Part shown: positions 1 to 64,000 of the stretch, piece by piece | How the letters are laid out: every line of letters begins with the position of its first letter | Numbering within the stretch: the first letter of the stretch is position 1 | Assembly (NCBI RefSeq): GCF_900115825.1 | Contig: NZ_FOXW01000001.1 | Location: forward strand, 372,001 to 436,000 | Source of the DNA: Desemzia incerta | Lineage (GTDB): Bacteria; Bacillota; Bacilli; Lactobacillales; Carnobacteriaceae | Length of the DNA stretch: 64,000 nt | Reading direction: 5' to 3' | The notes under the pieces: model-generated | Database searches by the model: none | Told to the model about the DNA's origin: nothing | Seen by the model: the letters and a program-made list of their open reading frames with translations, nothing else | Made by a program: the position numbers and the translations under genes

Positions 1-1
1 G

Positions 2-139
2 TTTATTCGAGAAGCTTTTGAAAACAAAGGACTGCGTTACAGAATTATGGAAACCCACACTTTACCAGAAGATTTCCATGTCAATCCGAATTTTAAAGAG
101 GGCAATTACTTAAAAGTGTACATCGTTCAAAAAGGCTAA
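2..139 (+). CDS. C-terminal 45 codons of an unidentified protein (5' truncated)
   Basis: An open frame runs from the left edge to a TAA at 137-139 and reads out FIREAFENKG...KVYIVQKG. Only the tail is present. The last strand, LKVYIVQK, would fit the final beta strand of a Rossmann-type enzyme such as a class I methyltransferase, but no diagnostic motif is left, so no function is assigned. The next gene starts 21 bp downstream with no terminator between, so the two are probably cotranscribed. Confidence 0.6.
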   Translation, partial: FIREAFENKGLRYRIMETHTLPEDFHVNPNFKEGNYLKVYIVQKG

Positions 140-160
140 AAAAGAGAAAGAAGTTTTTAA

Positions 161-667
161 ATGGCTAAAAAAACAAAAGTACAAAAAACAAATGCAATCA
201 GATTACTAGAGAAAAACAACCTTTCTTTTGCTGTCCATACGTTCCCTTGGAGTGAAGATCACTTAGGAGCGAAAGAAGCGATGGAAAAATTGACGGTTCC
301 AAAAGAACACATCTTTAAAACATTGGTCACTACGGGGGATAAAACAGGTATCGTTATCGCAGTTATTCCTGGCGAAGGTGAGTTGGATTTGAAAGCTTTG
401 GCAAAGGTCAGCGGCAATAAGCACATAGAACTGTTGCCAATAACTGAGCTGTTTGCGGCTACAGGATATGTTCGTGGAGGTTGTTCTCCTATTGGAATGA
501 AAAAAGAGTATCCGACTTATTTTTCAAATACAGCTGAGAAGATGGACAGCATAATCGTTTCAGCGGGCAAAAGAGGCATGCAAGTGGAACTATCTCCCTT
601 GGACCTTAAACTGGTGACGCATGGTGAATTTGCAGAGATTGAGTCAAAGAAAAAAAGTCATGGGTAA
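161..667 (+). CDS. ybaK: YbaK/EbsC-family Cys-tRNA(Pro) deacylase
   Basis: A 168-residue single-domain protein of the YbaK/ProX editing family. Known members hydrolyse Cys-tRNA(Pro) made in error by prolyl-tRNA synthetase, acting in the cytoplasm. The family pattern is clear: an N-terminal AIRLLEKN helix, the HIFKTLV segment with the conserved Lys at about residue 53, GxLDLKAL near residue 75, and the GYVRGGCSPIG loop near residue 103. The length is normal. A purine-rich ribosome site (AAAGAGAAAGAAG) lies about 8 bp before the ATG. It follows the truncated first gene closely and is closed by a strong terminator. The family call is secure; the exact tRNA specificity is inferred. Confidence 0.93.
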   Translation: MAKKTKVQKTNAIRLLEKNNLSFAVHTFPWSEDHLGAKEAMEKLTVPKEHIFKTLVTTGDKTGIVIAVIPGEGELDLKALAKVSGNKHIELLPITELFAATGYVRGGCSPIGMKKEYPTYFSNTAEKMDSIIVSAGKRGMQVELSPLDLKLVTHGEFAEIESKKKSHG

Positions 668-669
668 AC

Positions 670-710
670 AAAAAGGCGTTGCTGGATCAAAGTCCAGCAA
701 CGCCTTTTTA
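670..710. terminator. Bidirectional rho-independent terminator
   Basis: A perfect 16-bp stem (671-686 with 693-708) and a 6-nt loop sit between convergent genes. There is a T-run after the right arm and an A-run before the left arm, so it can end ybaK from the left and the phosphoesterase gene from the right. Confidence 0.93.
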
Positions 711-755
711 GTCTTTTGATTAGAAAAGCAGCCGCTTTATTTGCTGAACTAATCT

Positions 756-1589
756 TTATTGGTTGGTTAAGGTAATGACGATGAAATGAGGTTTATTATT
801 GATACGTAAAGGAAAAAGACTGTTTCCGATCCCGCGGCTGACGACCAGTTTTTGGTCTGCATTTTGAGAGCTGGAATAGACACCAGAAGTATATTTCGGG
901 AAAAATCCTTGTCCTGGAGCAAATAAGCCGCCGATAAAAGGGAGTCGAATTTGACCCCCGTGAGCATGTCCGCTAAAGGTCACGTCAGGCTGAATATCAG
1001 GGTTGTCTGTGGTATAAGACGGGAAAAATTCTGGATGATGGGCCAATAAAAGAACCGGTAATTCTCTGATATCTTCTGAAAGAGGGATCATGGAAGTCTG
1101 GTTCCCGTCTTTTACTCCCATAATGGCAACTTTTTCTCCTGATAGGGTGGCGATGTGTATGTCGTTTTCCAATAGTACAGCCCCGTTTTCCGTCATAATA
1201 TCATTCCATTGGTCTAATTGGCGGCTGGAAGTTTCATGATTTCCAGAAACTGAATACGTAGGAGCTATTTGAGATAAACTCTGGATCAATTCGGCTAGAG
1301 GGACATCTTCAATAGAGGCCGTGCGATCGATTAAATCACCCGTAAGAAAAATAACATCTGGGTCTGCTTTTTGTGTTTCTTTAATAAGGTGATCAGGATC
1401 GATTCGATTTTTAGGGAAATGGATATCTGATAGATGGACGATTTTTAACTGATCTAGATTGTCTGGAAGGTCAGGCAACCGGATAGTTAATTCGTCTACA
1501 TCTAATGAGCGGTTTTCATTATATCCATGAACCAGCAGCATAATGAAAATCAGACATAAAAAGATAAAGCCCCATAGAAATTTTTTCAT
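756..1589 (-). CDS. Membrane-anchored calcineurin-like metallophosphoesterase (YkuE-like)
   Basis: A 277-residue protein with one N-terminal membrane segment (about residues 4-21) followed by a phosphoesterase domain facing outside. The metal-binding blocks appear in order: LSDIHF (about 53-58), GDLID, SGNHE and GHAHGGQ. These are the D-x-H, G-D, G-N-H-E and G-H-x-H motifs of the binuclear metallophosphatase fold. Bacillus YkuE is a wall-associated member; the substrate here is unknown. AGGAGGT lies about 10 bp before the ATG. It is the last gene of a leftward run with the deoxyribonucleotidase and flavoprotein genes. Family secure, role open. Confidence 0.9.
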   Translation of the reverse strand: MKKFLWGFIFLCLIFIMLLVHGYNENRSLDVDELTIRLPDLPDNLDQLKIVHLSDIHFPKNRIDPDHLIKETQKADPDVIFLTGDLIDRTASIEDVPLAELIQSLSQIAPTYSVSGNHETSSRQLDQWNDIMTENGAVLLENDIHIATLSGEKVAIMGVKDGNQTSMIPLSEDIRELPVLLLAHHPEFFPSYTTDNPDIQPDVTFSGHAHGGQIRLPFIGGLFAPGQGFFPKYTSGVYSSSQNADQKLVVSRGIGNSLFPLRINNKPHFIVITLTNQ

Positions 1590-1655
1590 TTTTTAAAACC
1601 TCCTGCCTGATTGAATGAGGATGAAAAGGTTAGTTGAGAAAAAGAATCCTAATCA

Positions 1656-2222
1656 TCAAGATTGAGATTCAGAACGGTCTTCAAGTCTGTCAGCATCCAT
1701 GAAATAATTTCGTACGTCCATCCAATGATAGACTCGTTCATAGGCACACTGTTCTTGGTTCAACGAGTTGGTAAACAACAAGCCTGTACCTGTGAAACGA
1801 TTTAATTGACGAATAGAATCATCAATAAGGTAGTCAGCATGTATGACGCTTTTTTCACCGCAAAAAACAAACCGTTGAGGGTCTAAAAAGTCAAAATGCT
1901 CCAACAGCCATTCGTATTTTGCTTGGAATGTATTGGGTACGTCCATAGCAGCTGTTGCGATGTATAAATCATAGTGATCATTTAATTCCCGTAAAACACG
2001 CTGTGCATCTTTCATAACAGGAATGCGGCGAAAAAATTCATAGGTGTTGATTAGGGGATAGAGTTCTTTTATGACCGTTACGATATCAAAATCAGGGTTT
2101 TCGGCCATGTAGTCTTCTATAGAATCAAATTCGACTTGATATTCTTTTTTATACAACTCGATAAAACTAACTTCCATATCTGCAAGTACTTGATCCATAT
2201 CAATGGCAATACGTTTTCTCAT
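1656..2222 (-). CDS. 5'(3')-deoxyribonucleotidase (NT5C/HAD family)
   Basis: A 188-residue HAD-superfamily phosphatase. The N-terminus IAIDMDQVLADME carries the D-x-D catalytic pair (Asp8 and Asp10) in the form typical of the 5'(3')-deoxyribonucleotidase family. Downstream, IATAAM gives motif II, and the segment ending in ADYLIDDS gives the acidic motif. Such enzymes dephosphorylate dNMPs and help balance nucleotide pools. GAAAGGAAG precedes the ATG. It lies between the phosphoesterase and flavoprotein genes on the same strand. Family assignment is confident; substrate preference is inferred. Confidence 0.88.
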   Translation of the reverse strand: MRKRIAIDMDQVLADMEVSFIELYKKEYQVEFDSIEDYMAENPDFDIVTVIKELYPLINTYEFFRRIPVMKDAQRVLRELNDHYDLYIATAAMDVPNTFQAKYEWLLEHFDFLDPQRFVFCGEKSVIHADYLIDDSIRQLNRFTGTGLLFTNSLNQEQCAYERVYHWMDVRNYFMDADRLEDRSESQS

Positions 2223-2270
2223 AAAAAGTTCTTCCTTTCATAGTACTTGCTCCAACAATCTAGCTGCAGT

Positions 2271-3539
2271 TTACTGCTCAAGTGCCGCTAATGCAGCATG
2301 CTGACCCGCGATTCGTCCAGTAATAAAAGCACCAGTGATGTTATAGCCTCCAGTATAACCGTTGTAATCCAGAAATTCGCCACTGAAGTATAATCCTTTG
2401 GTTAATTTGCTTTCCATTGTTTTAGGATTTACTTCTTTAGTACTGACACCACCGCCTGTAACAAAAGCCTTCTCAATAGGAAGAGTGCCGTTTGCTTCTA
2501 AGCGGAAATCCTTCAAATACAAGCAAATATCCTCCAACTGTTGCGCGGTCAATTGCTTCATAGGAGTACTTTCATCGATGTTTAAACGGTTTAGACCAAA
2601 CAATAAATAGCGTTCAGGCACCAAACCTTTTAATGCATTTTTCACGGCTTTACCACCATCGTCTTTTTGCAATTTCTGCAACTGTTGTGTTAAGTCATGG
2701 GCTGTGAATTGAGGCAGAGCATCAATTGAGACCGAAACAGAGTCGGTCTTATCCCGTTTCATTGTTTGATGGACAAACATTGAACAGCGAAGAACAGCCG
2801 GACCGGATATCCCAAAGTGAGTGAAAATCATATCCATTTGGTGGGAAATGACTTTTTTACCTTTTTTGTTTAAGACGCTCAAGTTGATATCGCGTAAAGA
2901 AAGGCCTTGTAAGGTACGATCTTGGATAAACTTTTCGTCAGAAGTAATCGGAGATTCAGTTGGGTATAGTTCTTTGATCGTATGCCCAGCTTTTTTCGCC
3001 CATTTGTACCCATCACCTGTTGAACCGGTACGAGGCATGGCTTTTCCACCGACAGATAAAACGACACAAGGCGCAGTTAAGGTGCGTCCGTCTTTTAATT
3101 GAACACCTTTGACTTCGCCATTTTCATACAATACCGTTTCTACAGGAGCATCTGTATACACTTTTATCTCCAAACGGTCCATAATCGTGATCAATGTTTC
3201 TAAAATCGTTCTAGATTTATCGGTTGTAGGGAACATTCTTCCATGGTCTTCTTCTTTTAAAGCTACGCCATTTGAACGGAAGAAATCCATGATGTCGTAG
3301 TTGTCATATTGAGCAAATGCGCTATACAAAAAGCGTCCATTTCCTGGGATATGAGCAATGATTTCTTCTTTATCTCGGTTATTGGTCACGTTGCAGCGCC
3401 CATTTCCGGTAACCAACAATTTTCTTCCGAGGGTTTTGTTTTTTTCGACTAAAATGACATCAGCGCCATTCTCGGCAGCAGAAATAGCCGCCATCATACC
3501 GCTGGTTCCTCCGCCGACTACAATTACTTTAGCATCCAT
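2271..3539 (-). CDS. HI0933/YhiN (BaiN-type) NAD(P)/FAD-dependent oxidoreductase
   Basis: A 422-residue flavoprotein of the HI0933/YhiN family. The dinucleotide-binding motif GGGTSGMMAA is at residues 9-18, followed by GRKLLVTGNGRCNVTN, a signature of the family. The mid-domain carries LSVGGKAMPRTGSTGDG. The C-terminal FAD contact is YNGYTGGYNITGAFITG. The physiological substrate of most members is unknown; gut clostridial BaiN reduces bile acid intermediates, which need not apply here. AAGGAG sits about 10 bp before the ATG. It is the first gene of the leftward run. Confidence 0.9.
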   Translation of the reverse strand: MDAKVIVVGGGTSGMMAAISAAENGADVILVEKNKTLGRKLLVTGNGRCNVTNNRDKEEIIAHIPGNGRFLYSAFAQYDNYDIMDFFRSNGVALKEEDHGRMFPTTDKSRTILETLITIMDRLEIKVYTDAPVETVLYENGEVKGVQLKDGRTLTAPCVVLSVGGKAMPRTGSTGDGYKWAKKAGHTIKELYPTESPITSDEKFIQDRTLQGLSLRDINLSVLNKKGKKVISHQMDMIFTHFGISGPAVLRCSMFVHQTMKRDKTDSVSVSIDALPQFTAHDLTQQLQKLQKDDGGKAVKNALKGLVPERYLLFGLNRLNIDESTPMKQLTAQQLEDICLYLKDFRLEANGTLPIEKAFVTGGGVSTKEVNPKTMESKLTKGLYFSGEFLDYNGYTGGYNITGAFITGRIAGQHAALAALEQ

Positions 3540-3778
3540 TTATTTCGTTAACTCCTTAATTTCGTGGTTTATCAGTGTTTTTTAGTAGTATTACTTTACC
3601 ACATTTTACTCAATATAAACTAGCCTATTCAATAAACCAGTTGAATCTGTGAGAATAAAGGCAACAAATTAAAGAAAACATGAGAAAACAGTAGGAAAGA
3701 TTTTATTTTTGTGTTCTTATTGTTAATATGTAAGGTATTACTTTGATAAAGAAATTAAGATAGAGTAGGCGGATGAAA

Positions 3779-5167
3779 ATGAGTTATTTTAGAAAACTTC
3801 CTGTAACGATCGGGGAAGAAAGAAAGTCAGGGTTAGCAAAAGAGTTAAAAACAATGGATTTGATTTTATTAGGATTAGGAGCCATTGTAGGGACTGGTAT
3901 TTTTGTAATTACAGGAACAGCCAGCGCCACAACTGCAGGACCAGCATTGATCTTATCTTTTATTATTGCAGCTTTTTCTTGTGCATTGAGTGCGCTGTGT
4001 TTTGCTGAGTTTGCTTCAAGAATGCCAGTATCAGGAGGAGCTTATTCTTATGGATACGCGATCTTCGGGGAAGTGATTGGTTGGATCGTAGGCTGGTTGA
4101 TGTTGTGTCAGTATTTATTGGCCTGTGCGTCCGTAGCTTCAGGATGGTCTGGTTATTTGAACGGATTTTTAGATGGTCTTGGAATAGGATTGCCTCAAGC
4201 CTTTCGTGCGTCTTACGATTTGGCTAACCGGACATATGTGGACTTGATCGCTGTCGTTATCACATTATTGGTTTCCTATTTAGTCATGCAAGGAGCTAAA
4301 AAAGCTTTACGTTTAAACAGTGTTATGGTGTATGTGAAGTTTGGTCTGATTGCTTTATTCTTGATCGTAGGTGTTTTTTACGTAAAACCTGCTAATTGGA
4401 CGCCTTTTGCTCCATTTGGAATGAGCGGGATCATTGAAGGAGCAGCAATTGTATTTTTTGCTTTCCTTGGTTTTGATGCAGTGAGTACAGCTGCTGAAGA
4501 AACGAAAGATCCACAGAAAAGCATGCCCAGAGCAATCATTGGTTCTTTAGGTATTGCTACGGTGTTGTATATATTAGTAACATTGGTGCTGACAGGAGTA
4601 GTGCCAGTAGCACATTTGGACGTACGTGATCCGGTTTCGTTTGCAATGCGGTTTATTGGACAAGATTTTGTAGCAGGGATCATTTCAATCGGAGCCATCT
4701 TAACGTTATTAACGGTGTTGATCTCTATGATGTATGGATTAGGACGCTTGATTTTTGCGATCAGTAGAGATGGTCTGTTGCCTAAACCATTGAGTAAGAT
4801 AGATGAAAAAAGCCATACACCTAAAAATGCTACAATCGTAGCGGGCGTTGTGACTGCTATTTTATCTGGTGTCATTCCTTTAGGTAAATTAGCTGAGTTG
4901 ACAAACATTGTAACGCTAATGGTCTTTGTGATTATGGCAGCAGGTATCATCAAATTGAGAAAAGATCATGGAGAACCTAAAAAAGGTGAATTCCGTGTAC
5001 CATTGGTTCCTGTATTGCCGATATTATCTATATTGGTGTGTGTTTACTTGATGATCCAATTGTCAGGGATGATTTGGTTGTTATTTGTGATTTGGACAGT
5101 TCTTGGTTTAGGAATTTACATGGTCTATGGTTATTCTCATAGTAAAATGAATAATAAAAACCGCTAA
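3779..5167 (+). CDS. APC-superfamily amino acid permease (YfnA/CAT type)
   Basis: A membrane permease of about 462 residues with roughly 12 hydrophobic segments. The opening LLGLGAIVGTGIFVITG is the substrate-binding GAIIGTGIF loop of APC transporters, and FLGFDAVSTAAEE marks TM6 of the cationic amino acid transporter subgroup. It probably takes up amino acids by proton or substrate exchange; the substrate cannot be read from sequence. I prefer the ATG at 3779: the Shine-Dalgarno-like AGTAGGCGG ends right against the upstream ATG at 3773, leaving no spacing, but suits the second ATG. It is monocistronic and divergent from the flavoprotein gene. Confidence 0.9.
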   Translation: MSYFRKLPVTIGEERKSGLAKELKTMDLILLGLGAIVGTGIFVITGTASATTAGPALILSFIIAAFSCALSALCFAEFASRMPVSGGAYSYGYAIFGEVIGWIVGWLMLCQYLLACASVASGWSGYLNGFLDGLGIGLPQAFRASYDLANRTYVDLIAVVITLLVSYLVMQGAKKALRLNSVMVYVKFGLIALFLIVGVFYVKPANWTPFAPFGMSGIIEGAAIVFFAFLGFDAVSTAAEETKDPQKSMPRAIIGSLGIATVLYILVTLVLTGVVPVAHLDVRDPVSFAMRFIGQDFVAGIISIGAILTLLTVLISMMYGLGRLIFAISRDGLLPKPLSKIDEKSHTPKNATIVAGVVTAILSGVIPLGKLAELTNIVTLMVFVIMAAGIIKLRKDHGEPKKGEFRVPLVPVLPILSILVCVYLMIQLSGMIWLLFVIWTVLGLGIYMVYGYSHSKMNNKNR

Positions 5168-5278
5168 AAGATTCCTTTCAAATGATAAGCGAACATAGTT
5201 CTTAAATGATTGATTTTTTGATACACTAATAAGCATGCAACAAACACAAAAAATTATGATGTAGAGAGAGTGGAGAAA

Positions 5279-5980
5279 ATGGCATTTGTTAAAATAAAAG
5301 ATGAATACAAACGCTATAAAATGGGGGAAACGATCGTCGCTGCGAACGATGGAGTTTCATTTGAAATTGAAGAAGGTGATTTCGCTGTCATTGTAGGTCC
5401 AAGTGGTGCGGGGAAGACAACCGTTTTGAATATTTTAGGCGGAATGGATACGGCTGATGAAGGTTTAGTGGAAATTGATGGTATCGATATTTCTGATTTC
5501 GACAGTAAACAATTGATTCGTTACCGTAGAGAATCAATTGGCTTTGTGTTTCAGTCGTATAACTTAGTGCCCAACTTAACGGCAAAAGAAAATGTCGAGT
5601 TAGCTTCAGAAATCTCAGTCAATGCTTTAGATCCGGAGAAAGTTCTCCAAGAAGTAGGGCTAGGGCACAGAATGAACAATTTCCCTGCTCAATTGTCTGG
5701 TGGAGAACAACAACGGGTAGCAATCGCAAGGGCATTAGCGAAACAACCGAAATTGCTGCTTTGTGATGAGCCGACTGGTGCATTAGATTATGAGACGGGA
5801 AAACAAGTATTGAAGTTATTGAAAGACACTTGTGAAAACTACGGAACAACAGTCATAGTGATTACTCACAATCAAGCCATCACCCCGATTGCTGACCGTA
5901 CGATTGAAATCAATAATGCAAAAGTACGAAAAGTCACCCTTAACCCTAACCCTAAATCTGTATCAGAAATAGAATGGTAG
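5279..5980 (+). CDS. ABC transporter ATPase, MacB/LolD type
   Basis: A nucleotide-binding subunit of about 233 residues. It has Walker [11 protein letters not shown]-loop [12 protein letters not shown], signature LSGGEQQR, Walker [13 protein letters not shown] and switch His ITHN. The DEPTGALD box and compact size place it with the LolD/MacB/FtsE-like ATPases that pair with FtsX-fold permeases. Such a permease starts 10 bp downstream. A GTG at 5270 would add three residues, but the AGAGAG at 5264-5269 suits the ATG at 5279. It probably powers mechanotransmission or export rather than import; the cargo is unknown. Confidence 0.92.
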
Positions 5981-5990
5981 AGGTGAGACT

Positions 5991-8900
5991 TTGAAGAAGA
6001 AAGCATTGTGGAAAGATATATTTCGAGAAATTTCTAAATCAAAGATGAGATTTCTATCCATCTTTTTGATTATTTTACTTGGTGTAGCATTTTATTCTGG
6101 AATCAAAGCCACTAGTCCTGACATGATCGATACAGCAGATACTTACTATAGAAAACAAGACTTAATGGACGTAAAAGTTTTGTCGACGTACGGTTTAACA
6201 GAAGAGGATATTCAGTTGTTGGAACAAATGGAAGGAAACTCTGTTGAAGCTGCTTATACACAAGATGTCATTTTAGAAGAAACAGATTTGACCACAAAAG
6301 TAGTCAGTTTGCCAAATGATCAAAAAAATGACTTGAACAAACCGTTGATCGTTGAAGGAAGACTGCCTGAAAAATCGGGTGAGATTGCTTTAGACGCGAG
6401 AAGCGCGTACGCAGAAGAATACGCGATTGGAGAAACGGTTACTTTCAAGACAGATGATAATGCTGTTGATTTAGAAGACTCCTTTACGGGATTGTTATAC
6501 GAAGTCGTGGGATTTGTGAATTCGCCTCAGTTTATTGAAAATAATGCCAGAGGAAATACGTCTATCGGGGCTGGGACATTAGATGGCTTTGCGTTTATAC
6601 CAGAAAAAGATTTCACGTTAGACGTGTATACGGAAGCCTATTTGACTTTTGCGAACGTCAAAGATTCTCAATCGTATTCAAGTGAATACGAATCTCAAAT
6701 TGAGGACAATCAAACAGCAGTAGAAGAACTGTTAAAAGATCGTCCCGAAGAGCGCAGAGATGAGATTACCCAGCGGATTCAAGATGAAATTGATAAAGGG
6801 CAAGCTGAAATCGATGATGGGTTAAAAGAAATAGAAGAAGGAAAACAAGCTTTAGAGGATGCAGAAGCAGAATTGGCAAATGCTCGAGCTGAATTAGATG
6901 AAGGTTGGCAAGAGTATGAGAATGGTATAGAAACGTTTGAAACAGAAATTGCCGATGGACAAGCTACGATTGATCAGAAAAGACAAGAACTTGAAAATGC
7001 ACGTATAGAGATTATCGATGGAAAAGCAGAACTTGAGGTTGCCCAAGAGGAATTAGATGAATCTAGAGCTATGTTGGAACAAGAAAGAGCAAATGCTGAA
7101 ACACAAGTAGCCAACAGTACAGCAGCTATCCAAAATGCTCAAGAAACCATTGTTGTTCCGATAAATTCAATTCCTGCACAGCAGCAAAATACTTTACTTA
7201 GTGGAGCACAAGCTATCAGTCCTGAAATGACTGGCTTAATAAGAGGATACTTTGATGGAACTGTTCCTGCCCAGACTGTATTAGATGCTGTCAATGAAGT
7301 AGAAGCAGCTTCTGCTGAAGATGAATCCTCAGAAAATCGTGAGAGTTTGGCAGAATGGATCACACTCGCACGTTCTGTTGTTCAAATACCAGGTATGAGT
7401 GTGTCATTGAATACACAAGTCCAAGTGGTCGAACAACTGCGAACGATGGATGTGCAACTAGGCGATTTGATGAGTCAGTATTACGATGGAGCAGTACCGC
7501 CAAACAATACGATTGAAGCTTTAAGTTCAGCAGAATCCCGTGTAAATGCTATTGATCAACAATTGGATGCTTACGAAGCTGAGTTGAATGCCGGACAAAA
7601 TCAAATCAACCAGCAAAGAGCTGAACTAGAAGCAGCGGAAACAGAAATCGCTAATGGTCAAGCTGCTCTTGAAGAAGCACAAAATCAACTGTATCAAGAA
7701 ACAGAAAATAGGCAAGCAGAATTAGAGGAAGCTCGTTTAGAACTAGAACAAGGTGAAGAAGAATACGAAGACGGCCTGGAAGAGTTTGAAACTGAAAAAT
7801 CAGATGCAGAAACAGAAATTGCAGATGCAGAAACAGAAATCGCTAAGGGTCAAAGAGAATTGGATAAAGCAAAAGCTGAACTGGAAGATATCACTTTACC
7901 GGAATATTATGTTTTAGATCGAACAACTAATCCAGGATACGCTGAATTTAAAGACAATGCAGAACGTATTGCCTCTATTGCACAAGTATTTCCAGTGTTT
8001 TTCTTCTTGATAGCAGCACTGGTTTCCTTGACCACTTTAACGAGAATGGTAGATGAACAACGTACACAAATTGGGACTTTAAAAGCTTTAGGATACACAA
8101 ACTGGGATATTTCTAAGAAATTCTTAGTTTACGCTACACTGGCTAGTTTATCAGGAGCAATGATAGGGTTGATTATTGGGTTCCATTTGTTCCCGACGAT
8201 CATCATTAATGCCTATGGATCCCTATATAACCTTTCAGAGGTCCAAATCAGTTATTATCCGCAAGACATGGCGATTTCCTTGCTCATTGCTTTCTTGTGT
8301 ACTAGTGTAACGGCGTTCGTAGCTGTTCGAGTATCCTTACAAAGCAACGCAGCAGAATTGATGCGGCCAAAAGCACCAAAAGTTGGGAAACGGATCTTAT
8401 TGGAACGAGTTCCTTTCATTTGGGACAGATTTGCGTTTACCCAAAAGATTACTGCACGAAACCTTTTCCGCTACAAGCGAAGAATGTTTATGACGGTCGC
8501 CGGTATCGCAGGATGTACGGCTTTGCTGTTGACTGGGTTTGGTTTATCAGATTCCATTTCCGATGTGGGCGGTTTGCAGTACGGAAAAATCAATCAATAC
8601 GATGGAATCATCGCTTTAGACACAGATGCTGAAGAGATAGAAAAAGAAGAATACACTCAATTGATTGCCGAAACTCCAGAAATCACTTCGACATTGAATG
8701 TGTATCAAGAAATTTACCAAGCAGAAGAATCAGGTGTGAATCCACAAGATGTCACTCTGTTTGTTCCTGAATCTACTGATCAATTGGCGGATTTCGTACG
8801 ATTGAATGATCGCTCTTCTGGAGAAGAATATGAATTAAGCAATGATGGAGCCATTATCAGTGAAAAATTAGCAGATTTATTTGATCTTCAAGTGGGAGAT

Positions 8901-9575
8901 ACCCTTTTACTGGAAGATGCAGATAATGAACAAATAGAAGTGACCGTTGACCAGATCACAGAAAACTACTTGCAGCATTTTGTTTATCTGACTCCTGAAT
9001 ATTATGAAACAGTAGTAGGAGAACTACCGGAAGCTACTACACAGTTAGTGAACTTCAACGAATCTGCAAGTTGGGAGAATGATTTTGGTCAAGAATTGAC
9101 TCAATTGGATGCTGTTCTGGGAGTAACGTTTACGAGCGTTATTAGTAACTCTTTTAAAGACACATTAGAGAGTTTAGTGATCGTAACACTTGTATTAGTC
9201 GTTTCAGCAGCTTTACTAGCTTTTGTCGTGTTGTACAATTTGACCAACATAAATGTATCTGAAAGGATTAGGGAATTGTCGACTATTAAGGTGCTTGGTT
9301 TTTATGACAAAGAAGTCACAATGTATGTTTACCGGGAAAACTTCTTGTTGACCTTAATGGGAATCGTTGTAGGACTCGTTTTAGGATTGATTTTACATGG
9401 GTTTGTATTGAATACAGCAGAATTGGACATTATGATGTTCAGCCCAGTGATTGCAGTCTCCAGTTACATTTATTCCGCATTGTTGACCATACTCTTCTCC
9501 ACACTCGTTATGGTGTTTATGCATGTCAAATTGAAAAACGTCGACATGTTGGAAGCTTTAAAAACAATCGAATAA
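5991..9575 (+). CDS. Giant FtsX-fold ABC permease with extracellular coiled-coil stalk and duplicated tip
   Basis: A 1194-residue permease translated from a TTG with AGAGGTGAG just upstream. TM1 is at about residues 17-40. An outer domain follows, then a long heptad-rich helix (about 225-385), a globular stretch (about 385-525) and a second heptad-rich helix (about 525-645). The first FtsX module (three TMs, about 655-800) comes next, then a second outer domain and a C-terminal FtsX module (about 1060-1190). The two helices probably form an antiparallel stalk. The globular tip contains an internal repeat: YFDGTVP at 420-426 and YYDGAVP at 497-503, with similar flanks, 77 residues apart. It partners the preceding ATPase. 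Giant permeases with coiled coils are known in Firmicutes; cargo unknown. Confidence 0.9.
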   Translation: MKKKALWKDIFREISKSKMRFLSIFLIILLGVAFYSGIKATSPDMIDTADTYYRKQDLMDVKVLSTYGLTEEDIQLLEQMEGNSVEAAYTQDVILEETDLTTKVVSLPNDQKNDLNKPLIVEGRLPEKSGEIALDARSAYAEEYAIGETVTFKTDDNAVDLEDSFTGLLYEVVGFVNSPQFIENNARGNTSIGAGTLDGFAFIPEKDFTLDVYTEAYLTFANVKDSQSYSSEYESQIEDNQTAVEELLKDRPEERRDEITQRIQDEIDKGQAEIDDGLKEIEEGKQALEDAEAELANARAELDEGWQEYENGIETFETEIADGQATIDQKRQELENARIEIIDGKAELEVAQEELDESRAMLEQERANAETQVANSTAAIQNAQETIVVPINSIPAQQQNTLLSGAQAISPEMTGLIRGYFDGTVPAQTVLDAVNEVEAASAEDESSENRESLAEWITLARSVVQIPGMSVSLNTQVQVVEQLRTMDVQLGDLMSQYYDGAVPPNNTIEALSSAESRVNAIDQQLDAYEAELNAGQNQINQQRAELEAAETEIANGQAALEEAQNQLYQETENRQAELEEARLELEQGEEEYEDGLEEFETEKSDAETEIADAETEIAKGQRELDKAKAELEDITLPEYYVLDRTTNPGYAEFKDNAERIASIAQVFPVFFFLIAALVSLTTLTRMVDEQRTQIGTLKALGYTNWDISKKFLVYATLASLSGAMIGLIIGFHLFPTIIINAYGSLYNLSEVQISYYPQDMAISLLIAFLCTSVTAFVAVRVSLQSNAAELMRPKAPKVGKRILLERVPFIWDRFAFTQKITARNLFRYKRRMFMTVAGIAGCTALLLTGFGLSDSISDVGGLQYGKINQYDGIIALDTDAEEIEKEEYTQLIAETPEITSTLNVYQEIYQAEESGVNPQDVTLFVPESTDQLADFVRLNDRSSGEEYELSNDGAIISEKLADLFDLQVGDTLLLEDADNEQIEVTVDQITENYLQHFVYLTPEYYETVVGELPEATTQLVNFNESASWENDFGQELTQLDAVLGVTFTSVISNSFKDTLESLVIVTLVLVVSAALLAFVVLYNLTNINVSERIRELSTIKVLGFYDKEVTMYVYRENFLLTLMGIVVGLVLGLILHGFVLNTAELDIMMFSPVIAVSSYIYSALLTILFSTLVMVFMHVKLKNVDMLEALKTIE

Positions 9576-9603
9576 AACAGACATTAATCAGCTTCTTGAG
9601 AAC

Positions 9604-9645
9604 TAAAAAAGTGTTGATCGTATTTTGCGATCAGCGCTTTTTTGA
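9604..9645 (+). terminator. Rho-independent terminator of the ABC exporter pair
   Basis: A 16-bp stem, A-rich at its foot with two G-U pairs (9605-9620 with 9627-9642), ends in a T-run 30 bp after the permease stop. Confidence 0.88.
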
Positions 9646-9747
9646 TTTCTCCCCTAGACTCTTCTGACTACAGCTCACTTCTTTGCTATAATAAATTAAG
9701 AAGAGACTGCTGAAAATGGCGGAAATATACAGAAAGGAGGGGATCGT

Positions 9748-10719
9748 TTGTCGCTTAGTTTGCGGACCCTAAAAATAGCACTTTCAACAGTAGCCGCTAT
9801 TTTTATTGCGGACTTATTTCATTTGGAGTCAAGCATCTCGGCAGGGATTATTGCTATCTTGAGTGTTTTAGATACTCGTAAAACATCTTTGGAAATAGCC
9901 GTTCAACGTGTGGTTTCAACAATATTGGCTTTAGGAATAGCTGCTGTATTATTTAATGTACTGGGTTTTTCTACAGCAGTATTTGGATTATATTTATTGT
10001 TCTATGTTCCTAGTGCGTATAAACTAAACGTTCAGTCGGGTATTGCGCCTTGTTCAGTCTTGGTGACTCATTTGCTGCTGGCAGAAAGTACTGCGCTTGG
10101 ATTGCTGTTTAATGGATTAAGCTTGATGCTGATAGGAGCAGGTATGGCCTTGATAGTGAATTTATATATGCCTTCTCAAGAGAATAAAATCGCAGATATC
10201 AGAACTCAAGTCGAAGAACAAATGAAGGTGATTTTATTTCAATTTGATCACTTTTTACAAAATGGAATCGAAGAGGAAATCTCAGACAAAGACTTGGTTC
10301 AGTTGAACCATTTGTTGGAACAAGGCATTCGATTGTCTCGCGCAGAAGCTGAAAATCGATTTATCGATCAATCGTATTATCATTTTCGCTACTTTGAAAT
10401 GAGAAAGAGTCAAGCAAGAATCTTGGAGCAAATGCAATGGAATTTGAAGCAAATTTCAATTCCGCTTCAACAAAGCAGAATTTTAGCTGGAATGTACTAT
10501 TTAACAGCTGAAACCTTGCATGAGTACAACCCGGGAATCAATTTATTGGAAGAAATCGATCAGTTAACAGATGTATTCAGAGAAAGCGATTTGCCTGAAA
10601 CCAGGGAAGAGTTCGAAAAAAGAGCAGTCCTCTTTCAACTATTGAATGACTTTGAACGTTTCATTCAAATAAAGAAAGATTTTTATGACGAATACAGTAA
10701 AGAATGGTTTGCATTATAA
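9748..10719 (+). CDS. Aromatic acid exporter (ArAE/DUF939) family membrane protein
   Basis: A 323-residue protein starting at TTG 9748 behind the strong AGAAAGGAGG at 9731-9740. The N-terminal half (about 1-140) is a bundle of hydrophobic helices beginning RTLKIALSTVAAIFIADLF. The second half is soluble and helical, with YYHFRYFEMRKSQARILEQM typical of the ArAE_1 C-terminal domain. Known relatives are implicated in export of aromatic acids or stress metabolites, but most Gram-positive members are uncharacterised. It is monocistronic, with a promoter-proximal strong ribosome site and a perfect terminator behind it. Confidence 0.83.
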   Translation: MSLSLRTLKIALSTVAAIFIADLFHLESSISAGIIAILSVLDTRKTSLEIAVQRVVSTILALGIAAVLFNVLGFSTAVFGLYLLFYVPSAYKLNVQSGIAPCSVLVTHLLLAESTALGLLFNGLSLMLIGAGMALIVNLYMPSQENKIADIRTQVEEQMKVILFQFDHFLQNGIEEEISDKDLVQLNHLLEQGIRLSRAEAENRFIDQSYYHFRYFEMRKSQARILEQMQWNLKQISIPLQQSRILAGMYYLTAETLHEYNPGINLLEEIDQLTDVFRESDLPETREEFEKRAVLFQLLNDFERFIQIKKDFYDEYSKEWFAL

Positions 10720-10745
10720 ATGGATTTAGAAAACGAATGAACAAT

Positions 10746-10792
10746 AGACGTTTTTGATTAATAATCTCTTATTAATCAAAAACGTCTTTTTG
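10746..10792 (+). terminator. Perfect 19-bp rho-independent terminator
   Basis: The stem arms are 10746-10764 and 10769-10787, with a TCTC loop and a following T-run. It closes the ArAE gene. Confidence 0.92.
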
Positions 10793-10899
10793 CTTTACTT
10801 CGTCAACTAGCTGAAATGACGAAATCAAGATTCTTATTGTTGTATTTAACCAAACTGACAACTTTTGATAAAAACCTTTTGTTATAAGGAAAAAATGTA

Positions 10900-10928
10900 T
10901 TGATTAAATATTCTGAATATTCTATACT
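10900..10928 (+). promoter_or_regulatory. Sigma-A promoter of the liv operon
   Basis: TTGATT at 10900-10905 and TATACT at 10923-10928 are separated by exactly 17 bp. The ATG of livJ is about 100 bp downstream. The spacer is occupied by a CodY-box-like palindrome. The rest of the 313-bp gap (10793-10899 and 10929-11010) shows nothing clear. Confidence 0.7.
10907..10921. promoter_or_regulatory. Putative CodY box between -35 and -10 of livJ
   Basis: AATATTCTGAATATT matches the established CodY consensus AATTTTCWGAAAATT at 13 of 15 positions and is a near-perfect palindrome. It lies wholly inside the promoter spacer. CodY responds to branched-chain amino acids, which are the presumed cargo of this transporter, so repression by CodY plus isoleucine or leucine is a coherent inference. 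CodY itself is not in the window. Confidence 0.65.
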
Positions 10929-11031
10929 AAGAAACATCATTACTTTTCTTATTTGATTTTAATTTTATGCTTAACGATAAAGTTGCTGAATAAGAAGTTA
11001 GAAATAAAAGGGATAATGGGGGAATGAATAA

Positions 11032-12180
11032 ATGAAAAAGACATTACTATTAGGGGTAGCAGCTTTATCTTTATTTGCAGCAGGATGTGGTGCAGGAAGT
11101 GGAGCAGGAGATGAAGATACGATCCAGCTTGGCGCGATGTTTGAAAAAACAGGTCCTGTATCAGCTTATGGAACAGCCGAATCTAATGGAGTAAAGTTAG
11201 CCATTAAAGAAATCAATGAAGCTGGCGGTATCTTAGACAAACAAATTGAATTAACAGAATACGATACAAAATCAGATAACGTGGAAGCAACCAGTATTGC
11301 AACGCGGTTAGCTACTGAAGACAATGTTGTAGCTATCGTTGGACCTGCTACTTCTGGTGCTGTTCAAGCAGCGACACAACCGATTACTAGAGCAGAAGTG
11401 CCGTTGATCACGCCATCCGGTACAGCAGATAACCTGACACTAACAGAATCAGGAGATGTACAGCCATTTGTATTTAGAACTTCTTTCCAAGATTCTTTCC
11501 AAGGAGTAGCATTAGCGAACTTTGCTATGGACAGCCTAGGAGCAAAAAAAGCGGTTATTATTGGTGACAGTTCAAGTGATTACGCTGTGGGATTAACGAA
11601 TGCTTTTAAAGATACTTATGAAGGCGAAATCGTTGCAGAAGAGTACTTTACTCAAGACGACACAGATTTCAGCGCTATTTTGACAAAAATCCAAAATCAA
11701 GACTTTGATTTTATCTATCTTCCTGCTTATTATGAGCAAGCAGGTTTAATTTTGAAACAAGCTCGTGAAATGGGGCTGGATCAGCCAGTACTAGGCGGGG
11801 ACGGATTTAGCAACCAAGCTTTATTGGATTTAGCAGGAACAGAAAATGTATCAGATGTTTACTACTCTGCTCATTTCTCATTAGAAAATGAAGACGAACA
11901 AGTACAAACGTTTATTGACAACTATACAGCAGAATACGATACAGCACCTGATGCTTTTTCAGCTCTAGCGTATGATGCAGTATACTTGGTTGCTCAAGCT
12001 ATTGAAGACGGCGGAGAAGCAACACCTGAAGCTATCACTGATGCACTTGAAAGCATTACGGATTTTGATGGGGTAACTGGAACATTCTCTATCGATGAAA
12101 ATCACAACCCTGTAAAATCTACGTTGATCATTGAATTGCAAGATGGTAAAGAAACAAGTACACAAGAAATTCAACCTTAA
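11032..12180 (+). CDS. livJ: Branched-chain amino acid ABC transporter, substrate-binding lipoprotein
   Basis: A 382-residue periplasmic-binding-type lipoprotein. A signal peptide ends in LFAAGC with Cys19 as the lipid attachment site, followed by a Gly/Ser linker. The mature part is a type I binding fold: IQLGAMFEKTGPVSAYG at the start, AIVGPATSGAVQAATQP near residue 100, and RTSFQDSFQG. This matches Leu/Ile/Val-binding proteins. It is the first gene of livJHMGF plus the CBS-ACT gene. A terminator between it and livH should give more receptor than membrane parts. Probable control is by CodY at the promoter spacer. Confidence 0.95.
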   Translation: MKKTLLLGVAALSLFAAGCGAGSGAGDEDTIQLGAMFEKTGPVSAYGTAESNGVKLAIKEINEAGGILDKQIELTEYDTKSDNVEATSIATRLATEDNVVAIVGPATSGAVQAATQPITRAEVPLITPSGTADNLTLTESGDVQPFVFRTSFQDSFQGVALANFAMDSLGAKKAVIIGDSSSDYAVGLTNAFKDTYEGEIVAEEYFTQDDTDFSAILTKIQNQDFDFIYLPAYYEQAGLILKQAREMGLDQPVLGGDGFSNQALLDLAGTENVSDVYYSAHFSLENEDEQVQTFIDNYTAEYDTAPDAFSALAYDAVYLVAQAIEDGGEATPEAITDALESITDFDGVTGTFSIDENHNPVKSTLIIELQDGKETSTQEIQP

Positions 12181-12192
12181 CAAAAGATAAAT

Positions 12193-12232
12193 AAAAGGTG
12201 CAAAGCAGTTGCTAACTTTGCACTTTTTATTT
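12193..12232 (+). terminator. Intra-operon terminator/attenuator between livJ and livH
   Basis: The stem AAAAGGTGCAAAG (12193-12205) pairs with CTTTGCACTTTT (12215-12226), followed by a T-rich run. As livH begins 47 bp later without an obvious new promoter, partial read-through is likely. Confidence 0.8.
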
Positions 12233-12278
12233 TTTATAAAATAAGGCAAAAAAATAGAAGTAAAAAGAGAGGTATCCT

Positions 12279-13157
12279 ATGGAAACATTTTTTCAACAAA
12301 TGATAAATGGACTATCGTTGGGTAGTATTTATGCTTTGATTGCTCTAGGTTATACAATGGTTTATGGAATTATAAAATTGATTAATTTTGCTCACGGGGA
12401 CATTTATATGGTTGGAGCGTTTATCGGATACACCATGATTCATTCTTTTGGAATGGGATTTTTCCCTGCTCTTCTTACAGCAATGGCATTAAGTGCACTC
12501 TTAGGCGTTTTAATTGAGCGCATTGCTTATAAACCCTTACGTCATGCTACTCGAATAGCCGTTTTAATCACAGCTATCGGCGTCTCTTATCTATTGCAAA
12601 ACGGGATGCTTTATTTCTATGGTGCAGAGGTACGCTCGTTCCCACAAGTCGTCGACAATACACTTTTTGAAGTCGCAGGGTTGCAAGTGAGTCGGATCCA
12701 ATTGTTGATATTTGCGACAACACTTGTTTTGATGGTCTTGTTGCAGTTCATCGTTCAAAAGACGAAAATGGGGAAAGCTATGAGAGCGGTAAGTACCGAT
12801 TCATCAGCAGCTCAATTGATGGGGATCAATGTCGACAACGTCATCTCTTTTACTTTTTTCTTAGGCTCGGCTTTAGCAGGAGCAGCAGGAGTATTAGTAG
12901 GCTTGTACTACAACACGATTGATCCAATGATGGGGGTAGCTCCTGGTCTTAAAGCCTTTGTAGCTGCAGTTCTAGGAGGAATAGGCTTCATTCCTGGTGC
13001 GGTACTTGGCGGTTTTACTATAGGGATAGTAGAAACTTTGGTCAGTGCTTATGGAAACTCCATGATTCGTGATGCAGTAGTATATGGGATCTTGATCCTT
13101 ATTTTAATTATTCGTCCTGCCGGCATCTTAGGAAAACATGTTAAAGAGAAAGTGTAG
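12279..13157 (+). CDS. livH: Branched-chain amino acid ABC transporter permease LivH
   Basis: A 292-residue inner-membrane subunit. The N-terminus NGLSLGSIYALIALGYTMVYG and the following INFAHGD are the textbook LivH signature. Seven to eight hydrophobic segments follow, with AFVAAVLGGIG near the coupling region and the RPAGILGK tail. It pairs with LivM to form the channel energised by LivG and LivF. AGAGAGG lies about 8 bp before the ATG. The livM start is 8 bp beyond its stop. Confidence 0.95.
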   Translation: METFFQQMINGLSLGSIYALIALGYTMVYGIIKLINFAHGDIYMVGAFIGYTMIHSFGMGFFPALLTAMALSALLGVLIERIAYKPLRHATRIAVLITAIGVSYLLQNGMLYFYGAEVRSFPQVVDNTLFEVAGLQVSRIQLLIFATTLVLMVLLQFIVQKTKMGKAMRAVSTDSSAAQLMGINVDNVISFTFFLGSALAGAAGVLVGLYYNTIDPMMGVAPGLKAFVAAVLGGIGFIPGAVLGGFTIGIVETLVSAYGNSMIRDAVVYGILILILIIRPAGILGKHVKEKV

Positions 13158-13165
13158 GTGACAAA

Positions 13166-14131
13166 ATGAAATTAATAAACAAAACAACGATTGGATGGTT
13201 GGTAGTGGCTATAGCAGGATTTTTAGTGCTGCAACTAGCGGTGACTACGGGAATCATCAGTGCCTATTATGAAATCACTTTAGTAACGATTCTAATCAAT
13301 ATTATACTGGCTGTCGGATTGAACCTGATTATTGGATTCTCTGGTCAGTTTTCACTGGGCCATGCTGGTTTTATGGCTATTGGAGCTTATACAGCAGGAA
13401 TCATCACGAAATATTTCCCGACTTATACCGGTTTATTTCTTGGTATTTTGGCGGGTGTTATCTTGACCAGTATAGTGGCATTGATTGTTGGGATCCCAAC
13501 ATTACGACTAAAAGGAGACTATTTGGCGATTGCTACGTTAGGGGTAGCAGAAATCATTCGAATTGTTATCGTAAATATGCAATCTGTCACTAATGGAGCT
13601 GCCGGGTTGAGCGGTATTCCTTATCTGTCTAAATGGCCACTGATTTATGTATTTACGGTATTGACGATTTTACTCGTTGCCAATTACACACAAAGCAGCC
13701 CAGGTCGTGCAACGATTGCTATTAGAGAAGACGAAATTGCTGCTGAGTCTATGGGGGTCAATACGACTAAGTACAAGACGATTGCTTTTATCTTAGGTGC
13801 AGCGACTGCAGCCATTGGCGGAGCTTTACACGCTTCATACTTTAGCGTTATCCGTCCAGGAGACTTTACCTTTAATAAATCAGTAGATGTATTGATCATT
13901 GTGGTTTTCGGCGGTATCGGAAGCATAACCGGTTCTGTTGTAGCGGCAATTTTGCTTGGTTTCTTGAACGTGTTTCTACAACCTTTTGGGGCTTTGCGGA
14001 TGATCATTTATGCACTAGCGTTAATTGGGATCATGATTTTTAAACCTTCAGGATTGCTGGGCAATAAAGAATTCACTGTATCAGGACTGCTGCGTTTGTT
14101 CAATCGCAAATCTGCGCAAGGGGAGGGATAA
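13166..14131 (+). CDS. livM: Branched-chain amino acid ABC transporter permease LivM
   Basis: A 321-residue membrane subunit of the LivM family. Diagnostic stretches are GLNLIIGFSGQFSLGHAGFMAIGAY (shown in part), IPTLRLKGDYLAIATLG, AIREDEIAAESMGVN (the cytoplasmic coupling segment) and VVFGGIGSI. About nine hydrophobic segments are visible. It is translated from an ATG 8 bp after livH, and its stop is 2 bp before livG, so the complex subunits are tightly coupled. Confidence 0.95.
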   Translation: MKLINKTTIGWLVVAIAGFLVLQLAVTTGIISAYYEITLVTILINIILAVGLNLIIGFSGQFSLGHAGFMAIGAYTAGIITKYFPTYTGLFLGILAGVILTSIVALIVGIPTLRLKGDYLAIATLGVAEIIRIVIVNMQSVTNGAAGLSGIPYLSKWPLIYVFTVLTILLVANYTQSSPGRATIAIREDEIAAESMGVNTTKYKTIAFILGAATAAIGGALHASYFSVIRPGDFTFNKSVDVLIIVVFGGIGSITGSVVAAILLGFLNVFLQPFGALRMIIYALALIGIMIFKPSGLLGNKEFTVSGLLRLFNRKSAQGEG

Positions 14132-14133
14132 CG

Positions 14134-14907
14134 ATGAGTTTGCTGGAAGTAAAAAAATTAACGAAAAACTTTGGCGGACTTTCTGCTATTTCCAATGTTC
14201 ATTTAGAATTAAAAGAAAATGAACTCGTTGGATTAATCGGTCCCAATGGAGCAGGAAAAACGACGTTATTCAACTTACTGACAGGGGTTTACCAACCCAC
14301 TGAAGGCTCGATTGAAATTGAAACGAATGGGCAAAGAGAATCTGTTATAGGGAAAAAGACTTATACGATAACGGATATGGGATTCGGCAGAACGTTTCAA
14401 AATATCCGCTTATTCAAAAATCTAACTGTTCTGGACAACGTATTGATCGCGATGCATTCCAAAAGTAAAGTCGGAACGTTAAAAAGTGTTCTTCGTTTAC
14501 CAAGTTATTATGCTTCTGAATCGAAAATGAAAAAAGAAGCGATTGAGTTATTGAAAATATTTAGTTTGGAAAATAAAGTAGACGAACTAGCAAAAAATTT
14601 GCCTTATGGGGAACAACGACGACTAGAAATCGTTCGAGCGTTAGCTACTAAGCCTAAAGTATTGTTCTTAGATGAGCCGGCTGCGGGAATGAATCCTCAA
14701 GAAACAGCTGATCTGACCGCTTTGATCCGTCAAATCCAAAAAGACTTTAAGATCACGATTTTGCTGATCGAACATGACATGTCGTTAGTCATGAATGTGT
14801 GTGAACGGATCTACGTATTAGAGTATGGTCGTATGATCGCTCATGGGACACCCGAAGAAATAAAAGGCAATAAACAAGTTATCAAAGCATATTTAGGCGG
14901 TGAGTAA
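14134..14907 (+). CDS. livG: Branched-chain amino acid ABC transporter ATPase LivG
   Basis: A 257-residue ATPase. Walker A GPNGAGKT is at residues 36-43, then FGRTFQNIRLFKNLTVLDN (Q-loop region typical of LivG), signature LPYGEQRRLEI, Walker B VLFLDEPAAGMNP and switch region LLIEHDM. The ADPAAGMN-type box separates LivG from LivF. It forms a heterodimer with LivF. Its TAA abuts the ATG of livF directly. Confidence 0.95.
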   Translation: MSLLEVKKLTKNFGGLSAISNVHLELKENELVGLIGPNGAGKTTLFNLLTGVYQPTEGSIEIETNGQRESVIGKKTYTITDMGFGRTFQNIRLFKNLTVLDNVLIAMHSKSKVGTLKSVLRLPSYYASESKMKKEAIELLKIFSLENKVDELAKNLPYGEQRRLEIVRALATKPKVLFLDEPAAGMNPQETADLTALIRQIQKDFKITILLIEHDMSLVMNVCERIYVLEYGRMIAHGTPEEIKGNKQVIKAYLGGE

Positions 14908-15612
14908 ATGTTAACTGTAAACAATCTAGCAGTGCACTATGGGGTTATTGAAGCCATTCGAGAGGTTTCTTTTGAAGTAAAAGAAGGGGAAATCGTTTCG
15001 TTGATCGGAGCGAATGGTGCCGGAAAATCAACTATTTTAAAAGCTGTTTCCGGATTGATCCGTCCGAGCCAAGGGGAAATCGTTTACGAAGGGACGCCTA
15101 TTACAACAGCTACTCCGAAACAAATCGTAGAAAAAGGGATTTCTCAAGTTCCAGAAGGCAGACACATCTTTAGCGGAATGACCGTTTTAGAGAATCTGGA
15201 GATGGGAGCCTTTTTAAGAAAAGACAAAAATGAGGTCGAAAAAGATCTGCAACTCGTTTTTGATCGGTTTCCTATTTTAAAGGAACGGAAGAATCAGGAT
15301 GCAGCAACTCTTTCTGGTGGGGAACAACAAATGGTAGCCATGGGAAGAGCTCTGATGAGCCGCCCAAGATTATTGCTCTTAGATGAGCCCTCAATGGGGT
15401 TGGCACCGATTTTGATCAAAGAGATTTTTCATATTATTGAAGAAATCAACCGAACAGGTACGACTGTACTCTTGATCGAACAAAATGCTAAAATGGCTTT
15501 AAAGATAGCGAATAGAGGCTATGTATTAGAGACCGGAAATGTCGTTCAAACCGGTACAGGGGAAGAATTGTTAGAGAGCGACATCATTCAGAAGGCTTAT
15601 TTGGGAGGTTAA
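14908..15612 (+). CDS. livF: Branched-chain amino acid ABC transporter ATPase LivF
   Basis: A 234-residue ATPase beginning immediately after the livG stop. Walker A GANGAGKST is at about residues 34-42. VPEGRHIFSGMTVLENLEMG is the characteristic LivF segment, followed by signature LSGGEQQM, Walker B LLLLDEPSMGLAP and LLIEQNA. The C-terminus ends in the usual KAYLGG. It completes the ABC transporter with LivG. Confidence 0.95.
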   Translation: MLTVNNLAVHYGVIEAIREVSFEVKEGEIVSLIGANGAGKSTILKAVSGLIRPSQGEIVYEGTPITTATPKQIVEKGISQVPEGRHIFSGMTVLENLEMGAFLRKDKNEVEKDLQLVFDRFPILKERKNQDAATLSGGEQQMVAMGRALMSRPRLLLLDEPSMGLAPILIKEIFHIIEEINRTGTTVLLIEQNAKMALKIANRGYVLETGNVVQTGTGEELLESDIIQKAYLGG

Positions 15613-15616
15613 AGGT

Positions 15617-16279
15617 ATGTTGGTCAAAGATTATATGACAGCTGATGTAGTGTCGGTAAATGAAGAAACAAAAGTATTGGAAGCTTTAGATTTGATGAAA
15701 GAACATGACTTCCATCGCTTGCCAGTCGTAAGAAATGAACGAATGGTTGGATTAGTTACAGAAGAGATCATCAGTGACAATTCTCCGTCGACGGCTACAT
15801 CGTTAAGTATTCATGAGTTGAACTACTTGCTGACCAAAACAACTGTGGGAGACATCATGAACAAAGAAGTTCCTGCTATTGGTCCAGATGATTTACTGGA
15901 AGAAGCAGCTACTCGTATGAGAGACTCTAAAGTCACTGTTTTGCCAGTTATAGAAAATGAAGACCAGGTTGTCGGGATTATCACCGATAAAGACATCTTT
16001 CGAGCTTTTATCGACTTATTGGGATACAACAACAAAGGCAGTCGTATCGTGATCGATATTCCAGAAGACTATCCGGGTATTTTAGAGGATATCACTAATA
16101 TTCTGGCGGAAGCTAATGTAAGCATCAACCAAATTGCTGTTTACAGAAAAGAATCATTTACACAAATCGTGATTCAAATGGACAGCGACAAAACCACTGA
16201 CATAAAAGAAATTCTAACAACAAGCGGATATACTGTCAGTTCAGCTATTTATAAAGAAGGTTACTTAAAAGAGGAATAA
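15617..16279 (+). CDS. CBS-pair plus ACT domain regulatory protein (AcuB-like)
   Basis: A 220-residue cytoplasmic protein. Two CBS motifs fill residues about 1-140: MTADVVSVNEETKVLEAL, then VGDIMNKEVPAIGPDDLLEEA with ITDKDIFRAF. An ACT domain follows (about 145-215), starting RIVIDIPEDYPGILEDI. CBS pairs bind adenosyl nucleotides and ACT domains often bind amino acids, so it may sense energy or amino acid state. It starts 4 bp after livF and is the last gene of the operon. To my memory the same livF neighbour occurs in streptococci. A direct role in gating the transporter is inference. Confidence 0.88.
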   Translation: MLVKDYMTADVVSVNEETKVLEALDLMKEHDFHRLPVVRNERMVGLVTEEIISDNSPSTATSLSIHELNYLLTKTTVGDIMNKEVPAIGPDDLLEEAATRMRDSKVTVLPVIENEDQVVGIITDKDIFRAFIDLLGYNNKGSRIVIDIPEDYPGILEDITNILAEANVSINQIAVYRKESFTQIVIQMDSDKTTDIKEILTTSGYTVSSAIYKEGYLKEE

Positions 16280-16294
16280 TAGCTAGTCATAACG

Positions 16295-16332
16295 AAAAAC
16301 CATTAGGGGTCACTGCCCTAATGGTTTTTTGT
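16295..16332. terminator. Bidirectional terminator after the liv operon
   Basis: The stem AAAAACCATTAGGG (16295-16308) pairs with 16316-16329 and a T-run follows. An A-run before the left arm lets it also serve the convergent oxidoreductase gene. Confidence 0.92.
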
Positions 16333-16372
16333 GTTAAGCAGATTGATTCGTTTTAGACTAGGAACTCAAATG

Positions 16373-17371
16373 TTATTCAAAATCGTAACACAAGCCCCAT
16401 TGTTCCCGCAAGTTATCCATGATAGACATCACATCATGAGTCAATTGAATGTGCTTGTTCGGTGCTTGTTGTAAAATGTTGCTCGTCATCAATTCGATTT
16501 CATAATTTAAAGCTTGATTAGAGTCGCCCGCTGTCACGGTTTCAGAAGAACCATCTGGATACGTAATGGTTGCAGTATTGGCTCTAGGGTAATCTTCAAC
16601 AGTAATAAAACCATTTTCAAAAGCAACGATACCCACTTTAGGCATCTTAGCACGGAAAGTCAAACTGACGACAGCCATTTCATTATCTGGGTTTTTCAAA
16701 ATGACAGCAGATTGCTCATCGACACCCGTTTCATATGGATTCATAGTTGTTAAAATCTCAGTAGGTTGGCTGGATAAGAAGAATCGAGTAAAGGCTAAAG
16801 CATACACTCCAATATCCAATAAAGCTCCGCCTGCAATCTCTTTATTAAAGAAGCGGTTAGTCGGATCAGCTTCTTTCAAGCTTCCAAAAGAAGCTTGAAT
16901 CATTTTCAATTTGCCTAGTTTTCCAGTGGAGATGATGTCTTGCAATTTATGGTAAAGAGGCATATGGTAAATTGTCATTGCCTCAGCTAAAATCAGATTT
17001 TTTTCTTCAGCTACAGCTAAAGCTTCGTCCAACTCTTTATTGTTCATAGTGATTGCCTTCTCGCACAATACGTGTTTACCAGCTCGCAAGCTTTTTAAAA
17101 TATACTTTGCATGATGGCTGTGCGGAGTAGCGATATACACGACATCAATATCCGGATCAAACAACATTTCTTCGTAATTTCCATAAGCTTTTTCAATCCC
17201 GTACTTTTCCGCAAATGCATTTGCTTTGTCCAAATTACGTGAAGCCACCGCCAGCAAAGTAGCTTGTTGGACATTAAAATCTTTAGCAAAACTGGATGCG
17301 ATATCTCCTAAACCGATGATTCCCCAATTAACAGTTGTCATATAGTATTTTAGAAACTCTCTATCATTCAT
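16373..17371 (-). CDS. Gfo/Idh/MocA-family oxidoreductase
   Basis: A 332-residue NAD(P)-dependent dehydrogenase. The Rossmann motif WGIIGLGDIA is at about residues 16-25 and IDVVYIATPHSHHAKY marks the next strand. The family EKP motif appears as CEKAITM, with Ala in place of Pro. GGALLDIGVYAL is the substrate-domain segment of the dihydrodiol/glucose-fructose type. Start choice is unsure. AGGAGG lies 19 bp before the ATG at 17371, which is far, while the family start would be the Met at 17341, which has only a weak site. Substrate unknown; probably a sugar or polyol derivative. Confidence 0.88.
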   Translation of the reverse strand: MNDREFLKYYMTTVNWGIIGLGDIASSFAKDFNVQQATLLAVASRNLDKANAFAEKYGIEKAYGNYEEMLFDPDIDVVYIATPHSHHAKYILKSLRAGKHVLCEKAITMNNKELDEALAVAEEKNLILAEAMTIYHMPLYHKLQDIISTGKLGKLKMIQASFGSLKEADPTNRFFNKEIAGGALLDIGVYALAFTRFFLSSQPTEILTTMNPYETGVDEQSAVILKNPDNEMAVVSLTFRAKMPKVGIVAFENGFITVEDYPRANTATITYPDGSSETVTAGDSNQALNYEIELMTSNILQQAPNKHIQLTHDVMSIMDNLREQWGLCYDFE

Positions 17372-17454
17372 GATACTAGAGCTTCTAATCCTCCTCTCAA
17401 TAAAAAAGTTCCGCTTTCATTATTGCGTATTTGTCAAAAGAAGTACAGTGAAAG

Positions 17455-18129
17455 TTATGTCGATTGTTTAAATGAACGAGTATCTTGAAACCTCTTAGTA
17501 AAGAACAAAGAGACGATCAAAATCAACTCGAAAGCATTTGTAATAGCTGCACTTGGTAATGAAATAGGGAATGCATTTCCAAGGAACATGATTAATGTAC
17601 CGACAAAAAACCAGATCCAACCTTGTTTTCTCCAGACAATAATAGAGGCGAAAATCAGTATCAGTGAAACAAACAACACCATTAAAGGAACTCCGGAAGC
17701 TGGTTCAACGTTGCTGTAACTCAACACACCATATTTCCAATTGGCTTCTAAAGTCAGTCCGAGTACTTCACTGAATAGTTCGTAAACGATTAAACCCAAT
17801 GTCAATAGATAAAAAATAGCTTGAAACCATTTTTTAAACGCCCATTTGAAATCAGCTTTTTTCATCGCGCCCAAAGAAAACAACACCAGTAAAGGGGTGA
17901 AAAAAGCGTGCATATAAAACCGAGGGTAACTTAAGTTTTCCAGTAAACTGCCTTCTCCAATGAATTTACCCACAGCCAGTACACCATTGTCGTAAACCAA
18001 TCCGATAATAACGAGCAGCAGTACATTTGAGAGATCGTTCCACCCGTAGCGTGCTGCTAGCTTGATACCCCAAATCAATAAAAATAAATATGCAGCGAAG
18101 TAACCAAAAAATAAAATGGTGTCTAACAT
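17455..18129 (-). CDS. Uncharacterised integral membrane protein, about 6-7 TM
   Basis: A 224-residue protein that I do not recognise. Hydrophobic segments occur at about 3-22, 35-55, 75-92, 100-120, 148-165, 168-190 and 195-212. A small conserved-looking acidic/glycine loop (YDNGVLAVGKFIGEG) lies between the second and third. The very strong AAGAAAGGAGGAAAC site precedes the ATG. It is upstream of the Gfo/Idh gene, 83 bp away on the same strand, and may be cotranscribed with it. No function is assigned. Confidence 0.75.
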   Translation of the reverse strand: MLDTILFFGYFAAYLFLLIWGIKLAARYGWNDLSNVLLLVIIGLVYDNGVLAVGKFIGEGSLLENLSYPRFYMHAFFTPLLVLFSLGAMKKADFKWAFKKWFQAIFYLLTLGLIVYELFSEVLGLTLEANWKYGVLSYSNVEPASGVPLMVLFVSLILIFASIIVWRKQGWIWFFVGTLIMFLGNAFPISLPSAAITNAFELILIVSLFFTKRFQDTRSFKQST

Positions 18130-18373
18130 AAATTGTTTCCTCCTTTCTTAAGAAAAATTGAATCTCAATAGTCCTCATAGTTAACATATAATTTTCGCCA
18201 ACTAGGGTCAAATAGTTGCAACAGAAAGGAGTAAATAACTGGCAAATTAACCTATTAAGTGTATTATAAAAGTATAAAAAGAAAGTTATTTTGCTGCAGC
18301 CATTATTCTCGTCACCGTTTAAATTGATTTAAGGAAAGGTGTTCATCATTTCAAGGATAAGGAGAGATGAAGT

Positions 18374-18901
18374 ATGCATGAAGCATTGGTAGCCATTGTA
18401 TTAGGGGCAGTCAAAGAACAATATGCAACAGAAAAGGCTTTTTATTCTGAACAATTGGGGATCTCTCCCCAAAGTTGGGATCGTTGGAAAAAAGGCCAAC
18501 AAGGTTTAAAAACAGAAAACATGAATAAGTTGGCTCAATTGTTTACGGATTATGAGTGGATGCTTGTCCAAAAGGTTTGCCGCAATTCCTTGTTGATTTC
18601 AGAGGTAGCAGAAAATCCGGTCGCAGAGTATATGAACATGAAATATCACGTAGCGAAAAAATGGTTGAGAAGCAATATGGCAACAATAGAGATTCATCAT
18701 CAGCCAGAAGAGAACGCAGAAGCTCATCACCGCAAAATCAATCAAACCATTGTACGCATAGAGATCAGTTATGATTTCTGGAGTTATAAGGACCGTATTG
18801 AATTGCATTTGCCAGGAATCGTACAGCAGCAATTGGAAACTGAAAAACAAGGTTTGTTGGAATGGTTCAGCAAGAACGTAGAACAACCTTTTCGTGTCTA
18901 A
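18374..18901 (+). CDS. Small protein with an N-terminal HTH-like segment, function unknown
   Basis: A 175-residue soluble protein preceded by AAGGAGAGATGAAGT. Residues about 15-55 (YSEQLGISPQSWDRWKKGQQGLK and the helix after) read like a phage-repressor-type helix-turn-helix with a basic recognition helix. Residues about 95-160 alternate hydrophobic and charged residues (IEIHHQ, IVRIEISYDFW, RIELHLPG) and look like a small beta sheet. I do not recognise the family. The N-terminal segment suggests DNA binding, possibly with a ligand or dimer domain behind it, but this is inference. It is monocistronic with its own terminator. Confidence 0.7.
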   Translation: MHEALVAIVLGAVKEQYATEKAFYSEQLGISPQSWDRWKKGQQGLKTENMNKLAQLFTDYEWMLVQKVCRNSLLISEVAENPVAEYMNMKYHVAKKWLRSNMATIEIHHQPEENAEAHHRKINQTIVRIEISYDFWSYKDRIELHLPGIVQQQLETEKQGLLEWFSKNVEQPFRV

Positions 18902-18936
18902 AGAAATTTAAAACAATGAATAATAAATTTAACCAA

Positions 18937-18975
18937 TCATCAGCGGGAAGTTTCTTCCTGCTGATTTGTTTTTGT
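18937..18975 (+). terminator. Rho-independent terminator
   Basis: A 12-bp stem with one G-U pair (18939-18950 with 18954-18965), a TTT loop and a T-rich tail. Confidence 0.85.
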
Positions 18976-19026
18976 GTTGAAGTAGTCGATAAAAAAAGAA
19001 AGAAGTAAAATTCAGTCTAAGGTAGG

Positions 19027-19054
19027 TTGAAAAGCGAAAAAATTTCTATAAAAT
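19027..19054 (+). promoter_or_regulatory. Candidate promoter of the cell-wall cluster
   Basis: TTGAAA (19027-19032) and TAAAAT (19049-19054) are 16 bp apart, 45 bp before the start of the carboxypeptidase gene. Confidence 0.5.
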
Positions 19055-19098
19055 AGAATAAGTGCAACTAATGATATGAAATGAACGGAGTCTTAACA

Positions 19099-19905
19099 AT
19101 GAAATTGAAATTATGGGCAACAATGCTAGCAGTAGGGTTATTGGCTGGGTGCCAAAATGAATCTACGGATGTAACGAATGAATCCACATCTTTAAACAGC
19201 GAAGAAGTCAGTCAGGAATCTGAAGAATCAACGGCTCTGACGCCGGAAGAAGAAAAAGAGCAGGAGATGATCGCTGCATTACCAGATGTATCGACAGCAG
19301 ATTGGAATTTGGTTTTGGTCAATAATTGGCATCCGATTGATGAGACGGTTGAGATTCCATTGGAAACAGTAGCTGATCAAAAAGAAGTCGATGCTCGTAT
19401 AGTAGAGCCTTATACGAATTGGATGGAAGCTGCCAAAAAAGCAGGTTATACAATTTTCTTAGCTTCCTCTTACCGCTCAATTGAAAGGCAGCAAGCTAAT
19501 TATGATGCCAGCATTCAAGGTTACATCAATGAAGGCTACTCTAAAGAAGAGGCTATTGAAAAAACGGAAGACTATATTGCTGTTCCTGGAGGCAGTGAAC
19601 ACCACACTGGTTTAGCACTGGATATGGTAGATAATGAATGGCTCAGTACAGGAAAAGGGTTAGTGCCGGAATATGACACGCAAGAATCCCAACAATGGCT
19701 GGTCAGTACGGCAGCGGACTACGGATTTATTCTGCGTTTTCCTAAAAATAAAGAAACAGAGACGGGTATTCAATACGAGTCTTGGCATTTTCGTTATGTA
19801 GGAGTAGAAAATGCTCAATTTATCCAGCAGTATGGATTGTCTTTGGAAGAATACATTGAGCTTCTTGAAAAAGCTGGAAAAACAGGAGAACAAAGGATAG
19901 AATAA
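19099..19905 (+). CDS. VanY-type D-alanyl-D-alanine carboxypeptidase lipoprotein
   Basis: A 268-residue lipoprotein. Signal peptide MKLKLWATMLAVGLLAGC has Cys18 as lipid site, then a Ser/Glu-rich linker to about residue 60. The metallopeptidase domain shows SSYRS, SEHHTGLALDM (the S-x-H-x-x-G-x-A-x-D zinc motif) and SWHFRYVG (the H-x-H-type zinc ligand region). Such enzymes remove the terminal D-Ala from peptidoglycan stem peptides outside the membrane. The GGAG at 19087-19090 fits the ATG at 19099, not the in-frame ATG at 19081. It starts a wall cluster with the glucosaminidase and PBP. No vancomycin-resistance genes accompany it, so a wall-maturation role is likelier. Confidence 0.92.
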   Translation: MKLKLWATMLAVGLLAGCQNESTDVTNESTSLNSEEVSQESEESTALTPEEEKEQEMIAALPDVSTADWNLVLVNNWHPIDETVEIPLETVADQKEVDARIVEPYTNWMEAAKKAGYTIFLASSYRSIERQQANYDASIQGYINEGYSKEEAIEKTEDYIAVPGGSEHHTGLALDMVDNEWLSTGKGLVPEYDTQESQQWLVSTAADYGFILRFPKNKETETGIQYESWHFRYVGVENAQFIQQYGLSLEEYIELLEKAGKTGEQRIE

Positions 19906-19942
19906 CTCGTTTTTATCCTAAGTTGTGAAAGGAGCAGTCAAG

Positions 19943-20575
19943 GTGGCGCAGGCGAAGAAAAAGAAGAAAACGACGTACAGAAAAAAAAGTGCTAAACAAA
20001 GACGCTTGTTACCTAGTCGCATACTAATGGTATTATTTGTCTTGTTTTTTGTTTTTTTTGGAGCATTAACTTTTTTGGGGAAATCCATTATCGAACCGTT
20101 GAATTCGAGTCGAGAAAAAGAAGAGTTTATCGTTCAAATTTCTGGTCATGCAAAAATATTGCAAGAACAATACGATTTGCTGCCTAGTATCAGTATCGCT
20201 CAAGCTATCTTAGAATCAGATTGGGGGACGAGTGAGTTGGCAACTGAGAATAAGAATCTCTACGGCATAAAAGGCAGCAGTCCAGAAAATACGGTTATGA
20301 TGGAAACAAAAGAGTTTGAAAACGGAGAGTGGATCGAGATAAAAGCTCCTTTTAGAAAGTACGACACTTGGCAAGAGTCAATGGATGACCATGCTCTATT
20401 ATTTGTCAATGGGACCAACTGGAATGCGGATCAGTATACAACGGTGCTGACGGCTGAAAATTATCAAGAAGCTGCACAAGCCTTACAAGATAATGGTTAT
20501 GCCACAGACCCCACTTATGCAGAAAAGCTGACTCGTTTGATTGAACAATATCAGCTTCATCATTACGATGATTAA
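19943..20575 (+). CDS. Membrane-anchored glucosaminidase (GH73, LytG/FlgJ-like)
   Basis: A 210-residue protein starting at GTG 19943, where AAAGGAG (19928-19934) gives 8-bp spacing; an upstream in-frame GTG overlaps that site. A very basic N-terminus (AKKKKKTTYRKK) is followed by one membrane segment (about 31-52), then the glucosaminidase domain. SISIAQAILESDWGTSELA carries the catalytic Glu, and NLYGIKGS and FRKYDTWQESMDDHA are further GH73 signatures. It cleaves the glycan strand of peptidoglycan. No wall-binding repeats are present. It sits 37 bp after the carboxypeptidase and before the PBP gene. Confidence 0.92.
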   Translation: MAQAKKKKKTTYRKKSAKQRRLLPSRILMVLFVLFFVFFGALTFLGKSIIEPLNSSREKEEFIVQISGHAKILQEQYDLLPSISIAQAILESDWGTSELATENKNLYGIKGSSPENTVMMETKEFENGEWIEIKAPFRKYDTWQESMDDHALLFVNGTNWNADQYTTVLTAENYQEAAQALQDNGYATDPTYAEKLTRLIEQYQLHHYDD

Positions 20576-20706
20576 CCAGTCAGGAACTTTTATCTCAGCA
20601 CAGATGTCTATAGAGAATATACTAGGAATAACAAAGGGTTTGGAGTAAACTAACTATAAGTGTATTCAAGTGTAAAAAGGAAACAAACTTAAAGGAGGAG
20701 TGGTAA

Positions 20707-22746
20707 ATGTCGACGAATCAACCACAAAGAAAACGAGGGTTGAGTAAACCAATGTGGATAGCAGTTGTTGTCTTTTTAGTAGCTGTTATCAGCGTAATCG
20801 GTTGGATGGCTTGGTCATATTTTAACGGGAAAAATTCAGATTCAGCTGCAGCGGAAGAAAAGTCTCAAGAATTTATTGCTTACTTAGAAGAACAAAATTT
20901 CTCTGCGTTACCTACTGTATTAAATGAATCCTCATTGGTTGATGCTGGATTTACAAAAAAGCAAGTAGAAGAATTGTATCAGAGTTCTTTTAATGAAATG
21001 CAAGTGAATGATGTTGAAGTAACGGATGTAGTGTTTAATGAAAACGAATCGGATGATGTGATGGAATTTTCATATGTCCTAAACTTCGTGACACCAATTG
21101 GGACAATGGAAAACCTACCCTATTCGGCTACTTTAACAAAAGGTGCTGAAGAGGAGTTTTTCGTGGATTGGCAGCCAAATCTCGTCTTGCCTGATATGGA
21201 GCCCGGAGATGTAGTTGAGGCACAATTTGAAAAAGGCGAACGGGGTAAAATTGTGGATCGAGACGGAGATCCATTGGCAACAGCTGGTGTTTGGATGAGA
21301 GCTGGTCTTTATCCTGGAGCATTAGGCGAAGAAGATGCACGAACAGATAATCTCACAAAAATTAGTGAAACGTTTGAAGTTTCAGTAGAGTACCTTGAAG
21401 GATTGTTGGAACAAAGCTGGGTTACGGAAGATACTTTTGTGCCGTTTAAAACAATAGCCTCCGATGAGACTGAGGAATTGACAGGTGTAATGTATCAAGA
21501 GGTCAGCATGCGGACTTATCCTTTGAATGAAGCTACAGCTCATTTAATCGGCTATGTTGGCGAAGTGAATGCTGAAGAGATCGAAAAGAATCCAACGTTG
21601 ACTGCTGGGGAAATCGTCGGAAAATCTGGGCTGGAAGCTGCTTATAATGAGCGGTTACGCGGCAAATTTGGTGGTTCAATCGTACTAAAAGATGGGAAAG
21701 GAACGACGAAAACCGTCTTAAAAGAACAAGAAGTTCAAAATGGGGAAGATATCCAGTTAACGATCGATGCAGATGTGCAGCAAAAAGCTTATGAAGCACT
21801 ACAAGAGAAAAACGGATCTGTAGTAGCCATGGACCCTGAAGACGGGAGCTTGTTAGCTCTTGTCAGTACTCCTTCATACGATGCAGGGTTGATGACGAGA
21901 GGGATTACCAATGAAGCTTACCAAGCTTATCTGGATGATGAAAATACACCATTTCTTTCCCGGTATACAGCTCGTCTGGCACCAGGATCAACGTTTAAAT
22001 TGATCACAGCAGGAATTGGTCTTGATTCAGGGACGACAACTCCTGAAGAAGTACACGAAATCGATGGAGATACTTGGCAGGCGAATGAGTCATGGGGAAA
22101 TTATGCCGTACATCGTGTAACCGAAGTGGATAACGTTTCTTTAAGAGAAGCATTAGTTTATTCAGATAATATTTTCTTTGCTCAAGAAGCTTTAGAGATG
22201 GGGCAAGAGACGGTTGAAAAAGGCATGAGCAACTTTGTATTTGGAGAAGAGTTCGATTTGCCGCTAGTTATGCAGCCGGCTCAATTGTCCAACTCTGGCA
22301 AACTGGATTCTGAGATTCTATTAGCCGATACGGCTTATGGACAAGGAGAATTGTTGATGAGCCCTATTCAACAAATCGTATCGTATAGTGCATTTTTGAA
22401 TGGTGGAACAATGATTTATCCGAAATTGACCAGTGATCAAGAAACAGCTGAACCTAAACAAGTAGTGTCTAAAGAGTCCGCTGATTTGATTCGTTCGTAT
22501 TTGCTTGAAGTTGTAACGGATGAAAATGGAACAGCTCACGAATTAGCTGATCTGCCTTACTCAATTGGCGCAAAAACAGCAACAGCTGAATTCCAAAACG
22601 TAGACAAGAACAATGGGTTCGTTTTGACATTTGATGCAGAAAATAATTCTTATATGATGTTGGGAATGTTGGAAGAAAGTGCAAGTGGAGAAGTAATCGA
22701 GTTATTAAAACCTGTCTTAGAAGAAATGCCGAAGTTATTGCAATAA
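20707..22746 (+). CDS. Class B penicillin-binding protein of the PBP5/MecA (PBP3) type, KTA variant
   Basis: A 679-residue transpeptidase, close to the usual length of this group. TM anchor is at about 17-36; the MecA_N (NTF2-like) domain covers about 45-160. The dimerisation domain (about 170-320) contains RGKIVDRDG. The catalytic domain has the active-site Ser428 in STFK and the SDN triad at 486-488. The third motif reads KTAT at 623-626 instead of KTGT, so Gly is replaced by Ala. AAAGGAGG lies 8 bp before the ATG. Enterococcal PBP5 and staphylococcal PBP2a of this architecture bind beta-lactams poorly; whether this one does is unknown. Confidence 0.93.
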   Translation: MSTNQPQRKRGLSKPMWIAVVVFLVAVISVIGWMAWSYFNGKNSDSAAAEEKSQEFIAYLEEQNFSALPTVLNESSLVDAGFTKKQVEELYQSSFNEMQVNDVEVTDVVFNENESDDVMEFSYVLNFVTPIGTMENLPYSATLTKGAEEEFFVDWQPNLVLPDMEPGDVVEAQFEKGERGKIVDRDGDPLATAGVWMRAGLYPGALGEEDARTDNLTKISETFEVSVEYLEGLLEQSWVTEDTFVPFKTIASDETEELTGVMYQEVSMRTYPLNEATAHLIGYVGEVNAEEIEKNPTLTAGEIVGKSGLEAAYNERLRGKFGGSIVLKDGKGTTKTVLKEQEVQNGEDIQLTIDADVQQKAYEALQEKNGSVVAMDPEDGSLLALVSTPSYDAGLMTRGITNEAYQAYLDDENTPFLSRYTARLAPGSTFKLITAGIGLDSGTTTPEEVHEIDGDTWQANESWGNYAVHRVTEVDNVSLREALVYSDNIFFAQEALEMGQETVEKGMSNFVFGEEFDLPLVMQPAQLSNSGKLDSEILLADTAYGQGELLMSPIQQIVSYSAFLNGGTMIYPKLTSDQETAEPKQVVSKESADLIRSYLLEVVTDENGTAHELADLPYSIGAKTATAEFQNVDKNNGFVLTFDAENNSYMMLGMLEESASGEVIELLKPVLEEMPKLLQ

Positions 22747-22796
22747 CTGGTTTTTAATAACAGACAAATTGATTAGAAACCAATGAGAATCATTTG

Positions 22797-22825
22797 TTGA
22801 AATAAAGGTTAAATAATGGTACAGT
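22797..22825 (+). promoter_or_regulatory. Candidate sigma-A promoter of the CNNM/CorC gene
   Basis: TTGAAA at 22797-22802 and TACAGT at 22820-22825 have a 17-bp spacer. The start codon is about 50 bp downstream. Confidence 0.6.
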
Positions 22826-22876
22826 GGTAATGTTTTATAAATAAATTTTTATGACTATTGAAGGAGAAGATGATAA

Positions 22877-24232
22877 ATGACCCCAGACCCCGGAAGTGAT
22901 TCTTCGCTGAGTGTCCAGATAATCTTAATTGTAGTCTTGACCGCAATTAACGCATTATTTGCCGCAGCAGAGATGGCGTTTGTTTCCTTAGACAAAGGCA
23001 AAATAAACGAGAAAGCCATAAATGGTGATAAGAAAGCGAAAAACGTCTTGAAGTTATTAGGCAATTCAGACAACTTTCTATCTACTATTCAAGTAGCAAT
23101 TACATTGGCAGGTTTCTTAAACAGTGCCTCTGCAGCTACATCATTAGCAAATCGTTTTATGCCGTTGTTGGGAGATATTCCCGGAGCTTCAACAATAGCA
23201 GTTGTTATCGTGACAATAATTATTTCCTATATCACATTGGTATTTGGAGAGCTGTTTCCAAAAACAGTAGCTTTACAGCGTTCAGAAAGTGTTGCTCTTG
23301 GAACTGCAGGAATTATATTAGCCGTTCAAAAAGTGATGATGCCTTTCGTAAAACTTCTTTCATTATCAACAAATATGTTGAAGAAAATTACACCAATTGA
23401 ATTTTCGGAAGAAGAAGAGAAGATGACGCGTGACGAATTTCGTTCTTACTTAGAGCAAAGTCAAAAAGATGAAGCTATTGATATAGGCGAATTTTCAATG
23501 TTGAAAGGTGTCTTGTCTTTAGATACTAAAATGGCTAAAGAAGTCATGGTACCAAGAACAGATACATTCATGATTGATTACGATGATGGGAATGAGGAAA
23601 ACATCCCTAAACTATTAGATATCCCATATTCACGTGTCCCTGTTTACTTTGAAGATAAGGACAATATTATTGGGATCATCCATGTAAAAAACTTATTGAG
23701 AGAAAGCCGAAACCGCAATATTGACGAGATCGATTTAAAAGACATACTAAATGAACCGTTATTTGTTCCAGAAACAATTTATATTGATGATTTGATTTAT
23801 GAATTGAGAAAAACGCGCAATCAGATGGCTGTATTGAATGACGAATACGGCGGTGTGGTAGGAGTCGTGACTTTGGAAGACGTGGTGGAAGAAATCGTAG
23901 GAGATATCGACGATGAGTACGATGAAGTGTATGCATTGATTGAAAAAATCAATGATAATCGTTATTTAGTAGACGGATCCACTCAATTATCTAAGTTCAA
24001 TGAGTTCTTTGGCACGAGTCTTGAATCTTCAGACGTTGATACTATTGCCGGATTCTTCATTATAGAATATGGAAATATTCCTAGAGATGGTGATGATGCA
24101 TTTGTCGAATACGAAAACTTCTTGTTGAAAGCAAATGAAATCGAATCTTCACGAATCAGCAATTTGATTGTTGAAAGAATAGATGAAACCCAAGATACTA
24201 CAGGAATAAATCTTATGGACGAAGACAAATAA
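22877..24232 (+). CDS. CNNM/HlyC-CorC family transporter-like protein
   Basis: A 451-residue membrane protein. The DUF21/CNNM transmembrane domain (about 10-200) holds AAEMAFVSLDKGK and LVFGELFPKTVAL. A CBS pair (about 215-345) carries MVPRTDTFMIDYDD and YGGVVGVVTLEDVVEEIVGDI. A CorC_HlyC domain closes the protein (about 355-435). This architecture is tied to Mg2+ or other divalent ion transport; older hemolysin labels are not reliable. AAGGAG lies 10 bp before the ATG. The gene has its own promoter and terminator. Confidence 0.92.
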   Translation: MTPDPGSDSSLSVQIILIVVLTAINALFAAAEMAFVSLDKGKINEKAINGDKKAKNVLKLLGNSDNFLSTIQVAITLAGFLNSASAATSLANRFMPLLGDIPGASTIAVVIVTIIISYITLVFGELFPKTVALQRSESVALGTAGIILAVQKVMMPFVKLLSLSTNMLKKITPIEFSEEEEKMTRDEFRSYLEQSQKDEAIDIGEFSMLKGVLSLDTKMAKEVMVPRTDTFMIDYDDGNEENIPKLLDIPYSRVPVYFEDKDNIIGIIHVKNLLRESRNRNIDEIDLKDILNEPLFVPETIYIDDLIYELRKTRNQMAVLNDEYGGVVGVVTLEDVVEEIVGDIDDEYDEVYALIEKINDNRYLVDGSTQLSKFNEFFGTSLESSDVDTIAGFFIIEYGNIPRDGDDAFVEYENFLLKANEIESSRISNLIVERIDETQDTTGINLMDEDK

Positions 24233-24239
24233 TTAACAT

Positions 24240-24932
<693 letters not shown>

Positions 24933-25028
24933 ATGAGCAACTAAAGAGATTTACTGAATGCGTAAAGAGTCAGGTTAACGTTAGATACTAATTTGGCAGA
25001 TTTATCAGACAAGGAGAGTATAGCTAAA

Positions 25029-25607
25029 ATGGAAATAGATTTGGGACTATTAGCAACAATATTTGTGATCAACGTAGGTTATGTCACTTTGATGACGATT
25101 CGAATGATGTTGACGATGAAAGGATACCGTTTAGCTGCACCGTTAGTAGCGATGGCAGAAACGACGATTTACATCGTAGGATTAGGGCTTGTATTGGATC
25201 GTTTAGATAATTTTTGGAACATCTTAGTATATGCTTTAGGATACGGTGCCGGAATTTTAGCCGGGATTAAAATTGAAGAATATCTAGCATTAGGGTATAT
25301 TATGGTTACAGTGATCATACCGTCTATTGAGAATGACATCCCCTCTAAATTACGTGAGTTAGGATATGGGGTAACAACAAGTTACGCCTTGGGTAAAGAA
25401 GGCGACCGGATGGTATTAGAAATCCTGACCCCCCGCAAGACAGAACGGAAATTGTATCAACAGATCGAAGAATTAGCACCAAAAGCGTTTGTCATTTCAT
25501 ATGAACCGAAATACATTAGCGGCGGATTCTGGACGAAACGTGTGAAAAAGCGCAGAAAAGAAATTAAACTAGAACAAAAACAACAAAAAATCGATGAAAA
25601 AAACTGA
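25029..25607 (+). CDS. UPF0316/DUF2179 membrane protein
   Basis: A 192-residue protein with three hydrophobic segments in its first half (about 4-24, 36-56 and 62-80) and a cytoplasmic DUF2179 domain (about 105-170) followed by a Lys-rich tail. Segments matching the UPF0316 family are LMTIRMMLTMKG and YGAGILAGIKIEEYLALG. The start at 25029 is chosen because AAGGAGAG lies just upstream; the in-frame TTG at 24993 has none. DUF2179 folds bind nucleotides or small ligands in some proteins, but no function is established. The purK-like gene starts 24 bp downstream. Confidence 0.87.
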   Translation: MEIDLGLLATIFVINVGYVTLMTIRMMLTMKGYRLAAPLVAMAETTIYIVGLGLVLDRLDNFWNILVYALGYGAGILAGIKIEEYLALGYIMVTVIIPSIENDIPSKLRELGYGVTTSYALGKEGDRMVLEILTPRKTERKLYQQIEELAPKAFVISYEPKYISGGFWTKRVKKRRKEIKLEQKQQKIDEKN

Positions 25608-25631
25608 ATATTTAGAAGGTAGGGATAAATC

Positions 25632-26750
25632 TTGGCAAATGTGATAACTCCTAGCAAAGTGATTGGTATTATTGGCGGAGGAAACCTAGGAAGAATGCTG
25701 ACTTTGTCTGCTAAAAAAAGGGGATATCAAGTAGGTATTCTTGATCCTGTACTGGACTGTCCAGCCGCTCAACTAGCTGATTGGCAATTAGTAGGGGATA
25801 TCAATGACCCTCAGCTTCTAACAGAATTAGCGTTTAAATGTGATGTCGTAACGATTGAAGCAGAAAATGTATTTTCAGAATCAGCTCAAAGAATTTCCAG
25901 AACGGTTTCTTTCCCGCAAGGAATTGAACTATTGGATGTTGCTCAAGACAGATTATTGGAAAAAGCCTATTTAGAAGCAGCGAATTTTAATATCGCTCCT
26001 TATGCAACGATTGTTTCACCAGAAGACATTGAAATCGCCAGCAGAGAACTAGGGTTTCCTTGTGTATTAAAGACATTGCATCGAGACAAAAAGAAAAAGC
26101 AGAAAGTTACATTATACAGTGAAGAAGATTTTGAGAAAAGTGCAACATTGCTTGTTCACGGGACTTGTATCTTAGAAGCGCTGATCCCGTTTGAAAGACA
26201 ACTTTCCGTTTCAGTGGTCAGCAATCCTCAAGGAGAAATACGGATTTTTCCAATCTCTGAAAACTTGTATCGGGATGATGTTTTGTATCAAAATTTGTTT
26301 CCAGCACATATCGATGATGAAGTAGCGGAAGAAGTGAATCGGATAGCTTTAGATATTGCTCAAAGAAGCCATTTGATAGGCACAATGACAGTCGAATTAT
26401 TGTTGACGTCTAGTGGCGCCTTATATGTGGACGATATTACGCCAACGATTCACGATAGCGGATTAAGCACGATGGATGCTTGTTCTATATCGCTTTTCGA
26501 TGCTCATATCCGTGCTATCTGCGGATGGCCGTTGCCGGAAATTAAGTTACACTCTAAAGCTGTGATGGTAAAAGCTTTTGAAAATAATCGTTCTGAAGTG
26601 AAAAATCAGCTTCAATTGAAGCCGGATTGGCATTTTTACTATTACGGAGTTGAAAGAGACTATGATGAAGGTATAGGACATATAACGGTTTTGACAGAAG
26701 ACATTGATATGACGATAGAATTGCTGCAAGATACAGGTATTTTGAACTGA
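25632..26750 (+). CDS. PurK-like ATP-grasp protein with altered signature residues
   Basis: A 372-residue protein resembling N5-carboxyaminoimidazole ribonucleotide synthase: IGIIGGGNLGRML at about 11-23, CDVVTIEAENV near 75, ATP-grasp Lys147 and the HIRAICGWPLPE tail. Two family blocks are off. The Gly-rich ATP loop normally after LKT (GGYDGKGQ-like) is HRDKKKKQ at 150-157. The metal/ATP block usually read NEIAPRPHNSGH is DDITPTIHDSGL at 267-278. It starts at TTG 25632 with AGAAGGTAGGG upstream. There is no purE beside it, and a terminator separates it from purB. It may be a divergent PurK or a paralogue with another substrate. Confidence 0.78.
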   Translation: MANVITPSKVIGIIGGGNLGRMLTLSAKKRGYQVGILDPVLDCPAAQLADWQLVGDINDPQLLTELAFKCDVVTIEAENVFSESAQRISRTVSFPQGIELLDVAQDRLLEKAYLEAANFNIAPYATIVSPEDIEIASRELGFPCVLKTLHRDKKKKQKVTLYSEEDFEKSATLLVHGTCILEALIPFERQLSVSVVSNPQGEIRIFPISENLYRDDVLYQNLFPAHIDDEVAEEVNRIALDIAQRSHLIGTMTVELLLTSSGALYVDDITPTIHDSGLSTMDACSISLFDAHIRAICGWPLPEIKLHSKAVMVKAFENNRSEVKNQLQLKPDWHFYYYGVERDYDEGIGHITVLTEDIDMTIELLQDTGILN

Positions 26751-26760
26751 TATTTTTTTG

Positions 26761-26794
26761 AAAAGGATCAACGACATTGTGTTGATCTTTTTTT
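26761..26794 (+). terminator. Rho-independent terminator between the purK-like gene and purB
   Basis: A 12-bp stem with one G-U pair (26761-26772 with 26781-26792) merges into a T-run. Confidence 0.85.
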
Positions 26795-26916
26795 CTATCT
26801 CATCCTGTCCAAAAAAATAAAGATAAATCATGACAGATGAAAGACATAGTGCTAAAGTAATAAAGGGAATTTTAATAATTCAGCAAGAAAATTTTTACTT
26901 AAGGGAGACTAAAAAG

Positions 26917-28212
26917 ATGATTGAACGCTACACCAGACCTGAAATGGGAGCTATTTGGACGGATGAGAATCGATACAATGCTTGGTTGGAAATCGAAATA
27001 TTGGCTGATGAAGCTTGGGCTGAATTAGGAGAGATTCCGAAAGAAGATGTTCAAAAGATACGTGAAAATGCTTCTTTTGATGTTCAACGTATCCTTGAGA
27101 TCGAACAAGAGACTCGTCATGATGTGGTTGCTTTTACACGTGCTGTATCAGAGTCTTTAGGAGAAGAACGGAAATGGGTTCACTACGGTCTGACAAGTAC
27201 AGATGTTGTAGATACAGCATATGGATACTTATTCAAACAAGCGAATGATATATTACGTCAAGATCTAGACAGATTCCTTGCTGTGATTGGTGAAAAAGCA
27301 AAAGAACACAAGTACACGGTTATGATGGGCAGAACACACGGGGTCCATGCTGAACCGACTACTTTTGGCATGAAGTTAGGTACTTGGTATTCTGAAATGA
27401 AACGGAATATTGAGCGTTTTGAACATGCTGCAAAAGGCGTGGAAGCAGGGAAAATCAGCGGAGCTGTTGGAACGTTCGCTAATATTCCTCTGGAAGTCGA
27501 GGAGTATGTCTGTGATCGTCTAGGAATCAGAGCTCAAGAAATCTCTACCCAAGTCTTACCTCGTGATCTGCATGCTGAATATATTTCCGCAATGGCGCTT
27601 ATCGCGACCAGTATTGAGCGTTTCGCTACTGAGATCAGAGGTCTTCAAAAATCAGAAACACGCGAAGTAGAAGAGTACTTTGCAAAAGGGCAAAAAGGAT
27701 CATCAGCTATGCCTCATAAACGCAATCCAATCGGTTCAGAAAATATGAGTGGATTAGCTCGCGTCATAAGAGGTCACATGATCACTGCTTACGAAAATGT
27801 TACGTTATGGCATGAAAGAGACATCTCACATTCTTCTGCTGAAAGAATCATTATTCCTGATACGACTATTTTACTGGATTATATGTTGAATCGATTCAGC
27901 AACTTGGTTAAAAATTTAACTGTTTTTCCAGAAAATATGTTGCGCAATATGGATGCTACTTACGGATTGATTTATAGCCAACGTGTTTTACTGAAATTGG
28001 TTGATAAAGGGATGAGCCGCGAAGAAGCTTACGATCTAGTTCAACCTAAAACTGCTCAGGCATGGGACGAACAGATACAATTCAGACCATTATTGGAAGA
28101 AGATGGACGAATCAGCAAACTTCTTTCTACAGAAGAGTTAGATGATGCATTCAACTATCAGCATCATTTAAAAAATGTAGATCAAGTTTTCAAACGATTA
28201 GGGCTTGATTGA
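26917..28212 (+). CDS. purB: Adenylosuccinate lyase
   Basis: A 431-residue enzyme that removes fumarate from SAICAR and from adenylosuccinate in purine synthesis. The fumarase/aspartase-superfamily signature [10 protein letters not shown] is at about residues 261-270. Other landmarks are [14 protein letters not shown] at the start, [10 protein letters not shown] near 88 and [16 protein letters not shown] with the catalytic His. The ATG at 26917 is preceded by AAGGGAG; the frame is open upstream but without a ribosome site. Its length is normal. It has a terminator before and after it, so it is probably transcribed alone. Confidence 0.95.
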
Positions 28213-28265
28213 TCTGATTCGTTGTTTCTTGCAAGAAAAAAATCAGGATAGACACATAGCAAAAA

Positions 28266-28308
28266 CAACACACAAAAATAGAGCTTTTGCTCTAGTTTTT
28301 GTGTGTTT
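28266..28308 (+). terminator. Long rho-independent terminator after purB
   Basis: An 18-bp stem with a single bulged G (28267-28284 with 28289-28307) and a TTTT loop ends purB, 30 bp before the next gene. Confidence 0.85.
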
Positions 28309-28337
28309 CACTATACAAAAGAAGAGCAGGTGCAGAA

Positions 28338-29222
28338 ATGAAAAAAGCAAAAATCAGCATTATTTTTTCGATGATTACTTTTGGGACCATCGGTATTTTC
28401 GTAAAAAATATTGCCCTTTCCTCCAGTGAAATTGCCCTATATCGAGGACTCTTTGGGAGTTTATTTTTACTTGGAGTCTTAATGACAAAAAAAGACAGCA
28501 TCCCTGTATCTGTCCTTAAGAAGAATGCGTGGGCATTATTTTTTTCTGGAGCAGCCATTGGTATCAATTGGATTTTATTGTTCGAATCTTATCGTTACAC
28601 TACGATTTCAAATGCAACTTTGAGTTACTATGTTGCCCCCATTATCGTTGTTGTCGTTTCAGCAAGTCTATTTAAAGAAAAATTGACCTTTAGAAAATTT
28701 CTTTGTGCCGCAGCCGCTATGTTGGGGATGTTTCTAATCGTTAATGGAGGCGGATCAGGGCTGGGAGGTCCAGGCCATCTCAAAGGTATCGGATTAGCAT
28801 TAAGTGCTGCTGTTTTCTATGCCAGCGTCATTCTCGTCAATCGATTTGTCAAAGAGTTGTCAGGATTACAAAGTACGTTTATTCAATTATCTGTAGCGTC
28901 CATTGTATTATTGCCGTATGTCTTAACGACTCAAGGATTCCACTTAATGGAAGTTGATAGGAGTTCTTTTATCTATTTGTTGATTTTAGGTGTCGTGCAC
29001 ACAGGAATAGCTTATGCACTGTTCTTTTCTGCCATTCCACACTTGAAAAGTCAAACAACAGCTATGTTGAGTTACATTGATCCTGCATCTGCAGTTTTCT
29101 TTTCAGCTGTATTCATCAAAGAAGAATTTAGTCTGCTTCAGTTTATCGGGGGCTTACTTGTTCTAGGAGCTTCTTTTATCAGTGAAACAAAGGCCGTTTC
29201 TGCTTTTGAACAGTCTGTCTAA
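28338..29222 (+). CDS. EamA-family (DMT) transporter
   Basis: A 294-residue membrane protein with about ten hydrophobic helices forming two EamA repeats (about 1-140 and 150-285). The start of each repeat is visible: IFSMITFGTIGIFVK and IGLALSAAVFYASVI. Features such as SEIALYRGLFGSL and ESYRYTTISNATL are typical. EamA proteins export amino acids, metabolites or nucleosides; the substrate here cannot be told. The ATG at 28338 is used, with AGCAGGTG upstream. It lies between purB and a GntR regulator gene. Confidence 0.9.
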   Translation: MKKAKISIIFSMITFGTIGIFVKNIALSSSEIALYRGLFGSLFLLGVLMTKKDSIPVSVLKKNAWALFFSGAAIGINWILLFESYRYTTISNATLSYYVAPIIVVVVSASLFKEKLTFRKFLCAAAAMLGMFLIVNGGGSGLGGPGHLKGIGLALSAAVFYASVILVNRFVKELSGLQSTFIQLSVASIVLLPYVLTTQGFHLMEVDRSSFIYLLILGVVHTGIAYALFFSAIPHLKSQTTAMLSYIDPASAVFFSAVFIKEEFSLLQFIGGLLVLGASFISETKAVSAFEQSV

Positions 29223-29241
29223 AAGTCAAAAGTGTCCGTAA

Positions 29242-29326
29242 AAAAGAAACTGCTTGTGGGCTCAAGCAGTTTCCTCGGGGCAAAACCATACAAACATATG
29301 GTGAAAAACAGTGCTCCATTACACTG
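29242..29326 (-). ncRNA. Candidate small RNA locus with three hairpins and a minus-strand terminator
   Basis: In a 382-bp gap without a gene, three hairpins follow each other: CAGTG/CACTG (29309-29313 with 29322-29326), ACCATA/TATGGT (29285-29290 with 29297-29302) and a perfect 11-bp stem (29246-29256 with 29263-29273). Read on the minus strand, the last stem is followed by TTTTTT (29245-29240), a proper intrinsic terminator; the plus strand has no T-run. A minus-strand extended -10 (TGGTATCTT, 29340-29332) sits just upstream, with a poor -35. The RNA would be about 85-90 nt. No family is recognised. The rest of the gap holds only the GntR promoter region. Confidence 0.33.
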
Positions 29327-29533
29327 ATTAAAAGATACCATATCGATATAAAAAACGTGTTAGGAAAAGGTTTTCTTTTTGTAAACTTTAGTTTAATGAT
29401 AAAAAAAGGTTTCTGATGGTTAAATACGACTAATTTTTGAAAACGCCCTCTTTTTTTGGAGGCAGTTTCCTAAAAACAGGTTGAATATCTTTAGATATAT
29501 CTTTATAATCAGATGTAATACCTAGGCACAAAA

Positions 29534-29558
29534 TTGTTTTTTAAACAAATGGTATAGT
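29534..29558 (+). promoter_or_regulatory. Candidate operator and -10 box of the GntR gene
   Basis: The perfect palindrome TTGTTT-TTT-AAACAA (29534-29548) lies 4 bp before TATAGT (29553-29558). This position suits autorepression by the GntR regulator encoded 46 bp downstream. No good -35 at 16-18 bp is visible. Confidence 0.4.
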
Positions 29559-29603
29559 AGTAATGAGTTGGGAACATAGAAATATAAGAAGGGAAAGAAA
29601 GAA

Positions 29604-30254
29604 TTGGTAAAAGCAAAAAATTTAGAGACTCAAGCATATCAGTACATAAAAAATAAAATTACTAGTAGACAATGGCTGCCCCAAACACATATAACAGAAC
29701 TTGATTTGTCTAAAGAGCTAGGAATCAGTCGAACCCCAATCAGAAGAGCTTTTATCCGTCTCCAAGAAGAAAATATCTTAAGAATCATTCCTCATAAAGG
29801 AGCGACCATTCAAGAACCTCTTATCGATAATAAAGGTTTCCAAGACCGTCTTGGGTTTATGGAATTGATGCTGAACGATTACTTGCATCAAATGCAGATC
29901 AGAGAGGTTTCCTTTACAAAAGAGGATTTATTGGACTATGTGGAAAAAATGTCCTCTTTGACTGGCAGGAATCAAGGGGATGAATTTTATGAGGCAGAAA
30001 TCTACTACTGGCAAGAATTTATCAGACATGCCAAGAATTCTTATAATGTCTCCGTACTTATGGATACTTTTCGTTCGTTGAATCAGCAAGACAATAAAGA
30101 AATTCAGGCGGTCTTGCTGGAGTGCAGAAAAATAAAAATCCGTCATCTTAAACGGTTGGCTGAATATGTAGCTGATTCCAAGTATGCTTATGCTAGAAAA
30201 GAAGTTCGAATCTTGATGAATCAACTATCTTTAGCTTTATTACAAGGCGTTTAA
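29604..30254 (+). CDS. GntR-family transcriptional regulator (FadR/FCD-like)
   Basis: A 216-residue regulator starting at TTG 29604 behind AGAAGGGAAAG. The winged HTH covers about residues 5-75: AYQYIKNKITSRQW, then LDLSKELGISRTPIRRAFIRL, the canonical GntR recognition helix, and NILRIIPHKGATIQEP for the wing. The C-terminal 130 residues are all helical, as in FCD domains that bind small carboxylates, though metal-binding His residues are not obvious. It is monocistronic with a palindrome over its own promoter. Ligand and targets are unknown; the neighbouring EamA gene is a possible target. Confidence 0.9.
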   Translation: MVKAKNLETQAYQYIKNKITSRQWLPQTHITELDLSKELGISRTPIRRAFIRLQEENILRIIPHKGATIQEPLIDNKGFQDRLGFMELMLNDYLHQMQIREVSFTKEDLLDYVEKMSSLTGRNQGDEFYEAEIYYWQEFIRHAKNSYNVSVLMDTFRSLNQQDNKEIQAVLLECRKIKIRHLKRLAEYVADSKYAYARKEVRILMNQLSLALLQGV

Positions 30255-30379
30255 ATCATTTTTCATATACAATTACTACAAAGCAGAATCCTTCATTAAA
30301 TAATGTGGAGGTTTTTGTATTTTTTTTTGTGATTTTACTTTGAAGTTTTGCATCTCATACTCTAAGAAGATTCAAACTA

Positions 30380-30388
30380 TGGTAAAAT
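30380..30388 (+). promoter_or_regulatory. Extended -10 promoter of pcrA
   Basis: TGGTAAAAT at 30380-30388 matches the TG-N-TATAAT extended -10 form, 85 bp before the pcrA start. No strong -35 is seen. Confidence 0.45.
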
Positions 30389-30472
30389 AGACAAGGAAAT
30401 AATGGCAGAAGTCAGGATACAGGTATGACAAGAGTAAATTGTACCTTTAGGAATTAGAGAGGATGTAAATAA

Positions 30473-32701
30473 GTGGTATTACGAGAAGAATTATTAAATG
30501 GAATGAATCCGCGTCAAAAAGAGGCCGTGATCCATACTGATGGACCACTCTTGATTATGGCAGGGGCTGGTAGTGGAAAGACCAGAGTACTGACTCATCG
30601 TATCGCCTATTTGATTCAGGAAAAAAATGTCAATCCTTGGAATATATTAGCGATCACGTTTACCAATAAAGCAGCTAAAGAGATGAAAGAGCGAGTCAGT
30701 CGTTTGATTCGTGATGGTGGGAGTGAAGTATGGGTTTCAACTTTTCACTCGATGTGTGTCCGAATTTTGCGCCGTGACATCGATCGTATCGGTTATACGC
30801 GTTCTTTTACAATCAGCGATCCAGGAGAACAACAAACGCTAATGAAACGAATTCTGAAAGAGCGCGACATTGATCCCAAGAAATTCAATCCTAGAGCTAT
30901 TCTTGCTGAGATCAGTAATGCAAAAAATGAATTGCTGACAGCAGAACAATACAGAGACACAGCAACTTCTTATTTTCAGCGAATCGTGGCAGACTGCTAT
31001 GATGATTATCAAAGAGAGTTGCGCCGTAATCAAGCAGTCGATTTTGACGACTTGATCATGCTGACAGCTCGTTTATTTAAAGAAAGTCCTGAAACGCTTC
31101 AGTACTACCAAGCGAAATTTCAGTATATTCATGTGGATGAGTATCAAGATACCAACCATGCTCAATATACGTTGGTCCAATTATTAGCAGACCGATTCAG
31201 AAATATTTGTGTCGTAGGGGATGCTGACCAAAGTATTTATGGATGGCGCGGAGCCGATATGGAAAACATCTTGAACTTTGAAAAAGACTATTCGGATGCA
31301 AAAGTGGTATTATTGGAACAAAACTATCGTTCCACTAAATACATTCTGCAAGCCGCAAATGATGTTATTGGCAACAATGCCAATCGAAAAGACAAGAAGT
31401 TATGGACAGACAACCACGAGGGAGAAAAAATTTCTTACTACCGTGCTCAAAGTGAAGGCGATGAGTCTCGTTACGTTGTTTCAAAGATCCAAGAAGAAAT
31501 GAAAGAAAATGGTCTGGGTTATGGGCATTTCGCTGTACTTTACCGAACAAATGCTCAATCGCGTAAAATTGAAGAAAGTCTATTGCAATCGAATATCCCG
31601 TACAAAATGGTTGGCGGTCACAAATTCTACGATCGTAAAGAAATCAAAGATGTTTTAGCTTATTTGCGCCTTGTGGCGAATCCGGACGACAACATGAGTT
31701 TTGAGCGTGTTGTAAATGTACCTAAACGTGGGGTTGGCCCGGGAACGGTAGAAAAATTGAGAGCTTTTGCGAATCAATACGATTGGTCATTATTGGAAGC
31801 TGCTCAAAACGTAGCTTTAACAAGTATTACAGGAAAAGCTTCTAAAGCGTTAGAAGGTTTTGGTCATATGCTGAAAGACTTGCAGAAAATGCAAGAGTAC
31901 TTGCCTGTGACAGAATTGGTAGAAGAGTTATTGAAACGCAGCGGATATAAAGAATCATTAGAACTGGAAAAAAGTTTAGAGTCAGAATCTCGCTTAGAAA
32001 ATATCCAAGAATTCTTATCTGTTACACAACAGTTTGAAAAGGACAATGCAGGAGGAGAAACGGATCTATTGACTTTCTTGACAGATTTGTCTCTTGTATC
32101 CGACTTGGACAACTTAGAAGCAGAAAATGGTGAAGTAACTTTAATGACGCTTCATGCAGCAAAAGGGTTAGAGTTTCCGGTTGTTTTCCTGATAGGAATG
32201 GAAGAAGGCATTTTCCCGCTTTCTCGTGCCATGATGGAAGAAAACGAACTGGAAGAAGAACGTCGTTTAGCGTATGTAGGAATTACTAGAGCTGAACGGA
32301 AATTGTATTTAACAAATGCCTACTCTCGAGTGTTGTATGGACGTACGCAAGCTAATACACCTTCACGTTTCATCCAAGAGATCAGCGATGATGTAATGGA
32401 TCTTATGCACAGAGAAACGACGTCTGTTCCATTTAGAAGCAACGCACCATTTATCAATAAAGAAAAACGTGCGAGCAGTACGCCGTATCCAACTCAAGCG
32501 CCAGTTTCCAGCAAAGTCAGCAGTGGAGCAGATAAAGTTGAATGGAACGTCGGCGATAAAGCTATGCATAAAAAATGGGGCGTAGGTACAGTAGTCAAAC
32601 TGACTGGTAATGCTGATAACTTGCAATTGGATATCGCATTTCCAGCTCCAACAGGCATTAAACGTCTATTGGCAGCTTTCGCTCCAATCGAAAAGGTTTA
32701 A
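30473..32701 (+). CDS. pcrA: ATP-dependent DNA helicase PcrA (UvrD/Rep family)
   Basis: A 742-residue superfamily 1 helicase, the normal length for PcrA. Motif I GAGSGKT is at 31-37; others in order are [15 protein letters not shown], the DEYQDTN box, [39 protein letters not shown] and the YVGITRAE motif. The C-terminal 60 residues form the Tudor-like RNA polymerase-binding module ([18 protein letters not shown]). It starts at GTG 30473 with AGAGAGG about 10 bp upstream. It acts in repair and in removing proteins from DNA, and lies upstream of ligA as usual in Firmicutes. Confidence 0.96.
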
Positions 32702-32721
32702 TCGGAAGAAAAAGGGTACGA

Positions 32722-32780
32722 CAAAAGTTACAGCCATCAGGCTTCTTACTAAGGCAAGTAAAAGAGGATGGCTGCTTTTG
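32722..32780 (+). terminator. Long imperfect hairpin between pcrA and ligA
   Basis: CAAAAG (32722-32727) pairs with CTTTTG (32775-32780), CAGCCATC (32731-32738) pairs with GATGGCTG (32767-32774), and the apex is a further weak stem. The T-run is short, so it may be a weak terminator or attenuator in the pcrA-ligA unit rather than a full stop. Confidence 0.5.
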
Positions 32781-32788
32781 TTTCATGA

Positions 32789-34876
<2,088 letters not shown>

Positions 34877-34880
34877 GAGT

Positions 34881-36071
34881 TTGAAAAGCAAACTACTCAT
34901 GTTACTTGCAGGAAGTGTATTGTTCTTTACTGCATGTGCAGCTCCTGAGGAAGAAAACGCAGGAGAAACAACGACGGACGGTTCAGAAACTGAATTGGCG
35001 GCAGAAGAGGCTACGAGTACTTCACGTCAATTATCTGATGAATATTATCGTTCGCTGATTACCGATGGTCAATATCAAACTAGTGCAAACAGAGGCGCCA
35101 CATTAGGAACAAATTCGAATTACAACTTAAAAGCATTTGAAACGGGATTGTTGGAAATCTCTCAAGAACATTTTTCGACCGATAATCATCTGATACAAGA
35201 AGGTCAATATCTGGACAGCAGCACAGTCAACAAGTGGCTTGAACGTTATAGACCTGAAGGAAAAGGATTCAATCAGTATGGGGATCCTATTACAGTGGAC
35301 GAAAGCAGCCAAAACCTTGAAGGATTGAATCCTCAACACAATGGGAGCAAAGAGCCGGACGAACGGACACCCATTTTTCTAGAGTCTATTTTGGAACAAA
35401 ATTACGTTACTGAAACAGAGAATGGGTACAAACTGTCTGGAATCAGTATAGGATTGGCAATGAATACTGTTGATTATTACCAGAAGAAACAATTTGATGC
35501 AACGTTTGAAACGAAGATCAGCGAAGAAGAATTGATTCAACAAGGGAAAGAGATGGCGGATAAAATCATTGAGCGTATGCGCCAAATTGAAGGATTGGAA
35601 GAAATTCCAATCGTTGTAGGGATCTTTAAACAAACTCCGCAAGACAGTTTAGCTGGAGGTTCATATGTAGCGGAAGGTGTCAGCGAAAACGGCAGTAATT
35701 CAGTCGGCGGATGGACTAATCTGTCTGTTAAAAAGTTGGTCTTTCCATTGCAAGGAGGCGAAAGTACGGAGTTGAACAGTTTCCAAAACTTCAAATCAGA
35801 AGTGGAAAGTTTCTTCCCGAACTTAAGCGGGGTTACTGCAGAAGCAACGTATATTGACGATACATTGGTCAAAATGAAAGTTGATATAGTGACTCAATTT
35901 TATGGAGAAACAGAAGTGATTGCATTCACACAACACGTTTACGATCAAGCAGTGAAATTTTTACCGCCAAATATCCCAATCGAAATCAGTATTTCTTCCA
36001 TAAAAGGGATGGAAGCTTTCTTAGCAAGAGAGACGGGAGAAAATCAATTTTACAGTCATGTATTTGATTAA
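34881..36071 (+). CDS. camS: CamS-family sex pheromone precursor lipoprotein
   Basis: A 396-residue lipoprotein starting at TTG 34881 with AAGGAGAGG upstream. Signal peptide MKSKLLMLLAGSVLFFTAC has lipid Cys19, then an acidic/Thr-rich linker. The mature domain matches CamS proteins (SRQLSDEYYRSLI, GTNSNYNLKAFETGL, GLNPQHNGSKEPDERTP and VGIFKQTPQDSLAGG). In Enterococcus faecalis the trimmed end of the CamS signal peptide is the plasmid-mating pheromone cAM373. The equivalent residues here are SVLFFTA (12-18). The function of the lipoprotein itself is unclear. It directly follows ligA. Confidence 0.93.
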   Translation: MKSKLLMLLAGSVLFFTACAAPEEENAGETTTDGSETELAAEEATSTSRQLSDEYYRSLITDGQYQTSANRGATLGTNSNYNLKAFETGLLEISQEHFSTDNHLIQEGQYLDSSTVNKWLERYRPEGKGFNQYGDPITVDESSQNLEGLNPQHNGSKEPDERTPIFLESILEQNYVTETENGYKLSGISIGLAMNTVDYYQKKQFDATFETKISEEELIQQGKEMADKIIERMRQIEGLEEIPIVVGIFKQTPQDSLAGGSYVAEGVSENGSNSVGGWTNLSVKKLVFPLQGGESTELNSFQNFKSEVESFFPNLSGVTAEATYIDDTLVKMKVDIVTQFYGETEVIAFTQHVYDQAVKFLPPNIPIEISISSIKGMEAFLARETGENQFYSHVFD

Positions 36072-36107
36072 AGCCTTTACCGTTGAATCAAGATGAATGA
36101 TTTATTT

Positions 36108-36162
36108 AAAGTGAGAACAAGAACCGAGTATCTTCTGGTTCACTGTTCTCACTTTTTTTTAT
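36108..36162 (+). terminator. Two-tier rho-independent terminator after camS
   Basis: An outer 12-bp stem (36108-36119 with 36144-36155) encloses an inner GAACC/GGTTC stem, followed by a T-run. It separates the pcrA-ligA-camS unit from gatCAB. Confidence 0.88.
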
Positions 36163-36267
36163 TTTTGGACTAAAAGAAAAAACTTCTAGAATGTGTTCTT
36201 TAAATGTGCGCTTCTAAAGAATTCTCCTTGCTGAATCAAAGAATTCATAGAGTCTGTACCCGGTTTG

Positions 36268-36276
36268 TGATATTAT
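36268..36276 (+). promoter_or_regulatory. Extended -10 promoter of the gatCAB operon
   Basis: TGATATTAT at 36268-36276 fits TG-N-TATAAT with one mismatch, 51 bp before gatC. No clear -35 is visible. Confidence 0.45.
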
Positions 36277-36327
36277 AGGAAGGAAGTTTTAAATCTGTGA
36301 ACTTTTAGAAAGTGAGTGAAATAGCAA

Positions 36328-36633
36328 ATGGTTGTAACTGAAGAAGATATCAAACACGTTGCAAAATTAGCAAAGTTGGAGATAACCGAAGATGAACTCG
36401 GAAAATTTACTGAACAAATGGATAAAATTATCGCTATGGTTGAGCAATTAAGTGAGTTGGATACAGAAGATGTGCCTGTGACAACGCATGGTATGGCAAC
36501 TTCAAGCGTTATGCGTGAAGATAAAGCAGTACCTGGAACAGACCGCGACAAATTATTTGAAAATGTAAAACGCCATGAAAATGGATTAGTGAAAGTACCT
36601 GCAATGATAGATAATTCGGAAGGAGATGCATAA
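36328..36633 (+). CDS. gatC: Asp-tRNA(Asn)/Glu-tRNA(Gln) amidotransferase subunit C
   Basis: A 101-residue helical subunit with the GatC pattern [16 protein letters not shown]-like start ([18 protein letters not shown]), [18 protein letters not shown] and a MREDKAVPG segment. It wraps around GatA and stabilises the GatCAB complex that converts Glu-tRNA(Gln) to Gln-tRNA(Gln). AAAGTGAG precedes the ATG. Its stop is 1 bp before the gatA start, so the two are translationally coupled. Confidence 0.96.
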
Positions 36634-36634
36634 G

Positions 36635-38089
36635 ATGAGTTTGTTGGATCATACATTAGAAGAACTGCATACCATGCTGGTAAACAAAGAAACAACAGCA
36701 GAAAAAATCATGACTGCAGTTTATGCCCGCATCTCTGAGACGGAAGATCAAGTGGGTTCATTTATTACCTTAACTGAAGAGGAAGCTTTAGTAAAAGCAC
36801 GCGAGATGGACGAAGCTGGAATTGATCCAGAGAATATCTTAGCTGGATTGCCGATTGGGATTAAAGACAACATCGTTACAGAAGGAACATTGACAACTGC
36901 AGCCAGCCGTATGTTAGAAGATTTTGTACCGATCTATGATGCAACGGTTACTGAAAAAGTGAAAGAATCCGGCATGATCTCAGTTGGTAAACTGAACATG
37001 GATGAATTTGCCATGGGTGGAAGTACAGAGAACTCTTATTTCAAGTTAACACGCAACCCTTGGAATCTAGATAAAGTACCTGGTGGATCTTCAGGTGGTT
37101 CCGCAGCAGCAGTTGCTGCAGGACAAGTTCCAGTTTCTTTAGGAACAGATACAGGCGGATCGATCCGCGAACCTGCAGCCTTTACCGGTGTAGTAGGTAT
37201 GAAGCCGACTTATGGACGAGTGTCTCGTTTTGGTTTGATTGCTTTTGGTTCAAGTTTAGATCAAATTGGACCTTTTACACGTAATGTAAAAGACAACGCG
37301 ATTGTATTGAATGCTATCAGTGGTCATGACCCTAAAGATGCTATGTCTCATACTGAAGAAGTGCCTGATTTTACAGAAGGCATTACAGATGGCGTTAAAG
37401 GAATGAAAATCGGTGTGCCGAAAGAGTACATGCAAGAAGGCGGACTTCAAGACGGCGTAAAAGAAGCTGTTTTAGAAGCTATCGAAACGTATAAGAAATT
37501 AGGTGCAATCGTTGAAACGGTTAGTTTGCCGCATTCTAAATATGGAATTCCTGCTTACTACATCATTTCTTCTTCGGAAGCTTCTTCGAACTTGCAACGT
37601 TTTGACGGAGTACGTTATGGTTACCGAGCTAAAGATGTAGAATCTTTAGAGGAATTGTATGTTAAAACACGTACAGAAGGTTTTGGACCAGAAGTTAAGC
37701 GTCGTATCATGTTAGGTACGTTCTCATTAAGTTCTGGATTCTATGATGCTCATTTTAAACAAGCTTCAAAAGCTCGTACGTTGATCCGTAGAGACTTTGA
37801 AAATGTGTTCGAAGAGTACGACTTGATTTTAGGACCTACTACAACAACAACTGCTTATGGTATCGGTGAACAAATCGATGATCCAATCGCAATGTATCTA
37901 TCAGATATTCTAACAGTACCGGTAAACTTAGCTGGAGTTCCTGCAATTTCAATTCCTTGTGGATTTTCAGACGGCATGCCTGTTGGATTGCAATTGATCG
38001 GAAAACATTTCGATGAAAAAACAATCTACCAAGCAGCATATGCATTTGAACAAGCAACAGAATTCCACAAAGCAAGACCAAATTTGTAG
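36635..38089 (+). CDS. gatA: Asp-tRNA(Asn)/Glu-tRNA(Gln) amidotransferase subunit A
   Basis: A 484-residue amidase that frees ammonia from glutamine for GatB. The Ser-cisSer-Lys triad is visible: Lys77 in GIKDN, the cis-Ser at about 152 in [10 protein letters not shown], and the nucleophile Ser176 in DTGGSIREP. The ATG at 36635 is preferred over the in-frame ATG at 36626, because AAGGAG sits at 36620-36625, just against the latter. Length and order match other Firmicutes. Confidence 0.97.
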
Positions 38090-38104
38090 GAGGAGAGACG
38101 AAAC

Positions 38105-39535
38105 ATGAATTTTGAAACAGTAATCGGACTAGAGGTCCACGTAGAATTAAAAACAGACTCTAAAATGTTCTCACCATCTCCAGCACATTTTGGAGCTGAA
38201 CCGAATACCAACACAAACGTTATCGACTGGGGATACCCAGGTGTTTTACCAACAATCAATAAAGGCGCTGTAGATTTCGGTATCCGTGCTGCATTAGCCT
38301 TGAATTGTGAAATCTCACAAGATACAAAATTTGACCGTAAAAACTACTTCTATCCAGATAATCCAAAAGCTTACCAAATTTCTCAATTTGATAAACCGAT
38401 TGGACACGATGGATGGATCGAGATCGAAGTCGAAGGCAAAAAGAAAAAAATCCGTATTGAACGCGTTCATTTAGAAGAAGATGCTGGGAAAAACACTCAC
38501 GGCACAGACGGTTATTCTTATGTTGACTTGAACCGTCAAGGAACGCCTTTGATCGAGATTGTATCTGAAGCAGATATGCGTTCGCCGGAAGAAGCTTATG
38601 CTTATCTTGAGGCATTGAAACAAATCGTTCAATACACAGGTGTAAGTGATGTTAAAATGGAAGAGGGATCAATGCGTTGTGACGCAAACATTTCTATTCG
38701 TCCATTCGGTCAAGATGAATTTGGAACAAAAACGGAATTAAAAAACTTAAACTCGTTCAACTTTGTGCGCAGAGGATTAGCATTTGAAGAAAAACGCCAA
38801 GAAAAAGTATTGCTTGCTGGAGGCATTATTCAACAAGAGACAAGACGTTACGATGAAGCAACAGGTGAAACGATCTTGATGCGTGTGAAAGAGGGTTCTA
38901 GTGACTACCGTTATTTCCCAGAACCAGATCTTCCAAACATATACATTGAAGACGAGTGGATCGAAACGGTAAGAGAAACGATTCCTGAAATGCCTAAAGA
39001 GCGTCGTTTACGTTATGTAAAAGACTTTGGCTTATCTGATTATGATGCTGGGCAATTAACAGCAACTAAAGAAATGTCCGATTTCTTTGAAGGAACGATT
39101 GCTAATCAAGCGGATGCAAAACAAGCAGCCAACTGGTTGATGGGTGAAGTATCAGCTTACTTGAACAGTGAAAAATTAGAATTACACGATACGAAATTGA
39201 CGCCTGAGAACTTAGCAGGAATGATCAATTTGATCGCAGATGGAACAATCAGTTCAAAAATCGCGAAAAAAGTTTTCCGTGAATTGATTCAAAATGGCGG
39301 AGATGCCAATGAAGTTGTAGAAGCAAATGGCTGGGTACAATTAAGTGATCCATCTAAATTGTTGCCAATCATCAATGATATTTTAGACAACAATGCGCAA
39401 TCCATTGAAGATTTCAAAAATGGAAAAGACCGTGCGATCGGGTTCCTCGTTGGTCAAATCATGAAAGCTACTAAAGGACAAGCAAACCCTGGTGTAGTCA
39501 ATAAATTGTTGAACGAAGAATTGAGCAAACGGTAA
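38105..39535 (+). CDS. gatB: Asp-tRNA(Asn)/Glu-tRNA(Gln) amidotransferase subunit B
   Basis: A 476-residue subunit binding the misacylated tRNA and carrying out ATP-dependent transamidation. Family blocks are [12 protein letters not shown] at the start, [39 protein letters not shown] and [11 protein letters not shown]. The C-terminal helical YqeY-like tail (about 330-476) recognises tRNA. AGGAGGAGAG lies upstream of the ATG. It follows gatA by 15 bp and precedes the lipid kinase gene. Confidence 0.97.
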
Positions 39536-39557
39536 TTTTGGAAAGAAGGTAAAACAG

Positions 39558-40625
39558 ATGCGTGCGAGAATTATTTATAATCCAACATCTGGGCGCGAAT
39601 TGCTGAAGAAAAATTTAGTAGACATCTTGAGTGTGTATGAAAGTGCTGGTTATGAGACCAGTGCTTTTGCTACAACGCCTGAGCCCTTTTCAGCTCGGAA
39701 TGAAGCGGAAAGAGCTGCAAGAGCGGGTTTTGATTTGATTGTGGCTGCTGGAGGGGACGGAACGATCAATGAGGTCGTGAACGGATTAGCCGGTCTAGAA
39801 AAAAGACCTAAAATGGCGATCATCCCTGCAGGAACGACAAATGATTATGCTAGAGCATTGCATATCCCAAGAAATGATTTGATTGCTGCAGCAAAAATCA
39901 TCGAGAAAAATCAAACCATCCATATGGACATTGGACAATCAATCACACAAAAACAAATGTCTTACTTTATCAACATTGGTGCGGCAGGCTATTTGACGGA
40001 GTTAACCTATGAAGTTCCGTCTCAATTAAAATCCGTTTTTGGCTACTTAGCTTACTTTGTTAAGGGTGCGGAAATGTTGCCGCGTGTCAAAGCGGTTCCT
40101 ATGCGGATCGAATACGATGATGGAGTTTTTGAAGAAAGTGCCTCTATGTTTTTCGTCGCTTTGACGAATTCAGTCGGTGGTTTTGAGCAGCTGGCTCCAG
40201 ACGCAAGGTTAGATGATGGAAAGTTCACATTGATCATTGTCAAAACGGCTAACTTGTTGGAGATCTTCCGATTGATCGCTAAGCTTTTAAACGGGGCTAA
40301 ACACATTTCGAGTCCAAATGTCGTCTATGTGAAAACCAATAAAATCAAAGCACAAACAACGGATTTAACTCCATTGATGATCAATTTAGATGGAGAGTAC
40401 GGAGGAGATTCACCTGTTGAATTCATCAACTTGAAACAACACATTGAAATGTATGCAGACGTTGATTTGATCCCTTATGACGTAGAGGAAAAAGATGAGT
40501 TTGCAGATGATGTGGAAGAAGCCTTCTTGAGACAAGTAGAAGAATTAACAGGAGAATTACCAGAAAACGAGCAAGAAAACAACGAATTGAAGAATTCTTA
40601 TACAAATGATTCAAACGAATTGTAG
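39558..40625 (+). CDS. dagK: Diacylglycerol kinase (DgkB/YegS family) with acidic C-terminal extension
   Basis: A 355-residue lipid kinase. The N-terminal RIIYNPTSGRE nucleotide loop and AAGGDGTINEVVNGL (about 70-85) are the family signature, with IIPAGTTNDYARAL behind them. It probably recycles diacylglycerol left by lipoteichoic acid synthesis into phosphatidic acid. The enzyme domain ends at about residue 305. A further 45-50 residues form an acidic, low-complexity tail rich in Glu, Asn and Asp, longer than the roughly 300-residue Bacillus DgkB. It is in the gatCAB unit; the linkage to gatCAB is common in lactic acid bacteria and Bacillus. Confidence 0.93.
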   Translation: MRARIIYNPTSGRELLKKNLVDILSVYESAGYETSAFATTPEPFSARNEAERAARAGFDLIVAAGGDGTINEVVNGLAGLEKRPKMAIIPAGTTNDYARALHIPRNDLIAAAKIIEKNQTIHMDIGQSITQKQMSYFINIGAAGYLTELTYEVPSQLKSVFGYLAYFVKGAEMLPRVKAVPMRIEYDDGVFEESASMFFVALTNSVGGFEQLAPDARLDDGKFTLIIVKTANLLEIFRLIAKLLNGAKHISSPNVVYVKTNKIKAQTTDLTPLMINLDGEYGGDSPVEFINLKQHIEMYADVDLIPYDVEEKDEFADDVEEAFLRQVEELTGELPENEQENNELKNSYTNDSNEL

Positions 40626-40714
40626 AAAACAGGAAATCAACCGGCCGTTGCACATAAAAGAATAATCGCCCCAAAAATGTCCAGCATGTTTTTGAGTGGA
40701 AGGAGAATAAGGAA

Positions 40715-42097
40715 TTGAAAAAAGATCAAACTATTCCAGTAAATAAAAATGAACAGCATACGGTTACTATCGAAGATTTAACATTTGAAGGTATGGGTGT
40801 TGCTAAAATAAATGGGTATCCATTATTTATAGAAGACGCTTTACCAGGTGAAAAAGCAGAGGTTAAAATCCACAAAACAGGTAAGACTTATGGTTACGCA
40901 AAAGTGATGAATCGTCTAACATCAAGTAAAGACCGGGTCCCTTTGAAAAACAGAAGCTATACACGTGCAGGTATCGCACCTTTGCAACATATGTCTTATG
41001 CTGCTCAGTTAGCTTTTAAAAAGAAACAAGTGGCGAATGTTATGCAACGTATTGCAAGAATGCCTGAAGTTCCAGTACTAGATACGATGGGAATGGAAGA
41101 GCCATGGGGATACCGCAATAAAGCACAGGTTCCAGTGCGTAAAGTTGAAGGATTGTTGACAACCGGATTTTTCCGTAAAAACAGCCATGATTTGATTCCT
41201 ATGGAAGATTTTTATATTCAAGATCCAAAAATCGACGAAGCGATTATCGCTGTTCGAGATATTATGCGTGAATACGGAGTAAAACCATATAACGAGAAAG
41301 ACAATACTGGTAACTTGCGTCATATCGTTGTGCGCAGAGGATATCATACTGGGGAAATGATGATTGTATTGGTTACACGTACAGCTAAATTGTTCCCAAC
41401 AAGTAAAATCATCCCTGCTATCCAAGAAGCTTTACCAGAAGTTGTCAGCATTGTTCAAAATGTCAATCCAAGAGGAACTAACGTTATCTTAGGAGAAGAA
41501 GCAATCGTATTGTATGGTGAAGACAAATATAGAGATGAATTAATGGGAAATACATTTGAAATTTCACATCGTTCATTCTATCAAGTCAACCCATTACAAA
41601 CGGAAAAACTGTATCAAACAGTTTTAGATTTTGCTGCAATGACAGGCGAAGAAACAGTTATCGATGCTTACTGTGGTATCGGAACGATTACTCTTGCTTT
41701 GGCGAAAAAAGCGAAAGAAGTTTACGGAATCGAGATCGTTGAAATGGCAGTTGAAGATGCTAAAAGAAATGCTGCATTAAACGGTGTTGAAAACGTCACT
41801 TACCAACTTGGAGCTGCTGAAGAAGTCATGCTTAAGTGGGCTGAGGAAGAACGTACAGCAGATCTATTAGTCGTTGATCCGCCTCGTAAAGGACTGGAAG
41901 GACAATTTATCGATGCTGTATTAGAAATGAAACCATCAAAAATGGTTTATGTCAGCTGCAACCCGGCTACATTAGCTCGTGACTTAGCCTTATTGGCAGA
42001 GGGCGGCTACAATGTGGAGAAAATCCAACCAGTAGATTTGTTCCCGCAAACAAACCATGTTGAGTCAGTAACATTGCTGACAAGAAACGAAGCCTAA
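40715..42097 (+). CDS. rlmD: RlmD/RlmCD-type 23S rRNA (uracil-C5)-methyltransferase without Fe-S cysteines
   Basis: A 460-residue SAM-dependent methyltransferase starting at TTG 40715 with AAGGAG 9 bp upstream. The TRAM domain is at about 10-70 (IEDLTFEGMGVAKINGYPLF). The catalytic domain has QVNPLQTEKLY, the SAM loop DAYCGIGTITLALA, VVDPPRKGLEG and catalytic Cys415 in VSCNPATLARDL. The cluster-binding C-x-C-C-C motif of E. coli RumA is absent: the equivalent region reads YTRAGIAPLQHMSY. In Bacillus and streptococci one enzyme of this family can modify two uracils. It ends the gatCAB-dagK unit, 89 bp after dagK. Confidence 0.92.
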   Translation: MKKDQTIPVNKNEQHTVTIEDLTFEGMGVAKINGYPLFIEDALPGEKAEVKIHKTGKTYGYAKVMNRLTSSKDRVPLKNRSYTRAGIAPLQHMSYAAQLAFKKKQVANVMQRIARMPEVPVLDTMGMEEPWGYRNKAQVPVRKVEGLLTTGFFRKNSHDLIPMEDFYIQDPKIDEAIIAVRDIMREYGVKPYNEKDNTGNLRHIVVRRGYHTGEMMIVLVTRTAKLFPTSKIIPAIQEALPEVVSIVQNVNPRGTNVILGEEAIVLYGEDKYRDELMGNTFEISHRSFYQVNPLQTEKLYQTVLDFAAMTGEETVIDAYCGIGTITLALAKKAKEVYGIEIVEMAVEDAKRNAALNGVENVTYQLGAAEEVMLKWAEEERTADLLVVDPPRKGLEGQFIDAVLEMKPSKMVYVSCNPATLARDLALLAEGGYNVEKIQPVDLFPQTNHVESVTLLTRNEA

Positions 42098-42104
42098 TAA
42101 GAAG

Positions 42105-42152
42105 TAAAAAAATGATTAAGGTCGCGAATTTCGTGGTCTTAATCATTTTCTA
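42105..42152 (+). terminator. Rho-independent terminator after rlmD
   Basis: A 12-bp A/T-rich outer stem (42108-42119 with 42137-42148) with an inner CGCGA/TCGTG stem and a T-run. Confidence 0.85.
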
Positions 42153-42208
42153 TTGTAAAGAACAGTTGTCAGTTGTAATCTTCAAGAATGAACAGATGGA
42201 TATCGGAT

Positions 42209-42237
42209 TTGCTAAAAGATAAAAAATCCGCTATAAT
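42209..42237 (+). promoter_or_regulatory. Sigma-A promoter of the dus gene
   Basis: TTGCTA at 42209-42214 and a perfect TATAAT at 42232-42237 have a 17-bp spacer. The start codon is about 120 nt beyond the expected +1. The leader contains small hairpins AGGTAT/ATACCT (42263-42283) and GAGG/CCTC (42321-42338), otherwise nothing clear. Confidence 0.7.
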
Positions 42238-42362
42238 TTTTAAGGTTAACAAGAATTCTAACAGGTATAGAAGAAAAATACCTATAATGAAATAGTTGCA
42301 AGGAAAGACAATTTAATTTGAGGTAAATGATTGCCTCTCTATGAAAGGAATACGTATAAAAA

Positions 42363-43343
42363 ATGAAAGAAAATTTTTGGCAAGAATTACCGCGACCGTT
42401 TTTTGTGTTGGCCCCAATGGAAGATGTGACAGATGTTGTTTTTCGTCATGTAGTCAGTGAAGCAGGCAGACCAGATGTGTTTTTTACAGAGTTTACGAAT
42501 TCTGTCAGCTACTGCCATCCAGAAGGACGCAACAGTGTTCGTGGACGGTTGACCTTTACAGAAGATGAACAACCTATGGTAGCCCATATATGGGGAGATG
42601 AGCCAAAATACTTCAGAGAAATGAGTATTGGTATGGCAAAAGAAGGATTCAGCGGAATCGATATCAACATGGGTTGTCCAGTTCCTAATGTAGCCGGTAA
42701 CGGAAGAGGAAGCGGACTGATCAAACGTCCAGAAGTGGCTGCTGAACTGATTGAAGCTGCAAAAGCAGGCGGACTGCCTGTAAGTGTCAAAACGCGATTG
42801 GGTTATTTGAAGGTCGATGAATGGAAAGAATGGTTGACTCATTTATTGAAGCAAGATATCGCTAATCTATCGATTCATTTGCGCACTAAAAAAGAAATGA
42901 GTAAAGTAGACGCTCACTGGGAATTGATACCAGAAATCGTAGAATTGCGTAACGAGATAGCGCCTCACACATTGATTACGATCAATGGAGACATCCCAGA
43001 TCGTAAAACAGGTCTAGAATTGGCTGAAAAATACGGTGTAGACGGAGTAATGATCGGACGCGGTATTTTCCACAATCCTTACGCATTTGAAAAAGAACCG
43101 AGAGAACATTCTAGCAAAGAATTGTTGGAACTTTTTAGAATCCATTTGGATTTGTTTGATAAGTATACTGTTGATGAGCCTCGTGCTTTTAAACCGCTTC
43201 GTCGTTTCTTCAAGATATACGTCAAAGGAATCCGTGGAGCGAGTGATTTAAGAGCTCAATTGATGGAAACTGAAACAACCAATGATGTACGAGCTTTATT
43301 GGATGAATTTGAAGAAAAGAATAAAGATATTTTAGGTGAATAA
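42363..43343 (+). CDS. dus: tRNA dihydrouridine synthase
   Basis: A 326-residue FMN enzyme reducing uridine in tRNA D-loops. The TIM-barrel start [15 protein letters not shown], the active-site DINMGCPVP with Cys105 as general acid, VKTRLGY for FMN/tRNA contact, NGDIPD and VDGVMIGRG are all present. A helical tRNA-binding domain follows from about residue 245. GAAAGGAAT lies upstream of the ATG. This is a second-type Dus with an acidic APMEDVTD opening often annotated as DusB/DusC-like; which uridine it modifies cannot be told. It is monocistronic. Confidence 0.93.
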
Positions 43344-43353
43344 ACATTAATTT

Positions 43354-43397
43354 AAAAAAGCTGTTTTCCTGATTGATTGAGGAAAACAGTTTTTTCT
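43354..43397. terminator. Bidirectional terminator between dus and the esterase gene
   Basis: An AAAAA...CTGTTTTCCT arm (43354-43370) pairs with AGGAAAACAGTTTTTT (43380-43395) around a 9-nt loop. T-runs exist on both strands and the right edge overlaps the stop of the convergent gene. Confidence 0.92.
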
Positions 43398-44151
43398 ATT
43401 TTTCCAATAATTCTTTTACAAAAAAATCCGTAACCTCCCGCATAGTACTCGTTTTGACTAGATGCTCTTCGTCTTCATCAGTAAAATAAATATTTGGGAG
43501 TTCTTTTTGTTCATCAGCAAAATCAGCCACATCTTCATAAGGAACAATCAGGTCTTGTTTTCCATGCCAGATAAATAAGGGACGCCCGTCTAAAGTCTCA
43601 GGACGAAGAGACAAATCATACTGTGGAATCCAGCTCAGCAGTTCCTTGTAGTCTTGAGGCAAGTAACGGTTGGACCTCTTAGCGTGTTCGACTATTCTTT
43701 CGCGGTAGGCGGACAACTTGGGCGACCCCATTAAACAAGCAGCGGCTTTGATCTCAGGATGATGTGTCAATAATGCACAAGTGGTTATTCCACCCATTGA
43801 AGTACCGCCTACTCCAATAACATCATCTACGAAACCGATAGTGCGAAAATGATGTACAATAAAACCAAATTCAACTAAATTGGTATGGATACTTTGCCAA
43901 AACGTCAAAGAAGGAATTTTAGAAACAGGTTGCTTTCTTTCCCCATGATTCATAGCATCCGGTAAAATGACTCTAAAACCTTGACGCGCTAAGTAACGAG
44001 CTTGAGTTAAATTCAATTCTTTTACGGACTGCCAACCATGGTAATAAATGATTAGCGGCAGCAAATCATTGCGTTTTTTTGTTGGAACAACTTCCAGCAT
44101 TGGGATAGTTCCTAAAGTTCTTTTTCGAATCGTTAATTTCAATTCATCCAC
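43396..44151 (-). CDS. Alpha/beta hydrolase (YitV/dienelactone hydrolase-like esterase)
   Basis: A 251-residue serine hydrolase. The oxyanion region is IIYYHGW (about 34-40), the nucleophile Ser118 lies in GVGGTSMGG, Asp200 in WHGKQDLIVP and His230 in DEEHLVK. It has no signal peptide, so it should act in the cytoplasm. The layout resembles the prolyl-oligopeptidase/dienelactone hydrolase group, including Bacillus YitV. The substrate is unknown. A full AGGAGGTGG lies before the ATG. Confidence 0.88.
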   Translation of the reverse strand: MDELKLTIRKRTLGTIPMLEVVPTKKRNDLLPLIIYYHGWQSVKELNLTQARYLARQGFRVILPDAMNHGERKQPVSKIPSLTFWQSIHTNLVEFGFIVHHFRTIGFVDDVIGVGGTSMGGITTCALLTHHPEIKAAACLMGSPKLSAYRERIVEHAKRSNRYLPQDYKELLSWIPQYDLSLRPETLDGRPLFIWHGKQDLIVPYEDVADFADEQKELPNIYFTDEDEEHLVKTSTMREVTDFFVKELLEK

Positions 44152-44259
44152 CTCCTGAGTATCATATCAAATGAATATAGATAAGGAAATGAATACAGTT
44201 AGAAGTTTTCGGAAAACAGGTGAAAAGGTTGTTAAAATGGACAAAAAACTATATTTACT

Positions 44260-44288
44260 TTGCATTAATATAAACAGTGATGTATAGT
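44260..44288 (+). promoter_or_regulatory. Sigma-A promoter of the acetate-type transporter gene
   Basis: TTGCAT at 44260-44265 and TATAGT at 44283-44288, spacer 17 bp, lie 41 bp before the TTG start. Confidence 0.65.
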
Positions 44289-44329
44289 TATAAATTGTGT
44301 GTTCATTATATAAGTAGGAGTGTTTTAAG

Positions 44330-44917
44330 TTGGAGAAAGAAAAAATTGTTTCAGTAAAAGAAGTAACAGCAAATCCGGCACCACTAGGATTGATGGGATT
44401 TGGTATGACAACTATTTTGTTAAATATACATAATGCAGGATTTTTTGAATTAGACGCAATGATTTTAGCAATGGGTATTTTTTATGGAGGTATTGCACAA
44501 GTCATCGCAGGTATCATGGAATTTAAGAAAAATAATACATTTGGAACAACTGCTTTTACGTCGTATGGTTTCTTTTGGCTATCATTAGTGGCATTGAATA
44601 TTTTACCATTGATGGGATATGGAGAAGCAGCTGGATCTTTATCTATGGCAGCGTACTTATTTATGTGGGGAGTATTTACATTATTTATGTTCATCGGAAC
44701 ATTACGGATCAATCGCGCATTACAAGTAGTATTTGGTTCACTGACGATTTTATTCTTCTTACTAGCTATCGGAAACTTTACTGGTTTTAGTTTGATTTTA
44801 ACGATTGCCGGCTATGAAGGAATCTTATGTGGTTTTTCAGCTATTTATGCAGCTATGGCACAAGTATTGAATGAATTGTACGGCAAGGACATTATGCCTA
44901 TTGGAGAAGTAAAATAA
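44330..44917 (+). CDS. GPR1/FUN34/YaaH (SatP) family acetate transporter
   Basis: A 195-residue protein with six hydrophobic helices. The family signature [11 protein letters not shown] is at about residues 15-25, ahead of TM1, and [14 protein letters not shown] follows TM2. Known SatP/YaaH members move acetate or succinate with protons across the cytoplasmic membrane. It starts at TTG 44330 with TAGGAG 9 bp upstream. It is monocistronic, with its own promoter and terminator. An acetate role fits a fermentative bacterium but is inferred from family. Confidence 0.92.
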
Positions 44918-44930
44918 AATTGATTTGAGG

Positions 44931-44963
44931 GACTTCGTTGATCATCAGCGAAGTCTTTTATTC
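44931..44963 (+). terminator. Rho-independent terminator
   Basis: An 11-bp stem (44931-44941 with 44945-44955, one G-U pair) with a TCA loop and a T-rich tail ends the transporter gene. Confidence 0.85.
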
Positions 44964-45045
44964 TGTATATCGGTTCAAATTTTTAATTGCGATTACACAG
45001 TTTTGAAATTTAAATTTATTTTAAAACAAAATGTGTATGAATTCT

Positions 45046-45107
45046 ATCTGATAAGTGATATAAGTAAGATAGTACAAAAAGTTAGTAAAACTGGAGGCTT
45101 ATCAGAT
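45046..45107 (+). promoter_or_regulatory. Inverted repeat whose right arm overlaps the gpx start codon
   Basis: ATCTGATAAG (45046-45055) and CTTATCAGAT (45098-45107) are perfect 10-bp complements. The second arm starts right after the TGGAGG ribosome site and ends in the AT of the ATG at 45106. If transcription starts upstream (weak TTGCGA at 44987 with TTAAAT at 45010), the RNA could hide the start codon. An extended -10, TGATATAAG at 45056-45064, could instead put +1 inside the loop and leave arm 1 untranscribed. Confidence 0.4.
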
Positions 45108-45576
45108 GACTATTTACGATATCGAAGTGACGCTTGAAAGCGGAGAAACGTATAAAATGGATAAATACAAAGGCAAAACATTGCTGATCGTCAATACAGC
45201 TACCAAATGTGGTTTAGCATCTCAATTCGATGATTTGCAAAAGTTATATGAGAAATACAAAGAAGAGGATCTTGTTGTTCTAGGATTCCCAACTAATCAA
45301 TTCAAACAAGAAATCGATTCAGCCAGCGATGCAGCCGAATCGTGCCGGATGACTTATGGGGTAACTTTTCCGATGCACGAAATGATAAAAGTGAATGGAG
45401 CAGATGCTCATCCATTGTTTAAATTGCTGACAGAAGAAACAAAAGGTCTTACAGGAAAAGCTGTAAAATGGAATTTCACTAAATTTTTAGTGGATAAAGA
45501 AGGCAATATCATCAAACGCTTTGCGCCTACAACTACACCATTGTCATTTGAAGAAGAATTAGCCCAATACAAGTAA
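45106..45576 (+). CDS. Glutathione peroxidase-family thiol peroxidase
   Basis: A 156-residue peroxidase. The peroxidatic Cys35 lies in NTATKCGLASQF; the family Gln is in FPTNQF and the Trp in VKWNFTKFLVD. Cys80 in ESCRMTYGVTFP matches the resolving cysteine of two-cysteine, thioredoxin-dependent members, so thioredoxin is a likelier electron donor than glutathione. It has no signal peptide and probably reduces hydroperoxides in the cytoplasm. The TGGAGG site is 8 bp from the ATG. The start lies in an inverted repeat. It is monocistronic. Confidence 0.94.
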   Translation: MTIYDIEVTLESGETYKMDKYKGKTLLIVNTATKCGLASQFDDLQKLYEKYKEEDLVVLGFPTNQFKQEIDSASDAAESCRMTYGVTFPMHEMIKVNGADAHPLFKLLTEETKGLTGKAVKWNFTKFLVDKEGNIIKRFAPTTTPLSFEEELAQYK

Positions 45577-45581
45577 ATTGG

Positions 45582-45635
45582 AAAACAGCGTCCAATCACA
45601 CGAGAGAACATTGTGTGGTTGGACGCTGTTTTTAA
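45582..45635. terminator. Long bidirectional terminator between gpx and the pentapeptide-repeat gene
   Basis: A 20-bp stem with one G-U pair (45582-45601 with 45613-45632) and an 11-nt loop. It overlaps the stop of the convergent gene at 45632. Confidence 0.93.
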
Positions 45636-46273
45636 CCATCTGTAATCTTCAACCCCATAAGAGTAGATAAATAAACAGCTTGTTCACGTGAAACGGTGCA
45701 TCCTTTTAATTCATTTTGAGATACTCTAAGCGAACTGAAATGAGACAAGCTTAAGTCGATGCCTTTTAAAAGAGTTTGTTCAAACGCAGCCTCGTTCAAA
45801 TTACAGTTGTCGAACACGACATTTTTTAAAGTGCAGTCATAAAAATCAGTACTTTCTAAAGAACAGTGTTGAAAAATAATTTTTTCCAGCTTAGATGAAT
45901 GGAAAGTGGCAAAATTCAGAATGGAGTTGCTGAATAAAACATTTCCTAAACTAGATTCGGGAAAACTGATGCCCAGCAGTTTGCAATTTTCAAATTCAAC
46001 TCTGTGAATAGAAGCTTTGCTCAAGTCGGCGTTTGAGAAATCGCAATTGATGAATCGGACATCGACAATATCAATACCGCTAAAATTAGTATGAGTAAAG
46101 GTGCTGTTTTTAATGACAGCGTTGTGCAAGTGAGCTCTATCTAAATTTTCATTTGAAAAATCAGATTGAGAGATTTCGCAGTTTCCCAACATGTAATCTT
46201 CATCGTCTAAAATAGCTTGAAAATCTTTTGTGGTTAGTAGCGCTTTTGAAATAGCAGGTGTTTTAAGTTTCAT
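45632..46273 (-). CDS. Pentapeptide-repeat protein
   Basis: A 213-residue protein. From about residue 35 to 180 the sequence follows the A(D/N)Lxx-type five-residue period, with Phe or Leu at the centre (FSNEN LDRAH LHNAV, FINCDFSNADLSKAS, FYDCTLKNV). This predicts a right-handed quadrilateral beta-helix of about 28 turns. A C-terminal KGCTVSREQAVYLSTLMGL segment is common to Firmicutes members. Its size is like Qnr proteins that protect DNA gyrase, but resemblance at this level does not show quinolone protection. The role is unknown. GAAAGAAGG precedes the ATG. Confidence 0.9.
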   Translation of the reverse strand: MKLKTPAISKALLTTKDFQAILDDEDYMLGNCEISQSDFSNENLDRAHLHNAVIKNSTFTHTNFSGIDIVDVRFINCDFSNADLSKASIHRVEFENCKLLGISFPESSLGNVLFSNSILNFATFHSSKLEKIIFQHCSLESTDFYDCTLKNVVFDNCNLNEAAFEQTLLKGIDLSLSHFSSLRVSQNELKGCTVSREQAVYLSTLMGLKITDG

Positions 46274-46460
46274 TGTTTTCCTTCTTTCTACTTCTTAACG
46301 TCAATGATACAGTATAGCATATAAAAAGAGTTTTTAAGAACAATTAGTCGAATGACAGCTTGTTTTAGAAGCGTGCTGTTCCATTTAAATTGAACTTCAA
46401 GTAAAATTGTGAGCAAAAAGAAAATAGAACTTAAACTTACAAGATTGAAGTAGAAAAAGC

Positions 46461-46488
46461 TTAACATTTTGAAATGATCGAGTATAAT
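46461..46488 (+). promoter_or_regulatory. Sigma-A promoter of the siderophore transport operon
   Basis: TTAACA (46461-46466) and a perfect TATAAT (46483-46488) with a 16-bp spacer predict +1 near 46495. No convincing Fur box is seen over these elements. Confidence 0.65.
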
Positions 46489-46494
46489 ATAAGT

Positions 46495-46527
46495 AAAGCT
46501 CAACAATTGTGAATTGTTGAGCTTTTT
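46495..46527 (+). promoter_or_regulatory. Perfect hairpin at the predicted transcript 5' end
   Basis: A perfect 14-bp inverted repeat (46495-46508 with 46512-46525) with a GTG apex and a T-run of five begins at the expected +1 and ends 13 bp before the ribosome site at 46540. It could be an operator, a 5' stabilising hairpin, or an attenuator-type terminator. Confidence 0.6.
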
Positions 46528-46554
46528 AAAATGGAAGTTAAAGGAGCACAAAAG

Positions 46555-47502
46555 ATGAAGGTGAAAAAGAAGAGCAGGATCATTCTAGTGATGTTGATAG
46601 CGATGGTATTTTTTATGGGCTGTGCCGCTCAGGCAAAGGATTCGCAAAGAACCGAAGCAACAACGATTGTTACGGATGCTAAAGGAAAGGTAGAAATTCC
46701 TAAAGCCCCGAAAAGAATTGTGGACTTAAGCGGGAATAGCGACAGTTTATCGATTTTAGGATACAAAGTAACTGGAACAGCCAATAGTGATGCTTACGAT
46801 TACACTAAGTTTCCCTCTTATTTAGAAGATGTTTTAGAGGGGGCTGAGATTTTGGGGTACAGTATGCAAGATACTGTGGATGTAGAAGCAGTCATGAATT
46901 TGGAACCTGATTTGATCATACTGTCAACAGTGCAGGAAAAAGTGTATGAGCAATTGAAAACCATTGCTCCGACGGTCATGATCCAATTAGAGGCTTTGGA
47001 CTGGAAAGAAGACGTAAAAACACTTGGAACAGTATTCCATCAAAAAGATAAGGCAGAAGACTGGTTGAAAAACTATGAAACAAAAGCTGCTTCAATCGGA
47101 AATACGATTAAAAAGAAACAAGGTGAAGACACAACCTATTTGTCTTTCTTAGCTAGTGGAGGTCAATTTTTCGTTTTTGACGGAGCAGGTTTTGGCGAAG
47201 TACTTTACGAAGATATGGGATTAAAGAAACCAACAGGTATGCCGGAACAGACAGATATCAGTTTGCCGGTAGTGACTTATGAAGGATTAGCTGCCATCGA
47301 GGCAGATCATATTTTTGTGATCGCTACTGATGAAGACCTAGAAGTATTACAAGCCAATGAAATCTGGAATAATCTTCCTGCAGTAAAAGCAGGGAAGGTG
47401 ACGACTCTGGATGCTTCTCCGTATTTCAATCAAGGCTACAGCCCGATAGGCAGAGAACTGCTGCTAGATGAAATAGCGGTGATGTTAGATGAACCAGATT
47501 AA
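46555..47502 (+). CDS. Iron-siderophore ABC transporter substrate-binding lipoprotein
   Basis: A 315-residue lipoprotein of the FhuD/FecB/FepB-type class III binding fold. Signal peptide ends in FFMGC with lipid Cys23. The mature protein has the two-lobe pattern: PKRIVDLSGNSDSLSILG near residue 60, VMNLEPDLIILS, and WNNLPAVKAGKV close to the end. It captures a ferric siderophore, possibly xenosiderophore, at the cell surface; no siderophore synthesis genes are present here. The ATG at 46555 has AAAGGAG 8 bp upstream; the in-frame ATG at 46531 lacks a site. It overlaps the first permease gene by 14 bp. Confidence 0.92.
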   Translation: MKVKKKSRIILVMLIAMVFFMGCAAQAKDSQRTEATTIVTDAKGKVEIPKAPKRIVDLSGNSDSLSILGYKVTGTANSDAYDYTKFPSYLEDVLEGAEILGYSMQDTVDVEAVMNLEPDLIILSTVQEKVYEQLKTIAPTVMIQLEALDWKEDVKTLGTVFHQKDKAEDWLKNYETKAASIGNTIKKKQGEDTTYLSFLASGGQFFVFDGAGFGEVLYEDMGLKKPTGMPEQTDISLPVVTYEGLAAIEADHIFVIATDEDLEVLQANEIWNNLPAVKAGKVTTLDASPYFNQGYSPIGRELLLDEIAVMLDEPD

Positions 47503-48475
47503 AAACACCCTTTTTGTGCTGGCTTGTCTGCTGATTCTAGCTGTGGGGATCTACTTGGCAATTATTCTGGGAGCAGAATCTATCGGTCCGACAGAATTAT
47601 GGAATAGTTTATGGCAGCCAGAAAATTCATTGAATCAATTATTGATCAGGGACGTTCGAACCCCTCGAGTAGTGTCTGCCTTATTCACAGGAGGCATTTT
47701 GGGGGCTTGTGGTGCACTTATACAAGGAGTTACGCGTAATCCTATAGCTGAACCATCCTTGCTGGGAGTGAGCCAAGGCGCCACTTTAGTGATCGCACTG
47801 TTTTATGCGGCCAATATCACCATAAGCACACAAAGTAGTATGTTAGCTTCATTGATAGGGACAGCATTCAGTGCGGCTCTAGTTCTCATGTTTTTATTCA
47901 ATACAAAGAAAAATAATTCTACCAGCAAATTATTGCTTGCTGGAATTTCTATGAGTACTTTTTTTATTTCTTTGACCACGACCATCGGAATTTTATCCAA
48001 TAAGTCTCAGTTTATTGCTTTTTGGATCTCCGGCAGTTTTAGAAATGCTACGTGGTCGGATGTTCAATTGGTAGTTAGTGTAGGAACCGTTGGATTGCTG
48101 TTTAGTATGTTGTTGTCAAATAAAATTACTATTCTCGGTTTAGGAGATGAAGCAGCAGCTGGATTAGGAGTAAACCCTGGAAAGACAAGATTAATGGCAT
48201 TTTTGATTTTGATCCCAATGTGTGCAGCTGCTGTAGCAGTGGGAAAAAATATTGGATTTGTAGGGGTGATCATTCCGCAAATCAATCGAAGGCTTGTAGG
48301 AGAAAATTATGCTAAGAATATTTCCTTATCTTTTTTATTAGGAGCAATTTTAGTCCTTTATTCCGATATGGCTGCCCGATTAGTTTATACTCCATATGAA
48401 ATGCCTGTTGGAATTTTTACTTCCTTGATAGGAGTTCCATTTTTTATAGCAGCCGCTCGCAAGGAGGTTGCTTAA
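47489..48475 (+). CDS. FecCD-family iron-siderophore ABC permease, first subunit
   Basis: A 328-residue permease with about nine hydrophobic segments. RDVRTPRVVSALFTGGILGACGALIQ is the FecCD opening (seen in part), with NPIAEPSLLGVSQGA next, LAGISMSTFF mid-way, GFVGVIIPQINRRLVG as the ATPase coupling helix and YEMPVGIFTSLIGVPFF near the end. It overlaps the binding-protein gene by 14 bp. It forms a heterodimer with the second permease. Confidence 0.94.
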   Translation: MNQIKNTLFVLACLLILAVGIYLAIILGAESIGPTELWNSLWQPENSLNQLLIRDVRTPRVVSALFTGGILGACGALIQGVTRNPIAEPSLLGVSQGATLVIALFYAANITISTQSSMLASLIGTAFSAALVLMFLFNTKKNNSTSKLLLAGISMSTFFISLTTTIGILSNKSQFIAFWISGSFRNATWSDVQLVVSVGTVGLLFSMLLSNKITILGLGDEAAAGLGVNPGKTRLMAFLILIPMCAAAVAVGKNIGFVGVIIPQINRRLVGENYAKNISLSFLLGAILVLYSDMAARLVYTPYEMPVGIFTSLIGVPFFIAAARKEVA

Positions 48476-48476
48476 G

Positions 48477-49484
48477 ATGAAAAAATACAAAATGAAACCT
48501 TTAATGATTGTTTTGGTTAGTCTGTTTATTGTAGCGGTATTATTTTACTTAAGTTGGGGAAGCTATCAGATGTCAGTATCTGACCTTCTTTTAACGCTAG
48601 TCGGAAAAGGAAACGCATATCAACAAACGGCTCTTTTCAACTTGCGTTTTCCTCGAATGATAGTAGCGATTTGTGTCGGTGCGGCGTTGGCTACTTCTGG
48701 AGGAATCGTCCAAACCATCACAAAAAATGAATTGGCTGATCCCGGAATGATAGGAATAAATGCTGGAGCAGCAGCGGCAGCAATTTTGGTGGTAACGTTT
48801 CAAACCACACAGTATTATAACAAGTTAGGTTCTTTTTCTATTTATCTGTTGCCGATCATGGCCATTATTGGCGCTGGAATCACGGCTTGCATCGTTTATC
48901 TTCTTTCTAATCAACAAGAGATCAAACCTAAAAGAATGGTGTTGATAGGTCTAGGAATAAACGCAGGACTGAGCGCTTTTATGACGTTTTTCATCTTCAG
49001 AGGCGGTGTAGGAGAATACAACAAAGTGTTGATTTGGACATCCGGCAGTTTGTGGGGAACAGGTTGGGAGTACGCAAACATTCTTTTGCCTGTAGTCGCG
49101 ATTGTTTTTACCTTGGTCTTATTGAATCATAAAAAAATGGATGTCTTACAATTATCTGATGAACATATTTTATCTTTAGGGTTAAACCGGAACCGAGAAC
49201 GAAAAAAGATGTTGATTTACGCAGTAATTTTAGCTGGCGGAGCGACAGCATTTGCTGGAAATGTTGGATTCATTGGATTAATTTCTCCTAATATCGCTAA
49301 AAGATTAGTGGGTTCATCGCATAAAAATTTCTTGATAGTTTCAGTGTTGATCAGTGCCATTATTATGTTGTGTGCAGACGCTATTTCTAAAAATATGTTT
49401 TCACCTGTAGAAATACCTGTTGGCATCACTGTTTCATTGTTGGGTGTTCCTTACTTTATGTATTTGATTGTAAAGGAGAATTAG
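48477..49484 (+). CDS. FecCD-family iron-siderophore ABC permease, second subunit
   Basis: A 335-residue permease. FNLRFPRMIVAICVGAALATSGGIVQ-type start (seen in part), NELADPGMIGINAGAA, GNVGFIGLISPNIAKRLVG and VEIPVGITVSLLGVPYF define it. The ATG at 48477 has a full AAGGAGG (48461-48467); a TTG at 48468 in frame is too close. One base separates it from the first permease, and the ATPase gene begins straight after its stop. Confidence 0.94.
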   Translation: MKKYKMKPLMIVLVSLFIVAVLFYLSWGSYQMSVSDLLLTLVGKGNAYQQTALFNLRFPRMIVAICVGAALATSGGIVQTITKNELADPGMIGINAGAAAAAILVVTFQTTQYYNKLGSFSIYLLPIMAIIGAGITACIVYLLSNQQEIKPKRMVLIGLGINAGLSAFMTFFIFRGGVGEYNKVLIWTSGSLWGTGWEYANILLPVVAIVFTLVLLNHKKMDVLQLSDEHILSLGLNRNRERKKMLIYAVILAGGATAFAGNVGFIGLISPNIAKRLVGSSHKNFLIVSVLISAIIMLCADAISKNMFSPVEIPVGITVSLLGVPYFMYLIVKEN

Positions 49485-50342
49485 ATGGAAGCTATAGCCG
49501 TAAAAGAATTATCAGCAGGATATGAAGAACAGACTGTGATCGAAAAATTGGATTTGTCCATTTTAAAAGGCAAAATCAATATCATCGTAGGATCTAATGG
49601 ATGCGGAAAGTCGACTCTTTTAAAAAGTATTGTCGGAGTCATTAAGCCGCAGAACGGGCATATTTCTATTAATGGAAAAGATATTGCCAAGCAAAAAGAA
49701 AAGGTTTTAGCTACTCAAATCGCCTTTCTGCCGCAAGAACCAATCTGCCCAAGCGGATTGACTGTCAGAGAACTGGTTGCTTATGGCCGATTTCCGTATC
49801 AAAAAAGTTTTGGTGGATTATCTAAACACGATAGACACATGATTGATTGGGCGATTCAAGAGACGGAGTTAGAGGACCTTTCGGATCGAAAAGTAGAGGC
49901 GTTATCTCAAGGACAACGTCAAAGAGTATGGATTGCTATGACTATAGCCCAAGAAACCGATATTATTTTACTGGATGAACCTACAACGTATTTGGATTTA
50001 TCTTATCAGCAAGAAATCCTGCAATTATTGAGCAAATTAAATAAACAAGCTGGTTTTACTATCGTGATGGTGCTGCATGAGTTGAACAATGCGTGCAGAT
50101 ATGCTGATAATATCATCGGTTTAAAACACGGGAAACTAATCTGTCAAGGTTCACCTTGCGAAGCGATCACACGAGAAAGTTTGAGTGAGTTATACGGTAT
50201 AGAAGCTAAACTGCAGCTCAGTGAAGACAAACGATACCCCATTTGCCTAGAATATGAAGTAATCAAAAGAGAAACGTTGCTAATTGGATGTACGAAGAAA
50301 TGTGATTTAAATTGCAAGCATAGAAAAATTGCACCAGTATAA
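49485..50342 (+). CDS. Siderophore ABC transporter ATPase with Cys-rich C-terminal tail
   Basis: A 285-residue FhuC/FepC-type ATPase. Walker A is GSNGCGKST, Q-loop LPQEPICPSGLTV, signature LSQGQRQRVWIAM, Walker B IILLDEPTTYLDLS and switch His VLHELN. Its ATPase domain ends near residue 255. A tail follows with Cys269, Cys273, Cys277 and His279 (C-x3-C-x3-C-x-H), which could bind a metal or cluster. I do not know this tail from FhuC proteins in general. It is the last gene of the operon, directly abutting the second permease. Confidence 0.93.
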   Translation: MEAIAVKELSAGYEEQTVIEKLDLSILKGKINIIVGSNGCGKSTLLKSIVGVIKPQNGHISINGKDIAKQKEKVLATQIAFLPQEPICPSGLTVRELVAYGRFPYQKSFGGLSKHDRHMIDWAIQETELEDLSDRKVEALSQGQRQRVWIAMTIAQETDIILLDEPTTYLDLSYQQEILQLLSKLNKQAGFTIVMVLHELNNACRYADNIIGLKHGKLICQGSPCEAITRESLSELYGIEAKLQLSEDKRYPICLEYEVIKRETLLIGCTKKCDLNCKHRKIAPV

Positions 50343-50349
50343 GAAGAGA

Positions 50350-50395
50350 CCGAGCCGACAGAAGGAAAGTTTTCCTTCTGTCGGCTCGGCTTTGT
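50350..50395 (+). terminator. Very strong rho-independent terminator
   Basis: A G/C-rich 19-bp stem (50350-50368 with 50371-50389, apex AAGTTT) with a short T-run ends the siderophore operon. Confidence 0.9.
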
Positions 50396-50489
50396 CGTAT
50401 AAAAATTCATGAAAAATCAAGAGTTATTGAATTCTGTAACAAACTATTCACTTTTGATGAAAATAATGTGTATTTTTATTAAAAAAGAT

Positions 50490-50516
50490 TACATTTCTTT
50501 TCATATTAACCGATTA
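50490..50516 (+). promoter_or_regulatory. Possible sigma-D (FliA-type) promoter of the chemoreceptor gene
   Basis: TACA (50490-50493), 15 bp, then ACCGATTA (50509-50516) resembles the known TAAA-N15-GCCGATAA form at three of four and six of eight positions. It lies 72 bp before the ATG. No better sigma-A promoter is evident in this gap. Confidence 0.35.
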
Positions 50517-50564
50517 ACAAAATAGTGGAAAGAGTTTGGAGTTTTAAAAAGTAAACGGTTAATA
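50504..50564. repeat. 9-bp inverted repeat in the chemoreceptor leader
   Basis: TATTAACCG (50504-50512) and CGGTTAATA (50556-50564) are perfect complements 43 bp apart. The left arm overlaps the possible sigma-D -10 and the right arm lies just before the AAGGAAGG ribosome site. Confidence 0.5.
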
Positions 50565-50587
50565 CATAAAAGGAAGGTAAGAGATTC

Positions 50588-52273
50588 ATGAATTTGAAAC
50601 AAAAATTATTAACAGGTTTTTTTAGTATTATCGCATTATTGATGATTATCAGCGGGATAACATATGTACAGTTTAACGCGGTAAATGATCAATACAGTTC
50701 TACAATAACAGACAGAACAAATAAGATTCAGCTAACTTCTTATACTTTATTTGAAACGTATCAAGAAGAAAGAGATTTACAAGCTTACTTAACAACAGGA
50801 GATGTAGAAAAGCTTGATGCCTATTACCTAAACCGAGATGAATTTAAGGAAAATATAGGTAATCTAGCAGCACACTCTAATAGTAAAGAAGCTAATGGAT
50901 TGATTGATCAATTAGTAGCAACAGAAGAAAGATTCGCTGAAATGGCAGAGGAAGCTATTACATATAAACAAAGTGAAAACGTAGAAGGTTATACGGATTT
51001 GATGAATACCAGAGGAGACGAAATATCTGCGGAACTCGAAAATATTGGAAAAGAGCTGTTGTTTTATCAACAAGACGCTTTTGCTGCAACTAGTCAACAA
51101 CTCAGTCAGCAAACCAATAATACAATTCGTGTGATCGTCATACTTAGTTTAGTAGCCATTGCAACTGGGATTGCAGTAGCTCTAGGCATCAGTAACAAAA
51201 TTTCAAAAAGAGCAAAAATCGTTACTGAAGTAGCAGAAGAGATTGCGAATGGCAATTTAGCCATAGACGAAATCAACGTCAAAGGAAAAGATGAAATCAG
51301 TCACTTAGCTTTAGCAGTTAATAAAATGTTGAACAATTTGCACGACATGATTGAAAAAGTCAGTCAAACCTCAGAACAGGTAGCCTCTTCTTCACAAGAA
51401 CTACTGGCTATAGCAGAAGAAACAACTGCTGCGACTAATCAAGTAGCGGATTCAATTAGTAACGTAGCAGAGAGTATTGAAGTTCAAAGCAGAAATACAA
51501 ATGAAAGTGCCCATGGAGCAAATGAAATTGCAACAGGTATTTTGCAAATTACCGGGAACACTTCCACAGTAGCTCAAACAACGATAGAAACGATAAGACA
51601 AGCAGCTAAAGGAAATCAAAATGTTCAAGAAGTTATTCGTCAAATGAATACGATTTCTCAAGCAAACGAAGAAACGAATCAAGTGATTCAAGCTTTGGAA
51701 AAAAGATCGATTGAAATTGGAAAAATTATTAGTGTCATAACAGATATCTCTGATCAAACAAATCTATTGGCACTAAATGCGGCCATAGAGTCTGCTAGAG
51801 CTGGAGAGCAAGGAAAAGGCTTCGCCGTAGTAGCAGATGAAGTACGGAAATTGGCGGAACAATCTAGAGAATCAGCTAATCAAATTGCAAAATTGATCCA
51901 GCATATTCAAACCGATACATCAAAAGCCGTTGAAATGATGCATCATGGGAACGATGAGATTGTTCAAGGGATGACAATAGCGGAAGAAACTGGAAAGTCA
52001 TTTGAACGGATCGTTCAGTCGATTGAAAGTACAACCATTCAAACACAAGAATTATCGGCTGCTTCAGAGCAAATTTCAGCGAGTGTCCAACAAGTGAATG
52101 CTTCGATTGAAGAAGTAGCTGCAGCGGCAAAAACTTCTTCTGCAACAACTGGTGAAATCGCTGCTGCAACAGAAGAACAATTGGCTTCGACCGAAGAGGT
52201 TTCTTCATCAGCCACTTTCTTAGCTCAATTAGCAGAAGAATTAACCGGTCTCGTCAGCAAATTCAGTGTTTAA
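50588..52273 (+). CDS. Methyl-accepting chemotaxis protein
   Basis: A 561-residue transmembrane chemoreceptor. TM1 covers about 8-28 and TM2 about 178-200, with a 150-residue helical outer sensor (4HB/CHASE3 size) between. HAMP runs at about 201-258 and the signalling coiled coil at about 265-555. The hairpin tip is intact: [19 protein letters not shown] and [20 protein letters not shown]. It is the only chemotaxis gene in the window, which suggests a scattered receptor set in a motile host. The ligand is unknown. AAGGAAGG precedes the ATG. Confidence 0.95.
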
Positions 52274-52285
52274 AATAGTCTTATC

Positions 52286-52327
52286 AAAGACGGAAAAATG
52301 TTCTTACATTTTTTCGTCTTTTTTTAT
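52286..52327 (+). terminator. Rho-independent terminator after the chemoreceptor gene
   Basis: A 16-bp A/T-rich stem with one G-U pair (52286-52301 with 52306-52321) and a T-run. Confidence 0.88.
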
Positions 52328-52397
52328 TTTCCCCACAGAAAAATATGATAGGCTAGTAAGGAGCAGAATTGCAGATGAAAGAGTTATGGAGGTCCTT

Positions 52398-54566
52398 ATG
52401 AAATCAATTCTAGAAACATTAAAACATTATTATGGATATGAGTCTTTTCGACCTGGACAAGAACAACTAATTGAAGCTATTTTAAGAGGAGACGATGTTT
52501 TAGGCGTTATGCCTACTGGAGGCGGGAAATCGATTTGTTATCAGATTCCGGCTATTTGTATGGAAGGTGTCACAATCGTTGTGTCTCCTTTGATTTCTTT
52601 AATGAAAGATCAGGTAGACGCTTTAGCAACTATGGGAATCAAAGCAGCGTATATCAACAGCCAACTGTCTTTTTACGAGCAAGAAAGCATTCTGTACAGT
52701 GCCGTTCATGGGGAACTAGACTTAATGTATGTGTCTCCGGAACGCTTAGAAAACGAGACCTTTATATCCTATGTCCAACAAATGAATGTTAATTTAGTAG
52801 CCGTAGATGAGGCGCATTGTGTTTCTCAGTGGGGACACGACTTCAGACCCAGTTATCAAAATATTCCTCGATTAATGGATGTCTTGAATAACAGACCTCC
52901 GTTTGCTGGTTTTACAGCGACGGCGACTACACCAGTGCGAGCAGATATGATCACACAATTAAGGCTAGAACAGCCTTATCAATATATTTCCAGTTTTGAC
53001 CGTCCTAATCTGTATTTTTCAGTGGTCAAACCGAAAAAGAAAGCCGACGAATTGCTGCGTATTTTAGACAACAAAGAATCCAGCATTATTTACTGCAATA
53101 CGAGAAAGAATGTGGATACGGTTTATGATACGTTAGTCAAAAAAGGGTACCCGGTAACGATGTATCATGCAGGAATCAGTCCACAAGAGAGAACACAAAA
53201 TCAAGATGACTTTTTATACGACCGAAAACCGATTATGGTGGCTACGAATGCTTTTGGAATGGGTATCGATAAATCAAACGTCAGACGAGTCATTCATTAC
53301 AACATGCCTTTGGATATGGAAAGTTATTATCAAGAAGCTGGACGTGCAGGAAGAGATGGAGCTCCATCTGAAGCGATCCTCTTTTATTCTGGTCAAGATA
53401 TCATTACCAATACGTTTTTGATCGAACAGGGAAATAACCCGCATGCTAAATCAAATTTGAATACGATGATCACGTACTGCAAAACAGGAAGTTGTTTGCG
53501 AAAAACGATTTTGAATTATTTTGATGAAACCCCTGAGTGGACGGAGTGCAAGCATTGTTCAAATTGTGATGGAGAAATGGTCAAAACAGATATCACTGTA
53601 GAATGCCAAAAAATTCTCTCATGTATTTACCGCATGAATCAAGCCTATGGAACTGGATTGATAGTCGATGTGTTACGCGGAAAATCCACCAGCCGCATCA
53701 AGCAGCAAGGGTTTGACGCATTGTCTACTTATGGATTGATGAAAGAATATACGGATGGGGATATCAAAGATATGATTTCTATCATGATCAGTGAAAACTA
53801 CTTGCACTTAGGTGGGGATCAGTATCCGATTTTGCAATTCACGGCAAAAACCAATGACTTATTACAAGCTAAAGTACGTTTGTCGATGACCAAATCATTG
53901 AAAGAAGAACCGACAACAACGAAAAAATCAGTCGAAAATATTGAGAATTATGATACGGGATTATTTGAACAGTTACGCGAATTGCGGAAAGAGATTGCCC
54001 AAGGACTGGGTAAGCCGCCATTTGTTGTCTTTTCAGATCGTAGTTTAATTGATATGGCCGCTAAATTTCCTGCTTCAGATGCTGAATTTTTAACCATTCA
54101 TGGAGTAGGAGAAGCAAAATTAGCTGATTACGGAGATCAGTTCTTAGCTCTTATTAACGATTATATCAGCACAAATGATTTGAATGTGGAACAATTGCGC
54201 ACAGAAAATTTGTCTACCAAAGCAGTCGTGAAAGCAGCACCTTCTTCAACAAGTCCACGTAAGAAAGGCAAAACACATGAAGAGACATTGAGTTTTTTCC
54301 AAGAGGGCAAAACCATTGAAGAAATTGCATCAATCCGTGATTTGTCGCCAACAACGATAGTGAATCATTTGTGTACCTTGATTCAAGAAGGGACAGAATT
54401 GGAGTATTCCAGACTAGTTGCTCCAGAAGCTGAATCTGAGATAAGAAAAGCCGTAGAAGAAGTGGGGACAGCATCACTGAAGCCAATTAAAGAAGCTTTA
54501 GCGGACTCGATATCTTACGATGAAATCAAGTTTGTCCTAGCGAAAGTAAAAGCAGAGTCGAAGTAA
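52398..54566 (+). CDS. recQ: ATP-dependent DNA helicase RecQ with HRDC and HTH_40-like tail
   Basis: A 722-residue helicase, longer than the roughly 590-residue Bacillus RecQ. Motif I PTGGGKS is at 39-45, DEAHCVSQWGHDFRP is motif II, and QEAGRAGRDG is motif VI. The zinc site follows (CKTGSC...CKHCSNC, about 360-395), then the RQC winged helix, an HRDC domain (about 525-600) and a C-terminal helix-turn-helix module (GKTIEEIASIRDLSPTTIVNHL) as in HTH_40-bearing RecQ proteins. The ATG at 52398 has GGAGGT upstream; the frame is open to 52266 but overlaps the preceding gene. It acts in recombinational repair. Confidence 0.94.
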   Translation: MKSILETLKHYYGYESFRPGQEQLIEAILRGDDVLGVMPTGGGKSICYQIPAICMEGVTIVVSPLISLMKDQVDALATMGIKAAYINSQLSFYEQESILYSAVHGELDLMYVSPERLENETFISYVQQMNVNLVAVDEAHCVSQWGHDFRPSYQNIPRLMDVLNNRPPFAGFTATATTPVRADMITQLRLEQPYQYISSFDRPNLYFSVVKPKKKADELLRILDNKESSIIYCNTRKNVDTVYDTLVKKGYPVTMYHAGISPQERTQNQDDFLYDRKPIMVATNAFGMGIDKSNVRRVIHYNMPLDMESYYQEAGRAGRDGAPSEAILFYSGQDIITNTFLIEQGNNPHAKSNLNTMITYCKTGSCLRKTILNYFDETPEWTECKHCSNCDGEMVKTDITVECQKILSCIYRMNQAYGTGLIVDVLRGKSTSRIKQQGFDALSTYGLMKEYTDGDIKDMISIMISENYLHLGGDQYPILQFTAKTNDLLQAKVRLSMTKSLKEEPTTTKKSVENIENYDTGLFEQLRELRKEIAQGLGKPPFVVFSDRSLIDMAAKFPASDAEFLTIHGVGEAKLADYGDQFLALINDYISTNDLNVEQLRTENLSTKAVVKAAPSSTSPRKKGKTHEETLSFFQEGKTIEEIASIRDLSPTTIVNHLCTLIQEGTELEYSRLVAPEAESEIRKAVEEVGTASLKPIKEALADSISYDEIKFVLAKVKAESK

Positions 54567-54600
54567 TGAAGTTTATTTTTAAATAGATATGGGAGGTCGT

Positions 54601-54645
54601 CTATTAATCAAGTGAGTGAAGAAAGAGAGTTCATTTGATTAATAG
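54601..54645. repeat. 15-bp inverted repeat after recQ
   Basis: CTATTAATCAAGTGA (54601-54615) and TCATTTGATTAATAG (54631-54645) pair with one mismatch (a G-U pair if the RNA is made). The loop is 15 nt. No T-run follows, so it is not a standard terminator. It sits 39 bp upstream of the true terminator. Confidence 0.6.
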
Positions 54646-54683
54646 AACAGATTAGCCCTCGAATAAAAGAATATAGACACACC

Positions 54684-54730
54684 AAAAACACCTATCCTAC
54701 TTTCGTTACAAGTAGAATAGGTGTTTTTAT
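54684..54730. terminator. Bidirectional terminator between recQ and the anchored low-complexity gene
   Basis: Stem 54684-54702 with 54710-54728, interrupted by one C/A mismatch; A-run and T-run at the two feet. Confidence 0.88.
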
Positions 54731-54742
54731 GTAATAGATCAT

Positions 54743-55414
54743 TTATTCAGAAAAATCATTCTCACTATCGAGGTCTTCGCTTGAGTCAGACTCTGCGGGT
54801 GGTGTAGGAGATTCAGATTCCTCAGGTGTTTCATCTGAACTTTCTTCTTCAGCCGGTGTAGCAGGCGTTTCAGGTTTCTCTTCAACAGGTTCTTTTACTA
54901 ATCCACCTTCGTCTTTTTGAGGTTTCTCTTCTTTTGAAGACTCTGATTCGGATGATTCTGTTTTTGGTTTGGCTTTAGGTTTAGTTGTTTTCTTAGTCGT
55001 TTTACCGGTAGAGCTTTTCGGTTTTGACCATTTTTTTGAATTGTTTTGAGAGCTGGATTCAGAACTGTATTCTGTTTCCTCATAAAACTCGCTTTCTTCC
55101 AATTCCAATTCACTTTCTTCGCTTTCAACAACTTCTTCTATTTCTTCGGTTTCTTCTTCAACGACCCACAAGTTGCTAGAAATACTGCTGCTGATAGTAT
55201 CAGTCAATTGACTGCCTCGTGACTCTACTCGCTGGATTGCGGTCAATCCGTCAGCTGAAAGAGGTTCTTTTGCGCGTGATTTTGTCGCAACTTCTTTTTC
55301 AATACTTTTTGTCTGAACGGTTTCTTTGCTGAACGTTTTAGTTTGGTTTAATCCTACATAAACAATGGCGAAAAATAAAAGCAATAATACAATAATCGGA
55401 CCATACTTTTTCAT
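54743..55414 (-). CDS. Membrane-anchored low-complexity Ser/Glu/Lys-rich protein
   Basis: A 223-residue protein that I do not recognise. One N-terminal hydrophobic segment (about 4-24) acts as signal anchor. Residues about 30-85 are of normal composition (ADGLTAIQRVESRGSQL). The remaining 140 residues are low complexity: a Glu/Ser block, a basic Lys/Thr/Pro block (about 130-153), then a Glu/Pro/Ser block. It is likely extended through the cell wall. There is no LPXTG motif. AAAGGAG lies before the ATG. The composition may inflate similarity hits, so function should not be read from them. Confidence 0.75.
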   Translation of the reverse strand: MKKYGPIIVLLLLFFAIVYVGLNQTKTFSKETVQTKSIEKEVATKSRAKEPLSADGLTAIQRVESRGSQLTDTISSSISSNLWVVEEETEEIEEVVESEESELELEESEFYEETEYSSESSSQNNSKKWSKPKSSTGKTTKKTTKPKAKPKTESSESESSKEEKPQKDEGGLVKEPVEEKPETPATPAEEESSDETPEESESPTPPAESDSSEDLDSENDFSE

Positions 55415-55601
55415 GAAAGACTCCTTTCAATTCACATTATGAGACAATCATATAACAAGCGGTATACAAAAACTAGTTATTTTAAAGATGTTTGGAAAAT
55501 TGTCACTAAATAGGAATTACTATTCGCAAATACGAGCAAGTTCAAGTAAAGTTAAGCTGAGAAAAGAAATCAATAAAAAGCACACAGATAGGAGATATTC
55601 T

Positions 55602-56570
55602 ATGAAAATCATTGTTTTAGAAGGATATACGACAAATCCAGGTGATTTGAATTGGGACGGGTTGAATGAGCTAGGGAATTTAGAGGTTTATCACCGGACC
55701 TCTTTAACTGATGAAAAAGAAATTATTGATCGCATAGGGAACGCTGAAATCGTGTTGACCAATAAAACACCTATTACGGGAAGTATCATGGATGCTTGTC
55801 CTTATTTGAAATATATTGGCGTATTAGCCACAGGATACAATGTTGTAGACTTGAAGGCTGCTAAAGAAAAAGGGATAGTGGTAACCAATGTTCCAGATTA
55901 CAGTACGCCTTCAGTAGCGCAAATGACTTTTGCCCTTCTACTAGAGATCTGTCAGCACGTTGGACATCACAGCCAAGCAGTACATGAAGGCAAATGGGAG
56001 AAAAGTCCAGATTGGAGCTTTTTTGATTTTCCTTTAATTGAATTGGTTGGAAAAACAATCGGCATTATTGGCTTTGGCAGTATTGGACAAGAGACCGCGA
56101 AAATCGCGAATGCTTTTGGTATGAATGTGATAGCTTATAATCGCAGTCAAAGTGAAGAAGGAAAAAAATTGGCTGTTTATGTGTCTTTAGATGAATTATT
56201 GAAGCAATCGGATGTTATTTCACTGCATATTCCGTTGGTGGAAGAAACCAAATCGCTTATTGATGAAGAAGCCATTGCAAAAATGAAAAATGGCGTTGTT
56301 GTCTTGAATACAGCTCGTGGTGAATTACTGGATGAGCAAGCTGTAGCAGATGCCTTGAATAGCGGGAAAATATATGCTGCTGGAGTTGATGTGGTCAGCA
56401 CGGAATCTATTGAAAGTTCGAATCCATTATTAAAAGCTCAAAACTGTTTTATCACACCGCACATTGCATGGGCAACTAAGGAAAGCAGAACTAGATTAAT
56501 TGATATCGCTACGAATAATATCAAACAGTATATAAACGGAGATCCAGTCAATGTAGTGAATAGTGATTAA
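55602..56570 (+). CDS. D-2-hydroxyacid dehydrogenase (glycerate/hydroxypyruvate reductase-like)
   Basis: A 322-residue NAD-dependent dehydrogenase. The nucleotide motif GKTIGIIGFGSIGQETAK is at about 147-164. The catalytic Arg is in LNTARGELLD (about 235), a Glu lies downstream near SNPLL, and the catalytic His is in ITPHIAWATKES (about 288). The opening KIIVLEGYTTNPGDLNW resembles glycerate dehydrogenases. The start at 55602 has TAGGAG upstream; an in-frame ATG at 55488 has none. The 114 bp before it hold no clear promoter. Substrate unproven. Confidence 0.9.
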   Translation: MKIIVLEGYTTNPGDLNWDGLNELGNLEVYHRTSLTDEKEIIDRIGNAEIVLTNKTPITGSIMDACPYLKYIGVLATGYNVVDLKAAKEKGIVVTNVPDYSTPSVAQMTFALLLEICQHVGHHSQAVHEGKWEKSPDWSFFDFPLIELVGKTIGIIGFGSIGQETAKIANAFGMNVIAYNRSQSEEGKKLAVYVSLDELLKQSDVISLHIPLVEETKSLIDEEAIAKMKNGVVVLNTARGELLDEQAVADALNSGKIYAAGVDVVSTESIESSNPLLKAQNCFITPHIAWATKESRTRLIDIATNNIKQYINGDPVNVVNSD

Positions 56571-56713
56571 TTCAATTCGTATACAAATAGAGCATTACTC
56601 GAAAGAGAGGAGCAATCCGGCTTTTTTAATATTGATCATTATTTGGATGTACGTCTTATTTATGTTTTGTCTATATCAAAATATTCTTTTAAAAGAGCAG
56701 CTAAAAAGATTCT

Positions 56714-56746
56714 AGAAAAAGGAGCGGAGATCCGGTCCTTTTTCTC
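56714..56746 (+). terminator. Weak rho-independent terminator-like hairpin
   Basis: AGAAAAAGGA (56714-56723) pairs with TCCTTTTTCT (56736-56745), with an inner CGG/CCG. The T-run lies within the stem. It separates the dehydrogenase from the Bce regulator genes; the rest of this 284-bp gap shows only the promoter. Confidence 0.55.
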
Positions 56747-56794
56747 TACATAAAAAGATCCATAAAAAAAGCGCATTGAAAAATATATTCTTAG

Positions 56795-56822
56795 TTCAAG
56801 CGTATACTTTTTCCATTATAAT
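56795..56822 (+). promoter_or_regulatory. Candidate promoter of the BceRS-like genes
   Basis: A perfect TATAAT at 56817-56822 has a poor -35 TTCAAG (56795-56800) 16 bp upstream; the ATG is 32 bp downstream. Confidence 0.5.
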
Positions 56823-56854
56823 AAAATACGTTAAGGAATATATGGGGTGAGAAT

Positions 56855-57535
56855 ATGCAAAAAATTATGATTATAGAAGATGATCTTACAATTGCCAAAA
56901 GTTTGCAGGAAGAGCTGACGAAGTGGAGTTACCAAGCATTTTATACAACTGATTTCAATCAAATCATGGAGCTGTTTACAGAACAAGCCCCACAATTAGT
57001 GTTGATTGATATCAAATTGCCTTATTTTAATGGATACTACTGGTGTACAGAAATCAGGAAAGTGTCTCAAGTACCGATTATATTTATATCGTCGCAGAAT
57101 GAGCGAATGGACATTGTTATGGCGATTCAAATGGGAGCAGATGATTTCATCAGTAAGCCCTTCGATTTAACGATTGCGATCGCCAAAATACAAGCTTTAT
57201 TAAGAAGAACCTATGATTTTAACGAAAACGATTCTTTTTTGAACCATCAAGGTGTTTATTTGAAAGCAAATGAATTGAGGCTGCAATTTGAAGAAAAAGA
57301 AATGGCTTTGACTAAAACAGAGATGAAAATACTGGAACAGTTGTTTCTGCACAAAAGCGAATTCGTTTCTCGTGAAGCCATTATGGTCAGCTTATGGGAA
57401 AACGAAGCGTTTATCGATGATAATACGTTAGCGGTCAATATCGCCCGGTTAAGAAAAAAATTAGCCGAGATAGGGCTGGAGAATTTTATCATCACTAAAA
57501 AAGGTTATGGGTATGGATTGATGAAGGGGGAATAA
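56855..57535 (+). CDS. BceR-like response regulator (OmpR family)
   Basis: A 226-residue response regulator. The receiver domain has the acidic pocket IIEDD (9-10), phosphoacceptor Asp52 in LVLIDIKLPYFNG, Thr/Ser in IIFISSQN and Lys in FISKPFD. An OmpR-type winged helix follows (about 130-224) with LTKTEMKILEQL and IARLRKKL. It is cotranscribed with the kinase (1 bp gap) and lies next to bceAB-type genes, so it probably activates those genes in answer to peptide antibiotics by binding the operator at 58573. Confidence 0.93.
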   Translation: MQKIMIIEDDLTIAKSLQEELTKWSYQAFYTTDFNQIMELFTEQAPQLVLIDIKLPYFNGYYWCTEIRKVSQVPIIFISSQNERMDIVMAIQMGADDFISKPFDLTIAIAKIQALLRRTYDFNENDSFLNHQGVYLKANELRLQFEEKEMALTKTEMKILEQLFLHKSEFVSREAIMVSLWENEAFIDDNTLAVNIARLRKKLAEIGLENFIITKKGYGYGLMKGE

Positions 57536-57536
57536 A

Positions 57537-58562
57537 ATGACTTATTTAAAAGAGCAAAGCGCAGTATTTAGGGGGTTTTTATCCTTTAAGCGTTATGAGA
57601 TAGCTATTTATTTGAGCATGGTCATTCTTTATGGTGTTTTATTTATTTTAGGACGCTTGCCGCTGGAATTTTATTTTTACGGCATACTATTGACTGGATT
57701 TTTGTTTTTGGTTTTTTTGATTGTGCAGTTTATCCAATACAATAAACGGTACAAAATATTGAAATACATTGAGACTCAACCTTTAACCGTTTTGAATGAG
57801 CTCGCACCATCTATTGATCCTTCAGAACAATACCTTATTGAAGAGATCAATCATTTGATGGATGAAATAGAGAAATTTCATTACAGTCAGCAAGAAAAAA
57901 ATACTGAGCAAATGGATTATTTTACCTTATGGCTTCACCAAATTAAAACCCCGATTGCGGCAATGAGTCTATTGATGCAGCAAAATAATGAAAATACAGA
58001 CTTAACTAAAAAGGTTCGTCAGGAATTGATTCGCATAGAAAATTACACGCATATGGCGTTAAATTATTTAAAGTTGGAACAAGCCGAAAAAGAACTTGAT
58101 TTAGATGAAGTAGAATTAGATCGTGTCATCAAAAAAGCGCTCAAAAAGTTTTCGATTTTATTTATCTACAATCAGATCACACTAGAGTACCAATCCCTTG
58201 AAAAAAAAGTGTTGTCAGATGAAAATTGGCTGCTTATTTTAATAGAGCAGATTTTGTCTAATAGTTTAAAATACACGCCTAAAAAAGGACAGATAAAAAT
58301 ATACATGGATCCGCAGCAAGAAAACCATTTGATTATTGAAGACACAGGGATAGGTATTCGCTCAGAAGACTTGCCCAAGATATTTGAAAAAGGGTATTCG
58401 GGATGGAATGGAAAGGTTCAAGAAAAATCTACCGGTTTAGGGCTCTTTTTAAGCAAAAAAATCTGCCGGCGTTTAGGTCACAAGTTAACGATTCAATCAG
58501 AAGTAGGTAAAGGAACGCGAGTCAGTATTGATTTGAATCATGAAATAGTAGAAATTTTTTAG
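57537..58562 (+). CDS. BceS-like intramembrane-sensing histidine kinase
   Basis: A 341-residue kinase with two TM helices (about 22-39 and 46-68) joined by a loop of only about six residues, the hallmark of intramembrane-sensing kinases. Such kinases do not sense ligands themselves but read the flux of a partner transporter. The phosphoacceptor His134 is in LWLHQIKTPIAA. The ATPase domain has the N box (EQILSNSLKYTP), IEDTGIGI and GLGLFLSK. Its partner transporter is encoded 116 bp downstream. Confidence 0.94.
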   Translation: MTYLKEQSAVFRGFLSFKRYEIAIYLSMVILYGVLFILGRLPLEFYFYGILLTGFLFLVFLIVQFIQYNKRYKILKYIETQPLTVLNELAPSIDPSEQYLIEEINHLMDEIEKFHYSQQEKNTEQMDYFTLWLHQIKTPIAAMSLLMQQNNENTDLTKKVRQELIRIENYTHMALNYLKLEQAEKELDLDEVELDRVIKKALKKFSILFIYNQITLEYQSLEKKVLSDENWLLILIEQILSNSLKYTPKKGQIKIYMDPQQENHLIIEDTGIGIRSEDLPKIFEKGYSGWNGKVQEKSTGLGLFLSKKICRRLGHKLTIQSEVGKGTRVSIDLNHEIVEIF

Positions 58563-58567
58563 TAAAA

Positions 58568-58608
58568 GACAGTCTTACAAAAGTGTAAGATTGTCTATCA
58601 TTTTGTAA
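58568..58608 (+). promoter_or_regulatory. BceR-type operator with second half-site before bceAB
   Basis: TCTTACA-AAAG-TGTAAGA (58573-58590) is a perfect palindrome and matches the known BceR-family consensus TNACA-N4-TGTAA. A second TGTAA (58604-58608) lies 20 bp on, two helical turns, with a poor left half. A TACAAT -10 (58642-58647) follows without a good -35, as expected for an activated promoter. The palindrome is extended by GACA/TGTC (58568-58595), so it could also fold as a hairpin after bceS. Confidence 0.75.
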
Positions 58609-58678
58609 GGATAGATAAAGGCACCATTTGTTCTAACGGCATACAATAGGGTTAGTTAGAACAAGAGGAGGAAATAAA

Positions 58679-59446
58679 ATGACTTTATTAGAAGTAAATC
58701 ATTTGAAAAAAACATATGCAACTCGTTTCTCAAACCAACAGGTAGAAGCATTGAAAGATGTCAACTTTACCGTTGAAAAAGGAGAATTCGTTTCAGTCAT
58801 GGGGGAATCGGGTTCAGGAAAAACGACTTTGTTGAATATTTTATCTACATTGGATAAAGCAAGCTCTGGGGAAGTTTTATTAGAAGGAAAAAATTTAGCT
58901 GACATCAAAGACAGTAAAGTGTCAGATTTCAGAAGAAAAGATTTAGGATTTGTTTTCCAAGATTTTAATTTGTTGGACAACTTTTCGATCAAAGACAACA
59001 TTCTCTTGCCATTAGTGCTGTCAAATACACCGGTCAAAGAAATGGAAGCTCGCTTATTGCCGATCGTTGAAAAATTAGGGATTGCCAACTTGATCGGACA
59101 TTATCCATATGAAGTATCTGGAGGACAAAAGCAACGTGCGGCTGTTGCCAGAGCGTTGATCACACAGCCAAAACTGATTTTAGCTGATGAGCCGACAGGT
59201 GCGTTGGATTCTAAAGCCTCACAAAGCTTATTAGAGACGTTTGAAGACATTAATGAAGCTGGACAGACCATTATGATGGTCACGCATAGTACGCGAGCTG
59301 CAGCGCACTCTAATCGTGTGTTGTTCATTCAAGATGGTATAGTATTCAATGAAATTTATCGCGGCAACCAGACTGTAGATCAGTTTATGGAAAAAATCAC
59401 TCAAACGTTAATGGTTTTAGTGAATCGAGGTGAGCAGCATGACTAA
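58679..59446 (+). CDS. BceA-like ABC transporter ATPase
   Basis: A 255-residue ATPase. It has Walker A GESGSGKTT, Q-loop VFQDFNLLDNFS, signature VSGGQKQRAAVARAL, Walker [14 protein letters not shown] and switch His VTHST. This is the BceA subgroup of the MacB-like ATPases. AGAGGAGG precedes the ATG. Its stop overlaps the start of the permease gene by 8 bp. It drives removal of peptide antibiotics from their lipid targets. Confidence 0.95.
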   Translation: MTLLEVNHLKKTYATRFSNQQVEALKDVNFTVEKGEFVSVMGESGSGKTTLLNILSTLDKASSGEVLLEGKNLADIKDSKVSDFRRKDLGFVFQDFNLLDNFSIKDNILLPLVLSNTPVKEMEARLLPIVEKLGIANLIGHYPYEVSGGQKQRAAVARALITQPKLILADEPTGALDSKASQSLLETFEDINEAGQTIMMVTHSTRAAAHSNRVLFIQDGIVFNEIYRGNQTVDQFMEKITQTLMVLVNRGEQHD

Positions 59447-61436
59447 GCAATTATTTGCGAAGTTAGCCATTAAAAATATTCGTTCCAATAAACAAATCTA
59501 TGTTCCTTATATTTTGGCATCTATTGCAACTGTAGCAATGTTCTATCTGATGACGTCATTAGTCTACAATGATTTTCTTATGGAACGTTCATCCCTTCTG
59601 CCAATGATGTTTATGCTGGGATCTGTAGTGATCGGTGTTTTCTCATTTATCTTCATCATGTACACAAATAGTTTTTTGATTAAACGACGGAAAAAGGAAA
59701 TTGGATTGTACGCTATATTAGGTATGAAGAAAAAACATGTAGCATTCGTTTTATTGTTAGAGTCCTTGATCACTAGTTTAGGAAGTATCCTTATCGGGAT
59801 CATCAGCGGACAAATCATGGGAAGATTTGTTTTCCTAGCATTGAATTATCTTTTGAAATTCCCAGTAAGTATGGATTATCCTTTTTCTTTTGTAGTAGCA
59901 TTGATCACATTTGCTGGTTTTACGGTCATTTTCTTTGTAGCTTTACTGTATAATATCAGTCAAGTGACATTCAGCAACCCTATTGAATTGGTAAAAGGGA
60001 AACAGAGTGGAGAGAAAGAACCGAAAAGTTCGATCATTTTATTTTTACTATCTGTTATTTTCTTAGGAAGCGGATATGGGATCTCACTTTCGATTGAAGA
60101 TCCAGTCAGTGCCATACTGTATTTCTTTATAGCAGTTTTGTTGGTCATTGCTGGTACGTATTTGTTGTTTATTTCAGGGTCTATTTTCATCTTGAAAGCC
60201 ATGAAAAAGAACAAAAAAATCTACTATCGTCCAAATGCTTTTATTTCTATTTCGGGAATGTTGTACCGAATGAAACAAAACGCTGCAGGATTAGCAAATA
60301 TCTGTATATTAGCTACGATGATTATTGTTGCTGTTTCAACGACTGCAGCTATTTATGTAGGAACGGAAGGAGCACTAGAATCGCGTTTCCCTTATGACCA
60401 CAATGCGACAGTCTTTGAACTGAAAGATGCAGAGAAGATGTCAGAGTTTGAAAATCTTGTTCGTACTGAAACAGAAAATGCGGGATTAGCTTTAACAGAT
60501 TACTCTAGTTATCGATATGAAACTTTAAGTGGTAATTTAGAAAGTGACACATTTGTGGTACCAGGTTCTTCTAGCGGAAATCTTGTCCCTGGAGAAATGA
60601 TGCTGATCCCTCAAGAAGATATTGAACGAATGATTGGTGCGCCTTTACAAATCGAAGAAGGAGAAGTGGCGGTCTACCATTCAAAAGGACCTTATTCAGC
60701 ATCTACAATAGAATTAGCAGGTCAGGTTCATCCAGTTCACCAATTTACGGATTCTTCTGTAAAAAATAAAGTGGAGGAACAGTTGAAAGTTATCGAAGGT
60801 AATAATCTTGTAGAGACTATTATACTAGTAACACCTAGTGTAGAAGGAACGGACTCGATCATAGCCGATTATGTAGAAGAAAACCCAGAGCTGTTTGTAT
60901 TTGGTACGCGGGCTATTATCGGTTGGAATACAACGGGAACAGAAGACGATAAAATTGCGAATAGCCATACGATGGATAAAATACTCAATGAAGAAGGATT
61001 TTCAACTATGCTTGATTCCAGAGATGCTAATCGACAAGAATGGTATAGTGCTAACGGTGGGTTTTTATTTATTGGGGTTTTCCTAGGATTATTGTTTACT
61101 TTTGGAGCGATTCTGATCACGTATTTCAAACAAGTTTCAGAAGGTTACGATGACCGAGACAAATTCCAGATTATGCAAAAAGTTGGGCTGGATAATCAGA
61201 TGATTGAAAAGTCAACACGTTCTCAAATTATCTGGATGTTTTTCTTACCGTTACTCATTGCAGTCATGCATGTCGCTTTTGCTTTTCCGATCATCCAAAA
61301 GATGTTGTTATTCTTTAGTGTAACAGACACTACTTTAGTCGTCTTGTGTATTGCCGGAGTAGTCTTATTCTTTAGTTTAGTGTATTGGATCATTTACCGA
61401 ATCACATCAAGAGTTTACTTCTCAATTATAAAATAA
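59439..61436 (+). CDS. BceB-like ABC permease (peptide antibiotic detoxification and sensing)
   Basis: A 665-residue permease with ten TM helices and a large outer domain between TM7 and TM8 (about 306-530), the BceB hallmark. An FtsX module is at about 50-190 (FLIKRRKKEIGLYAILGMKKKHV) and a second at the end (QIMQKVGLDNQMIEKS). The ATG at 59439 is preferred, since GAGGTGAG gives proper spacing; a GTG at 59430 overlaps it. With the kinase it likely forms the sensor complex. The antibiotic (bacitracin, nisin-like or other) cannot be told from sequence. Confidence 0.94.
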   Translation: MTKQLFAKLAIKNIRSNKQIYVPYILASIATVAMFYLMTSLVYNDFLMERSSLLPMMFMLGSVVIGVFSFIFIMYTNSFLIKRRKKEIGLYAILGMKKKHVAFVLLLESLITSLGSILIGIISGQIMGRFVFLALNYLLKFPVSMDYPFSFVVALITFAGFTVIFFVALLYNISQVTFSNPIELVKGKQSGEKEPKSSIILFLLSVIFLGSGYGISLSIEDPVSAILYFFIAVLLVIAGTYLLFISGSIFILKAMKKNKKIYYRPNAFISISGMLYRMKQNAAGLANICILATMIIVAVSTTAAIYVGTEGALESRFPYDHNATVFELKDAEKMSEFENLVRTETENAGLALTDYSSYRYETLSGNLESDTFVVPGSSSGNLVPGEMMLIPQEDIERMIGAPLQIEEGEVAVYHSKGPYSASTIELAGQVHPVHQFTDSSVKNKVEEQLKVIEGNNLVETIILVTPSVEGTDSIIADYVEENPELFVFGTRAIIGWNTTGTEDDKIANSHTMDKILNEEGFSTMLDSRDANRQEWYSANGGFLFIGVFLGLLFTFGAILITYFKQVSEGYDDRDKFQIMQKVGLDNQMIEKSTRSQIIWMFFLPLLIAVMHVAFAFPIIQKMLLFFSVTDTTLVVLCIAGVVLFFSLVYWIIYRITSRVYFSIIK

Positions 61437-61443
61437 AAAAGTT

Positions 61444-61494
61444 TTAAAAAAGCAGCTTAGCTCCCAACGTATGGGTGCTAAGCTGCTTTTTAAC
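61444..61494. terminator. Bidirectional terminator between bceB and the betaine-binding gene
   Basis: A 14-bp outer stem (AAAAAGCAGCTTAG, 61447-61460, with 61478-61491) and an inner CCCA/TGGG stem, T-runs on both strands. Confidence 0.93.
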
Positions 61495-61502
61495 AATCAA
61501 TA

Positions 61503-62396
61503 TTATTCAGCTGTTACGCCTTCAGTCCATTCAGCAACTTTTTCTGGATTTGCTTCAATCCATGCTTCAGCTGCATCTTCTGGGTCAGTTCCTTCTTGGA
61601 TGTCTAACATGATGCTTTCCATGTCTTCAACTGACCATTCAAATTGATCCAATACTTGGTAAGCTTCTGGCATTTCTTCTTCTAAGCCTTCACGTACCAT
61701 TGTGTTGATGGTTTCTGCTTCTCCAAAAGTACCGTTAGGATCTTCTAGATATTTAAGGTCATATGTCTCGAATTTCCAATGTGGAGACCAACCGGTAACG
61801 ACGATTTCTTCTTCATTTTCATAGGCTTGACCTAATGTAGTCGTCATTGCCCCAGAAGAAGACGTTTGTACGTTCCAACCTTCTAAGTTAGGGTATTCTT
61901 CAACAGTACGTTCAGAAGCTGCTACAACACCAGCACCAGGTTCGATACCTGTGATCGTTTGGCCGGCTTCATCTGTTAAGTCTTCGATTGAATTAACATC
62001 TTCCATATAAGTTGGAACAACTAAACCAATTTTTGCGCCTTCTAAGTTAGGACCTAAGTCAACCATTTGGTCGCCATATCTTTCAAATTGTGCTCCATGA
62101 GTTCCTGGTAACCATGCTGCTACCATTCCATCAGCTTCACCAGTTGCTACTGCTTCCCACATGATGGCATTATCTAATTGAGTTAATTCAACGTCATAAC
62201 CTAAATCTTCTAGTACTTTACCAATAACGTTTGTTGAAGCAATCTCAGTATCCCATGCAACATAAGATAACTCGATTTCTTCACCTTTTCCTACAGTATC
62301 TTCTTTAGACGCGTCATCTGATGAACAAGCTGCTAATACAAGAGTTGTAGCTAATGCAGCTGTTAAACCTGTTTTTTTCCAATTGAATTTTGACAA
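61503..62396 (-). CDS. opuAC: Glycine betaine ABC transporter substrate-binding lipoprotein (OpuAC type)
   Basis: A 297-residue lipoprotein starting at TTG (62396) with AAGGAGAG upstream. Lipobox LAAC has Cys24. The mature domain is the OpuAC fold: YVAWDTEIASTNVIGKVLEDLGY, MVAAWLPGTHG, and VTGWSPHWKF, with the Trp residues that cage quaternary amines. It is separated from the permease gene by a 350-bp structured repeat region rather than the usual short gap. It imports glycine betaine or a related osmolyte. Confidence 0.93.
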   Translation of the reverse strand: MSKFNWKKTGLTAALATTLVLAACSSDDASKEDTVGKGEEIELSYVAWDTEIASTNVIGKVLEDLGYDVELTQLDNAIMWEAVATGEADGMVAAWLPGTHGAQFERYGDQMVDLGPNLEGAKIGLVVPTYMEDVNSIEDLTDEAGQTITGIEPGAGVVAASERTVEEYPNLEGWNVQTSSSGAMTTTLGQAYENEEEIVVTGWSPHWKFETYDLKYLEDPNGTFGEAETINTMVREGLEEEMPEAYQVLDQFEWSVEDMESIMLDIQEGTDPEDAAEAWIEANPEKVAEWTEGVTAE

Positions 62397-62444
62397 ATCA
62401 ATCTCTCCTTTTTGTGTTTTATCCGCTGTGCGGGTTTGTCCTGT

Positions 62445-62742
62445 TATTTTAAACGAGTTGCAAAAGGCTAAACGCCTTTCTCCACTCTCTGCTTCTGAAA
62501 CGCGTTGCGCAAGGCAGACTACACGCTTATAAGCCGGATTCGACCTGTTAGGAAAAACACCTAACTGGTCGACCCCTTCTGATAAGCGGTAGCCTAAACG
62601 CCTTGCTCCACGCTCTTATTTTAAAACGAGTTCCGAAAAGCAGCCTATGTGCCTATAAGCCAATTTCAACTGCCAGGTAAAGTACACCTGTCTGCTGAAA
62701 TTTTCTTATAGTCAATAGGCTAAACGCTTTTCTCCACTCTCT
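62445..62742 (-). repeat. Two diverged tandem 126-bp structured units plus a partial third copy
   Basis: A 26-bp core (AGGCTAAACGCCTTTCTCCA plus CTCTCT) occurs at 62465-62490, 62591-62616 and 62717-62742, exactly 126 bp apart. Between cores lie flanks with GAGTT/GCGTT and GGCAG motifs and a central hairpin. Unit 1 stems are CGCTTAT/ATAAGCG (62524-62530, 62582-62588), TCGACC/GGTCGA (62540-62545, 62567-62572) and GTTAGG/CCTAAC (62547-62552, 62560-62565). Unit 2 stems are CTATAAG/CTTATAG (62653-62659, 62705-62711), AATTTCAAC/GCTGAAATT (62662-62670, 62694-62702) and CAGGT/ACCTG (62674-62678, 62686-62690). Paired bases differ between units but pairing is kept. This fills the 350-bp gap between permease and binding protein genes. 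Confidence 0.85.
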
Positions 62743-62746
62743 GCTC

Positions 62747-63586
62747 TTACTTAGTGAATTTTTGTGTTAGGCGGTCGATGATGATGGCTAGGATAACTAG
62801 AGCTAGTCCTGAGACGAAGCCTGTTCCTACTTGTGCTCTTTGTAGTGAAGATAATACTTGGGAACCAAGTCCTGGAGCACCGATCATTGAGGCAATAACA
62901 ACCATTGATAAAGCTAACATAACGGTTTGGTTGATACCGGCCATAATCGTTGATTTAGCAAGTGGTAATTCAACTTTAAATAGTTTTTGTGACCCTGTAC
63001 TACCAAATGAGTCAGCAGCTTCCACTAATTCTTCCGAAACTTGACGAATTCCTAGGTTTGTAAAACGCACAGTAGGTGGTAGTGCGAAGATGACTGAAGC
63101 GAAAACTCCGGGCACCATACCGATTCCGAAGAATGCTACTGCGGGAATCAAGTATACAAAGGCCGGCATTGTTTGCATAAAGTCAAGAATAGGGGTAACG
63201 ATTGTGTTTGCCCACTTGCTTTTAGCCATTAGAATTCCTAGTGGCACACCGATAATCACGGAAACCAAACTAGATACAATGACTAAGGTGATCGTACTCA
63301 TCAAATCATCCCAAAGACCTTGGTTCTGAACATAAAATAAACCTACAATTGAAAAGGCAGCTAATCCGAATTTTTTACCGGATGCAAAGAAACAGATTGC
63401 AGCTATCAGAACGATGAATAATAGGGGAGGGACAAGTAATAGTAGATCAGTTAAACCTTCCATTACGATTTCACTGAATGACTGAACAAAATCAAATATC
63501 GGTTCCAACACATCAGTGATCCAATCCATAAAGTTTTCAATATTTTCTGCTACTGGTAATTTGGGTATATTATCTAAAAAATCCAT
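62747..63586 (-). CDS. opuAB: Glycine betaine ABC transporter permease (OpuAB type)
   Basis: A 279-residue permease. About 60 soluble residues at the start are followed by several TM helices. The binding-protein-dependent transport domain shows GVPLGILMAKSKWANTIV, LDFMQTMPAFVYLIPAVAFFG and TIMAGINQTVMLALSMVVIASMIG, the OpuAB/ProW coupling region. The ATG at 63586 is chosen because GAGGTG (63596-63601) precedes it; the open frame further upstream overlaps the ATPase gene. It begins 1 bp after the opuAA stop. Confidence 0.94.
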   Translation of the reverse strand: MDFLDNIPKLPVAENIENFMDWITDVLEPIFDFVQSFSEIVMEGLTDLLLLVPPLLFIVLIAAICFFASGKKFGLAAFSIVGLFYVQNQGLWDDLMSTITLVIVSSLVSVIIGVPLGILMAKSKWANTIVTPILDFMQTMPAFVYLIPAVAFFGIGMVPGVFASVIFALPPTVRFTNLGIRQVSEELVEAADSFGSTGSQKLFKVELPLAKSTIMAGINQTVMLALSMVVIASMIGAPGLGSQVLSSLQRAQVGTGFVSGLALVILAIIIDRLTQKFTK

Positions 63587-63587
63587 A

Positions 63588-64000
63588 TTATAAAGACACC
63601 TCACTATCTTTGGCAAGTGCACCAAGAACTAAACTACGAACAATGATACCGACTAATTTTCCATCTTCGACAACGGCTACTGGTGTAGAAGCATCGTGGA
63701 TGACTTCAAAAATGTCATTGATCAATGTATCTTTTTGTACAGTCGGAATATCTGTACGTAGAATGTTATCAAAGTTCTTTTCATGGTTCTTAACTGCACG
63801 AGCAGTATCGCTATCTGTAACATATCCATATAGTTTTCGGCTGTCATCTATGACAAGCATATTTGACAAACCTTCTTGCTCCATACGTCTTAAAGCTACG
63901 TTCGGACCATCTTTCCCTATTTTCAGAGTAGTAGGGCGGTCCATGATGTTTTCTGCTGTCAATACTCTAGAACGATCAACATCTTCGACGAATTTCTCAA
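63588..64000 (-). CDS. opuAA: C-terminal part of the glycine betaine ABC transporter ATPase (OpuAA type)
   Basis: The gene runs off the right edge; 137 codons to the TAA at 63588 are visible. They begin EKFVEDVDRSRVLTAENIM, the junction after the ATPase domain of OpuAA/ProV. The rest is a CBS pair: LRRMEQEGLSNMLVIDDSRKL with VTDSDTARAV, and DIFEVIHDASTPVAVVEDGKLVGIIV. In OpuA of Lactococcus this CBS module senses ionic strength and second messengers. The ATPase motifs lie outside the window. It is the promoter-proximal gene of opuAA-AB-AC. Confidence 0.93.
   Translation of the reverse strand, partial: EKFVEDVDRSRVLTAENIMDRPTTLKIGKDGPNVALRRMEQEGLSNMLVIDDSRKLYGYVTDSDTARAVKNHEKNFDNILRTDIPTVQKDTLINDIFEVIHDASTPVAVVEDGKLVGIIVRSLVLGALAKDSEVSL

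Follow-up and report, generated by a model that had tools for sequence, protein, structure and literature searches.

A duplicated tip unit, putatively a contact head, on the predicted coiled-coil stalk of a type VII ABC permease in Desemzia incerta

The window analysed here, a stretch of 64,000 nucleotides of Desemzia incerta (contig NZ_FOXW01000001.1, positions 372,001 to 436,000), encodes an ABC ATPase of 236 aa (5270..5980, +; Pfam ABC_tran, 1e-35) and, ten bases further on the same strand, a permease of 1194 aa with a TTG start and two FtsX domains (5991..9575, +; Pfam FtsX, 7e-31). The permease reaches 107.2 bits against PF02687 (cutoff 25.5), in two separate stretches. Its hydropathy peaks, grouped by hand where they overlap, lie at about residues 24-42, 660-678, 711-741 and 761-779 in the first half and at about 832-850, 1063-1081, 1113-1140 and 1147-1177 in the second, i.e. 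each half consists of one TM segment, a large extracellular domain and three further TM segments. The corresponding loops are residues 43-659, the long region between TM1 and TM2, and residues 851-1062; by analogy with the family, residues 43-659 would lie outside the cell. The FtsX-like permease domain, this topology of the halves, and an adjacent ATPase of the LolD/FtsE/MacB type identify the protein as a type VII (MacB/FtsX) ABC permease. The ATPase has DevA, FtsE and LolD as its best NCBIfam relatives (best 25 of 191 families), none of which passes its cutoff. In the 81 loci examined, 57 ATPase ORFs end at most 200 bases upstream of the permease. Permease matches below 1e-100 occur in 52 of the 59 sampled relatives, and Paenibacillus, Listeria, Enterococcus, and many clostridia also contain relatives. 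In Listeria, lmo0195 may be a homologue, on which the literature search yielded one proteomics paper.

A number of more specific identities were considered and rejected. The permease scores 46.8 bits against ADOP (TIGR03434), far from the curated cutoff of 622.3, and 26.9 bits against the FtsX of FtsEX in its Gram-negative model (TIGR00439, cutoff 255); no Gram-positive FtsX model is among its NCBIfam matches. BceAB is excluded by topology, because the extracellular regions follow TM1 and TM5 by hydropathy, whereas the available part of the MacB review places the large extracellular domain of BceAB between TM7 and TM8 of ten (PMC5985334). EsaA/YueB and Pip (PIP_EF, YhgE) share with the window protein a long extracellular region between TM1 and TM2, but they are described, in the portions of the sources at hand, with six TM segments (PMC13059805, PMC4999554). 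The permease has about eight such segments plus FtsX domains, and no Pfam or NCBIfam match ties it to these families. Matches to DUF4407, SMC, and Rad50, all below their cutoffs, reflect coiled-coil composition.

The preliminary description had proposed a coiled-coil stalk outside the cell that bears a duplicated tip between two heptad-rich arms. This picture holds: hydropathy delimits the loop between TM1 and TM2 at residues 43-659, the arms change length in lockstep, and AF2 predicts a pair of long helices with short ones between them. The AF2 model of residues 201-660, built with 25 sequences, is weak overall (mean pLDDT 79.6, pTM 0.50); its two long helices lie at 251-386 and 504-632, and several short ones cluster between them. 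The first long helix is arm 1 of the stalk (6741..7148, +; blocks mostly at pLDDT 82-98, with 77, 64, and 45 toward the tip) and the second is arm 2 (7500..7886, +). At 0.15 nm per residue, these predicted helices of 136 and 129 residues would measure about 20 and 19 nm.

With arm 1 counted between conserved residue 233 and the tip, and arm 2 between the tip and conserved residue 639, the lengths of the arms are demonstrably matched. Among all 24 orthologues that bear the helical unit of the tip (hereafter the knob), the two lengths correlate with r = 0.994, and in 18 of them arm 1 exceeds arm 2 by exactly 29 residues. These 18 fall into four length classes: 143/114 (n = 13), 150/121 (n = 2, the window protein and L002), 164/135 (n = 2), and 224/195 (n = 1). 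The remaining six differ by 22, 22, 24, 25, 27, and 42 residues, and both with a difference of 22 come from the same contig (L019 and L053, each counted in the 24). Four classes sharing one difference imply at least three length changes, each matched in both arms; since 13 of the 18 exact differences belong to a single class, it is only these three changes that test the lockstep. Paired antiparallel arms explain the pattern simply, and the lockstep thus speaks for an antiparallel hairpin, about 20 nm long, whose apex carries the knob. Relative to most single-copy relatives of the family, the arms of the window protein have 150 instead of 143 and 121 instead of 114 residues. By these alignments, the window protein and L002 have gained one heptad per arm, which alignment A3 places approximately at residues 281-287 of arm 1 (6831..6851, +) and 619-625 of arm 2 (7845..7865, +).

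The stalk varies across orthologues. Orthologues of Alkalibacterium and Vagococcus without a detected knob have stalks of 209 and 131 residues, respectively, and in L092 (Paenibacillus silagei) 62 residues separate the anchors, i.e. the protein is nearly stalkless; the stalk itself may consequently be dispensable in some lineages. In many orthologues the apex is no more than coiled coil or a short segment. We also observed that many stalks of the window's family, Marinilactibacillus, and Paenibacillus are exactly 316 residues long, with or without a knob. In L078 (Atopococcus tabaci, permease at 5944-9804) the 481-residue stalk appears, by eye, to be extended by long coiled-coil repeats (LLAAQEGLEQIQAAESQLDAAQE..., LAAAQDGWELFETAESELATAQE...), and the apex of L017 is of a different type, a proline- and serine-rich insert (PNPDKPKPPTESSSSDSSSS...).

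The duplication was proposed from two motifs, which lie as described: YFDGTVP starts at residue 420 (7248-7268) and YYDGAVP at residue 497 (7479-7499), 77 residues apart, and the helices that follow them (LDAVNEVEAA and IEALSSAESR) are alike and in register at +77. A comparison of the two halves by Smith-Waterman gives a score of 66, attained in none of 5000 shuffles (maximum 54); the corresponding scores of L002 (75) and L003 (115) were likewise not reached in 5000 shuffles each. When the first unit is slid without gaps over 379 positions (residues 231-620), its score peaks at 65 at residue 460 and exceeds 11 nowhere else. We built a 60-position HMM from ten single-copy orthologues (L006, L008-L015, L024), which belong to other genera of the window's family and carry the motif once each, excluding the window sequence. 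This profile matches the window protein at residues 384-439 (4.6e-14, 45.0 bits) and again at 460-512 (2.8e-6, 20.1 bits), and it also matches L002 (1.8e-9, 1.6e-7) and L003 (9.5e-16, 5.7e-16) twice. When it was run against 5000 shuffled window stalks, 2957 were reported, with a best domain score of 13.6 bits and a next best of 6.6. Orthologues with a single motif are clearly related in sequence. The shuffles, the profile matches and the sliding control all support the repeat, and the duplication in the permease tip is real.

The claim stood less well in its extent. The preliminary description had split a region of about 150 residues into two similar halves; the halves are indeed related and 77 residues apart, but the shared unit covers only about 57-60 residues and is followed by a 17-residue spacer. 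Copy 1 spans residues 383-442 (7137..7316, +; 8.3e-22 with the iterated HMM), the spacer residues 443-459 (7317..7367, +), inside a predicted bridging helix at 442-464 and outside the shared unit, and copy 2 residues 460-519 (7368..7547, +; 2.7e-19 with the iterated HMM). The ends of the arms were rejected as part of the repeat: outside the unit, identity at +77 in the window protein is only 0-1 in 15. The copies are 20% identical over 60 residues in the window protein and 40% in L003, and across nine aligned tip units only P, Y, and G are invariant, which look structural. Copy 1 has no Pfam match, the nine units together gave only single-member matches (E 0.07-0.12), and no PDB sequence matches the tip better than E 0.13.

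The models predict the same helices in both copies. In the model of residues 201-660, the helices of copy 1 lie at 396-409, 411-421, and 427-442. Copy 2 has no aligned homologues in this model and falls below pLDDT 50 at about residues 466-505; even there, the low-confidence model already starts helices at 473 and 504. A separate alignment intended for both copies (A4) placed every homologue on copy 1. A second model, of residues 440-592, forced the single-copy homologues to align to copy 2 alone. It has a mean pLDDT of 90.3 and places helices at 473-486, 488-498, and from 504 onward into arm 2, i.e. the three helix starts and the first two helix ends are all displaced by exactly 77 residues from those of copy 1. 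The helix preceding each unit ends at 386 and 464, a displacement of 78. AF2 therefore predicts the halves to be alike, with the proviso that both models draw on the same homologues, such that their agreement is not independent proof. A Foldseek search with the copy 2 model returned nothing below E 0.8. VIA-align gave a superposition on a histidine phosphotransfer four-helix bundle (Z 9.3; 91 residues at 2.9 A), but by the guidance of the tool itself such a score is ordinary among helical bundles, and we treat this as a common arrangement. That the protein carries a hairpin with two knobs in series seems to us close to certain.

Sequence searches confine the doubled knob to one clade of the genomes covered. 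The iterated HMM detects the unit in 24 of 110 orthologues, once in 21 and twice in three, and fails to detect it in the other 86; two of these give marginal matches (E 0.039 and 0.23), which means that some labels of absence may hide diverged units. With a nine-unit profile, the unit occurs in 27 of 395 genomes of the order (nine of 80 genera), and only G000, G001, and G005 have two matches. In the class sample it occurs in three of 398 genomes (G000, G005, and one more with a single match), and in the phylum sample in one of 398, the window's own. A search of the window's own genome revealed no further unit, the next match having an E of 0.21. The places of the unit in the order sample are those expected for the permease, with 28 of 30 in open frames of 1096-1271 residues; the other two lie in a frame of 580 residues (E 4.1e-17) and one of 443 residues (E 5.3e-4).

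The history of the unit was traced on a tree of the core (equivalents of residues 637-1194) for 50 of the 110 rows, which omits clostridial orthologues except L042 and L045, and also L053 and L073, which share contigs with L019 and L020. On it, the three proteins with two copies group as a single clade (94/91; 92% of bootstraps), such that the doubling probably happened once. This clade adjoins rows of Atopococcus, Marinilactibacillus, and Alkalibacterium without a detected knob, and the labels none, one, and two require seven changes on the tree. In the tree of the units, the first copies group together (80/75) and so do the second copies (68/86), both weakly, which is consistent with a doubling before the split of the two genera. 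The duplication is old, and a single knob would be the ancestral state. Between the window protein and L002, identity is 56% in the tip, 72 and 68% in the arms, and 87 and 91% in the FtsX domains; the low conservation of the tip is in keeping with a contact head but also fits relaxed constraint. In a separate observation, L024 (from G006, in the window's family) groups with Paenibacillus on the core tree (93/86, long branch), possibly following horizontal transfer.

The surroundings of the permease give it a plausible wall-related setting. The window contains a MocA oxidoreductase gene (starting at 16373), a VanY-type D-Ala-D-Ala carboxypeptidase gene (19081..19905, +; Pfam VanY, 6.1e-35), and a gene for a glucosaminidase, a peptidoglycan hydrolase (19925..20575, +; Pfam Glucosaminidase, 1.6e-38), separated from the permease by other genes, including branched-chain amino acid transport (Pfam BPD_transp_2 at 12279). 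Clustering of 782 ORFs from 81 loci, over 16 kb that end short of the window's own VanY and glucosaminidase, recovered the ATPase in 65 loci, an antisense shadow in 10, a TetR regulator in eight (Pfam TetR_C_8), a sulfatase in seven, a histidine kinase, MocA, and the glucosaminidase in six each, VanY in five, and smaller clusters. The 16 loci where the ATPase is missed result from the longest-ORF filter, at least partly through displacement by antisense ORFs. Permease, MocA, VanY, and glucosaminidase recur together across much of the order. After the glucosaminidase, the window also encodes a penicillin-binding protein with a MecA_N domain (20707-22746), relatives of which are near the permease in L034, L073, L078, and L087.

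Genome-wide distances were taken between the best places of permease, glucosaminidase, and VanY among the matches listed, in the 52 genomes with a strong permease match (seven of 59 have none, and weaker VanY places were set aside). In 35 of the 52, no more than 40 kb separate the glucosaminidase from the permease; two spans of this size, one to either side of a given position, make up about 3% of a genome of 2.5 Mb. All 35 glucosaminidase genes share the strand of the permease and 30 lie downstream of it; the distances range from 0.6 (G035) to 36 kb. In the other genomes it is on another contig (seven), far away (five), or without a match among those listed (five). These gene-order counts are raw: 17 of the 35 near cases belong to the window's family, which may simply share gene order, and the rest to five other families. 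VanY adjoins the glucosaminidase in 31 of 35 genomes compared. Distances from glucosaminidase to permease shrink to 0.6-5.7 kb in some genomes of families f1, f2, f4, f6, and f8, and the closest spacing (0.6-2.1 kb) occurs in f6 genomes without a knob. The glucosaminidase is no nearer in knob-bearing than in knob-less genomes. Since the closest cases lack the knob, the wall context says nothing for the knob itself.

Comparison with known systems suggests how such a protein could work. Type VII permeases (MacB, LolCE, FtsX, YbbP; PF02687) resemble the window protein in their FtsX domains, which are two here, in their separate ATPase, and in a large extracytoplasmic region after the first TM segment of each half, but differ in that the first of these regions holds, in the window protein, a coiled-coil hairpin of some 400 residues whose helical knob is duplicated. 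Searched with Foldseek, the stalk gives three matches at E 0.001 or better, and the hairpin coiled coils of PrgA (6z9l; E 0.0038), Rad50, MukB, and Smc match it as coiled coils, with TM-scores by query length of 0.20-0.25 for Rad50, MukB, and PrgA; they have no relation to the tip. PrgA is part of a conjugation plasmid system. In FtsEX it is the hydrolase partner, PcsB or CwlO, that contributes the coiled coil, whereas in the window system the coiled coil is part of the permease itself. The accessible parts of two papers describe FtsEX with PcsB or CwlO as a case of mechanotransmission by an ABC3 protein to wall hydrolases via an extracellular loop (PMC6355983, PMC6705773). A hydrolase gene also recurs near permeases of the window type, where an interaction is a candidate. 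In its available part, the MacB review describes no stalk like this one and gives ATPase-driven movement to the extracellular domain as the mechanism of the family of MacB, LolCDE, and FtsEX (PMC5985334). A precedent for the stalk is the EsaA ectodomain of the Staphylococcus T7SS, given as about 20 nm long and predicted to span the wall in what is accessible of its source (PMC13059805).

Putting these elements together, we favour, by a slight margin of belief, a wall-reaching hairpin with a duplicated putative contact head. The permease of this type VII pair very probably projects from its first extracellular domain an antiparallel coiled-coil hairpin of about 20 nm, the apex of which is a small helical knob: two short helices ending in Y-F/Y-x-G are followed by a third that continues as the return arm. 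About 77 codons were probably duplicated in frame in the common ancestor of the window's genus and one other, leaving two knobs in series. The stalk would bring the knobs into the outer part of the wall or up to it. The family mechanism suggests movement from the ATPase to the extracellular domain, and ATP-driven movement of the transmembrane part might be passed along the hairpin, by analogy with MacB and FtsEX. The knob could then serve as an accessory head for contact, docking on a component or an enzyme of the wall, and two of them could make that contact larger or bivalent. The preliminary description had likewise suggested a binding surface, perhaps for a wall polymer, a hydrolase or a peptide; the recurring neighbours make a link to the wall plausible for the transporter as a whole. 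To touch something in or at the wall from the end of the stalk would be the simplest role for the knob, and this part, taken separately, is tentative, with the arguments for and against it nearly balanced. The unit was detected in only 24 of 110 orthologues; transport therefore need not involve it, and any binding would be optional or lineage-specific, unless the unit is elsewhere too diverged to detect.

Three other explanations must be weighed against this one. That the two motifs resemble each other by chance, in a helical region of low complexity, might seem to be favoured by the low identity of the copies in the window protein, but it is refuted by the profile matches, the shuffles, the single optimum in register and the coincident helix boundaries, and by the greater identity of the repeat in L003. 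A different view accepts the repeat and sees the tip as a surface recognised by phages or bacteriocins, where losses, replacement, and duplication would be means of escape, in analogy with the variable region of PIP_EF. The seven changes of label on the core tree and the lower conservation of the tip compared with the core go in this direction. So do precedents in the accessible parts of the literature, where a variable extracellular region of about 160 residues in PIP_EF determines phage tropism (PMC4999554) and YueB, a homologue of EsaA, is the receptor of SPP1 (PMC13059805). Yet in two pairs compared within genus g3 the tips share 84 and 75% identity, hence are not hypervariable in a comparison that uses one genome per species, and we consider this explanation unlikely.

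The alternative that comes close in weight to the reading of the knob as a contact head is that it is a structural cap, which closes the hairpin and binds nothing, and that its duplication is neutral or tunes the length of the stalk. This would be in line with the nature of the invariant residues, with the many orthologues whose apex is simply coiled coil or a short segment, and with the independence of the wall-enzyme neighbours from the knob. It accounts less well for the conservation of a recognisable domain from Paenibacillus to Carnobacteriaceae, which is more than a cap for a loop seems to need, or for the fact that both copies in the window protein are still recognisable after diverging so far. 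A pure cap is possible, and we rate it somewhat below a contact head.

Our study describes a stalk on which we found no paper among open-licence full texts. A broader and more speculative idea, which we regard as doubtful, is that the permeases of this family are ATP-driven rods that span the wall and carry exchangeable heads, i.e. an FtsEX-like arm for the control of wall cutting that brings its own coiled coil. The matched arms would set its reach, and different lineages would gain, lose, replace, or double the module at the apex to suit the target at hand, for instance a wall polymer or the product of the neighbouring glucosaminidase gene; the window protein would then represent the form with two heads. 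Independently of this idea, the matched arms give a clean architectural prediction for the stalk of the permease, the recurring glucosaminidase gene provides a first candidate partner, and the orthologues with two, one, or no detectable knob are natural variants with which the role of the tip can be probed.
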